Source of the DNA: Methanomassiliicoccales archaeon
GTDB taxonomy: Archaea; Thermoplasmatota; Thermoplasmata; SG8-5
Direction: 5' to 3'
Assembly: GCA_030612505.1 (NCBI GenBank)
Contig: JAUWNU010000006.1
Coordinates: forward strand, 1-41,965
Length of the DNA: 41,965 nucleotides
The notes under the pieces were generated by a model, which was not told the origin of the DNA, searched no databases, and worked only from the letters and a program-made list of their open reading frames with translations. Both the position numbers and the translations under genes were made by a program. Each line of letters starts with the position of its first letter. Position 1 is the first letter of the stretch. This document shows, one piece after another, positions 1 to 41,965 of this stretch.

Positions 1-1
1 C

Positions 2-277
2 CCGAAGGTCTTCACAATGGCCGAGCAGGTGGTTGAGAAATCAATAGAGCTCTTCGGGGGCATGATTGGGGCCTTCTGCCTGGAAACTATTGTTAATGAC
101 AAATTAGAATTCTATGTTTTTGAAATATCTGGCAGGATTGTGGCAGGCACAAATATCAATATTTCTGGCTCACCATATTCGGACCTCATTGAACCTGGTG
201 TTTCCACGGGCCAGAGAATTGCCCAGGAAATCAAATATGCGGTTGAGCAGGGTAGGCTGGATGAGATTTGTACTTAA
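2..277 (+). CDS. purP: PurP C-terminal part (FAICAR synthetase), 5' truncated
   Basis: The reading frame is open from base 2, so the gene begins before the window; only about 91 C-terminal residues are present. The segment with FCLE, then FVFEIS-like YVFEISGRIVAGTN and GSPYSDL, matches the end of archaeal PurP. PurP is the ATP-grasp enzyme that uses formate and ATP to turn AICAR into FAICAR in archaeal purine synthesis, a cytosolic step that replaces the folate-dependent bacterial PurH activity. The internal ATG at 17 is not the start, because the same frame continues upstream. The gene ends with TAA, and the next gene starts about 120 bases later behind its own AT-rich promoter-like region. 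Confidence 0.85.
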   Translation, partial: PKVFTMAEQVVEKSIELFGGMIGAFCLETIVNDKLEFYVFEISGRIVAGTNINISGSPYSDLIEPGVSTGQRIAQEIKYAVEQGRLDEICT

Positions 278-395
278 TCCAATAAGGCCACACCATAAGT
301 TCTAATAATCAAATTTAACAAATGAAATTCACTTCATGAGCCATATCAAGTTAATTATAAGTATCACAATAATGATGGCCTCTTAAGGGGATAAC

Positions 396-1937
396 ATGGA
401 AATTAAAGAGTGTTTGGAGAAAGCTACATCTCTAACTGTCATAAGGAGATATGCAAATAAAATTGTGGATAATCGCAATGAAAAAGAAGTAAAGGAAATC
501 CAAGAAGAATTTTTAAGACAACTGGATATAGTTTTAGCAAGTGTTCCAAATAATTTACATATTCTGGAAAAAAATAGAAGCAAAAGGCTTTTAAAACCAA
601 TAATATTGAAAATATTGCTAGAACAGAGGAATTACCAAATCAAATCAAAAGACTTAACGGACAAAATAAAACAATTTGAGGAAGAAATTATTAATGAAGC
701 AAAGACAAGAGATTTCTTCGGAAAAAAAGAACTGAAGGCTCATCATTTTGATATTTATTATACAATTTTGGAAGGTGCTTGGGAAAAAGATAAGGATATC
801 ACAGAAGACGAAGAAAACCTATTAGTAAAACTAAGATCCAAAATGAATATTACTTTGGAAGAACGCTGGATGCTTCAGGCCAAATTGGGTATATTTCCAA
901 AACCGTATGGTGAATGTGAAGCAGACTTTTGTCATAATGGAGATGAAGTCCAGGCTATAGCAAAAAGTCTCCACTCAGAACATTTACTCATTCAAATTAT
1001 TGGAGAAAATAAAGAAAAATACTATATCATCCCTGAAGAAATCGCAACAATAATTAAAAAAGAATGGGATATTCAATTATCTGGAAAAAGTTACCAAACT
1101 TTGCTTAGTAATAAAAAAATATTTAACAAAGATAGATATATTAATATTTTAAATTCAGCGGAGATTAAACCATTGGGTTGGACAAATAATGAACTTATAG
1201 ATACAATAAAAAATAATATCAAACCAACAGATGCATTATCAACATTTGTTCCAAAAAATGAATTAGCCAAAGAGCTGGAAAAAGCTTGTTTTGAAATTAC
1301 TGGAGTAAAGGGTAGTTCTAAAAATAATAGAATCAATAGAATTTTTGGACATTTAGATGAAATAAGCCATAAAGCACCTTTATTTGAAGATGATATAAGA
1401 GAAAGATATTACGAATATTTTGAACAATTGGCTGCAAGAAAACGTAAAGAACTTAGAGATTTAACAATAATAGAAAAGGATTTAGATATTGAAAAAGCCT
1501 TTGAAGAAGGAACTAGATATTTATTTGAGAAGAAGTTAAATCTTACTTTGGAACATATGCCAGGAACAGACCACCCAGATGGTAAAATAAAAATGGATGA
1601 AAGTTCAGTAATGTTATGGGATAACAAAAGCAAAGAAACCGCTTGTAAACTTAATTCTCATCTGGATCAATTTCACAGATACATTAGGAGTGAAGAAAAT
1701 GTCCAAACATTTGTAGTAATTGCTCCTGAATTTGATTCCAAATCTGATGAAGATGCTCATATTCAAAGAGCAAAAAATAATGTTACTTTTGCTTTGGTAA
1801 CGGCAAAAGATTTGAAAAATATTGCTGATGAATGGGCCGCCTCTCAACATAAAAATAAGGTATTTCCAATATCTGTTTTTAATAAGGCTGGCGAACTCGA
1901 ATTTAATTTGCTGAAAAATGCTTTCAAAATTGTATAA
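396..1937 (+). CDS. FokI-like nuclease with TerB-like helical N-terminal region
   Basis: A 513-residue protein. Its last third resembles the FokI cleavage domain: a helix ending in RYLFEKKL (374-381), then P394-D395, then D409-N-K411, giving the PD-x(n)-DxK active site. A helix with LDQFHRYI (423-430) matches the LxxADEMQRYV helix of FokI. Residues about 110-165 (acidic EGAWEKDKDITEDEE followed by a second helix) look like a TerB-type helical domain. Residues about 290-325 could be a SAP-like DNA-binding helix pair, which is weak. The protein is rich in Lys and Ile with lower GC than the neighbouring purP, which may point to transfer. No methyltransferase or specificity gene lies beside it. 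The start is preceded by AGGGGATAAC. DNA cleavage is inferred from the motifs; the target is unknown. Confidence 0.7.
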   Translation: MEIKECLEKATSLTVIRRYANKIVDNRNEKEVKEIQEEFLRQLDIVLASVPNNLHILEKNRSKRLLKPIILKILLEQRNYQIKSKDLTDKIKQFEEEIINEAKTRDFFGKKELKAHHFDIYYTILEGAWEKDKDITEDEENLLVKLRSKMNITLEERWMLQAKLGIFPKPYGECEADFCHNGDEVQAIAKSLHSEHLLIQIIGENKEKYYIIPEEIATIIKKEWDIQLSGKSYQTLLSNKKIFNKDRYINILNSAEIKPLGWTNNELIDTIKNNIKPTDALSTFVPKNELAKELEKACFEITGVKGSSKNNRINRIFGHLDEISHKAPLFEDDIRERYYEYFEQLAARKRKELRDLTIIEKDLDIEKAFEEGTRYLFEKKLNLTLEHMPGTDHPDGKIKMDESSVMLWDNKSKETACKLNSHLDQFHRYIRSEENVQTFVVIAPEFDSKSDEDAHIQRAKNNVTFALVTAKDLKNIADEWAASQHKNKVFPISVFNKAGELEFNLLKNAFKIV

Positions 1938-2241
1938 TTAAAGTAATCAACTAAATCCTAGTTGATTTAATTTTGCCAGGTGGTACCGACAGGTCTTTGG
2001 ACCAATTATTATGCCGATGGCGACCACCCCCCAGGCCTCACGGCCAGGGTGCCCAAAGTTTGAAAAACGGAATCGTGTCACTTACTTAGTTAACAATTCC
2101 AGTACCCCGCCCTCTCGCCAAAACAAGTTTTGATCTCGCTCGCAAACATTCAGTTTGCTCACACAGACGAGGCATGTTTACATACTTTCAAAGCATACGC
2201 TACGCTATGTTTGAGGAATGGTTTGGGAAAGTAGTGGTGTA
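1938..2241. other. Intergenic region with several short inverted repeats
   Basis: No convincing ORF. Short stem-loops are visible: GGTC/GACC at 1992-2003, CAAAAC/GTTTTG at 2119-2132, and GCAAAC/GTTTGC at 2142-2158. There is also an imperfect palindrome around 2190-2213 (aaagcata...tatgttt). GC content is higher than in the preceding gene. It lies between two convergent genes, so it may be a decayed element or a terminator zone. No known RNA family was recognised. Confidence 0.35.
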
Positions 2242-2251
2242 CTACTTTCCC
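2225..2251 (-). terminator. Strong hairpin over the end of the wHTH gene
   Basis: A perfect 11-bp stem (GGGAAAGTAGT pairing with ACTACTTTCCC) has a 5-base loop and spans the last codons and stop of the minus-strand regulator gene. There is no T-run after it on the minus strand, so classical termination is uncertain. It could instead protect the mRNA 3' end. Confidence 0.4.
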
Positions 2252-2769
2252 ATGTCTCCCCAAACTTCCGCGAAGCGGTCAACCACACTGTCAAGAAAGC
2301 TGGCCTTATATGTGAGAATTACTCTGGCAGTATTGTCCACATCTATAACATGATAGAATGTGCTCCTGCCCTCCTTCTCGCCTTCTACAATGTTGGCCTC
2401 GGTTAGCTTCTTCATGTGAAATGATAGAGTTGATTTTGATATAGTGAATTGAGCCAGCACATCCTGGAAACTGGCTTTTGGATTCAGCATTAGATGGAGA
2501 ACAATTCGTCTGGGAATCTCCTGGCGGAGTATTCCGATGGTTGCCTTATCGCCGAAGCTGATATCATCTCCGACAAAGTATCGCTTACGGTTTCCTTCCC
2601 GCTCGACAGTGAGTATTTCCCTTTTTTCCAGATAACTTATATTGTACTCCAGAACACCCATGGCCAGCCCTAATTTTTTCTCGATTTCTCTGAGATACAT
2701 GCCAGGGAATTTTGAGACCAACTGGTATATCCTCCTGCGGTTCTCCAGCTCCAGGACGTCCTCATCCAT
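2242..2769 (-). CDS. Tandem winged-helix transcriptional regulator
   Basis: A 175-residue protein with two winged-helix DNA-binding domains. Residues about 10-65 (ENRRRIYQLVSKFPGMYLREI ... LEYNISYLEKREIL) form the first. Residues about 75-150 (RRIVLHLMLNPKASFQDV ... STLSFHMKKLTEANIV) form an ArsR-like second one. Such tandem wHTH regulators are common in euryarchaea and often sit beside a small membrane protein, as here, where the upstream 89-residue gene is 13 bases away in the same direction. No metal-binding cysteine motif of classical ArsR proteins is visible, so the signal is unknown. The C-terminal helix (about 155-175) may support dimerisation. Confidence 0.8.
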   Translation of the reverse strand: MDEDVLELENRRRIYQLVSKFPGMYLREIEKKLGLAMGVLEYNISYLEKREILTVEREGNRKRYFVGDDISFGDKATIGILRQEIPRRIVLHLMLNPKASFQDVLAQFTISKSTLSFHMKKLTEANIVEGEKEGRSTFYHVIDVDNTARVILTYKASFLDSVVDRFAEVWGDMGK

Positions 2770-2782
2770 CTGCTCTCTTCCA

Positions 2783-3052
2783 TTATTTTTTGACTACGCT
2801 GAAATACAAAAATACCATGATTCCGAAATCCAGCATGGTCGCCAGCACAGAGGCATGGAATACATCCCCAATACTGTCAATGAAGAGTCCCAGTGATAGC
2901 ATAAGCCCCTTGATAAAAAACAGGGCAAAGGCAAGGCTCACAAGCAGAAGTCTGGTTCTCTGGACTCTTCGGTAGGTTATCGCCGAAATGACAAAAAGAA
3001 TCAGCGAGAAACCCATCAAAGCAACGCTAAAGAATATCTCTAGATTGTTCAT
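2783..3052 (-). CDS. Small three-helix membrane protein paired with wHTH regulator
   Basis: An 89-residue protein with three hydrophobic segments at about residues 4-25, 35-57 and 65-86 and a basic loop (TYRRVQRTR) between the first two. No enzymatic motif is visible. It precedes the wHTH gene in what looks like a two-gene operon; similar small membrane protein plus HTH pairs occur in other archaea, where the pair is suspected to sense a membrane or redox signal. The start ATG lies inside a 24-bp sequence that recurs about 1 kb away, and GGTGG in that repeat can serve as the ribosome binding site. Confidence 0.7.
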   Translation of the reverse strand: MNNLEIFFSVALMGFSLILFVISAITYRRVQRTRLLLVSLAFALFFIKGLMLSLGLFIDSIGDVFHASVLATMLDFGIMVFLYFSVVKK

Positions 3053-3069
3053 AAGGCCACCGAGTGCGG
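3046..3069. repeat. 24-bp direct repeat, copy 1 (covers a start codon)
   Basis: Identical to 4003-4026. On the minus strand it reads CCGCACTCGGTGGCC followed by TTATGAACA, so it supplies the ribosome binding site and the first codons of the small membrane protein gene. Confidence 0.9.
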
Positions 3070-3126
3070 ATAGGCAACTATTGACTTAATGATTTCTTTA
3101 AAAATACTGGACGCAGAGATGATTTT

Positions 3127-3309
3127 TCAACCATTATCTTCCATGCGTTCCTTATTGGCAGCTTCCACAACACTGTCCACCATTTCTCTTTGCTGGCGGG
3201 ACCATACTTTGTTGGGAGTGCGCTTAACCCATTGAGCATACCATGTAACAAACTCCAATCTCTGCGCCCGGTTGCGCTGAATATCCTCTTCGATTTCCTT
3301 ACGGTTCAT
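3127..3309 (-). CDS. Small helical protein downstream of a nucleotidyltransferase gene
   Basis: A 60-residue charged, predicted helical protein beginning MNRKEIEEDIQRNRAQ. I chose the ATG at 3309 over a longer in-frame one because GGTGGCAG sits just ahead of it. The start overlaps the end of the upstream nucleotidyltransferase gene by 11 bases, which implies translational coupling. The C-terminal helix (WSRQQREMVDSVVEAANKER) ends in an acidic tail. It is not a HEPN protein by any visible motif. The pairing suggests a toxin-antitoxin-like or regulatory partner, but its function is not recognised. Confidence 0.6.
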   Translation of the reverse strand: MNRKEIEEDIQRNRAQRLEFVTWYAQWVKRTPNKVWSRQQREMVDSVVEAANKERMEDNG

Positions 3310-3919
3310 GCTGCCACCCGAGTTTTTCCTTTGCTGTTTCCAGGGGTATTTCAAGATATGCCAGTTCGTCTATAAGGGCTTTCTGGTTCAGGCGTTCTTT
3401 GAAAAGCTCGAAGAGATAGCGTGCGTCCTCAATATCCTTGTCAGAACCCAGGAACAGCTTGAAAGCAATCTGTATTTCCAGTGATGAGACAACAATACTG
3501 CCGCCGGGAATATGAACCTCAAGGTTATTTGCAAGTGCCCTTTCATGCTGTTCATTGCTGGCCCACTTGAACTCCACATTCGGTATCACCCGGTCATTTT
3601 CGGAAAATCTTATTGCTATCTTCTTGTCTAGATACTCCTGGTATGCGGTGTAACAATCCTTGGTGTTGTGGCAATAGAAACCACTGGAATAGAGAGATGA
3701 CCACAGGGCCTGAAATTCCCCAATAGGCATTTGTTCCACCAGCATGTCGATGTCCTCACTGATCCGGCTTCTCCCGAATATCAAAGCCACGTAACCAGAA
3801 ACATAAACATGGTTCACATCATGCTTTTTCAGAACATCAGAGAAATTCAATGCAAGTTTATCGTACAGTGTCAATTCTTTGTCCAGATAAACATCCCTGC
3901 CCTTGAATTCGATTTCCAT
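3299..3919 (-). CDS. Nucleotidyltransferase-fold protein (AbiEii/MNT-like)
   Basis: A 206-residue protein with the polymerase-beta-like nucleotidyltransferase signature: VSGYVALIFGRSR (40-52) followed by SEDIDML, with D56 and D58 as the metal-binding DxD pair. A third acidic residue is likely in the NVEFKWAS strand. Length and layout match stand-alone archaeal nucleotidyltransferases related to AbiEii and MNT proteins, which modify tRNA or partner proteins. In this gene the G-S pair of the classical motif is S-G-Y, as in many AbiEii-like members. The small downstream gene overlaps it, suggesting a two-component module. Substrate unknown. Confidence 0.7.
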   Translation of the reverse strand: MEIEFKGRDVYLDKELTLYDKLALNFSDVLKKHDVNHVYVSGYVALIFGRSRISEDIDMLVEQMPIGEFQALWSSLYSSGFYCHNTKDCYTAYQEYLDKKIAIRFSENDRVIPNVEFKWASNEQHERALANNLEVHIPGGSIVVSSLEIQIAFKLFLGSDKDIEDARYLFELFKERLNQKALIDELAYLEIPLETAKEKLGWQHEP

Positions 3920-4002
3920 GCCTGTCCCTCTGAGATATTATTCATTGTATCTTACATATAACTTTCCATATTGTTTTGGCTTCTGCTTCTTAAGAATGAA
4001 AA

Positions 4003-4026
4003 TGTTCATAAGGCCACCGAGTGCGG
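4003..4026. repeat. 24-bp direct repeat, copy 2 (ahead of a micro-ORF)
   Basis: Exact second copy of 3046-3069. On the minus strand its ATG at 4009 opens a 23-codon frame (starts MNIFILKKQK) ending near 3939, just ahead of the nucleotidyltransferase start. This could be a duplicated gene start or a leader peptide. Confidence 0.85.
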
Positions 4027-4042
4027 GTAGAATTATTGGGCA

Positions 4043-4612
4043 TCATACCTTTGGATAAGCATAATCAACTGGAAGTCGTTTTTTGCGCCATATCAAAATA
4101 ATAGCCAGTAAGATTGCAACTGCAATAGTGAGAATGACTGCAATGCGTATGAAATAGAACATAAATAAGTCCTTCTGGATGTCAATCATAATACTAATGC
4201 CACCATCTTCTAAATCATTAGATTCTGTTAAATTGACTCCCCATCTAATATTTATTTGCTCTCCTACATTGACGCATCCAGATGGACAATTTTGAGCTGT
4301 AATTGAATAAACAACTGTTTTTTCTTCATCAGGAGCTAATTGAAAAAAACCTTCAGTAACATTGTTTGTTGTATATGTAATACAATCAACTCCTGCCCAA
4401 TGATAGCCAAAATGGAAATTAAGAGTGTTATTTGACAGGTTTTTTATGGTGACATCAACTTGTTTTTGTTCACCTGGCTTTATCTTAACAATATTTGTAT
4501 TCCAGATTATGAAAACTTCATCATTGGCGAAAGCACTTGCATAAGCTTGAGATGCAAAGAGAGGTGATAATATAAGGGCAAATATCATAAATGCTAGTAC
4601 CTTATTTTTCAT
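4043..4612 (-). CDS. Exported, C-terminally anchored beta-sandwich protein
   Basis: A 189-residue protein with an N-terminal signal peptide (about 1-26, ending SQAYASA), a beta-rich outer domain (about 30-145) and a C-terminal transmembrane helix (about 153-174) followed by a basic tail (WRKKR). The VKIKPGEQKQVDVTIKNLSN stretch resembles the immunoglobulin-like folds of archaeal surface proteins with CARDB or NEW3-type domains. Several N-x-S/T sequons are present, and three cysteines (DCIT, NCPSGC) could form disulphides. Topology is inferred from hydrophobicity. No function recognised. Confidence 0.6.
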   Translation of the reverse strand: MKNKVLAFMIFALILSPLFASQAYASAFANDEVFIIWNTNIVKIKPGEQKQVDVTIKNLSNNTLNFHFGYHWAGVDCITYTTNNVTEGFFQLAPDEEKTVVYSITAQNCPSGCVNVGEQINIRWGVNLTESNDLEDGGISIMIDIQKDLFMFYFIRIAVILTIAVAILLAIILIWRKKRLPVDYAYPKV

Positions 4613-4708
4613 GAATCCAACCTAATCAGTAATTGATTTTCAAGTTATTTAACTGTGTTGGCACAATCATCCAACCTTTTGCTAATGCTCATTCAAGTAC
4701 TGAGGGGC

Positions 4709-5362
4709 TTAGTCTATGTTCACAAATATTATTCCTCTTACAACTGCTAAATCACGCCAGCTTTCATGCAAAATTATAGGGCCCATATCCCGAAATATCT
4801 CTTCGTCCAAGTAATCAATATTGATGGTGGTGCCATTTGTAATGACTGGCGTACTTGATGCATATTCGAAATATGCCTTTTTTATGTTATGATCATTGGT
4901 TGTTTCTGTCAACATTATAACGGATACATATGATATAGTTACGTTTGACGGCATGGTTGGATAGGTAATACTTTCACTTGTATAATCAGGATAACTTACA
5001 TCAATGTCATCAATAACAAAGTAACGTAAGATTAATTGTATTGATTTGGACGTGTTTATCTCAATCCATGAAATATTACTTTGTTTATATATCCAAAATT
5101 CATTTGAATTGTGTACTACCCAATTTGAGAGATTGCCATCATTGTCTATATCACGAATTTCAATATGAATTTCTTTTCCTGAATCAATGGCTACTGCTGG
5201 TAATGAAATACTTGTTAATTGGTTTGTTTCTATTGTTGCCCTGTATTCCATATGAATATACTTATCGTAATCGGATGTATAAATGAACGAGAAATAACTC
5301 ACAATAATTACTAATATGATTACAAAGACAATGAATTGATGTTTTTTATTGATTTCAACCAT
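4709..5362 (-). CDS. Membrane-anchored extracellular protein, unknown function
   Basis: A 217-residue protein with one hydrophobic segment at about residues 9-28 after a basic start (MVEINKKHQ), so it is probably an N-terminally anchored exported protein. The rest is Ile-, Thr- and Asp-rich and beta-prone with many N-x-S/T sites. No conserved domain is recognised. It sits 96 bases upstream of the other exported protein on the same strand, and the two might be co-expressed surface proteins. Confidence 0.5.
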   Translation of the reverse strand: MVEINKKHQFIVFVIILVIIVSYFSFIYTSDYDKYIHMEYRATIETNQLTSISLPAVAIDSGKEIHIEIRDIDNDGNLSNWVVHNSNEFWIYKQSNISWIEINTSKSIQLILRYFVIDDIDVSYPDYTSESITYPTMPSNVTISYVSVIMLTETTNDHNIKKAYFEYASSTPVITNGTTINIDYLDEEIFRDMGPIILHESWRDLAVVRGIIFVNID

Positions 5363-5492
5363 GGGTCTTTTCTCCTTATCATATGCCCTTTTTCATAACC
5401 TAACTATCCTTCTCTTCCATTTGGGTATTTGATTACTATTTCTAATACTTTCGGGAGTTTTTGGACCTCACTGCCGAGTGTCCGGAACGGTC

Positions 5493-6197
5493 TCATATAA
5501 CAATCGGAGCATTTCTTTTTAACACCTTCAAGTTGATTTTTTGTGATATATCATACAATAAATCAGGTTCAATAAAGAAATTCGGAAGAGAATCTGGATT
5601 GCTGTGATAATGCATGGGAATGCATATGCTTTCACCGGCAAGTTTTAAGAAATTATTCAGGTCCGCTTCTTCACCTTCAACTGCCCAAATTGGAAAAATT
5701 ATAATATCTGGCTTTTCCTCAATCATTCTTCCCATTGCTATCGAATCACCCATAAAAAGTATTTTCTTCTGATTGAATTCTATCAAATAGGAAATGCCTT
5801 CTGTTGCTTCCAGACATTTAACAGAAATGCCATCAATATCAATATTTTCATTTATTTCTACTGGATGTAATGATTTCAGTATCTCCTGGAAAGTTCCCAT
5901 GTCTTTCGCTTCAAAAGACAATCGACATGAATACAAACCGGCAACCAGAGATGGACAATAGATTTTTGTATCGGACGAAGTAAGCGAAATAACAGTGTCA
6001 GCATCATAATGATCCCAGTGCTCATGAGAAATCAAGATGGCAGATGCATTCTTTTCAATTGCTGGCTCTAATGTGGTTTCTAACATTTTGTTCTTTCTAA
6101 TAGGGTCAAAAAACAATGTTTTATCATTTATTTGCATCTTGATTACTGAGTGGCCAAACCATTCCAATGTAATATTTTTCTTGCTCACCGTTTCCAC
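5493..6197 (-). CDS. MBL-fold metallo-hydrolase (UlaG-like)
   Basis: A 234-residue protein with the metallo-beta-lactamase metal-site motif SHEHWDHYD (57-65; H58, H60, D62, H63). An LEWFGHSVIKM strand comes first, as in UlaG/YhfI-like hydrolases. FMGDS (near 149) supplies the bridging aspartate, and PMHYHSNP supplies the C-terminal histidine. These features predict a di-metal hydrolase in the cytosol; the substrate cannot be told from sequence. Length matches the short family members without an extra domain. It is divergent from the nreA gene, with about 147 bases between them. Confidence 0.85.
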   Translation of the reverse strand: METVSKKNITLEWFGHSVIKMQINDKTLFFDPIRKNKMLETTLEPAIEKNASAILISHEHWDHYDADTVISLTSSDTKIYCPSLVAGLYSCRLSFEAKDMGTFQEILKSLHPVEINENIDIDGISVKCLEATEGISYLIEFNQKKILFMGDSIAMGRMIEEKPDIIIFPIWAVEGEEADLNNFLKLAGESICIPMHYHSNPDSLPNFFIEPDLLYDISQKINLKVLKRNAPIVI

Positions 6198-6311
6198 CTA
6201 CAATATTCAGACCATTCCAATGCTGGCTAATACATTTTTGGGCATTCCTCCACTAGTCTTAAGTGAATGCGCAACCGCCCTATTATCACTTTCGCCCACC
6301 CCCAATAAGAC

Positions 6312-6319
6312 TATTTAAA
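6312..6319 (+). promoter_or_regulatory. TATA box of the nreA gene
   Basis: TATTTAAA lies 26-33 bases ahead of the ATG at 6345, so transcription should begin at or within a few bases of the start codon (leaderless mRNA). Confidence 0.5.
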
Positions 6320-6344
6320 CCCCTGAATTCATATTAGGTACGGG

Positions 6345-7727
6345 ATGTCAGCTAGCAGTAGTGGAATCAATCAATTCGAGGTCATGTCAACCGAGGTAAA
6401 GGGTGGGCCAGATACGAATCTTTGTTATGTTTGCAAGGGCTCCAGAATGCTCTGCGGCAAATCTAGTTGTCCAGTTGTGACAAAATATCATGCTCACATG
6501 AAAGCAAAGCGAAGCTTTTCAGAGCATATTGCTGGCTCAAGTCCTCCAAGTGTTTTTGTTGGCCGGGCGAATTATCCAAAGGTCTTCATCGGCCCAATGG
6601 TGCCGCCGATAATGGGCGATACCGAGATAATGGACACACCGGAACAATGGGTGGGCAAGACAATAGATGATATTGTTGGTTACCGCATGAACCTAGTTCG
6701 GGGAATGCACAAGGTGGAAGTACATAATGTCGAGAACGGCGGCAAAATAGTTGATGAGACCAGGGAACTGGCCATGGGCCATGGAACTGCGGACATGGAA
6801 GCCGTGTTCCACCGAAAACCTGTGGGAAGATTGACATTTGATGATAATTCCCAGCCATTCGGCCCCTCTGCGCCATTGAAGAAGTTTGATATTAACTCAC
6901 TAAAAATTGACCAGCGTATAGAAAAGGCATATTCTGACACTGATCTAAAAGCTGCAGACGCAGTAATCGACCTTTACGGGAATGGGCAGATGGTGTCCCG
7001 GCTCCAGCGGGCCTTCAGTGTTGGTGCTTTCGGCGTCGGAAAACGAAGAAAGTTCGTGCCAACCAGATGGTGTATTACCGCAATCGATGACACACTGGGG
7101 AAAAATTTACTTCAAAGAACCAGGGACGCTCCTTACATCACTGATTTTGAAGTTTACGAAACCGAGGAACTGGACAATCGCTGGGCTGTGCTGATGATGC
7201 CAACTTCCTGGCGCTACGAGTTGATTGAAGCATGGTATCCGAAAAGTGTGTGGAACCCATACGGCCAGGGTATCAGCATAATCTCGGATTGGGAGTTCTA
7301 CAAGCCAAGAAAAACTTATGCAAGAATCGGGGGCTGCTATTACGCGGCCAGGCTGGCTGTCAATGAGAATTTAACTGCAAGGAATCGGCAGGCTGGAGTT
7401 GTTATTTTCAGGGAGGCCCATGCAGGCTATATCATGCCTATTGGCGTGTGGAACGTTCGGGAAAATGTTCGGGTTGCTGTCCGAAAAAAGCCCAAAAAGT
7501 TTAGCACGCTAAAGCAGGCGCTGGACCATATCCAGAACAAGATGGACATACCAATGAAAAGGTGGATTAATTCCTCGGGAATCTTGAAGGACACGCTGCA
7601 TCAAAAACGGCTGGAAGATTTTCTGGCTGGAAATGAGGATGCGGAGCCGGACATGGAGGTGAAAGATGAAGCTCACGGAAGTGAAGGCCAGCACAGCCTT
7701 GAATCCATCGAAATTGCCGGGACTTGA
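6345..7727 (+). CDS. nreA: NreA-type archaeal DNA repair protein
   Basis: A 460-residue protein with the NreA hallmarks: an N-terminal four-cysteine zinc site (C27-x2-C30-x6-C37-x4-C42), then GSSPPSVFVGRANYPKV and IGPMVPP..GDT, both typical of the DUF650 part. The C-terminal half matches DUF651. NreA proteins act in DNA damage tolerance in haloarchaea and usually bind PCNA through a PIP box. Here QKRLEDFL (420-427) fits a PIP-like QxxLxxFL pattern, placed 33 residues before the end instead of at the very end. The last about 20 codons overlap the next gene in another frame. Met14 is an alternative start, but the TATA position favours Met1. Confidence 0.88.
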   Translation: MSASSSGINQFEVMSTEVKGGPDTNLCYVCKGSRMLCGKSSCPVVTKYHAHMKAKRSFSEHIAGSSPPSVFVGRANYPKVFIGPMVPPIMGDTEIMDTPEQWVGKTIDDIVGYRMNLVRGMHKVEVHNVENGGKIVDETRELAMGHGTADMEAVFHRKPVGRLTFDDNSQPFGPSAPLKKFDINSLKIDQRIEKAYSDTDLKAADAVIDLYGNGQMVSRLQRAFSVGAFGVGKRRKFVPTRWCITAIDDTLGKNLLQRTRDAPYITDFEVYETEELDNRWAVLMMPTSWRYELIEAWYPKSVWNPYGQGISIISDWEFYKPRKTYARIGGCYYAARLAVNENLTARNRQAGVVIFREAHAGYIMPIGVWNVRENVRVAVRKKPKKFSTLKQALDHIQNKMDIPMKRWINSSGILKDTLHQKRLEDFLAGNEDAEPDMEVKDEAHGSEGQHSLESIEIAGT

Positions 7728-8460
7728 TTATGCCCTTAACCCATATCGGGGATGCAGTCATGGATGCGTTTACTGTTATTCTTCGGATGTTCTGCGAATG
7801 GATAATTGGCAGGACTGGGGTAACTTTGTGGAGGTTCGGAAGAACATTCCGGTGCTGCTAGCAAAGCAGAAAAAGAAAATATCAGGAGTTATAGGCATGG
7901 GAACTGTTACAGACCCCTATCAGCAAGCCGAGGATAAATCCAGAATAACAAGGTACTGTCTGGAACAGCTGGCAACCAGCAAAAGTTCGACTACCGTGCA
8001 GACTAAATCCGATTTAATAATCCGGGATATTGATATTCTCCAGCGCATGAAGAATGTTGAAGTTATTTTCACAATCAATACCATGGACGAGATTATTGCC
8101 AGAAAAATAGAACCAGGCGCTCCAAGCCCTCAAAGGCGGCTAGAGGCATTGCGACAGCTGTCGGAGGCAGGAATAAAAACCTGGGTCTTCCTAGGGCCGA
8201 TTATTCCGCAAATTAATGATTCATCAGACTCGCTGAAAAAAGTTGTTCGGCAGGTGAAGGATGCTGGGGCTGGCAAGATTATGTATGACCGTTTAAGGCT
8301 GAAACCGAATCTTGAAGAAAGATTAAGAATGCTGTTTGGTTATGAGAAGGCCAATCAAATTTTCAGATTGGCAAATGATAAGGAATGGTATGATAATATC
8401 AGCATTGAAATGAAAATTCTTTGTGATGATGCTGGGTTGGGGGTTGAGAGGGCTTTTTAG
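7666..8460 (+). CDS. Radical SAM protein of the SPL family
   Basis: A 264-residue protein with NPYRGCSHGCVYCYS near residue 26, giving the CxxxCxxC cluster motif that binds the radical-SAM [4Fe-4S]. GTVTDPYQQAE follows, as in the spore-photoproduct-lyase-like (SPL) family. It is shorter than true SplB. GGAGGTGAAAG directly precedes the ATG. The gene starts 62 bases inside nreA, so the two are translationally coupled. That pairing suggests a role connected to DNA or nucleotide damage, but the substrate is unknown. Confidence 0.85.
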   Translation: MKLTEVKASTALNPSKLPGLDYALNPYRGCSHGCVYCYSSDVLRMDNWQDWGNFVEVRKNIPVLLAKQKKKISGVIGMGTVTDPYQQAEDKSRITRYCLEQLATSKSSTTVQTKSDLIIRDIDILQRMKNVEVIFTINTMDEIIARKIEPGAPSPQRRLEALRQLSEAGIKTWVFLGPIIPQINDSSDSLKKVVRQVKDAGAGKIMYDRLRLKPNLEERLRMLFGYEKANQIFRLANDKEWYDNISIEMKILCDDAGLGVERAF

Positions 8461-10556
8461 TCTAATTTCTTTACTCCTTTTAAAATATTATATGAAAGTG
8501 TTATCTTTGATATTTCAGGACTGTCAATAAATGTCACCTTTTTGGTATATTTACTAGCTAAATCCAAAGCCATATCGCGTAGTTCATAATCAATATTTCC
8601 ATTTGATATTATCATAATATTTTGAACGGTTCCAGTATTCATTCCTTTTAAGATTTGCGCAAGAAGTCCATGATTATTCGCTAACGTTATTCCTTGTTTA
8701 TAATTCTTCTTCACACCTTTTGCAAGACCCTGAAACTTAATAGCATTCCTATTTATCGTTCCTTCAAATGTAAAATCACCATATTCTGTAGGTGAATGTG
8801 GACGTAGCTGGCCGTATGTTGAATGAGCAACAGCTAGTTTTTGGAGACAAATTTCATCATCTTTGATTTTACATTTCCTACATGATTTCTTACCGTATTC
8901 TTTACATTTTTCTCCAATTTCATTTGTTGCTTTCACATAACAATTATAATCCTTCTCTTCATATGCTGATATTCCTTTAAAAGAGTCAATATCCAGATAT
9001 TTTATTTCACTTTCTTGTTTATTTGAAAACAAAGTGATCATTTCACCAGTAAGGTGAATTGCATAATTATTTAGATCAGGAAGGGTCAAATCCATGCCTG
9101 CTGAAATATTACAAATGATTTTTTTTGCCTCATGATTAAGAAGCATGAATACATTTCCTTCTATTCCTTCAGATAATGAATGATTTTCTGAGCAAGAAGC
9201 TGCATCTTGAACTGTATCTTTATGAGCTCCGCATTCAACACAAAGTAATGATTTATCATTGTTGAGTATAATGCTATTTATTGTTTCACATGATTTGCAC
9301 TTATATAGAGTGCCAGAACAAACGGGGCATGAAGGAGAAAAAACTAATAGGCCAAACTTTTTCATTTTATTTGAGGTTATATTAATAGAAAAAAAGCCAG
9401 AATGGGTTTTTTTGTCAATGAAATTATTTATTATGGAAGTAATTCTGACAAAATCTTTTTTCAGATGTGTTCCATGCAATCCCTTAAGGCTTTTTTCAAT
9501 ATTTTCTAGTGAAATTGATTGTATATATCCGGCTAAATCATCTGATTTTAGTTTGGATTGTTCTTCCTCAAGCTTCGAAATTATATATGTTGAGAGTTCT
9601 AGTGCATCAGTTTTTCGAATTCTAGTAGTAATGGAAATTTTTGAATGTCTTTGGTCAATTTTGACATTTACTGGAAAGTTAAAGTCTGGTAAATCCTCAA
9701 GATTATGAAATGATATTCTTCTTTCACATCTTCTTTCAGCATCTATTGCATCCGCTTTTTGATACATACTTTGATCCATCATTATCATAGAATCAACATG
9801 CTCATTGCCTGGGTTATGGTCAATATAAGATGCTTTTATCATTGACTCTCTAGGAAAAATTCTATTTACTATTTCTTTAGATAGGTTATAACCATCCAAT
9901 TTACATCCAATAATATCTTTCATACTTTTTTTCAAGTAGCCCACAATGCTGTTATCATCTACTTGAAATATCAAGAAGTTGTTAGTATAGGATAGCCAGA
10001 TAAGTCCTTTCCAAAACCCAAAGGTATGTGTAGGTGTCTCTGATTCTGGATCAATAAAATCAATTCTGTGTTCACATGAATATTCAATTTCATACGTATC
10101 AAAATCCAAATCACATCTACGATACTTAAAATTTCTAAATGATGATTCTTTCTTTTCTATTTCTGAGTTCATTTTTATAAATACTTTTTTGATTTGCGAA
10201 ATGGTCTCTTCTTTTGATAATTCTTGTGGAAAATAAAATTTGTACAAAAATAAATTGTATGTTTTACCCCAGCCATATTCAATAAATAGTTTGTTTATTA
10301 AATCTTCAGGAATTGGATCCATTTCTAATATTATTTGAACTAAATGGTCAACTTTCATATTTTCAATTTTTTTAAGGGGATGACGAACTTTTTGTTCAGT
10401 AATGGAATAAATTATCTCTCTTAAGGATTGAGGATTATCGTAAAAATGGTTATGAATTAAGACAGATAATTCTTTTTGAGGAATTCGCCTTAGCTTTTCC
10501 AATAATGAATCGTTATTATCTTTAATTATTGTGTCCTCTAATCCAACCATATACAT
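8457..10556 (-). CDS. Large cysteine-rich protein with Mrr-like C-terminal fold (tentative)
   Basis: A 699-residue protein of unknown function, AT-rich and Lys/Ile-rich like the nuclease gene at 396. An N-terminal half (1-400) has no recognised domain. A zinc-ribbon region follows with C410-x2-C413, C420-x2-C423, C439-x2-C442 and C455. A second cluster is C551-x7-C559-x2-C562-x7-C570. Residues about 590-685 alternate strand and helix like the Mrr-type endonuclease core (GDFTFEG, KFQGLAK, NIMIISNG, VTFIDSPEI). However, the catalytic (E/Q)xK is not intact: Q609 is followed by G-L-A-K. It ends 4 bases inside the convergent radical SAM gene. It may be a defence or DNA-binding protein; this is inference. 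Confidence 0.55.
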   Translation of the reverse strand: MYMVGLEDTIIKDNNDSLLEKLRRIPQKELSVLIHNHFYDNPQSLREIIYSITEQKVRHPLKKIENMKVDHLVQIILEMDPIPEDLINKLFIEYGWGKTYNLFLYKFYFPQELSKEETISQIKKVFIKMNSEIEKKESSFRNFKYRRCDLDFDTYEIEYSCEHRIDFIDPESETPTHTFGFWKGLIWLSYTNNFLIFQVDDNSIVGYLKKSMKDIIGCKLDGYNLSKEIVNRIFPRESMIKASYIDHNPGNEHVDSMIMMDQSMYQKADAIDAERRCERRISFHNLEDLPDFNFPVNVKIDQRHSKISITTRIRKTDALELSTYIISKLEEEQSKLKSDDLAGYIQSISLENIEKSLKGLHGTHLKKDFVRITSIINNFIDKKTHSGFFSINITSNKMKKFGLLVFSPSCPVCSGTLYKCKSCETINSIILNNDKSLLCVECGAHKDTVQDAASCSENHSLSEGIEGNVFMLLNHEAKKIICNISAGMDLTLPDLNNYAIHLTGEMITLFSNKQESEIKYLDIDSFKGISAYEEKDYNCYVKATNEIGEKCKEYGKKSCRKCKIKDDEICLQKLAVAHSTYGQLRPHSPTEYGDFTFEGTINRNAIKFQGLAKGVKKNYKQGITLANNHGLLAQILKGMNTGTVQNIMIISNGNIDYELRDMALDLASKYTKKVTFIDSPEISKITLSYNILKGVKKLD

Positions 10557-10703
10557 AGTCTAAAAAAGTACTCAGATAAATACCTTGTTAATAAAAAGTA
10601 ACATCCTAATTTTTAGTATAATCAACCAAATCCTTTCTAAATCATTTCAAGTACGTTTTCTGTGCAAGTATATAAAATCAAAAAAAACGGATAAACGAAT
10701 TTA

Positions 10704-11948
10704 TCATATAACACCTAAATAAACAAGAAAGATTTGAACGCCAATCACTATGAACGGCAGTAGAATTGTAATTAAAAATTTAGTTACAATGGTCATGTCA
10801 AATGGCCAGACCGCCATTTTTTCTACATGGAGATATAGGGAACCTACCTTGTCCATGTAGTCTGCAGCCATTGTCATTTCTGTGGTTACTGCTGCCGAGT
10901 CCTTAGATGTTTCTGTCTCTTTTTTGAATTGATCATATGCCCTGTTAAATTCCCCACTCAACATCTGGAACTCACGTTCCTTGGCCTTGGCCATTACTCC
11001 ATGAGCGGTACTTAAAGGCAAGAAGAAAATTATGACTACCACTGAAACATAGATTGGAATTATTATGTAAAACCGTGTTCCAATATCCACAAAGAAAAAT
11101 GAACTTACAACTGTAATCATGGGAACCACAATTATGTAAATCATGCTCAATGTCAGATCACCCAACGGCCTTAGTCCTGCAACACCATCTGGAGCTAATG
11201 GCCTGAGCTTGAAGGCATTTGCATCAGACAATTTTGTGATTATTCTCCTAAGGCACAATATTGTTGCCATGAAATGCCAAAGGCCAGTAGGAATTAAATA
11301 ACCCCACATAAGAAAAATTGCAAAATAATGCCAGACCAGTGTTATCCAGTGTCCAGGATAGCCCCAGGTATCCAAATATGGCAAATCGGTTGCTATCCAA
11401 GGATTAATACAGATATATATGCAAGCAACTACCCCCAAAAAGTAGAACATTCCCAGACCCTTAAATCCCATACTTCTTTTTCCAGAAAACAAGAGCTTAT
11501 ATCTTCGCCCTCGGTCTTTACCACTAATAAATTTCTCGGACTCATCCACGATTTCAATATATTCTTCAAAAGAAAATTTGGACTCATCAATTATATCATT
11601 TCTACACAATTTGATGAATACTGACGATAACCTATTGTAGAAAATTCTAAGGGTGGGAAGCATAAGCAACATTGAGATTAAAAGAGTTATCATTGTAGTA
11701 TCTTCAAAAAATCCTAATCTATCATCACCTGGGATTATCCATGTCCCGTCTAAATATGTGGTTATTACATACCCAGACACCATTATAATAATAAAAATCA
11801 TTGAACCAATAAGCCAACCATTGCGCCTTTTTATGCTGTTAAAGATTGTTCTATAACCTATATTATGTTGATAAACATCAATGGTAAGTTTATCGATTGT
11901 TTCTTTGTCTAACTTTTCAAAGTCATCAGAGGTCAAATCTCTACCCAT
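10704..11948 (-). CDS. Polytopic membrane protein, unknown function
   Basis: A protein of 414 residues from the ATG that follows AAAGGGG; a longer GTG start at 11966 is possible. About seven hydrophobic segments are seen, near 45-65, 86-104, 163-184, 199-229, 266-287, 292-312 and 387-411. The motif LRPLAPDGVAGLRPLGDL just before the fifth helix recalls the HPDxxGGLxxLG motif of a bacterial membrane protein family of unknown role. A charged helical stretch (about 320-365) lies on one side of the membrane. No transport or enzyme signature is visible. Confidence 0.6.
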   Translation of the reverse strand: MGRDLTSDDFEKLDKETIDKLTIDVYQHNIGYRTIFNSIKRRNGWLIGSMIFIIIMVSGYVITTYLDGTWIIPGDDRLGFFEDTTMITLLISMLLMLPTLRIFYNRLSSVFIKLCRNDIIDESKFSFEEYIEIVDESEKFISGKDRGRRYKLLFSGKRSMGFKGLGMFYFLGVVACIYICINPWIATDLPYLDTWGYPGHWITLVWHYFAIFLMWGYLIPTGLWHFMATILCLRRIITKLSDANAFKLRPLAPDGVAGLRPLGDLTLSMIYIIVVPMITVVSSFFFVDIGTRFYIIIPIYVSVVVIIFFLPLSTAHGVMAKAKEREFQMLSGEFNRAYDQFKKETETSKDSAAVTTEMTMAADYMDKVGSLYLHVEKMAVWPFDMTIVTKFLITILLPFIVIGVQIFLVYLGVI

Positions 11949-12015
11949 TCCCCTTTCGCCAACCACGACACAGAAAAGTATTATTTTAATATAAACTTAT
12001 TGGGAGAATGCTCAA

Positions 12016-12777
12016 TTATTTATCCAAATCCTTCATGAACCACTTGGCGTCAACAGTTTTAATCCCCTCAACCGGGTCAAAATCATCAACAAACCCGAAC
12101 CAGTAAACTATGATACCAGGCCCGAAGATTTCCGTGTATGGAATTATTTGTTTCTTATTATTACGGCGCATCTCCTGGGCATTGCCAAAGTTTGCCTTTG
12201 ACTCGAACCAGTGGACCATCTGGCCGTCTATTTCCATGGGGGTTTTTAACAAATTGTCCGGCGTTTTCTTGTATTCGCCTCTTATCTCATCCTCAGTGCG
12301 GTATTCGATATTATTCCTGTCAAGCCATTCATTGAGCCGCGCTTCTCCTTTCTTGCCTCGGAGATATTGAACGTCCATGCCTGCCGGTGAGTAGATTATG
12401 TCCTCGCGAACAACCTCCAGTATTTCTCTTCTCAATCTTTTATCTGGCGCACTCTTGGGGTCTCTGACATATTTCCAGAACTCCTTGCGGTTCATGCCGT
12501 TTTCACGCATAAGAATGAGGCTTAGAAGAACTGGTGGGAACTTCTCCCTTCTGGCCAGCTGGGTTAGGGTGGTCCCTCTTCTCCAATCAGCCAGAAGATG
12601 CCTTGAACGGTTCTGAATCTGATAATAACGGCGGGTTGCGTCCCTGGTAACCCTCTGGGTGTGAATAATCAGCAATAACTCGCGGCCAATACTGCTGTCC
12701 CTGGCAATCTTGCCGATGTCAGATGGAAAAATTAGCTTGTTAGCCAGTTCCTTGTACTCTTTGGTGTTCATGCGCAC
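12016..12777 (-). CDS. CDIN1/C15orf41-like TPD-motif nuclease homologue
   Basis: A 253-residue protein. The C-terminal half carries the conserved T172-P-D174 motif followed by E192-S-K194 in HWFESKANFG, the PD-(D/E)xK arrangement of the TPD family (archaeal and eukaryotic C15orf41/CDIN1 homologues). GKKGEARLNEWLD (141-153) gives the preceding acidic helix. The N-terminal half is helical and includes a HTH-like LTQLARREKFPPVLLSLILM stretch, which may bind DNA or RNA. Human CDIN1 is mutated in congenital dyserythropoietic anaemia type I; the archaeal proteins are thought to be resolvase-like nucleases, but the substrate is unproven. Confidence 0.8.
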   Translation of the reverse strand: MRMNTKEYKELANKLIFPSDIGKIARDSSIGRELLLIIHTQRVTRDATRRYYQIQNRSRHLLADWRRGTTLTQLARREKFPPVLLSLILMRENGMNRKEFWKYVRDPKSAPDKRLRREILEVVREDIIYSPAGMDVQYLRGKKGEARLNEWLDRNNIEYRTEDEIRGEYKKTPDNLLKTPMEIDGQMVHWFESKANFGNAQEMRRNNKKQIIPYTEIFGPGIIVYWFGFVDDFDPVEGIKTVDAKWFMKDLDK

Positions 12778-12800
12778 TCTCTCGATTATATATGACGAGT

Positions 12801-12809
12801 GTATATAAA
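12801..12809 (-). promoter_or_regulatory. TATA box of the TPD nuclease gene
   Basis: On the minus strand TTTATATAC lies about 24-32 bases ahead of the ATG ending at 12777, which fits a leaderless transcript. Confidence 0.5.
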
Positions 12810-12875
12810 AAACTTATTTAAGGTTTTGTATTTAAACGTTTTGAATATCGCTATTTAAAGATTTCTATTTATTCA

Positions 12876-12883
12876 TATATAAA
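12876..12883 (+). promoter_or_regulatory. TATA box upstream of pheS
   Basis: TATATAAA lies about 55-62 bases ahead of the pheS ATG, predicting a leader of about 30 bases. Another TATA-like element (TATTTAAAG) is at about 12852. Confidence 0.4.
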
Positions 12884-12937
12884 TCTTTTGCTTTTCATTC
12901 AAAAAGACATTTATCCAAGTGCTGTTATGCCTGTTGC

Positions 12938-14770
12938 ATGTGCCCTGCACCTGCTCAAGAACTGAGCGTCACCGAGAAACGGGTTCTCATTGCCCTGAAA
13001 AAACTCAAGGGTTTTGGAACTCCCGAGCAACTTCAGGAGGCAATGCTTCCAGAAGAAATCGCACAGCTTTCCTCTGGTCTAATAAATTGCCTGGACAAGG
13101 CATTTTCTGATGCCGGCATAGGCATCAGTGATAATCAGAGAGCAAGGCTAATAGAGGCATTTCTCAGGGACTGCATGATTGCAGATGAAAAATTAATGAA
13201 AGGTGCAATAATGAGCACTCTTATCACCCAATTTTCAAACCCTATTCTTAGTCAAGATGTTCCGGGCCAGAGAAACATAATCGGCAAGCTTCTGGGAGAC
13301 TGCATGCCCTCTATTGTAGGTTCTTTGCGCTCAATAATGGATTCCGGGGATTCAGTATTTGTCAGCCAGGTGGAAGTTATGAATGCATGTTCTTGGCTTC
13401 GTTCTAAAGGATTATTGGAAATGTCCGAGAAATTGGAGAAGTACTATTCACTGGTCTCGAAAAGAGCCGGTCAAATGGATTTGCCAGAGCGTCGGGCCCT
13501 GAAGGCCATGAAAAAGGCCCACGGCACAATGACAGTTGATGAGCTTAGAAAGGACAAAAACCTCAAATCTGAAGAGGTGCCAATCGCAATGGGCTGGCTC
13601 AAGAGAAAAGGCTGGGTAAATATTGATAAAAAGGGCGGCGAGACAGTTCTTGAACTTACTCAAACAGGCAAGGATATGCTTAGCAAGAAAGGCCTTGATG
13701 AGGAACTTATTGAAACACTGGCACAAGGCGAGAAGCATGAATCAGAGGTAGAAGAAGACATAATTGACAAACTTATCAAACGCCAGGATATTGTGAAGAT
13801 TAAGGAGCAAATTGTCCGCACCATCATGATAACACAGGAAGGAATCGACCTGGTGGATGCTGGCCTTGAGATATCCGAAGAAATATCCAATTTAACGCCG
13901 GAGCTAATTCAGAGCGGCCAGTGGCGTGATAAAACCATTCGCCGATATGATATTGGTACATTTGCGCCTGACATTAACAGCGGAAAAATGCATCCGCTTC
14001 AGCAGTATATTGAGCGAGTTCGGGAAATATTCCTGAGCATGGGATTCATGGAGATAGATTATGGCTATGTTCAATCTGCATTCTGGAACATGGACGCACT
14101 TTTCACTGCCCAGGACCATCCGGCAAGAGAATTGCACGATACACTTTACCTTTCACAGCCAGGCAATATGGAACTGCCTGATTCAGATATTGTTGATAAG
14201 GTCAAGAAAATGCATGAGACTGGAGATGAAGACTCCGACGGTTGGCAGTATGATTGGAAACAGGAAATAGCGCAGAAATCTTTGCTCCGAACCCATACAA
14301 CAGTGAACACCATTCGGTATCTGGCACAGAACCCGGAGCCGCCGGTGAAGGTATTTTCCGTGGGTCCAGTCTTCAGAAAGGAAGCAGTTGACTCGACCCA
14401 TCTTCCAGAGTTCATTCAGGTTGAGGGAATAGTAATGGAGGAAGGCGCCAATCTGGCAATGCTGGTTGGTTTGCTGAAGGAATTCTACTCAAGAATGGGT
14501 ATCGATGATCTGCGAATAAGGCCGGGATATTTTCCATATACCGAGCCATCCCTTGAACCGGAAATATTCTACAATGGTAATTGGATGGAATTGGGTGGAG
14601 CTGGAATTTTTAGACCGGAAGTGACAAAGCCTCTGGGCGTGGAACATCCGGTTCTTGCCTGGGGTTTGGGCCTGGAAAGATTGGTCATGACACTCCTGGA
14701 AATAAAGGATATTCGAAAATTATATGTCTCGGATATTGACTGGCTCAGGGATTCTCCTTGTATAAAGTGA
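12938..14770 (+). CDS. pheS: Phenylalanyl-tRNA synthetase alpha subunit, archaeal type, with N-terminal insertion
   Basis: A 610-residue class II synthetase subunit that charges tRNA-Phe as an alpha2-beta2 enzyme. Class II signatures include FWNMDALFTAQDHPAREL (382-399), FRKEAVDSTHLPEFIQVEG and, at the end, LGGAGIFRPEV with GLGLERLVM (motif 3). The N-terminal tandem winged helices normally run on continuously. Here an extra helical block of about 100 residues (about 40-140) sits between the start of the first wHTH (VTEKRVLIALKKLKGFGTPE) and its continuation (NACSWLRSKGLLEMSEKL). This makes the protein longer than the roughly 500 residues usual in archaea. The beta subunit (pheT) is not in the window. 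The downstream cysK follows after about 10 bases. Confidence 0.93.
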   Translation: MCPAPAQELSVTEKRVLIALKKLKGFGTPEQLQEAMLPEEIAQLSSGLINCLDKAFSDAGIGISDNQRARLIEAFLRDCMIADEKLMKGAIMSTLITQFSNPILSQDVPGQRNIIGKLLGDCMPSIVGSLRSIMDSGDSVFVSQVEVMNACSWLRSKGLLEMSEKLEKYYSLVSKRAGQMDLPERRALKAMKKAHGTMTVDELRKDKNLKSEEVPIAMGWLKRKGWVNIDKKGGETVLELTQTGKDMLSKKGLDEELIETLAQGEKHESEVEEDIIDKLIKRQDIVKIKEQIVRTIMITQEGIDLVDAGLEISEEISNLTPELIQSGQWRDKTIRRYDIGTFAPDINSGKMHPLQQYIERVREIFLSMGFMEIDYGYVQSAFWNMDALFTAQDHPARELHDTLYLSQPGNMELPDSDIVDKVKKMHETGDEDSDGWQYDWKQEIAQKSLLRTHTTVNTIRYLAQNPEPPVKVFSVGPVFRKEAVDSTHLPEFIQVEGIVMEEGANLAMLVGLLKEFYSRMGIDDLRIRPGYFPYTEPSLEPEIFYNGNWMELGGAGIFRPEVTKPLGVEHPVLAWGLGLERLVMTLLEIKDIRKLYVSDIDWLRDSPCIK

Positions 14771-14780
14771 TGTGGTGTTC

Positions 14781-15689
14781 ATGAAATATGCCAAGAATAT
14801 GCTGGGCACCATTGGAAACACTCCCATGGTGCAGATAAACAAACTAAACCCCAATGATTCAAATATATTGCTTGCTAAATTGGAGAAGGCAAATCCCACT
14901 GGCTCCGTGAAGGACCGCATAGCCCTTTCCATGATAGAGGAAGCAGAGAGAACTGGTGAACTCAAGCAGGGAATGACTGTCCTGGAAGCAACCAGCGGCA
15001 ATACAGGAATAGGACTGGCCCTTGTGTGCAATGTGAAGGGATATAGCCTTAAACTTGTGATGCCAGATACAATGAGCCAGGAAAGAAAGATCATAATCTC
15101 TGCCTACGGCGCAGAGATGGTAATGACCCCTGGAGAGAAGGGGATAGACGGTGCACAGGACCATGCCAGGGAAATTTATGATGCCTCGCCTGAGGATTAT
15201 TTCTGGCCCAATCAGTATCTAAACGAGAACAATCCACTGGCCCATTATGATGGCACTGGACTGGAAATTTTAGATGATACTGACGGGAAGATCACCATGT
15301 TCATTGCTGGAATCGGCACTTCCGGGACCCTCATGGGCGTCTCAAGACGGTTAAAAAAATACAATCCAGATATCCAGATAATAGGTGCCATGCCAAAACC
15401 AGACTCAAAACTTCAGGGCCTGAAGAACCTCATTGTTCAATATGTGCCCGGGGTCTTTGATTCTAAGATGGTTGATGAAATAATCCATGTTGATGATAAG
15501 GATGCATTTGACATGGCCAGAAAATTGGCCACACATGAGGGAATATTCTCCGGCATGAGCTCTGGAGCGGCAATGCATGTTGCAGTTGAAATGAGCAGAA
15601 AATTGGATAATCAGTTTATTGTGGTTCTACTGCCTGACGGTGGGGAGAAATACATAAGCACTGAACTTTATCAGGTGAATGACAAGTAA
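14781..15689 (+). CDS. cysK: Cysteine synthase (O-acetylserine sulfhydrylase family)
   Basis: A PLP-dependent fold-type II enzyme of 302 residues. The PLP lysine is K44 in NPTGSVKDR, the TSGNTG loop is at 71-76, and the phosphate loop is GIGTSGTLMG. Start MKYAKNMLGTIGNTPMV is the usual CysK beginning; I prefer this ATG over a GTG nine bases upstream, with GGTG at 14774-14777 as ribosome binding site. It makes cysteine from O-acetylserine (or a related activated serine) and sulfide. It follows pheS closely and is probably co-transcribed. Cystathionine beta-synthase activity cannot be excluded; there is no CBS domain. Confidence 0.9.
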   Translation: MKYAKNMLGTIGNTPMVQINKLNPNDSNILLAKLEKANPTGSVKDRIALSMIEEAERTGELKQGMTVLEATSGNTGIGLALVCNVKGYSLKLVMPDTMSQERKIIISAYGAEMVMTPGEKGIDGAQDHAREIYDASPEDYFWPNQYLNENNPLAHYDGTGLEILDDTDGKITMFIAGIGTSGTLMGVSRRLKKYNPDIQIIGAMPKPDSKLQGLKNLIVQYVPGVFDSKMVDEIIHVDDKDAFDMARKLATHEGIFSGMSSGAAMHVAVEMSRKLDNQFIVVLLPDGGEKYISTELYQVNDK

Positions 15690-15964
15690 ACTACCAGCCC
15701 CTAAAGGAGCTGGCGTTTCTGGTTGATGATATAGATGCCAGTTCCTTTGTGACTGTATGTTTACCTACGTTAGCCGCACACCTAATTATCAAAGCCAAAC
15801 GGCTTTGATTTGATATGCTAGAAAATGTACGGTATGCGGCGGATTCCCCGTTTATCGTAGTTTTGGCCAATTCATCTCTGGCCTAAAGACCAGAGTGTTC
15901 TTGACCCGCTACAATAAATAAGTAGTACCGTTATATGTAAGCAATATCATAAAGAGGGGATATA
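15690..15964. other. Hairpin-rich intergenic region, IS200/IS605-end-like
   Basis: No convincing gene. Three stems stand out: CCAGC/GCTGG with inner CC/GG around TAAA (15694-15713, 4 bases after the cysK stop); a perfect 9-bp stem ATCAAAGCC/GGCTTTGAT (15788-15809); and CTCTGG/CCAGAG (15876-15895). The first and third share a CTAAAG loop region. Read on the minus strand, the block ending GAAACGCCAGC...GCTGGTAG resembles the right end of IS200/IS605 elements, but no transposase or TnpB frame survives. The first stem may also serve as the cysK terminator. A TATA-like TTATATGT (15931-15938) and GAGGGG precede the next gene. Confidence 0.4.
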
Positions 15965-18400
15965 ATGGCAATGAGCAGCGTATCTGTCACAAACTCGGCC
16001 TTCGTTGGCCGGGAGAGCGAACTCAAGGACATGGTCAAGCTTATGCAGGATTCACTTACTGGTAAAGGTCAGTATGTAGTTCTGGAAGGCGGAGCAGGAA
16101 TAGGCAAAACAAGACTTGTAAATGAGGTTGCCAAGCTTGCTGCTGAAGAGGGTTTTGAATTTCTAACTGGCCGCTGCTTATCACTGGAACAGACCGACCC
16201 ATATCTTCCATTCATGGAGGCACTTAAAGAGAAAATGGGCAGCAATGCAGAAAGCCAGTATGGCAATGTTCCAATGGGACTCGTGGGAGTGGGAAATTAT
16301 AATTCTGCACCATCACAGAACGTCCCTATGGGACTGCTGGGCATAAATTCCCAGCCGGATGTTGCAAACCTTGATATTCAAACACAGCGCGATAAGCTAT
16401 TTGACAATATGCTGGATATTATTGTTCGCAGTTCTCACAGCAAGCCATTAATGCTTTTCATTGATGACCTCCAATGGGCTGACAGCGGCACTCTACAACT
16501 TCTAGTTTTCATTGCCAGGAACATAAGCAATAACAGGGTCATACTTTGTTCTGCCTATCGTACAGGGGAGTTGGACGCTGAAGGAAAGCCACTTCATTTC
16601 TACGAGCAATTCAAACAGACTACCAGAGAAATTCCTCATCACACGATTACACTGGAACGCATGAGCCAGGAAGAGATAGCCCAGATGATAAACAGCATTC
16701 TCGGCATCAAAGACGCACCTACCAAATTTGTCAATAAGCTATACGGCGAAAGCGAGGGGAATCCCTTCTTTGTGGAGGAGGTTCTGCGCTCATTAATGGA
16801 CGAGGGAATCATCCTGCGGCATGGACATATTTGGGATGCTGGCATTGACCTTTCAACTGTACGAATTCCAAACACGATTAAGGATGTTATAACACATAGA
16901 ATTGCCAGGCTGGACGAGGCCGAGAAAAAGATCCTACGATACGCGGCAGTTGCCGGAGACCATTACACATTCGACATTCTTAAGGAAGTGACTGGCATTA
17001 GCGACGAAGAATTACTGGATTCCATTGATAAATTAATGGAAGCAGACATAATCCAGGAAGTTCAAAATGCCGAGGAAGAAGAATACAGATTCGACCATAA
17101 GCTCATTCGCAGCGTAATCTATGATTCCATGAGCAAGAGCCGCGTGCGGATTATGCATAAATCTGTTGGAGATGTTATTGAAAAGCTTTATGGAAATAAT
17201 CTTGACTTTTGGGCATTTGATCTGGCAAGACATTTCAGCCTGGGAAAACATACCCAGAAAAATTATCAATATTCAATGATGGCCGGGGACAAGGCATTCA
17301 ATGCATTGGATTTCGATCGAGCCGTGGATTATTACATTTCAGCGCTTCGAACCATTGACCTATTACCAGCATCGGAGGATTTCAATAAGGACGCTGAAAA
17401 ACTTCAGATTTCCATGATGGTGGGCAATCTCTATTCCGGTCTGGGATTATGGACCAATGCCCCAAGATATTACAATGTCGCCCTGAAAACTGCCAAGGCA
17501 TCCAATGATGAGAAAGCAGAGGTCAAAGCCCTGATTTCACTGGGCCATTCAAAACGTTCATCCGGGAATTACATGGAGGCAGAGATGGATTACGAAAAGG
17601 CATTCGAATCTGCAAAGAAAACCAATGATGTTCAGAGCCTAGGCGAGATTCAGCGCGGTCTTGGATACGTACACTGGCGGAAAGGAGAGAATGACGAGGC
17701 AATCGAGCATTATAATCAGGGAATCAGCTTCTCCATGAAAGCTGGTGATATCTCCTCCATGGCAAAATCATTCATTGAACTGGGCAATGTTTACAATCAC
17801 TGGAATCAGCATGATAAGGCCATAGAATATTACAATAAGAGCATAGGTGAGCTTGAGAAGCTCAATGACTATTATGAGCTGTCCAGGGCCTACAACAATA
17901 TAGGTGACACCTACTTGCAAATAAAAGAATGGGAGAAAGCAATAGATAGCTTTGACAAATGCCGGGAAGCTGCAGAAAAGATAGGCAATAAGAACATGGT
18001 TGCCTGGGCAATGTTTAATTCATCGGAGGCGCTGGCATACACAGGACAATTGGAGAAAGCAGAAAGTTATTGCATGAATGCCCTGAACATTTGCGAGACA
18101 CAGGACGATAAGATAGGAATGAACGGTGTTTACCGCTGCCTTGGGATTATATATCGATTCAAGGAGGACTGGGACCAGGCCGTTGAAAACTTCAATAAGA
18201 GCATTACCATTCTGGAGATGCTGGATATACCATATGATTTAGGAGATACATACTTCCAGTTGGGCACTACCTATGAGCTCATGGGAGAAATCATGGGTGC
18301 CAAGCAAAATTATCAGATGGCCAAGGAACTCTTTGACACAGTCGGAGCAAAGAACCAGGCAGAAGAGTCCCAGGAACGTTTGACAGCCCTGGAAAAATAG
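15965..18400 (+). CDS. STAND-type ATPase with C-terminal TPR array
   Basis: An 811-residue protein. The N-terminal AAA/STAND ATPase has FVGRESEL (13-20), Walker A GGAGIGKTR (42-50) and Walker B LMLFIDDLQWAD (162-173). A winged-helix-like region (about 310-400) follows, then from about residue 440 to the end tetratricopeptide repeats such as YYNVALKTAKAS, YYNKSIGELEKL and NFNKSITILEML. The type resembles bacterial and archaeal signalling ATPases that assemble on TPR ligands; no effector domain (cyclase, HTH output) is visible. A duplicated NVPMGLxG motif occurs in the ATPase insertion (about 101-126). It lies directly ahead of leuS (10 bases). Confidence 0.85.
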   Translation: MAMSSVSVTNSAFVGRESELKDMVKLMQDSLTGKGQYVVLEGGAGIGKTRLVNEVAKLAAEEGFEFLTGRCLSLEQTDPYLPFMEALKEKMGSNAESQYGNVPMGLVGVGNYNSAPSQNVPMGLLGINSQPDVANLDIQTQRDKLFDNMLDIIVRSSHSKPLMLFIDDLQWADSGTLQLLVFIARNISNNRVILCSAYRTGELDAEGKPLHFYEQFKQTTREIPHHTITLERMSQEEIAQMINSILGIKDAPTKFVNKLYGESEGNPFFVEEVLRSLMDEGIILRHGHIWDAGIDLSTVRIPNTIKDVITHRIARLDEAEKKILRYAAVAGDHYTFDILKEVTGISDEELLDSIDKLMEADIIQEVQNAEEEEYRFDHKLIRSVIYDSMSKSRVRIMHKSVGDVIEKLYGNNLDFWAFDLARHFSLGKHTQKNYQYSMMAGDKAFNALDFDRAVDYYISALRTIDLLPASEDFNKDAEKLQISMMVGNLYSGLGLWTNAPRYYNVALKTAKASNDEKAEVKALISLGHSKRSSGNYMEAEMDYEKAFESAKKTNDVQSLGEIQRGLGYVHWRKGENDEAIEHYNQGISFSMKAGDISSMAKSFIELGNVYNHWNQHDKAIEYYNKSIGELEKLNDYYELSRAYNNIGDTYLQIKEWEKAIDSFDKCREAAEKIGNKNMVAWAMFNSSEALAYTGQLEKAESYCMNALNICETQDDKIGMNGVYRCLGIIYRFKEDWDQAVENFNKSITILEMLDIPYDLGDTYFQLGTTYELMGEIMGAKQNYQMAKELFDTVGAKNQAEESQERLTALEK

Positions 18401-18410
18401 AGGCAAAACT

Positions 18411-21290
18411 ATGATAGACTATGACCCGGCCAGTATTGAAAATAAATGGCAGGAAAGATGGGAAATATCAGGAATATGGAAGGCCGACATTGATCCCAGC
18501 AAACCTAAATTTTACCTGATGTTCGCTTATCCCGGAGTATCTGGCTACCTGCATGTTGGACATATGCGGGGCTATACTTATTCAGACGTAATTACCAGAT
18601 ACAAAAGAATGACTGGCTACAATGTTTTGTTTCCTGTAGGGGCGCATGCAACTGGAAATGTGGCAATATCATTTGCAAGGAAGATCCAGCGCGGCAACCA
18701 GGAACAGATTGATATTCTCAAGTCAAATAACTGTCCAGATGAGGTTATAGAAAAGCTGAAGGACCCGAACTTTGTTGTGGATTTTTTCTCGGATGTTTAT
18801 GTCAACCAGTACTGGAAAAAATTTGGTTTTCTGGCAGACTGGCGCAGGTTCATGACCACTGTTGATGATGGTTATAAAAAGTTTATCCAGTGGCAGTTCA
18901 GAAAACTTCATGAGAAAAAAATGCTCACCCAGAAACCATATTATGGCACAGCATGCATGAACTGTGGGCCAGTGGCGGTTGATGCTTCTGAAACCGACAT
19001 TTCCCAGGGCGGTAATGCAGAGAAGCAGGAATGGACGGTTCTCAAGTTCAAGATGGGCGACGAGTTCGTTGTTGCTGCAACCTTGCGGCCGGAAACCGTC
19101 TTCGGCCAGACCAATTTCTGGGCCAACCCAGATGTGGAATATGTCCGTGCAAAAGTGGACGACGAGACCTGGATTATTTCTGCCGAAGGAGCAGAAAAGT
19201 TAAGCTTTCAAAAGGACTCGGTAAAAATAATTGGCAAGATTAGCGGTAAAGAACTCATTGGCAAGACTGTTATTGCTCCTGTTATTGATAGAGAAATTCC
19301 AATTCTGCCCTCAACATTCACAGACCCGGATTATGGCACTGGCCTTGTTACCAGCGTGCCTTCTGACGCGCCATATGACTGGATTGCCCTGAGAGATCTG
19401 GCCAATAATTCAGAGGAATGCAAGAAATACGGACTTGACCAGGAGATGGTCAAGGCTATTGAGCCAATACCAATCATCATTTCCAAAGGATGGGGACTGA
19501 ACCCTGGTGTGGAGATATGCGAAAAAATGGGCATCAATGACCAGAATGACCCAAAGCTGGAAGAAGCAACCAAACAAATCTACAAAGACGGATTCCACAC
19601 TGGAAGAATGAGAGATAATTGCGGAAAGTTCGCCGGAATGTCAGTTTTCGATGCAAAGGAAGAAGTCAAGGCCATGATGCTTGAACTTGGTGTGGCCGAC
19701 ATAATGTATGATTTATCGGAACCGGTAATCTGCCGCTGCGGAGCAAAGGTCATTGTGAAACTTATACCGGACCAGTGGTTCATCAATTATGGCAATGAGG
19801 AAGTAACACAGATTGCTAAGGATTTTGTTCCTAAGATGTTCATCCAGCCAAAAGAGTTCAAGGACAATCTACCAGGCAACCTGGACTGGTTCCAGGAGAG
19901 GTCATGCGTACGATTAGGCAATTGGATGGGCACGCCATTCCCATTTGACGAGCGCTGGACCATCGAGCCAATATCCGATTCCACACTTTATTCTGCTTAT
20001 TATCTGGTTTCGAATTATGTCAGTGATGGCAAACTTCAGCCAGAGCAAATGAATGAAGCTTTCTTTGACCACATTTACCTGAAAAAAGGCAGTGCCGATG
20101 AAGTGGCAAGCAGTACTGGCATAGAAAAGGCAGTGCTGGAAAGCATCAGTGCAGACTTCGATTACTGGTATCCCCTGGACATTAATCTTGGGGGAAAGGA
20201 GCATCAGACAGTGCATTTTCCTGTGTTCCTCATGAACCATGCGGCAATTATGCCAGATATGCTGCCCAGAGGATTATTTGTCAACTGGTGGATTAGCGGA
20301 AAGGGCGGGAAAATGAGCAAGTCCAAGGGCGGCGCAGAGCCAATACCGGACGCGGCCAGCATCTACACTGTTGACGGCCTGAGGCTCTATTACTGCCATA
20401 TAGCCAGTCCCCATGTTGATGTAGAATGGGACCAGGACAATGTTCGTCATTCCAAAATGAGAACAGAAAAGATATGGAAGTTCGCAAATGAGCTTATGGC
20501 AATGCAGGGGGGCGACAGCCAGCCCATAGATAGTTGGCTGGAAAGCAGAATTCACAGCCACCTGCAAAACATACGCACAGCAATGGAAAAATTCGACATG
20601 CGGGAAACTGCTGGCATCATATTCTATGAGATTTACAATGATATCAGATGGTATCTTCACAGAGGCGGCAATAATGCGGAATTAATCAGCAAAATATTAA
20701 ATGCCTGGCTCAGAACTATGGCGCCGTTCACGCCGCATATGGCAGAGGAACTTTGGGAGACGGGTGGAAATGATGGGTTGATTTCCATTGCTGGGTATCC
20801 GAAAGCAGAGGAGTTCAAGCAGGACAAGGATGCAGAGGCTGCCGAGGATTATTTGCGGGCAGTTCAATCAGATATTTCCGATATTCTGAAGATGACTGGC
20901 ATGATGCCAAAGAAGATTTGTTTGTACACAGCTCATGGCTGGAAGTACGAGATTCAGCAGAAGATGGTTCTTGAGAAGAAAGACATGGGCTTCATCATGA
21001 AGGAGGCCATGGCAGATCCAGAGCTTCGGAATAAATCCAAGGAGATAAGTGCTTTCACTTCCAAGCTCATGAAAGATATGAAGAGATTCGGCGATGGAGG
21101 AATGCCATCCTTTGAGGGAACTTTTGAATTTAATACACTTGAGTCAGCAAAAGAGTTCTTCCAGAAGGAATTTGACTGCGAGTTTATCATAGCCTCTGCT
21201 GATGAATCTGAAATCTATGACCCCAGCAACAAGAAGGGCGTGGCCAGTCCTGGTAAGCCAGGAATTCATGCGGAAGGATCCTTAAATTGA
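18411..21290 (+). CDS. leuS: Leucyl-tRNA synthetase, archaeal type
   Basis: A 959-residue class I synthetase. HIGH motif is YLHVGHMRG (HVGH at 48-51) and KMSKS is at 634-638. A CP1 editing domain lies between them, including TLRPETVFGQTNFW and DYGTGLVTSVPSDAPYDW, the archaeal/eukaryotic LeuRS pattern. Cysteine pairs (CMNCGP; CRCGAK) form zinc sites. The C-terminal part carries the anticodon and tRNA-binding domains; the length is normal for archaeal LeuRS. It attaches leucine to tRNA-Leu and edits wrong amino acids. The 3' end overlaps the convergent thioredoxin-like gene by 9 bases. Confidence 0.96.
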   Translation: MIDYDPASIENKWQERWEISGIWKADIDPSKPKFYLMFAYPGVSGYLHVGHMRGYTYSDVITRYKRMTGYNVLFPVGAHATGNVAISFARKIQRGNQEQIDILKSNNCPDEVIEKLKDPNFVVDFFSDVYVNQYWKKFGFLADWRRFMTTVDDGYKKFIQWQFRKLHEKKMLTQKPYYGTACMNCGPVAVDASETDISQGGNAEKQEWTVLKFKMGDEFVVAATLRPETVFGQTNFWANPDVEYVRAKVDDETWIISAEGAEKLSFQKDSVKIIGKISGKELIGKTVIAPVIDREIPILPSTFTDPDYGTGLVTSVPSDAPYDWIALRDLANNSEECKKYGLDQEMVKAIEPIPIIISKGWGLNPGVEICEKMGINDQNDPKLEEATKQIYKDGFHTGRMRDNCGKFAGMSVFDAKEEVKAMMLELGVADIMYDLSEPVICRCGAKVIVKLIPDQWFINYGNEEVTQIAKDFVPKMFIQPKEFKDNLPGNLDWFQERSCVRLGNWMGTPFPFDERWTIEPISDSTLYSAYYLVSNYVSDGKLQPEQMNEAFFDHIYLKKGSADEVASSTGIEKAVLESISADFDYWYPLDINLGGKEHQTVHFPVFLMNHAAIMPDMLPRGLFVNWWISGKGGKMSKSKGGAEPIPDAASIYTVDGLRLYYCHIASPHVDVEWDQDNVRHSKMRTEKIWKFANELMAMQGGDSQPIDSWLESRIHSHLQNIRTAMEKFDMRETAGIIFYEIYNDIRWYLHRGGNNAELISKILNAWLRTMAPFTPHMAEELWETGGNDGLISIAGYPKAEEFKQDKDAEAAEDYLRAVQSDISDILKMTGMMPKKICLYTAHGWKYEIQQKMVLEKKDMGFIMKEAMADPELRNKSKEISAFTSKLMKDMKRFGDGGMPSFEGTFEFNTLESAKEFFQKEFDCEFIIASADESEIYDPSNKKGVASPGKPGIHAEGSLN

Positions 21291-21776
21291 TTCTTCCCCT
21301 TTCATAAACGACCCACTGCATGCATTACAGTATCCGGATAAATCCTCATAGACTTCAACGTCATCTGATTTACATTTAGGACAAATGTATTTCTTGTTTT
21401 CATCCTTGTAGCCAGCCTTGCCAATGTCCGGCCCGAAAATATGTGCTAGAATATCCTTTGGTTCGAAGTCATCCTGGAACTTATGATTGTCAATTATTAC
21501 CGCCGGAGCATTGCGAATGCCCTTGGTTCTAGCATGTATTGCATCACTGGTCTTTGAAATATCATATATTTTTAACTCATAATCATGTTTACTGGCTATG
21601 TCTTCAAGCAGTTTCTTGACTTTGTTTCCTTTATCCGAATAGTCAATGAAAGTTGCCTTGGCATGCCAGGCAGTTTTTTGCTTGCCAATTCCAAAATACC
21701 CCATTGGCGGTAAGATCTCCCTGCCTGCTCCTCTTACTGCGCCTTTTTCTGTTTTCAGATATAATTCGATTTTCAT
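21282..21776 (-). CDS. Thioredoxin-like fold protein with C-terminal zinc ribbon
   Basis: A protein of 164 residues from the ATG; a GTG three codons earlier is possible. The first 100 residues have a beta-alpha-beta start (MKIELYLKT), a second strand (YELKIYDIS) and the cis-proline strand IRNAPAVIIDN, as in thioredoxin-fold proteins. No CxxC redox pair is present in the fold. The C-terminal domain CPKCKSDDVEVYEDLSGYC with CNAC gives C-x2-C and C-x2-C zinc ribbons. Likely a thiol- or metal-handling or nucleic-acid-contacting protein; the exact role is not recognised. Confidence 0.55.
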   Translation of the reverse strand: MKIELYLKTEKGAVRGAGREILPPMGYFGIGKQKTAWHAKATFIDYSDKGNKVKKLLEDIASKHDYELKIYDISKTSDAIHARTKGIRNAPAVIIDNHKFQDDFEPKDILAHIFGPDIGKAGYKDENKKYICPKCKSDDVEVYEDLSGYCNACSGSFMKGEESI

Positions 21777-21836
21777 CTCTTCCACAATACTAAATTATCA
21801 TTTCACCTTAAATTACTTTCGTGGGAATACCCATTA

Positions 21837-22754
21837 TTATTGTTTTCTTCCAGTATGCTTCCGATAAAGAGCCAGCGCCCTCTCACTGGTCCTCCACTCC
21901 CTGCCTGACTTAAGAGCGGGCAGTTCTCCCTGCTTGCATCGGAGGGCCAGATAATTTTCGCTGTATGGTGATGTTTTGGCTGCTTTTTTCAGTGAAATTA
22001 GTTCATCATCCGCAGTTCCCACTGCGTCCAGCATATCAAGAAGGCTGGAGGCCATGAGAGTTTTTAACAAAGCTTCCAATGGTACATAATCTCCCTGGGC
22101 TGCGCTGTTGAGAGAATCCAGGTAATCATCCCTGTGGATCGGAAGAACATGCACAGGAGGCCAGTTTCTTTTCAGGAAATGCAGGTTCAGTAAAAGGCGG
22201 CCAATCCTTCCATTGCCGTCGCAGAACGGATGTATTCTCTCGAATTCAAAGTGCATCCAGACAGCCAGTGTGAAAACATCCTCACCTTCAATATCACGCC
22301 GATGATATTCAGCAAGCCAGGCATCCAATTCTCCAATAATTTTCTCCATTCTTGGTGGGGAGAACTTTGCGCCTTGAATACGAAGATTTATTCTTCTCCA
22401 TTGACCTGCATCCGGAATTATCAATCTGAACACCTGGCCGTGAAGTTCCAGTACTGTTTCAAGTGTGATTGGGGCCTTTGACCGTTCCAGGAGACCTCGA
22501 AAAACAACTTCATGCTGAATTGTCTCGCTGACATCTCGAACTGGCTTTCCGCCTGGAGTCTTACCTTCTAGTAATATTTTTTCTGCATCTTTCCAGGTAA
22601 TTGTGCTGCCCTCTATGGCATTGGTGCCCCAGGTGTTCAGGGCTGATGTTCGCTTCCAGATTGAATCAGGTAATGAATCCAAGCTTTTGCGCTCAAGTAA
22701 TTTGGATTTTAATTCATTTAATATGATTTGTTCCATTTTATCATCACTAAACAT
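21837..22754 (-). CDS. Fic family AMPylase, class II architecture
   Basis: A 305-residue protein. The catalytic loop HPFCDGNGRIGR (175-186) is the intact Fic motif with its active histidine, which usually transfers AMP from ATP to a hydroxyl of a target protein. N-terminal TNAIEG (44-49) fits the inhibitory (S/T)xxxE(G/N) helix of class II Fic proteins, so autoinhibition is expected. The C-terminal part (about 250-305) has a HTH-like stretch (SENYLALRCKQGELPALKSG) suggesting DNA binding or autoregulation. No antitoxin gene adjoins it. Substrate unknown. Confidence 0.85.
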   Translation of the reverse strand: MFSDDKMEQIILNELKSKLLERKSLDSLPDSIWKRTSALNTWGTNAIEGSTITWKDAEKILLEGKTPGGKPVRDVSETIQHEVVFRGLLERSKAPITLETVLELHGQVFRLIIPDAGQWRRINLRIQGAKFSPPRMEKIIGELDAWLAEYHRRDIEGEDVFTLAVWMHFEFERIHPFCDGNGRIGRLLLNLHFLKRNWPPVHVLPIHRDDYLDSLNSAAQGDYVPLEALLKTLMASSLLDMLDAVGTADDELISLKKAAKTSPYSENYLALRCKQGELPALKSGREWRTSERALALYRKHTGRKQ

Positions 22755-22817
22755 ATAAGATATTTAAGTATATATGATTTACTGTCGAATATTGCTGTTA
22801 AACATATATGAAGAGAT

Positions 22818-23747
22818 TTACGCTTTTTTCAAGGCTTTCTTCACCCTAGCCAACAGTTCACAGACCTTGCAAGTCTCTCCCATGGTGGGCTCCCCACAAC
22901 TATTGCAATTATTCAGCTCGGCAGGAGGAAAATGCGACCTCAGGGGTTCAATCATCTGGTCATAAGAGCTGAGAATTGAATGCCTTGTGCCAGGTGTGTC
23001 TGCTTCCATTTGATTAATAATCTCCAGGAAGCCAAGCCTATGTGCTCTGGGCCGGCTGGGGCAGTGCATGTCCAGGTATGGAATTTCCATGACATCCGCG
23101 TATAATTTAATCTCGGATTCCGGAACAATGCGTAAAGGCACCATTCGCGGCACAAGACCTTCCTGTGTCTTCTTGTGCGGCCCCAATCGAACAAGTCGCT
23201 GAATATCGCCATTAACTATGTTCATGAGCACGCTCTGGCTCATATCATCAAGATTATGGCCAAATGCTATCTTTTCCACGCCAAGTTCCCTGGCCCGGCG
23301 ATTGAGCAGATTTCTGCGCAGCACACCGCAATAAGTGCATGGCCGCCATTCTTCTCCAAGGGCTGCAACATCTTCCATGCGAATTCCGAAGCTTTCTTCG
23401 AAACTCAGAACCTCATGTGGTATGCCTAGTTTTTCTGATAATTCAGCAGCCAATTTCACAGATTTTTCACGATAGCCAGTGAGTCCCTCATCAACAATTA
23501 GCGTTATCAATTCAACGCCCTTGTGATTTGCAAAGACCTGGCTGAGAATATTGAGTAAAGACATTGAATCTTTCCCGCCGGAAACTGCAATGGCCAGCTT
23601 TGCCTTGGCAGGAAATTTTCCCTGGAGCCGGATCTCTTTCTGCACCCGGCGCTCAACGTATTCTGTAAAATGCTTCTTGCAGAGACTAGCTCCACTGTAT
23701 TTTATGTCGATTATGGCTTCTTCGGGGCATCTGTGGCATGTGCTCAT
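22818..23747 (-). CDS. tRNA 2-thiolation enzyme of the TtuA/Ncs6 family
   Basis: A 309-residue protein with a zinc-finger start (C4-x2-C7, C23, H26), the PP-loop SGGKDS (56-61) that binds ATP, cysteines C137-x2-C140 and C229 in position to hold the [4Fe-4S] cluster, and a C-terminal zinc ribbon (C281-x2-C284, C293-x2-C296). The layout matches TtuA/Ncs6/CTU1, which 2-thiolates U34 or U54 of tRNA; in archaea sulfur usually arrives on a SAMP/ubiquitin-like protein. The choice between U34 and U54 cannot be made from sequence. It is divergent from the KaiC-like gene. Confidence 0.9.
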   Translation of the reverse strand: MSTCHRCPEEAIIDIKYSGASLCKKHFTEYVERRVQKEIRLQGKFPAKAKLAIAVSGGKDSMSLLNILSQVFANHKGVELITLIVDEGLTGYREKSVKLAAELSEKLGIPHEVLSFEESFGIRMEDVAALGEEWRPCTYCGVLRRNLLNRRARELGVEKIAFGHNLDDMSQSVLMNIVNGDIQRLVRLGPHKKTQEGLVPRMVPLRIVPESEIKLYADVMEIPYLDMHCPSRPRAHRLGFLEIINQMEADTPGTRHSILSSYDQMIEPLRSHFPPAELNNCNSCGEPTMGETCKVCELLARVKKALKKA

Positions 23748-23841
23748 TACAGCTGGATTGGGATTTCAGGTATAAAGTTGCCGAAACATATCTGCCGGAA
23801 AGACTATATTATGAGTCCACATCATGCGAGATGGTGGAAAC

Positions 23842-24537
23842 GTGATAAAGACTTATATCGAGGGCTTTGACAATGCGCTTAACGGAGGTGTGCCAGAAGG
23901 CCATGCCGTGCTTATTTCTGGAACTCCAGGAACAATGAAATCATCAGTGTGCCTGAATATCCTTTACAAGAATCACAAGGAAGAAGGTAAGAAAAGCCTC
24001 TATATCTCACTGGAAGAGACAAAGGACAGCTTGCTCACAGCAATGGAACGCCTTAAGATGTCAGATTTTGATGAAAGAGATATGTTCATAGTTGACCTGG
24101 CAAAGCTGAGAATAGAATATGATGAAGTAGATCAAATGCAGGACTGGGTGCGCTTTATCACCGAGTATCTATCCAGACGGGTTAAAGAGGATAAAGTGGA
24201 CATCGTGGTCTTGGATTCTCTAACAGCTCTTTACTCACTTATTGAGATGGAAAATCCCCGCAGGGAATTGTTCCATTTCTTTGGATTCTTGAAACAATTG
24301 GGCGTTACTTCTTTTCTGATTTCGGAGATGTACCCTGGCTCAGAGGCATTCGGCCCATACAGGGAGGATTTCCTGGCCGATGGAAATATCATGCTCAAGC
24401 TCCATGACGTAGGTGAAACTGATATTCAATTAAGAATCAGATGCGTGAAAATGCGACACGTGAACCATGACCGAACATATTTCATGCTCATTCATCGTGG
24501 CGGCAGGTTCATGGTAACGCCGGTCATATCTGACTGA
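23842..24537 (+). CDS. KaiC/RadA-like ATPase
   Basis: A single RecA-fold ATPase domain, about 231 residues from the GTG start. Walker A is SGTPGTMKSS, preceded by the GGVPEGH typical of KaiC-like proteins. SLEET follows, and VDIVVLDSLTALYSL is the Walker B strand. GGTGG (23833-23837) lies just ahead of the GTG; an ATG 18 bases upstream is the alternative. Stand-alone KaiC-like proteins are frequent in archaea and bind ATP; known roles include signalling and archaellum control (ArlH), but the specific partner here is unknown. Confidence 0.8.
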   Translation: MIKTYIEGFDNALNGGVPEGHAVLISGTPGTMKSSVCLNILYKNHKEEGKKSLYISLEETKDSLLTAMERLKMSDFDERDMFIVDLAKLRIEYDEVDQMQDWVRFITEYLSRRVKEDKVDIVVLDSLTALYSLIEMENPRRELFHFFGFLKQLGVTSFLISEMYPGSEAFGPYREDFLADGNIMLKLHDVGETDIQLRIRCVKMRHVNHDRTYFMLIHRGGRFMVTPVISD

Positions 24538-24614
24538 TATGACCAGACCCGTTATCTCTGATTAGAATTGATTGATGTTGGATAGCCATAGCTATCAAGT
24601 GAAAAATTATTGGC

Positions 24615-24992
24615 TTAATAAGATCCTCGAATCTTATTCCTGTCAATCATCAGTCCGCCGCTGGTTACGACAATAAGATTCTTGCCTACTCCTGCTACGT
24701 CTCCATTGACATCTGCGGCAACAGAATGCAGTTCTGCGGATATTCTTCGCAGAGCCAGATCATCATTGGCCATTGAGGAATAATCAATTAAGATTGAATG
24801 ACCGTCATAGAGCAATTTTGTAAGGGCCTTGAGATCCTCAAATCGATATATTTCTGCAACCTTGAGCGTTGAACCTGCATGGATCCCACTAATTTCATCC
24901 TCGAAATTCATTGCCCCCAGATCAATATACTGCTGTTCCCCGTGACCGTGTGGCTTCTTGAAATGAGCCTTCTTTCCCATCTGTGTCGACAT
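24615..24992 (-). CDS. sepF: Cell division protein SepF
   Basis: A 125-residue protein ending in the SepF core: KVAEIYRFEDLKALTKLL, SILIDYSSMANDDLALRRIS, then VNGDVAGVGKN and GLMIDRNKIRG. In archaea SepF anchors FtsZ to the membrane through an N-terminal amphipathic helix and a dimeric core. The N-terminal 35 residues are short and rich in His and Lys, with only a weak amphipathic start (MSTQMGKKAHFKKPHG). FtsZ is not in the window. It faces the KaiC-like gene with about 77 bases between the two stop codons. Confidence 0.88.
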   Translation of the reverse strand: MSTQMGKKAHFKKPHGHGEQQYIDLGAMNFEDEISGIHAGSTLKVAEIYRFEDLKALTKLLYDGHSILIDYSSMANDDLALRRISAELHSVAADVNGDVAGVGKNLIVVTSGGLMIDRNKIRGSY

Positions 24993-25102
24993 ATAATCAT
25001 CATCCTTTGGATATACACCCTAATTGTTTTTCTGGATATAAGGTTTTCCGAGGGCATTATTATAGTTATAGAACTAAACAAGCTTTATTACAAAAGAAAA
25101 CA

Positions 25103-25110
25103 TTAAATAT
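25103..25110 (+). promoter_or_regulatory. TATA box of the large secreted protein gene
   Basis: TTAAATAT lies 25-32 bases before the ATG at 25135, consistent with a leaderless mRNA. Confidence 0.45.
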
Positions 25111-25134
25111 TCTGTAAAACTATATGATATTCAT

Positions 25135-28100
25135 ATGGGCACTGATTTGGGAAGAAAGAGTTTTGTTATTGGTTTAGGCTTGGCTATGCTTCTGAGTGCT
25201 TTTGTTGTTGGGGCGGCTAATGTGAATGATAATATTATCCCAGAAAATGATTTGTTTACTGGCCCATTGAGCATTGATTCTGTTGATATTCAACTTTCAG
25301 ATGTCGCCTTATCCAATTCGAATCCCACCCAGTATGATGAAATCACCATTGAAGCCACAATAACAGGAGACCAAAGTGTTTCCGACGAATGGGAGAAATA
25401 TGGAGTTGTTGTGGACATTGGAGGCTGGGGTCAGGATGAAAGGGTTGGCAAAGCTTCTGTTTTGAAAATGGATAATGGCACATATATCATGTATTATCAA
25501 GGAAATACGCCTGATGCAGATGTGCATAATTATAGAATTTTCAGAGCCTGGTCATTTGATGGCATCAATTGGAATAAGGAGTGTTTGGTGCTGGATAATA
25601 ATCTTGACCAGTATTCTGACAATGGTGTTATGCATCCAAATGTGCTTATTGATGATAATGGATTATATCATATGTGGTATGTTGGCTACTCAAATGAAGG
25701 ATCAAATAGAGCCAGGATATTATATGCAACTTCAATTGATGGATATAACTGGGTTCCACAAGGGCTTCAAATTGATTATGGAGACTCATATGCCCAGGAT
25801 GGTGTAGTTTCCCCTTGTGTTCTCCCCATAGGGGATGGATACAGAATGTGGTATTCAGGAATTAATTGGAACCCGCTGGAAGGTCAAATATGCCATGCAT
25901 CAAAATCCTCTGAAGCATCTCCTTGGATAAAAGAGGGAATTGTTCTTGACAATGGTGGTCCTTATGATCCAACATTCGCAAAAGATTCCTCAGTGATTTA
26001 TAATGGAACTGGCTATGAGATGTTCTATACCGGGCGTGACAGTAATTATAATAGCATGATTTTGCACGCATCCTCCTCAGATGGATATAATTGGGTGAAA
26101 GATAATATTGAGATTGAACCCACATTAGTTGAAGAGGGGGCCTGGATAGAACTGGGATGTGCAATGCTAGAAGATGATGGTACCTACAAAATGTGGTATT
26201 CTGCTTATACAGATACTTGGCGAATCCTGTATGCAGAAAAATCACCTGCTGAACCTGCACTAGATGCCTACTGCACTGTTTCATTCTATATTGATTCAAT
26301 AGCCGAGGAAAATCTATTGGAAAGGCAGTTCAATGTCTTTGTCCCTGCAAATGGAGAGACTACAGTTCAGTTTGACTGGATGGCAGACATTCCAGGTAAT
26401 CACAATATCATAGTTGATGTTTCAGATGTCAATCCACAGGATAATAATCTGGTCAATAATGTTGCCCAGTGCGCCATAACAGTTGATGAAATTGAAATAC
26501 CTCTAGAAGTGGATTTATCTATTTATGATCAGGACATCACCTTCTCCAACCCAATACCTCAAACAGGCGAGACAGTAAACATCCAGGCAGTCATCCACGG
26601 CGACCCAGACCAGGCAAGTGAATTGGTAAGAGAGGGAATAATACTGGACATTGGAGGTACTGGACAGGATCTTCATGTTCTGAGCCCGAATGTTATCCAG
26701 ATGGATGATGGAAGCTATGTCATGTGGTACACCGGAGATGGTGATGACGGCCTTACTTACAGGCACAGGATATTCAGGGCTATTTCACCTGATGGAATAA
26801 CCTGGACAAAGACCGGGATGGTGCTGGACTATGGCGGTTCCCAGGAGGAAAATGGCGTTCTGTATCCATTTGTTTACATTGACACAGATGGTTCCTATCA
26901 AATGTGGTACGCCGGAATAAACACTGGAAACCATGCTAGTATTTTCACTGCTATATCAAATGATGGCATCACATGGACGAAGCTGGGCCAGGAAATTGCC
27001 TATGGTTCTGCAGCAGAACCCAGTGGTGCCAGCGCACCTTATGTTTATTATGATGGCACTCAATGGCATATGTGGTATGTCGGAGTTTTCTGGGGCTCAC
27101 CAAATGAATGCAAAATCAGCCATGCCCATAAAGCTACTTTGAACGATTCCTGGATTAAAGATGGGGTAGTTCTGGACAATGATGGGCCATATGATTATCC
27201 TTCAGCATCCATTCCTCATGTGATTTCCACCGCAAATGGATATGAAATGTATTACACTGGCTACGTGCCCTACACTGGACCATCAAGAATTCTTCACGCT
27301 ACTTCTAATGATGGTCTGACCTGGGAAAAGAATGGTATAGCACTCGAAGGGGAACTTCCAGAAGAATTAAATTCCATTGCTGGGGCTGATGTGAAATACG
27401 ATAATGGTGTGACAAAATACTGGTACTTTGGTTATGACGGTAGTAATCAGAGAATCTTCTATGCAGAGGAAGTTCCAGCAAAACAGGGACTGGATGCAAC
27501 ATGCACGGTTTCATTCTACCTGGACGAAACAATACCTGAAAATCTCATCTATCAGGAACCCAATGTTTTCGTGCCAGGCGGTGGAGAGACAACTGTTTCC
27601 TTTAACTGGATTCCAGAAATAACTGGAACCCACGATATTCTGGTTGAGGTAACAGAAACAGACCCTTCGGATTATGACCTTTCAAACAACATTGCTCAGA
27701 GTTCCATTGACATTCAGGAACAAATTATTACCTTTGCAACAGCAACTGGACCCCAGGGAGCTCATCATGACCCAAATATTACAATAACATATGAATGGAC
27801 AGGTAATCCAGAGGCAGTAGATATGTATTATTCTTCAAATGTTGGGAGTGATTGGACTTATCTTGGAACAGATTTTACTATTGATGGATTCTTTAGTTGG
27901 ACACCAGAGAATAACCCTGGACCCAAACCCTCAAAATATTATTGGATAGCAAATGCAGTGAATGGAACAGATGATATTGGTGTCCCTCCAAATGATACGC
28001 CACCAGAAGCTGGGCCTTTCAATTGGAAAACTTTTGATGTGAAATTGGATAGCGGTGATAAAGGATTAGGAGATATTGGTTGGCATTTCATATCTGTACC

Positions 28101-28575
28101 TTTGGGGGTTAGTGGAGAACTATCAGCTATATTTGATGATTCCAAATGGGGCGATGGTGGCACAACTTGGGACTGTATAAAATGGTACGACCCAACTGAT
28201 GATAAGGATCCTTGGAAAACTTACCGTGTCGGTGCATCGACTAATGACCTTTTTGATTATTCAAATGGTATGGGTTTATGGATACATATAACCTCCAATA
28301 ACGGTGATGGTTTTTTGACAACTGGTGAAGGAGTCGAGGTTACGAGCACTGCTATACAGTTATCAGCTGGATGGAACATGGTTGGTTATCCCACATACTG
28401 TGACACGAAAACCGTAGGAGAAGTATTTTGGAAAACTGGAGCAGACCGAATAGAGATATTTGATCCAACAAAACCATATTTGATTAATGAAGTTGAACCT
28501 TCACACATAATGAAACCAGGAGCAGGGTACTGGGTGCATGTTCCTGCTGATACTGTTTGGGTTGTGGATTGGTAA
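25135..28575 (+). CDS. Large secreted protein with duplicated beta-propeller-like module
   Basis: A 1146-residue protein with a signal peptide (about 1-28). Two homologous modules follow (about 59-454 and 458-862). Each begins with a CARDB-like strand set, then repeated units such as DNGTYIMYYQG, DGSYQMWYAG and GYEMYYTG resembling the blades of glycosidase-type five-bladed propellers, then a second CARDB-like unit (TVSFYIDS...NNVAQ). After 862 come an Ig-like domain and a C-terminal domain with WNMVGYP and PGAGYWVHVP. No acid catalytic pair typical of GH43/GH32 was identified, so carbohydrate binding or surface structure is as likely as hydrolysis. Confidence 0.75.
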   Translation: MGTDLGRKSFVIGLGLAMLLSAFVVGAANVNDNIIPENDLFTGPLSIDSVDIQLSDVALSNSNPTQYDEITIEATITGDQSVSDEWEKYGVVVDIGGWGQDERVGKASVLKMDNGTYIMYYQGNTPDADVHNYRIFRAWSFDGINWNKECLVLDNNLDQYSDNGVMHPNVLIDDNGLYHMWYVGYSNEGSNRARILYATSIDGYNWVPQGLQIDYGDSYAQDGVVSPCVLPIGDGYRMWYSGINWNPLEGQICHASKSSEASPWIKEGIVLDNGGPYDPTFAKDSSVIYNGTGYEMFYTGRDSNYNSMILHASSSDGYNWVKDNIEIEPTLVEEGAWIELGCAMLEDDGTYKMWYSAYTDTWRILYAEKSPAEPALDAYCTVSFYIDSIAEENLLERQFNVFVPANGETTVQFDWMADIPGNHNIIVDVSDVNPQDNNLVNNVAQCAITVDEIEIPLEVDLSIYDQDITFSNPIPQTGETVNIQAVIHGDPDQASELVREGIILDIGGTGQDLHVLSPNVIQMDDGSYVMWYTGDGDDGLTYRHRIFRAISPDGITWTKTGMVLDYGGSQEENGVLYPFVYIDTDGSYQMWYAGINTGNHASIFTAISNDGITWTKLGQEIAYGSAAEPSGASAPYVYYDGTQWHMWYVGVFWGSPNECKISHAHKATLNDSWIKDGVVLDNDGPYDYPSASIPHVISTANGYEMYYTGYVPYTGPSRILHATSNDGLTWEKNGIALEGELPEELNSIAGADVKYDNGVTKYWYFGYDGSNQRIFYAEEVPAKQGLDATCTVSFYLDETIPENLIYQEPNVFVPGGGETTVSFNWIPEITGTHDILVEVTETDPSDYDLSNNIAQSSIDIQEQIITFATATGPQGAHHDPNITITYEWTGNPEAVDMYYSSNVGSDWTYLGTDFTIDGFFSWTPENNPGPKPSKYYWIANAVNGTDDIGVPPNDTPPEAGPFNWKTFDVKLDSGDKGLGDIGWHFISVPLGVSGELSAIFDDSKWGDGGTTWDCIKWYDPTDDKDPWKTYRVGASTNDLFDYSNGMGLWIHITSNNGDGFLTTGEGVEVTSTAIQLSAGWNMVGYPTYCDTKTVGEVFWKTGADRIEIFDPTKPYLINEVEPSHIMKPGAGYWVHVPADTVWVVDW

Positions 28576-28799
28576 TTTCAAAACTAGTAACTCTTTTATA
28601 CAGCCTCTATTTACACGGAACCTACAGAATGGGCTTATTATGCCCTTCACAGTGGCTAATACCCACCACAAACGTTGTTCGTGAGAACAAACAGCCGCTG
28701 TTCCAGAGGAACAGACAGTCACGGGATGCGTCCCGTCGGAGATGTGTCTGAGCCAGATTCTGAAAATCTGGCGAAGGATGAATCCGGAAACGTCCAGAA
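28576..28799. other. Hairpin-rich leader ahead of rpl15e
   Basis: No clear gene, but seven short stems in about 160 bases: GGGC/GCCC (28631-28645), GTGG/CCAC (28652-28666), TTGTTC-GTGA-GAACAA with a GNRA-type loop (28675-28690), CTGTTCC/GGAACAG (28698-28714), ACGGGA/TCCCGT (28721-28736), GCCAGATT/AATCTGGC (28752-28772) and GGAT/ATCC (28776-28785). One frame reads RGTDSHGMRPVGD, then a run resembling the acidic tails of TnpB proteins. The region could be a structured RNA leader or a decayed IS605 3' end. Confidence 0.45.
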
Positions 28800-28814
28800 A
28801 TGGAGAGTGTACAA

Positions 28815-29501
28815 ATGCCAGACGAAAAGAAAGCGGCAGAAGCCGTTCCAGAAGAAGTTTTAGAGGAGGCTCCAATAGCACCTCAAGCTAGTTCTAAGAA
28901 AGTTGAGAAAAGGCCAGTTGGTTTATACGGCCATATCAAGGATGCTTGGAAAGTTCCAGCAGATTCCTATGTAAAAGAATTGCAGTGGCACAGGATGATA
29001 GAATGGCGCCGGGAAAACACATTTGTTCGTGTTGAGAGGCCAACAAGACTTGATAGAGCCAGACACCTTGGATACAAGGCAAAACAAGGTTATGTTATTG
29101 TTCGTACAAAGGTCCGCAGGGGAAGTCTTCGCAAACCCAAGATAAGAAAGGGCCGAAGAGCAAAGCGCAGAGGCCGGGCAAAAATCACAATGGCCAAGAG
29201 CATCCAGCGTATTGCCGAAGAACGTGTGTCCAAAAAATATCCAAACATGGAAGTTCTGAACTCCTACTGGGTAGGCGAGGACGGTCGCCACAAGTATTAC
29301 GAGATTATTCTTGTTGACCCACATCACCCGGTGATTAAAGCAGACAAAAAAATTAATTGGATATGTGAGCCGCAGCATACAAGAAGAGTGGAACGCGGCC
29401 TCACATCAGCAGGAAAGCGCGGCAGGGCACTTCACAAGAAGGGTAAGGGTACCGAGAAGGCCAGGCCATCCAGAAGGGCTCACGACAAGAAGATTAAATA
29501 G
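28815..29501 (+). CDS. rpl15e: Ribosomal protein L15e with N-terminal extension
   Basis: 228 residues from the ATG that follows GGAGAGTG (28802-28809); an ATG at 28800 is also in frame. The L15e core is clear: [39 protein letters not shown] and the [26 protein letters not shown] end. Archaeal L15e is usually about 190-195 residues and begins near the [10 protein letters not shown] position; here about 32 acidic and Ala-rich residues come first. L15e is a large-subunit protein that contacts 23S rRNA. It lies behind the hairpin-rich leader. Confidence 0.95.
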
Positions 29502-29502
29502 A

Positions 29503-30366
29503 TTATTGGCTGTTTATTTTGGCCAATAATTTTTCAATATCAGCGTCAGCCATGCCAATTAACGGGAAAAATACTGGTAGATCCAGGTCTGCCAACTCTT
29601 CCTGGCGTGCATCATAGGTTGCAATATCCCAGCCAAGGGCAATTCCCTCTGTTTTCTGGAAATTTGCCAATTGCTGTAAATCTCCTGGTTCTATAATTTT
29701 CAGACTCGGGTCCCAGTCTCTCAGGGGCTCTGTAAGTTCTGGATTGTTTGTTGCCACAATAACGCGGCATCCACGTTTCATAATTGGCCAGCATGCAGCA
29801 ATGTCCTGCTGTTTTTCCACGATTCCCAGAGTACGGCCCTGTGTGCCCAGAGGCATTCCTCCTGGTCCCTGAATCTTTTCAGTGTAAACAAAGGAGCGAT
29901 TCTGCCTTACCTCAATGAATAATTCAAAGTCTGGATTGGTTAGATTTACTTTTGGATTCAGATGCTCATAGGCAAGAAATACTGCTGAGCCAGTGTCCCT
30001 GGCGAGTTCCATGCTGGTGTATGGGTGTTGTCCATTTCTCCGGGCCCGGATGCAGAAGCTCATGTTTTCCTTGAAAAAAGGTCTAGCAGTATCGATGGCC
30101 AGCTGAAATATTAATTCCTGGTCTGATGTAGTTTCTTCGGCCTTGCTGAATGATACAATGCCAAAAGTATGTGCTAGTACTTTTTCGGTAAATGGCTCAT
30201 CATCTGCCCAGAGGAAAATTCTGCCCCTATCATACTCAACCCTACATTCCTTACTGGCCTTGATAAATCTTGAGATGATATTTTCTCGCAGGGTTCTCTC
30301 AAATCTTGATCTTACCTTTTGACTTTTCAGACCAAGTTCGCCATATCTTATCAGATAAAGTGCCAT
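29503..30366 (-). CDS. ThiI-like protein lacking the catalytic PP-loop
   Basis: A 287-residue protein. The NFLD plus THUMP part of ThiI is well kept: YLIRYGELGLKSQKVRSRFE at the start, RARRNGQHPYTSMELARDTG (108-127) and RSFVYTEKIQGPGG (157-170). Next, where ThiI has the SGGxDS ATP loop, this sequence has GIVEKQQDIAA (181-191) followed by the KRGCRVIVA strand, so the PP-loop is gone. The domain is also shortened and there is no rhodanese cysteine. It cannot perform ThiI-type adenylation and s4U8 sulfur transfer as such; tRNA binding through THUMP remains possible. Its 3' end is 2 bases from the convergent rpl15e stop. Confidence 0.75.
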   Translation of the reverse strand: MALYLIRYGELGLKSQKVRSRFERTLRENIISRFIKASKECRVEYDRGRIFLWADDEPFTEKVLAHTFGIVSFSKAEETTSDQELIFQLAIDTARPFFKENMSFCIRARRNGQHPYTSMELARDTGSAVFLAYEHLNPKVNLTNPDFELFIEVRQNRSFVYTEKIQGPGGMPLGTQGRTLGIVEKQQDIAACWPIMKRGCRVIVATNNPELTEPLRDWDPSLKIIEPGDLQQLANFQKTEGIALGWDIATYDARQEELADLDLPVFFPLIGMADADIEKLLAKINSQ

Positions 30367-30431
30367 TGGTCATGATTAACCTGATTGATAATAAAATTAT
30401 GTCTATCTTGATTTTTTGCTTCAAGATTGAG

Positions 30432-30450
30432 ATAATACCATTGGTATTAT
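30432..30450. promoter_or_regulatory. 19-bp palindrome between divergent genes (possible operator)
   Basis: ATAATACCA-T-TGGTATTAT is a perfect 9-1-9 palindrome, about 25 bases ahead of the TATA-like ACTATATAA (30472-30480) of the coiled-coil operon and about 65 bases ahead of the ThiI-like gene start. Its size and place fit a regulator binding site. Confidence 0.55.
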
Positions 30451-30471
30451 TATTAATAATTTGTAAGAAAA

Positions 30472-30480
30472 ACTATATAA
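30472..30480 (+). promoter_or_regulatory. TATA box of the coiled-coil operon
   Basis: ACTATATAA lies about 65-73 bases before the ATG at 30545, predicting a leader of about 40 bases. Confidence 0.4.
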
Positions 30481-30544
30481 TGCTTGTTTACAATACAATC
30501 CTCAATTCATGGGCACTCAAATATTTGAGTTGGCGGTCTAATAT

Positions 30545-31930
30545 ATGGCAAAAAGGGGGCATACTGAAGAAGGAAAGGTATTCTGTTCTGAATGCGGTTC
30601 AATCATAGAGAAGGAATCTGCAAAATGTGAGCATTGTACCGAAAGCCTGGATGGTGATTTTCAAGCTGTTATCTGTCCCTATTGCGCCACTGTTTTGGAT
30701 TCTGCTTCAGAGAACTGTACTAATTGCGGCCTTAGATTTAAAAAAGATACAAGCAGTGGAGGCCGCAGTAAGGAAGATGAAGAATTTTTATCCAGACTTC
30801 TGGATTGGGGGCGCAACCTAGAGCAAAAGCGGGCTGCCGAGGACAAGGAAGAGACTGAAAAAGCAACTGAGACTTTCAAGGACATAATGGGAGCTAGCAT
30901 CCCTACTCCATATCAAGAAGAAACTCTGCAGGAGATTAAGAAATCCGCAGAAGAGCGTGCCGAATTCGACAAGCGAGAAGAAAGCATAATTCAGATGGCT
31001 ACACCGCTCCGGAAGGCGCTGGATCTGCGGAAAAAGGCATTGAACAATCTTGAAAGAGACCTCAAGCCACTCCGTGATGAACTAGATCGTATTGATCCAG
31101 ATGATATTGAAGGGGACAAAAAACGCAGTGAGATAGAACGTCAGATGGCCGAAATAATGGTTGAGAGGGGAGCTATCCAGAGCCTTGAGGAAAATATCTC
31201 TAATATGGATTCTGCCTACCGCCAACTTCTGAAAAAGCATTCTGCTGATGTCAAGGAAAAGGAAGAAAACCTCAATACAAGGCTCAACGCATTCAAAAAC
31301 GAGATGGCCAGGCGAGATAAGGAGAAAGATAAGCTCAAACATCGGGAAGGAATATTGGCTGATAGAGAAAAGGAACTTGTTGACAGAATTGAGTCTCTAA
31401 AACATAGGGAAATTAGCCTGGAGAACACTGAAGAAAAGCTCAAGCAGGAGATTGAGTCCCTTAAAGAAGAGAAGGGCAGCGTTGAAGAAATGAAAGCGCC
31501 GGCATCCAAACTCATAGCGGCCAAGGGCAAGTGGCTTGTTGACGAGAATGAAATAAAGGGCATTTTGAAGAAATCCAAGAAAGTCAGAGAGGCCTGGCTG
31601 GAGGAGCAGACCAGTATTCAATATGCAATATCCAGTGGCGAGGGCCAGGAACAGATGACCGAAGAAAGCCAGGAACGTCTGGAAGCAAGGGAAAAAGAGC
31701 TTCAGGACAAAATAGATAGGCTGGAGGAAAGGCTGGCTAGTGTTGAGTCCGAAGAGAAGCTAATTGTGGCCGAAGAAAAGGCACTGGCTGTGGATGGAGA
31801 GAGAATAAAGAAAGTATTAAAGATATTGGATGATTTACTTGAAAACCTGCCAGAAGACATAATCGATAAATTTGCAAAATCTGAGGATTACAAACATTAT
31901 GACAAATTAATGGAGGAACTGGGACTTTAG
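30545..31930 (+). CDS. Double zinc-ribbon coiled-coil protein
   Basis: A 461-residue protein. Two zinc ribbons are at the N-terminus (C14-x2-C17...C28-x2-C31 and C44-x2-C47...C58-x2-C61). From about residue 80 the protein is long alpha-helix rich in Glu, Lys and Leu with heptad spacing, so it is probably a dimeric coiled coil. There is no enzymatic motif. It is followed by the 1500-residue coiled-coil gene after a 10-base gap carrying GGTGA, so the two are likely translated together. The ribbons could bind nucleic acid or partner proteins. Confidence 0.75.
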   Translation: MAKRGHTEEGKVFCSECGSIIEKESAKCEHCTESLDGDFQAVICPYCATVLDSASENCTNCGLRFKKDTSSGGRSKEDEEFLSRLLDWGRNLEQKRAAEDKEETEKATETFKDIMGASIPTPYQEETLQEIKKSAEERAEFDKREESIIQMATPLRKALDLRKKALNNLERDLKPLRDELDRIDPDDIEGDKKRSEIERQMAEIMVERGAIQSLEENISNMDSAYRQLLKKHSADVKEKEENLNTRLNAFKNEMARRDKEKDKLKHREGILADREKELVDRIESLKHREISLENTEEKLKQEIESLKEEKGSVEEMKAPASKLIAAKGKWLVDENEIKGILKKSKKVREAWLEEQTSIQYAISSGEGQEQMTEESQERLEAREKELQDKIDRLEERLASVESEEKLIVAEEKALAVDGERIKKVLKILDDLLENLPEDIIDKFAKSEDYKHYDKLMEELGL

Positions 31931-31940
31931 GTGACTGACC

Positions 31941-34900
31941 ATGGGTTTGCGTGATAAGGCCAAAAAAGCACTCGAAGAAGAAGTGAAGGACGCAATCGTT
32001 GTTGATGAGCCAGAGCAAGCCCCAGAAACTGAAGAGGACATAGAATGCCCCAAGTGTGGCTCTTCCAATAGCAGTGATACGGCAATGTGTTTTTCATGTG
32101 GCCAGAACCTGAAGGAAGACTATGTACCAGAGGCAGAACCGACTCATGAAGCAGAATCCGAAGTTGAGCCTGAGGAGGAAATTCCTGAAGAGCCCGGCAT
32201 TGATATTTCTGCTCAGCTAATTGAGAAGGTTGATGAACAATTTCCTGAGCCTGAGGAAGAACCGGAGCCAGTGATTGAGGCTGGCGATGATACGGTTGAG
32301 AATGCAACCGAGGAAATGCCAGATGAAGAGCCTGAAGTTATTGAAGAGCCTCCTGAAGAAATTGAGACTGGCGATGATACGGTTAATGAAGTAACCGAGG
32401 AAATGGCAGATGAAGAGTCAGCACCCGAACCGGAGCCTGAACCCGAGAAAGAAATTGTTGAAGAACCTCCGATACCAGCAATGCCAGACATGTCTGAAAT
32501 TCAAAAATCTATTGACAAAATGAAGGATTTGGAGAAGTCAGAGAAAGAACTAAAGGGAAAACTGGCAGATACTGAGAAAGAACGTGATTCCAATGCAGAT
32601 AAGGTCAAGGAACTTGAAAAGAACTTAGAAAAACTTGATGCAAAAGAAAAGGAACTTGATTCCAAAGATAAAGAACTCGCAGAGATAACTGGCAAAGTTG
32701 AGAAACTGGAGAAAAAGCTGGCTGACTCGGACAAAGCAGGTGCCGATGCTGGCGACTTGCAGAATAAGATTAGTGAACTCGAGAAAACCATTTCTGTCCA
32801 TGGCGATAAGGAAAGCGAATGGGAAGCCCAGCGCAATACCATGGAAAATGAATATGCTGGCCTTGAAAAAGAGCTCAAAGACCTGAGAAAAGAGCAAAAG
32901 AAAATAGAAAAATCAGGGCAGGATGCCGGAGAACGTGAGAAAGAGCTTGAACAAAAGCTCATTGCAATTGAAGCAGAGAAGGAAGAATTAACTTCCACAT
33001 TTGATGATAATAAGAGAAAATTAGAAGAATCCACTGGAGAACTTGATGGTTTGAAGGGCGAAGTTGAGAGCCTCAAGGATAAGCTTGAGAATCTCAATAA
33101 AAACCTTGAAGATAGCAACAAAGAAGCTGGTAAGGCAAAAGAAACCGAAGATAGATTGAAAGAACTTGAGAGCCAGATTGACATATTCCAGGCAGAAAAA
33201 GAATCTCTTGTGAATGAAAAAGAGGAACTATCAAAGAACCTTGAATTTGAGAAAGGGGAGCTCACTGCCAGCATTGATGAGGAAAAGAAGCGTTCAGAAG
33301 ATTATGGCGTGGAAATTGATGAACTTAAAAAGGAACTGGCCAATACAAAACGGGAAATGACAAAGGCCAAGAAATCCCGTGAGAAAGAGAAGGAAGAGAT
33401 GGGCGAGGAGAAAAAGAGCCTGGCAGATTTACAGGACCAGCTTGCTAGCCAGCAGGCTGAAAGTGAGGGCAAGGACGAAGAGCTCAGGGCCATGTCCGAG
33501 AAATTGGACAATAAGAGTCAGGAGCTGGATGAGACTGCAGAATCCCTGAAAGCCAGCCAGGAAGAGCTTGAGAAAGAAAAGGAGAAACTTTCTCAAGAGC
33601 GTGAGGCAAAGGAGGCAGAACTTAGGGGGCTGGGGGAGAGACTGGATGCCGACCGAGGCCAGTTAGATGAGCGTTCTCAAGATCTAGAAAGACAGGTTGA
33701 AGAAAACCGCAAAGAAATGGACAGCATGCGAGCTGACATCGAGGCTAAAGAAAAGGAATTAGAGAACCTCAAGAAAAATCTGGACGAGGCCAGAGAAGGT
33801 ATTTCAACATCAGAATCAGAGCTCAATAGAGACCGCGAGGAATTTGAGGGCAAGAAAAGCTCACTAACAGCCCAGGAAGAAGAACTTGCATCCCGGATAA
33901 ATGAATTCGAGGAAAAGGAAAATTCAATTGCCCAGATGGAAGCAGATCTCAATGAACGCAATGGCATAATTGACGAAGCCGAGAAAAATCTAACTAAGCA
34001 GGAAAAAGACCTCAAAGCCAGCATGAAGGAATTTGATGAGGAAATGGCTGGCAAGCATGAGGAATTTGATATAAAATTCCAGGAACAGGATGAGAAGCTC
34101 CATGAAATCAAGTCCCAGCAGAAAGAGTTAGAAGACATGCGGGAAGGCATTCGCATGTCCAAGGATGAGGTAGGAGAAAAAGAATCGGAAATCCTGGAAA
34201 AGCGGAATGAGATTTCAGAGCAGCTTAAAGATTTGGATTCCAGGAAAGAAGAAGTTGAGTCCCGAGAGAAAGAGCTCACTAAGCTTGAAAAGAAACTTGA
34301 CAAGAGCCAGGCCAATATCGAGGAAAGGGAAGAATCAATCAATGCCAGCAAGAAAGAAATCAAAGACAGGGAAAAGGCACTGGACGCCTTCAACAAGGAG
34401 CTCGAGGCAGAAAGAAAAACGCTCGATGAGAAAAATACTGGCCTGAATGAGTTGGAAGACAAGCTGGGAAAGAGAAGCAGCCAGATGGAAGAAAGGGAAA
34501 TAACATCTTCAGATTTTGATAAAGAGCTCAAGAGCCTGAAAAAGAGCCTTGAGGAGCAAATTGAAGAGGCCAATGAGCGGGATAAAATTCTCACTGACAT
34601 GGAGAAGGAACTCAAGAAGGAAAATGCTAAACTGACCAATACTCTGGAGAAGCTAGAACAGGATCGCCAGCATTTCAATGAAGATACAGAAGCCCTGGAG
34701 GAACGAACCTCCGCACTTGATGATCATGATAAGGTCTTAACCAAGAAAGAAAAGGAACTGGCCAACTTGGAAACAGACCTTGATACCAGAGAAGAAAAAA
34801 TTGACACAGAGAGCAGTGAAATTGCTGCCCAGCGAGAGAAACTGGCAGGCAGAAAAGCAAGCTTTGAGACCACAATGGAAGAACGCGAGAAGGCTTTGGC

Positions 34901-36443
34901 AGATGAAAAAGATGCAATGCATCGCAGAGAACTGGAAGTCAATGAACGCGAGAGAAAAGTCAATCAGAAACAGGTAGATATTGATGGGAAACTTTCTAAT
35001 TACTCAAAACGCGAAGGCGAATTACTGGCCCATGAAGAAGCACTGAATGAACTGGATGCCGAAGTTCAGCAGCGGCTGGATGATGTTCGAGGAAAAGAAA
35101 CTAGCCTTGAAAATCAACGGGATGAGATTACAGCAAAGGAAGCCGAGGTAAAACGGCTTGAAGATGATATTGTACTAAGGGAAAAGCAGATCATCAAGAC
35201 CAAAGCTGGCTTCGAGAAGCGCGAGGTAAAGCTTCAGGAGATGGAGAAAGAACTTAAAGATCAGAAAACACGTTTAATCAGCCAGAAAGATGATATTGAG
35301 AAAGTCTGGAGGGATATCGGCAAGGAAACAAAATCCATAGAGGCAAAGCAGAAACATCTCCGGAGCCAGGAAACCGATATGGAGGTTAAGAAGGATGAGA
35401 TGGCCAAGAGGTCTGACGAGCTCAAACGTGCAGAAATGGACCTCAATTACAAATCAGATGATCTTGTGGAACGGGATAAAGAACTGGACACGAACATTGA
35501 AAAGATGGCCAAGGAAACTGAAGAACTAAAGGTTCGGGCAGAGATAATAACCCGCCGTGAAGCGGAACTGGCTGCCCATGAGCGGGACCTCAATCAGATG
35601 GAGGCTGACCTTCATGCCAAACTTGAAAATATTAAAACGGAAAGGGTAGAACTAGACAAGATGAAGGGCGACCTGCCCCAGAAGGTGAAAGAGATAGAGG
35701 GGCAGCAGAAGGAACTTCGTGAACGCGAGGCAGACCTCAACCGCATGCGCCGCCTGCTTGAAGAGGAAATGGATAAGCGTCAAGCAGAGATGGATATGCT
35801 GAAAGAAGAGAGAGAAAAGGTCGATGAAATGAAGCAATCTGCCATGGCATTAATGAAATACGGTAAATCTGTGGAGCAGAAGCGCAACCAGGAGATCCTA
35901 AAGAAACTGTCAATCGAGAATGAACGCAATGAGAAGCTCAGGGTCGTAATGGAAGAAGATTTGAAGGGCAAAGAAGAAGATGTTGAAAAGCGAGAGCGCG
36001 ATGCGCTTATGTTGGCCCAACAAAATCACCAGCTGCAGGATGAGCTGGATGTCCGCAGAAGGCAGGTAGATTCAGACATGGAAGCCCTTATGGTGGAGAA
36101 GAAGGAAGCTGCTGAAGTCTGGAAGCAGATTGAGATTGAAAGCCATAAGGCCATTGATGTGGAAGAAATTATTAGTGAGAGAGTCAACAAGCTTGTGGAG
36201 AATGAGAAGGCTAGCATAACCAAGGAAATTAATCGGCTCAAGAAGATGGAGAAGGAGCTATCTACCCGTGAAAAAGAGATTGGAAGCCGGGAGAAAGACC
36301 ACAAAGCTGATAAAGGAAAAATTTCAGCACTGGAAGCTGATATCAAACGGAAGGAAGAAGACCTGGTCAAGAAGGAAAAGATGCTTGAAGAGCGTAAAGA
36401 ATACCTTGATACGCTGAAAGAGAGTTTGACCAAACTTTTGTAA
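31941..36443 (+). CDS. Giant zinc-ribbon coiled-coil protein (1500 residues)
   Basis: A short helical start is followed by one zinc ribbon (C36-x2-C39-x10-C50-x2-C53) and an acidic, Pro/Glu-rich linker (about 60-185, with a repeated GDDTV...EVTEEM unit). About 1300 residues of nearly unbroken coiled coil then run from about 185 to the end. There is no ATPase head, so it is not an SMC or Rad50 protein. A coil of that length would be roughly 190-200 nm if continuous (0.15 nm per residue), which fits a filament, tether or scaffold. The protein is strongly acidic and basic in alternation. Function not recognised. Confidence 0.8.
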   Translation: MGLRDKAKKALEEEVKDAIVVDEPEQAPETEEDIECPKCGSSNSSDTAMCFSCGQNLKEDYVPEAEPTHEAESEVEPEEEIPEEPGIDISAQLIEKVDEQFPEPEEEPEPVIEAGDDTVENATEEMPDEEPEVIEEPPEEIETGDDTVNEVTEEMADEESAPEPEPEPEKEIVEEPPIPAMPDMSEIQKSIDKMKDLEKSEKELKGKLADTEKERDSNADKVKELEKNLEKLDAKEKELDSKDKELAEITGKVEKLEKKLADSDKAGADAGDLQNKISELEKTISVHGDKESEWEAQRNTMENEYAGLEKELKDLRKEQKKIEKSGQDAGEREKELEQKLIAIEAEKEELTSTFDDNKRKLEESTGELDGLKGEVESLKDKLENLNKNLEDSNKEAGKAKETEDRLKELESQIDIFQAEKESLVNEKEELSKNLEFEKGELTASIDEEKKRSEDYGVEIDELKKELANTKREMTKAKKSREKEKEEMGEEKKSLADLQDQLASQQAESEGKDEELRAMSEKLDNKSQELDETAESLKASQEELEKEKEKLSQEREAKEAELRGLGERLDADRGQLDERSQDLERQVEENRKEMDSMRADIEAKEKELENLKKNLDEAREGISTSESELNRDREEFEGKKSSLTAQEEELASRINEFEEKENSIAQMEADLNERNGIIDEAEKNLTKQEKDLKASMKEFDEEMAGKHEEFDIKFQEQDEKLHEIKSQQKELEDMREGIRMSKDEVGEKESEILEKRNEISEQLKDLDSRKEEVESREKELTKLEKKLDKSQANIEEREESINASKKEIKDREKALDAFNKELEAERKTLDEKNTGLNELEDKLGKRSSQMEEREITSSDFDKELKSLKKSLEEQIEEANERDKILTDMEKELKKENAKLTNTLEKLEQDRQHFNEDTEALEERTSALDDHDKVLTKKEKELANLETDLDTREEKIDTESSEIAAQREKLAGRKASFETTMEEREKALADEKDAMHRRELEVNERERKVNQKQVDIDGKLSNYSKREGELLAHEEALNELDAEVQQRLDDVRGKETSLENQRDEITAKEAEVKRLEDDIVLREKQIIKTKAGFEKREVKLQEMEKELKDQKTRLISQKDDIEKVWRDIGKETKSIEAKQKHLRSQETDMEVKKDEMAKRSDELKRAEMDLNYKSDDLVERDKELDTNIEKMAKETEELKVRAEIITRREAELAAHERDLNQMEADLHAKLENIKTERVELDKMKGDLPQKVKEIEGQQKELREREADLNRMRRLLEEEMDKRQAEMDMLKEEREKVDEMKQSAMALMKYGKSVEQKRNQEILKKLSIENERNEKLRVVMEEDLKGKEEDVEKRERDALMLAQQNHQLQDELDVRRRQVDSDMEALMVEKKEAAEVWKQIEIESHKAIDVEEIISERVNKLVENEKASITKEINRLKKMEKELSTREKEIGSREKDHKADKGKISALEADIKRKEEDLVKKEKMLEERKEYLDTLKESLTKLL

Positions 36444-36756
36444 AACTAAAAAGGGTCTAGGGTCTCTGTATCTATTCAAGTATAGTGGGTTCAGGGGCTA
36501 GGAAAATTAATGAGACTGGGGAACTAAAATTTATCTCATTTATTGTCAAAGTATCTAGCCAAACTTAAACCCTAGACCCTCTATTAGCGTTAACAAAACA
36601 TAGCCCCTATCACTTTTGTATACAAACACAGACCCTCTCTAACGATAACCAAGCAAAGACCCTTATAACAAATAACCAAACAAGTTTCTTTTAAAATATG
36701 GCAACCAAAACGTTTTTAAACAGGAAATAACAATATGTTCCTGTTGGAGTGATAGA
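36444..36756. repeat. Intergenic inverted and tandem degenerate repeats
   Basis: GGGTCTAGGGT (36453-36463) is the inverse of ACCCTAGACCC (36569-36579). Four loosely related units of about 27-29 bases then begin at 36574, 36601, 36630 and 36657; the clearest share AGACCCT(CT) at the front and TAAC...AA.CA at the end. No ORF. The spacing is too irregular and the units too diverged for a CRISPR array. It may mark an old duplication or a regulatory region of the next gene. Confidence 0.5.
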
Positions 36757-37194
36757 TTGGGTGACGAACCTGAAGAGAATGATAGCCTGAAGAAAGCCAG
36801 GGACATGATTGAATATATCGAAGACCAGGTTATCCGAGGCAAGGAGATGGGCATAGAATTTTCTGAAGTTCAAGCCCTAATTCAGGGTGCAAAAATGATG
36901 ATTGAATCAGATGTACTTCTTGATGCCCAGGATCTTATAGACCAGGCCACGGAAATGGCTAGCCTGCGTTTTACAGAGTTCCAGCTCCTTCAGGTTAATA
37001 TCAAAAAATTGGAAATGAAGATTAAGGAGACAACATTGGGCGACGATACAGAAGAAGCCGAGAAAAACCTCAAGATGGCAAAGTATCATCAAAACACTGG
37101 CTACTATCGATTGGGCAATGATTATGCCACAAGAGGGATGAAACTTTTCACCGAGAAGAAGGAGATTGAGTATAAGTGGGGGAGTGGGCTTTAG
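36757..37194 (+). CDS. Small helical protein next to the coiled-coil genes
   Basis: A 145-residue, almost entirely helical protein. It starts with TTG, chosen because GGAGTGAT precedes it directly. The sequence has helices of TPR- or four-helix-bundle type (ALIQGAKMMIESDVLLDAQDLIDQA, EKNLKMAKYHQNTGYYRLGNDY). It lies on the same strand downstream of the two coiled-coil genes, though 313 bases away, so operon membership is uncertain. No known function. Confidence 0.55.
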   Translation: MGDEPEENDSLKKARDMIEYIEDQVIRGKEMGIEFSEVQALIQGAKMMIESDVLLDAQDLIDQATEMASLRFTEFQLLQVNIKKLEMKIKETTLGDDTEEAEKNLKMAKYHQNTGYYRLGNDYATRGMKLFTEKKEIEYKWGSGL

Positions 37195-37251
37195 GAATGT
37201 TCAAACCCCCCAGGCATGTTCTTACCAATCCCTAGTCAAAGCGGTTGTTGT

Positions 37252-38202
37252 TTATTCGTCAATAATTTGAATATTAAACGATATTCTTCGATTGTATCCA
37301 GCCGGGAAATTATCGCCATCTGGATTAATTATAACTGGCCACCCACAAAGAGCATCTATTTCAAATTGAACTTTAATATAATCACCCTGGTATTCCTCAG
37401 GAATAATATTGTGGATGTAAAATGAATAATTGAAATAATTACTTCCCTTTGTTATATTGACTTTTTCAGATTTTGGAGATAGATACTCGAATGGCGAAGA
37501 AGATATCCAGACATCAAATTCTGCATCACAATTGGGAATATCTAAAAAGGAGTCAACAGTAACATTCAAACAACATAAATCACCATCATTGAATGAATAC
37601 AACGGATATAATGACTCGTCAGAGATATAATTAAAATTTCTAGAAACAGTATAAGTCGTATTTACCACATTATTGGGTGTCAATATTTGGCCAGTGTTTT
37701 CTCCAACATCTAGACAGAGAACATAGAGCGAATAATATTTACCATGTCCTAGCCCTACTTCATTATAATTTAGCGATTCATTTTGAATCAAGGATTCATT
37801 TGCGTAATAGCAACATCCGAATTTAACATAATATGTGCCAGTTTCTATCGGTTTTATTGTCCATGAATAAAAAAGTTCTTCGCCTGGGCTTCTAAGATTC
37901 CTAACACTTCCATTTGTTAGTATTATTGATTCTGGCAAAATTAATTGTTTAAAAATAGACTCATTTGCTCTACTTGTGATGCCAGTAACCTTGTGATAAG
38001 TTCTCCAAGTAATTGTTGTTTCTTTATTCAAGACCGGAGGCTCTGAAATAATGAAATCTGATGTGTAGTTGCTTTCTGTTGAACCCATACAACAGAGGGC
38101 ATAATAGTCATCATCGCTAGGTGAGTTCATAACAATTAAACCAGCAAGGATTGATACAATAATTATCATACTGGCAATTATTATTACTATTCCCTTTCTC
38201 AT
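37252..38202 (-). CDS. Exported cysteine-containing protein, unknown function
   Basis: A 316-residue protein with an N-terminal hydrophobic segment (about 4-26) and a short basic start, so it is probably anchored outside the cell. Cysteine pairs recur (CC near 37, CCYY, DLCC) and there are many N-x-S/T sites. Two beta-rich regions are visible. No domain recognised. It precedes the tRNA gene on the same strand with about 80 bases between. Confidence 0.55.
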   Translation of the reverse strand: MRKGIVIIIASMIIIVSILAGLIVMNSPSDDDYYALCCMGSTESNYTSDFIISEPPVLNKETTITWRTYHKVTGITSRANESIFKQLILPESIILTNGSVRNLRSPGEELFYSWTIKPIETGTYYVKFGCCYYANESLIQNESLNYNEVGLGHGKYYSLYVLCLDVGENTGQILTPNNVVNTTYTVSRNFNYISDESLYPLYSFNDGDLCCLNVTVDSFLDIPNCDAEFDVWISSSPFEYLSPKSEKVNITKGSNYFNYSFYIHNIIPEEYQGDYIKVQFEIDALCGWPVIINPDGDNFPAGYNRRISFNIQIIDE

Positions 38203-38281
38203 TTCTCATCAACCCATTTAATCTATGTATGTTAATTATTTAAGGATATTGGTACACCTTTTGTAAGCATAAAGAAAAAAG

Positions 38282-38382
38282 CGGACTCAGGGGGATTTTC
38301 GACGAATTTAATTATAACTCGATTCGAACCCCCGTCAAAGGCTCCGAAGGCCCTCAGGATATCCTGGCTACCCTATGAGTCC
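38282..38382 (-). tRNA. tRNA-Arg(UCG) with a 27-base T-loop intron
   Basis: After removing 27 bases the minus strand gives a full 74-base tRNA. The acceptor stem is GGACTCA with TGAGTCC. The D-loop is AGCCAGGATA. The anticodon stem is AGGGC/GCCTT with loop CTTCGGA, anticodon UCG at 38345-38347. The T-stem is GGGGG/CCCCC with loop TTCGAAT and the discriminator is G; no CCA is encoded. A T6 run follows directly. It decodes CGA (and by wobble other CGN) arginine codons. A promoter-like GATAAAAAG lies about 30-40 bases upstream. If the insert is not spliced, the gene would be a pseudogene. Confidence 0.85.
38296..38322 (-). other. Predicted bulge-helix-bulge intron in the tRNA T-loop
   Basis: The insert sits between tRNA positions 59 and 60. 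On the tRNA strand, T-stem GGGGG/CCCCC leads into a central helix TTCGA/TCGAA (or TTCG/CGAA), with small bulges AT and AAT (AAT and AAT in the shorter version). An intron stem CGAGTT/AATTCG with a 7-base loop follows. Cutting after AA in both bulges gives the normal loop TTCGAAT. Confidence 0.75.
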
Positions 38383-38430
38383 ACAAGCATTGCATTATCA
38401 AGGTCTTTTTATCATTTGTGGTTGGAAATC

Positions 38431-38646
38431 GTTGAATGCAAATCCAATTATTGATGAAACATAGCATTCGACAATGATGTGGAAACTATATCTGGCTTAA
38501 TTGAACATCATACTGCTCACAGCAATAAATGAGCAATGGTTGTATGCGGAAATTGATGAAAGAAGAAGGAGCATACGACAGATGTGGCAGCAATAATAAT
38601 TTTAATTAAACATCAAAAATGACCGTAATCAGAAATTGTCAATCAA
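38431..38646. repeat. Two tandem ~108-base units with covarying hairpins
   Basis: Units begin at 38431 and 38539. Each has GTTG(A/T)ATGC, then ATTGATGAAA, then GCAT(T/A)CGAC, then GATGTGG and TAATT(G/A)AACATCA. The stem base pair A-T in unit 1 is T-A in unit 2. The second unit merges into an 8-bp inverted repeat CCGTAATC/GATTACGG (38623-38657). Confidence 0.6.
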
Positions 38647-38661
38647 GAGGATTACGGCTAC

Positions 38662-38724
38662 GCTACCCTATGAGTCCACAAGTGTCAGAATGCCAAGGGG
38701 TTTTTATCGTTTTTGGTTGGAATT
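38662..38724 (-). pseudogene. Partial copy of the tRNA-Arg 5' end and its promoter
   Basis: Bases 38662-38682 are identical to 38367-38387 (21 nt: the tRNA acceptor 5' strand, the start of the D-arm and the base run before it). The next 42 bases also resemble the tRNA's upstream region, including (G/C)ATAAAAA and a CCAACCA block. The tRNA body is not continued after GTAGC. The GATAAAAA overlaps the stop codon of the DUF998 gene. Confidence 0.6.
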
Positions 38725-39282
38725 ATAGTACCACCACCCCAGCATCCCGAACCAAATACTCCCAGGCACAAAGGTCAGAACCTCAGGGATGGCTATGCCA
38801 GGGCCCCAGTTGATGCTCCAGCCGATTATTCCGATAATTGCAACGGCAAAGGCTGCGATTCCCAGGTATTTTGGCTTCTTGAACAGGAAATAAGTGCCCA
38901 TAACAAGGCATGCCAGCAATAACAAAACAAAAAATGCCACAGAGAAGTAAAAATGATGTGGTGAATAGTCTTCTGTAAAAACTCCAATGCCTACAAGGGC
39001 GATTGAAGCCAGAAACATCATTAACATTCCGATTTTTCCCAGCCAGTGCTTGAGAGCCATGATAACTCCCAGGGCAAAAACCATACACATAATTCCGCAT
39101 ACTATAAGCGAAATATTAAAAATCGGCGCAACATCACTTACCCCTAAATCGCTGATCGCATTGTTCCTCCAGCTGAACCAGGGCGACAGCATAATGGCCA
39201 CTGCAATTGAGCCCAGTGCATAGGCCGGGCCAATGATTGCCAGCAACCCTATCTTTCTATTTTTCAGAATCTCAAAATTCAT
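38704..39282 (-). CDS. DUF998 family membrane protein
   Basis: A 192-residue integral membrane protein with about six hydrophobic segments. The WRNNAISDLGVSDVAPIFN motif after the first helix is the mark of DUF998 proteins. A conserved FTEDYSPHHF lies in the middle. Function of the family is not known. It is the last gene of the minus-strand run that begins with the hydrogenase; its start codon is 2 bases after the flavin reductase stop. Confidence 0.8.
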   Translation of the reverse strand: MNFEILKNRKIGLLAIIGPAYALGSIAVAIMLSPWFSWRNNAISDLGVSDVAPIFNISLIVCGIMCMVFALGVIMALKHWLGKIGMLMMFLASIALVGIGVFTEDYSPHHFYFSVAFFVLLLLACLVMGTYFLFKKPKYLGIAAFAVAIIGIIGWSINWGPGIAIPEVLTFVPGSIWFGMLGWWYYNSNQKR

Positions 39283-39283
39283 A

Positions 39284-39763
39284 TTACTCCAGGTATTTCG
39301 ACCGATGCCAGTTTAGAGGTTTTCCTTCGCCCTGCCAGGCTTCAATAACCTCTCCGAATAGCGCCCAGTGGTCGCCCTGCTCTGTTTGATGTGCCTTTCT
39401 GCAAACAAATCCGGCAAGTGAGCCAGGCACAAGGGGCACATCATGAGCTGCCATGAAAGGTTCCAGGTTCATTAATTCAAATTTATCAAGATCACGGCCG
39501 CTCTTTGTTCCGAATGTCATGCCTATTTTTTCTTGACCTTCTGCAAGCTGGCATACTCCAAAGTATTCAATGTCTTTCAGCATGTCCCAGGTATGGCGCA
39601 ATGGGCTAATTGAAGTGCATAAAATCGGCGGGTCTATTGATATCTGGGTGGTCCAGGCAGCAGTCATTCCATTGAGCTGTTTTCCATCATTGGCTGTAAT
39701 TATTGTAACCGGGTGGGACAAAAAACTCAGGGCTTTTCCAGGGTCCAGTGGTTCAAATGTCAT
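39284..39763 (-). CDS. Flavin reductase family protein
   Basis: A 159-residue FMN-binding split-barrel protein. SHPVTIITANDGKQLNGMTAAWTTQISIDPPIL is the typical flavin-reductase start, and GHWALFGEV-like DHWALFGEVIEAW closes the domain. It probably binds FMN and transfers reducing equivalents; the electron donor is not clear. The start overlaps the thioesterase gene by 11 bases. The context next to hydrogenase genes hints at a redox role. Confidence 0.88.
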   Translation of the reverse strand: MTFEPLDPGKALSFLSHPVTIITANDGKQLNGMTAAWTTQISIDPPILCTSISPLRHTWDMLKDIEYFGVCQLAEGQEKIGMTFGTKSGRDLDKFELMNLEPFMAAHDVPLVPGSLAGFVCRKAHQTEQGDHWALFGEVIEAWQGEGKPLNWHRSKYLE

Positions 39764-40166
39764 CTTCTTTATTCTCCATAAATATTGATTTTAATTCAGC
39801 TGGAATAGGTTTGGATTTTCCAGACTTGTCAGTGCACACATGAACAGAATGGGCCCTGGCTATAACTTCGCTTCTGTCCTTTCTGATAACCAGATAGTCA
39901 AACCTTATGCTCTTGGTTCCAACATGGCTTATCCAGGTTTCCAGGATAACAAGCTCATCATATCTTGCTGGGGCCAGATAATTACAATGTGTTTCCACGA
40001 TCATGAGAAATGTTCCATCCTTTTCAATTTGGATCATTGGAACTCCCATGTCCCGGAGAAATTCAACGCGTCCTTCCTCCAGCCAGCGGAAATAATTCAC
40101 ATTGTTCACAACGCCCATCTGGTCAATTTCGATGTATCGCACACGGATTTCTTCTCTGCCTCTCAT
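39753..40166 (-). CDS. Acyl-CoA thioesterase, YbgC-like hotdog fold
   Basis: A 137-residue 4HBT-type protein. The active-site stretch VRYIEIDQMGVVNNVNYFRWLEEGR has the catalytic Asp D15 and the Y..W.E..R helix of the YbgC group. It likely hydrolyses acyl- or benzoyl-CoA thioesters; the substrate cannot be assigned. It overlaps the flavin reductase gene and starts 33 bases after the hydrogenase protease gene. Confidence 0.85.
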   Translation of the reverse strand: MRGREEIRVRYIEIDQMGVVNNVNYFRWLEEGRVEFLRDMGVPMIQIEKDGTFLMIVETHCNYLAPARYDELVILETWISHVGTKSIRFDYLVIRKDRSEVIARAHSVHVCTDKSGKSKPIPAELKSIFMENKEDDI

Positions 40167-40199
40167 AGTACCCGAAAGAGCAAGCCAGGATAAATAATT

Positions 40200-40655
40200 T
40201 CACGCTGTTTTAATTAATTTTAAAATTTGAGAAGCCAGTTCTGGAAGTGCTGCTTCCACTTCCGGCGACAGTGTTTCAGAGAATTCCACCTTCGCTGGCT
40301 GGATTGCTGCAATGAATACCTTTTCAGGAAGCTGGTCAAGCTTCTTTGCCAGCTCCAGAACCTTCAGAATATCAATATCATGAAGCGAGTATCCCAGTGT
40401 TTTGATGGATTCGACATCCTGGGGCCGGAACACACGAATTTCGCCTGGCTGGCCATCAAAATCTACTGCGTCGCAGATAATTGCCATATCCAAATTTTCA
40501 AACTTATGAAGGAGTGTCATGCCGCCGGTGGCTAATTCTATTGTGAAAACGCCTTCTGGTAATTCATCTGGCAGTAACTTTAGAACTTTCACTCCGGCTC
40601 CGTCGTCGCCCATGACCGTATTGCCGATACCAATAATCGCTACTCTGGATATCAT
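40200..40655 (-). CDS. [NiFe]-hydrogenase maturation protease
   Basis: A 151-residue protein of the HyaD/HybD/HycI family. GIGNTVMGDDGAGV is the N-terminal signature. Likely nickel-sensing residues are D18, D62 (CDAVD) and H92 (LHDID), matching E/D16, D62 and H93 of HybD. It trims the C-terminus of the large subunit after nickel insertion. Position directly downstream of the large-subunit gene fits this. Confidence 0.92.
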   Translation of the reverse strand: MISRVAIIGIGNTVMGDDGAGVKVLKLLPDELPEGVFTIELATGGMTLLHKFENLDMAIICDAVDFDGQPGEIRVFRPQDVESIKTLGYSLHDIDILKVLELAKKLDQLPEKVFIAAIQPAKVEFSETLSPEVEAALPELASQILKLIKTA

Positions 40656-40709
40656 GAAAATATGAAAAGGGGAAGAGGTTAAAAAGTTACCTCTCCCATT
40701 TTATTTCGG

Positions 40710-41965
40710 CTATCGCTTCCACTTGACATCCAGATAATGGCAGGAGCAGGAAATGCACGGGTCATATGCCCTTACCAGCATCTCCAGAAGTAGTTCTATT
40801 TCCTTTTCTGGCTTGTCAATGATTGTTGGGGCGAATGCCTGGAAGTCCAGGTTGATATTATTGTGGTTCTGATTGGTTGGAATAATACAGTTTGCCTTTG
40901 TGCAGATGCCCTTGTCATCATAGATATATTCATGGAACAATATTCCACGGGGTACGTCCACTGCACCGACTCCAGTGCCTGCCTTCACTTCGTATTTTGT
41001 AACTATATTTTCATGGTCCAGGCCCTTCTCAAGAAGCTGATCTATCCAGCCGATTGTGGTCTCAACATCATTGAAGCATTCGATTAACTGAGCTACGGAA
41101 TTCATGTACGGGTTGTGGCAGACCGCAGTAAGGCCAAACTTGCCGGCCCATTGCTTTGCCAATGGCGATAGTTTGTCATAGTTCAAGTTGAACCTTGCCA
41201 GTGCTCCCACCATGTAGCTTTCGCGCTTGTTCTTTGTGTACTTGGCTGTTGAATGCGGCACAATGAACTCATTTGTGATATCCAGGTACTGCTCCACAGG
41301 CCATTTTCCGCCGTCGGTTGAGCCAATCATGCCGTCATATATCGCATATTCATCATCACTGGTCAGGGCTATGAACTCGGTCTCCCGGGTGAAGTTTGGA
41401 AGTGCTCCGGCATTGGCCAGCACTATCTCCGCAACATCATTGAAGGTTGGTACAGCGTCAATCAATTTCTGCTTGAGTTCTTTAAGCTGTTTCTCGGTTG
41501 GAATCGATGTGAATCCACCAGGAATCATGTTGGTTGGGTGTATGGTCCGTCCGGCAAGAAGGTCTGACATCTCATTGGCCAGCCTATGCAAGCTTATTAT
41601 CTTCAGAACAGCGTCTGGATGTGTGGCAATAAGCGGGAAAACACTTCCTACGCCCAGAAGGTCAGGTGCAATGAGATATCCCACGTGAAGCACATGGCTC
41701 TGAAGATTCTCTGCAGCCTTTATCATCCTTCTGAGAATTTGAGATTGTTCAGAAAGCTGGATGCCCATTGCTGCCTCTGTTGCTTTCAGGGATGCTTCCG
41801 TGTGTCCGATAGAACATATTCCACAAATTCTGCATGTTACATGGGCCATCTCATAGTGAGTTCTTCCTCTTGCAAAGCTCTCAAAGAACCTTGGAGCCTC
41901 GGTGACTTTCCACTGAACCTTCTCAATTGTTCCGTCCTTGGCATTGAGAATTATGCTTCCATGTC
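40710..41965 (-). CDS. [NiFe]-hydrogenase large subunit, 5' end outside window
   Basis: The frame is open to the right edge, so the gene is 5' truncated. The ATG at 41849 is internal: the codons before it read EAPRFFESFARGRTHYE, the usual run before this region. The N-terminal metal motif is CRICGIC. The C-terminal motif DPCISCSCH gives the other two cysteines that hold nickel and iron. Only eight residues follow the last histidine; short C-terminal tails occur in sulfhydrogenase-type (group 3b) enzymes. The type fits an MvhA/HydA-like group 3 subunit, with the small subunit and electron-transfer genes expected to the right. Confidence 0.9.
   Translation of the reverse strand, partial: HGSIILNAKDGTIEKVQWKVTEAPRFFESFARGRTHYEMAHVTCRICGICSIGHTEASLKATEAAMGIQLSEQSQILRRMIKAAENLQSHVLHVGYLIAPDLLGVGSVFPLIATHPDAVLKIISLHRLANEMSDLLAGRTIHPTNMIPGGFTSIPTEKQLKELKQKLIDAVPTFNDVAEIVLANAGALPNFTRETEFIALTSDDEYAIYDGMIGSTDGGKWPVEQYLDITNEFIVPHSTAKYTKNKRESYMVGALARFNLNYDKLSPLAKQWAGKFGLTAVCHNPYMNSVAQLIECFNDVETTIGWIDQLLEKGLDHENIVTKYEVKAGTGVGAVDVPRGILFHEYIYDDKGICTKANCIIPTNQNHNNINLDFQAFAPTIIDKPEKEIELLLEMLVRAYDPCISCSCHYLDVKWKR

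Follow-up and report, generated by a model that had tools for sequence, protein, structure and literature searches.

Euryarchaeota with alpha-4 or alpha-2 splicing endonucleases have few tRNA introns, one per gene and at the canonical place (review PMC4090602), and the diversity of introns has been tied to two loops of the endonuclease EndA, the Crenarchaea-specific loop (CSL) and the ARMAN-specific loop (ASL) (PMC6379350, PMC12397907). Bulge-helix-bulge (BHB) tRNA introns at non-canonical positions are described for Thermoproteales, where they are thought to have been transposed (Sugahara 2008; Fujishima 2010, in PMC4033280, PMC4090602). Thermofilum pendens has permuted tRNAs that are joined at position 59/60 (PMC3218864), ARMAN-2 has an epsilon-2 EndA and non-canonical tRNA introns (PMC12397907, PMC6379350), and intron-rich tRNAs are reported for the Asgard groups Atabeyarchaeia and Freyarchaeia (PMC11291895).

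The locus described here, together with its relatives, resembles each of these systems in part. As in Thermoproteales, there are BHB introns, several per tRNA gene, which are similar across different tRNAs; unlike there, the lineage belongs to Thermoplasmata, its EndA is of the two-repeat, homodimer type, and the intron family has one preferred site, 59/60. Many of the introns are 100-177 nt long with a three-hairpin structure, compared to a range of 11-129 nt in a 2014 review. The junction lies in the T-loop at 59/60 as in the permuted tRNAs of T. pendens, but there the 3′ part is upstream of the 5′ part, whereas the exon order here is normal. As in ARMAN-2, introns occur at unusual tRNA positions outside Crenarchaeota; the ARMAN-2 EndA, however, has three units and the ASL, while the EndA here has two repeats and no such insertion. 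Atabeyarchaeia and Freyarchaeia likewise have many non-canonical introns outside Thermoproteales, but they belong to another phylum, and their description, in the part available, mentions neither T-loop introns nor intron families (PMC11291895). The novelty lies in where these introns occur and how widespread they are: T-loop introns interrupt nineteen isoacceptors, many of the introns having conserved internal structure, in a lineage whose EndA is of the homodimer type. No earlier account of these introns was found in the open-access literature, most subscription journals being beyond the search.

The window, a stretch of 41,965 nt, carries on its minus strand a tRNA-Arg(UCG) gene whose T-loop is interrupted (Table 1). 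A sequence-only reading had proposed this gene with a 27-nt T-loop intron, and its coordinates, strand, anticodon and junction proved exact on direct reading. On the minus strand the gene reads GGACTCA TA GGGT AGCCAGGAT ATCC TG AGGGC CTTCGGA GCCTT TGACG GGGGG TTCGAA (27 nt) T CCCCC TGAGTCC G, so that the spliced tRNA has the T-loop TTCGAA/T (the stroke marking the junction), a T-stem with 5/5 pairs and an acceptor stem with 7/7. Because AAT stands on both sides of the intron, sequence alone leaves the junction anywhere from 57/58 to 60/61. The BHB fixes it at 59/60, the position that had been claimed, and the same junction follows from orthologues of other tRNAs that have or lack the intron. 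Neither ARAGORN nor Rfam called the unspliced tRNA in the window, as is expected with a T-loop insertion, and ARAGORN reported tRNA-Arg(tcg) once the intron was taken out. The near-canonical BHB claimed for the flanks was borne out by a fold of the pre-tRNA, the check suggested at the time: the T-stem is extended by TTCG(A)/(T)CGAA and CGAGTT/AATTCG, the folding energy is -42.8 kcal/mol (z = -4.4), and 0/200 shuffles were as stable. In our view this is very probably a functional tRNA-Arg(UCG) gene whose BHB intron, at 59/60 in the T-loop, would be excised by EndA and the exons sealed by RtcB. The intron is one of the short representatives of an intron family that occurs in at least 19 isoacceptors of this group of Thermoplasmata.

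Table 1. Features at the tRNA-Arg(UCG) locus, in positions of the window
Feature	Position	Strand	Basis or remark
tRNA-Arg(UCG) gene, positions 1-73, T-loop interrupted	38282..38382	minus	direct reading, fold, ARAGORN after splicing
Anticodon TCG	38347-38345	minus	
5′ exon, tRNA positions 1-59, ending ...GGGGGTTCGAA	38323..38382	minus	
T-loop intron, 27 nt, TCGAGTTATAATTAAATTCGTCGAAAA	38296..38322	minus	reading, fold, model R1 match
3′ exon: T60, 3′ strands of T-stem and acceptor stem, G73	38282..38295	minus	
Central BHB helix, 5′ strand, T54 T55 C56 G57 of the T-loop itself	38325..38328	minus	
Central BHB helix, 3′ strand, CGAA, intron 3′ end	38298..38301	minus	
AA/T bulge with 3′ splice site			directly after the CGAA strand of the central BHB helix
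T opposite the 5′ bulge of the BHB	38302		
Intron stem CGAGTT/AATTCG, loop 7 nt	38303..38321	minus	
Exact copy of GT + tRNA positions 1-16 (GTGGACTCATAGGGTAGC), then hairpin	38662..38679 (region 38679-38620)	minus	upstream of tRNA-Arg(UCG)

The window's genome (G000) belongs to a family of nine genomes in three genera, of a Thermoplasmata/Methanomassiliicoccales-like lineage. In four relatives (G002, G003, G005 and G006) the orthologous tRNA-Arg(UCG) gene carries an intron at this very base, 30, 137, 59 and 34 nt long respectively, and these introns have little in common beyond the splice helices. Further T-loop introns were searched for with a covariance model, R1, which comprises the T-arm and the intron ends and was built from ten T-loop introns; the window intron, itself one of the ten training sequences, scores 50.8 bits. 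(Searching for the T-loop motif with a gapped DNA pattern gave mostly chance matches, and the covariance model was used instead.) R1 had 40 matches in the family, spread over 9/9 genomes. All matches whose context was read lay in tRNA genes with matching acceptor and anticodon arms, and the acceptor stem was paired 7/7 in 26/26 and in 8/9 of the matches read, the ninth case being a tRNA-Lys(UUU) of G004 (L137) whose gene start is lost at a contig end. Two introns found by eye (L048, L064) and two added later, in tRNA-Lys(UUU) of G003 (L155) and tRNA-Arg(UCU) (L112, 1949-2096), bring the family total to 44, and one each from G071 and G113 makes up the 46 used for counting base pairs. The 46 introns fall in nineteen isoacceptors: Arg (UCG, GCG, CCG, UCU), Ala (GGC), Gly (GCC, UCC), Leu (UAG, CAG, CAA), Lys (UUU, CUU), elongator-type and initiator Met, Pro (UGG), Ser (GGA, UGA, GCU) and Val (GAC). 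Insertions at this position in 45 other tRNA genes, almost all from close relatives, exclude chance as the source of the window's intron. A survey of the class (300 genomes, stricter filters) gave R1 matches in 9/9 family members compared to 2/291 others, and a survey of the order gave a match in 1/4 genomes outside the family, figures to be read with the training of R1 on this family in mind, since more distant T-loop introns may be missed.

Other introns were seen beside those of the T-loop. Within the window's genome, tRNA-Val(UAC) and tRNA-Leu(UAG) have D-loop introns; a tRNA-Ser(UGA) has two introns, and tRNA-Lys(UUU) of relatives has three, in the D-loop, the anticodon loop and the T-loop. 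The loci concerned are L041, L042 and L039 (G000:C50, C31 and C116) and L066, L083, L080, L115 and L125.

Excision of the insertion restored a 5-bp T-stem and the loop TTCRAAT in all 44 of the tabulated introns. ARAGORN recognised 1/43 precursors unspliced and 41/43 after T-loop splicing, with a wrong anticodon in several of the 41 because further introns were still present. Both ARAGORN and the Rfam tRNA model miss genes with T-loop introns, and thus such genomes can look short of tRNAs. Comparison with intronless genes of G000 gave spliced sequences that were identical for tRNA-Gly(GCC) of G003 (73/73), tRNA-Leu(CAG) of G001 (84/84) and initiator tRNA-Met of G003 (75/75); spliced tRNA-Arg(CCG) of G002 matched in 72/74 positions, differing in one compensated base pair. 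Such closely related genes, one having the intron and the other lacking it, with exons up to 100% identical, are material for a study of intron gain and loss.

The T-loop bases TTCR are universally conserved in tRNAs. YGAA at the intron end pairs with them, so that the T-loop itself provides half of the splice motif; the 3′ splice site follows in an AAT bulge, and the 5′ bulge consists of A58, A59 and the first intron base. Across the 46 introns, in an alignment fitted to the covariance model, 98.6% of cells in the BHB helices are standard pairs and 98.4% are paired in the central helix. Cells changed on both sides number 118, compared to 30 in shuffles, and sliding the partner by one column abolished the signal; a gap-free alignment of ten sequences (A2), trimmed by hand, gave the same picture. 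Covariation is also seen at position 57, where A57 stands with T in 16/18 cases, and G57 with C in 17/26 and with T in 8/26 (Fisher p = 9e-6, a rough figure because the sequences are related). Position, pairing, the wider intron family and the presence/absence pairs are all evident from sequence.

These results bear on whether the gene is alive. The sequence-only reading had held that either the EndA of this organism has broad specificity or the gene is dead. A dead gene would mean that the 27 nt came in at random and that another tRNA reads CGA, and we regard this as very improbable: the exons fold perfectly, the flanks retain BHB pairing with covariation, and the four orthologues have introns of different sequence at exactly this site. 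Nor was a second intact tRNA-Arg(UCG), which would have spoken for a dead copy, found among the 37 tRNA genes above the cut-off in an Rfam tRNA model search of G000, with anticodons read by eye. This assembly, with 168 contigs and a completeness of 85%, may lack a second copy, and that is the point in favour of a dead gene. CGA accounts for 43/9,651 codons of the window genes; since this is the only UCG gene found and CGA codons are in use, the tRNA-Arg(UCG) gene is probably needed by the cell. The insertion in the window is most likely a working T-loop intron, in a lineage outside what the published rules would predict.

The other half of the earlier claim concerned EndA. Its relatives carry the names of Methanomassiliicoccales, Thermoplasmata or Euryarchaeota archaea. 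The protein has about 350 aa and contains two PF01974 repeats; one gene per genome encodes it in 8/9 family genomes, and no extra PF01974 match was found in the family genomes. The catalytic residues Y290, H298 and K328-329 are kept and invariant in the C-terminal repeat, and the best PDB matches by sequence and fold are the M. kandleri fusion EndA (5x89) and the A. fulgidus alpha-prime-2 enzyme (2gjw/1r0v). No insertion corresponding to the CSL or ASL was found by alignment; against Aeropyrum EndA the CSL stretch is missing in the G000 protein and short in both repeats. An AlphaFold model was of moderate confidence (pLDDT 69), and its loops are not settled. By sequence the enzyme is one fused two-repeat protein with no other subunit gene, which points to a homodimeric, alpha-prime-2-like type, and the marks of broad specificity (a loop insertion with a lysine, in an enzyme of two different subunits or of three units) were not found. 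The EndA type that the earlier reading had left to be identified could hence be named as a single two-repeat, alpha-prime-2-like enzyme, and no loop linked with broad specificity was found in it; with such an enzyme lacking CSL and ASL, the choice between a broad-specificity EndA and a dead gene is not needed. This family of genomes fits neither the statement on Euryarchaeota (PMC4090602) nor those on CSL and ASL, as it combines one two-repeat EndA without such a loop with T-loop introns in nineteen isoacceptors, D-loop introns and three-intron genes.

The 4-bp helix and the 3-nt 3′ bulge are present in the window intron, and the 5′ bulge faces one extra T, a feature of most relatives as well; an exact 3-4-3 motif is seen in at least six relatives. 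The motif with the extra T can be read as a 5-bp helix with a 2-nt bulge or as a 3x1 loop. Alpha-prime-2 enzymes are classed as narrow in a review (PMC6379350), and with most motifs not strictly 3-4-3 this counts against a working intron. The motif is near canonical, however, so that a strict enzyme may suffice, in which case the position within the tRNA need not matter. It has also to be considered that EndA has an unrecognised broad specificity, through a new loop or a second subunit, which allowed the introns to spread. Most motifs are one base off strict 3-4-3 and G000 has D-loop introns too, as this would lead one to expect, but the single EndA gene per genome with no extra PF01974 match, and the short CSL stretch in both repeats, make it rather unlikely. 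Under the reading that we favour, a near-canonical motif cut by a homodimer-type enzyme, YGAA at the intron 3′ end would pair with TTCR of the T-loop to form the splice motif, the two-repeat EndA would cleave both bulges, RtcB would ligate the exons, and the T-loop would fold and meet the D-loop only after ligation. RtcB is found in 7/9 family genomes, G000 included. We infer that the pre-tRNA is spliced in the cell and that the two enzymes have these roles.

The window's 27-nt intron has its ends in common with the long introns of relatives, but not its interior. More than twenty-five introns of 93-177 nt have a common three-hairpin architecture: a closing stem CGAAG/CTTCG, a first hairpin with constant pairing and variable sequence, a second with a stem around GGC...GTCC, and a short third. 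RNAalifold, run on 14 long introns, predicted 38 pairs, 26 of them with compensated double changes. Rfam has no family for the interior, and no convincing box C/D or H/ACA RNA was found in the long introns by eye or with Rfam; the tRNA-Trp intron is a precedent for such an RNA inside an intron. The possibility that the interior is a general genomic repeat was ruled out, as all matches (16/16) of a BLAST search of the family with one long intron were tRNA T-loops, the intron of L155 being the only one among them that had not been listed before.

The long introns of relatives thus occur in similar form in unrelated tRNA genes, and the shared structure suggests spreading rather than inheritance alone, as Fujishima et al. 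proposed for Thermoproteales; we infer that transposition was the route. Mean identity is 0.72 between different tRNAs in one genome and 0.68 for the same tRNA between genomes, differences that are modest since shuffled pairs reach 0.62. Another explanation would be that T-loop introns are ancestral in the family and were repeatedly lost, the likeness between tRNAs being due to gene conversion. Some T-loop introns are present in all nine genomes, presence and absence alternate even inside a genus, and precise loss would be easy via a copy of the spliced tRNA. We nevertheless consider this account improbable: within one genome, introns resemble each other across tRNAs no less than introns of a given tRNA do across genomes, a converted stretch could not reach beyond the T-loop because the T-stems are specific to each tRNA, and within the class the introns are nearly restricted to this family. 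As to how spreading could work, a speculative and on balance doubtful idea is that the long introns are a mobile RNA element with one target, the excised (probably circular) intron reverse-splicing into the TTCRAA loop and then being copied back into the gene, so that the window intron would be a worn-down copy retaining the splice helices only. If this were true, the element would consist of the conserved three-hairpin domain and the YGAA end, and its target, the TTCRAA loop, is common to nearly all tRNAs.

Several minor observations were made around the tRNA genes. The GTGGACTCATAGGGTAGC copy upstream of the window's gene is kept upstream of the G005 orthologue, where the hairpin has a compensatory change. 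Copies of tRNA ends are found more widely: of 71 tRNA genes examined, 14 are accompanied by an exact duplicate of their own 5′ end (10-18 nt, at most 400 nt upstream) and/or of their 3′ end downstream (11-16 nt), against 0.2-0.3% in the control. The 3′-end copies start at position 60 in the cases read. Further copies, some with conserved hairpins, are at L062 (1293-1352), L016, L111, L124, L110 and L134. We dropped a reading of the upstream and downstream fragments as halves of split tRNAs, since the intron end YGAAAA is missing from the 3′ copies. At L070 (G007:C7, about 1260-1430), just downstream of a tRNA-Arg(UCU) gene, are two tandem units of about 95 bases with a hairpin ending in the 3′ end of tRNA-Arg(UCU). 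The 3′ part of tRNA-Gln(UUG) is present a second time, in truncated form (L040, G000:C57:1120-1185), about 3.5 kb from the intact gene (L013, C57:4619-4690), as would remain after integration of an element at the tRNA. The orientation of tRNA-Arg(UCG) relative to two conserved neighbours is apparently opposite in G002 (L048, C121) and the window (36757-39282). Finally, the window contains at 30545-36443 two adjoining ORFs of 461 and 1500 aa, long and coiled-coil-like with N-terminal zinc-ribbon-like cysteines.
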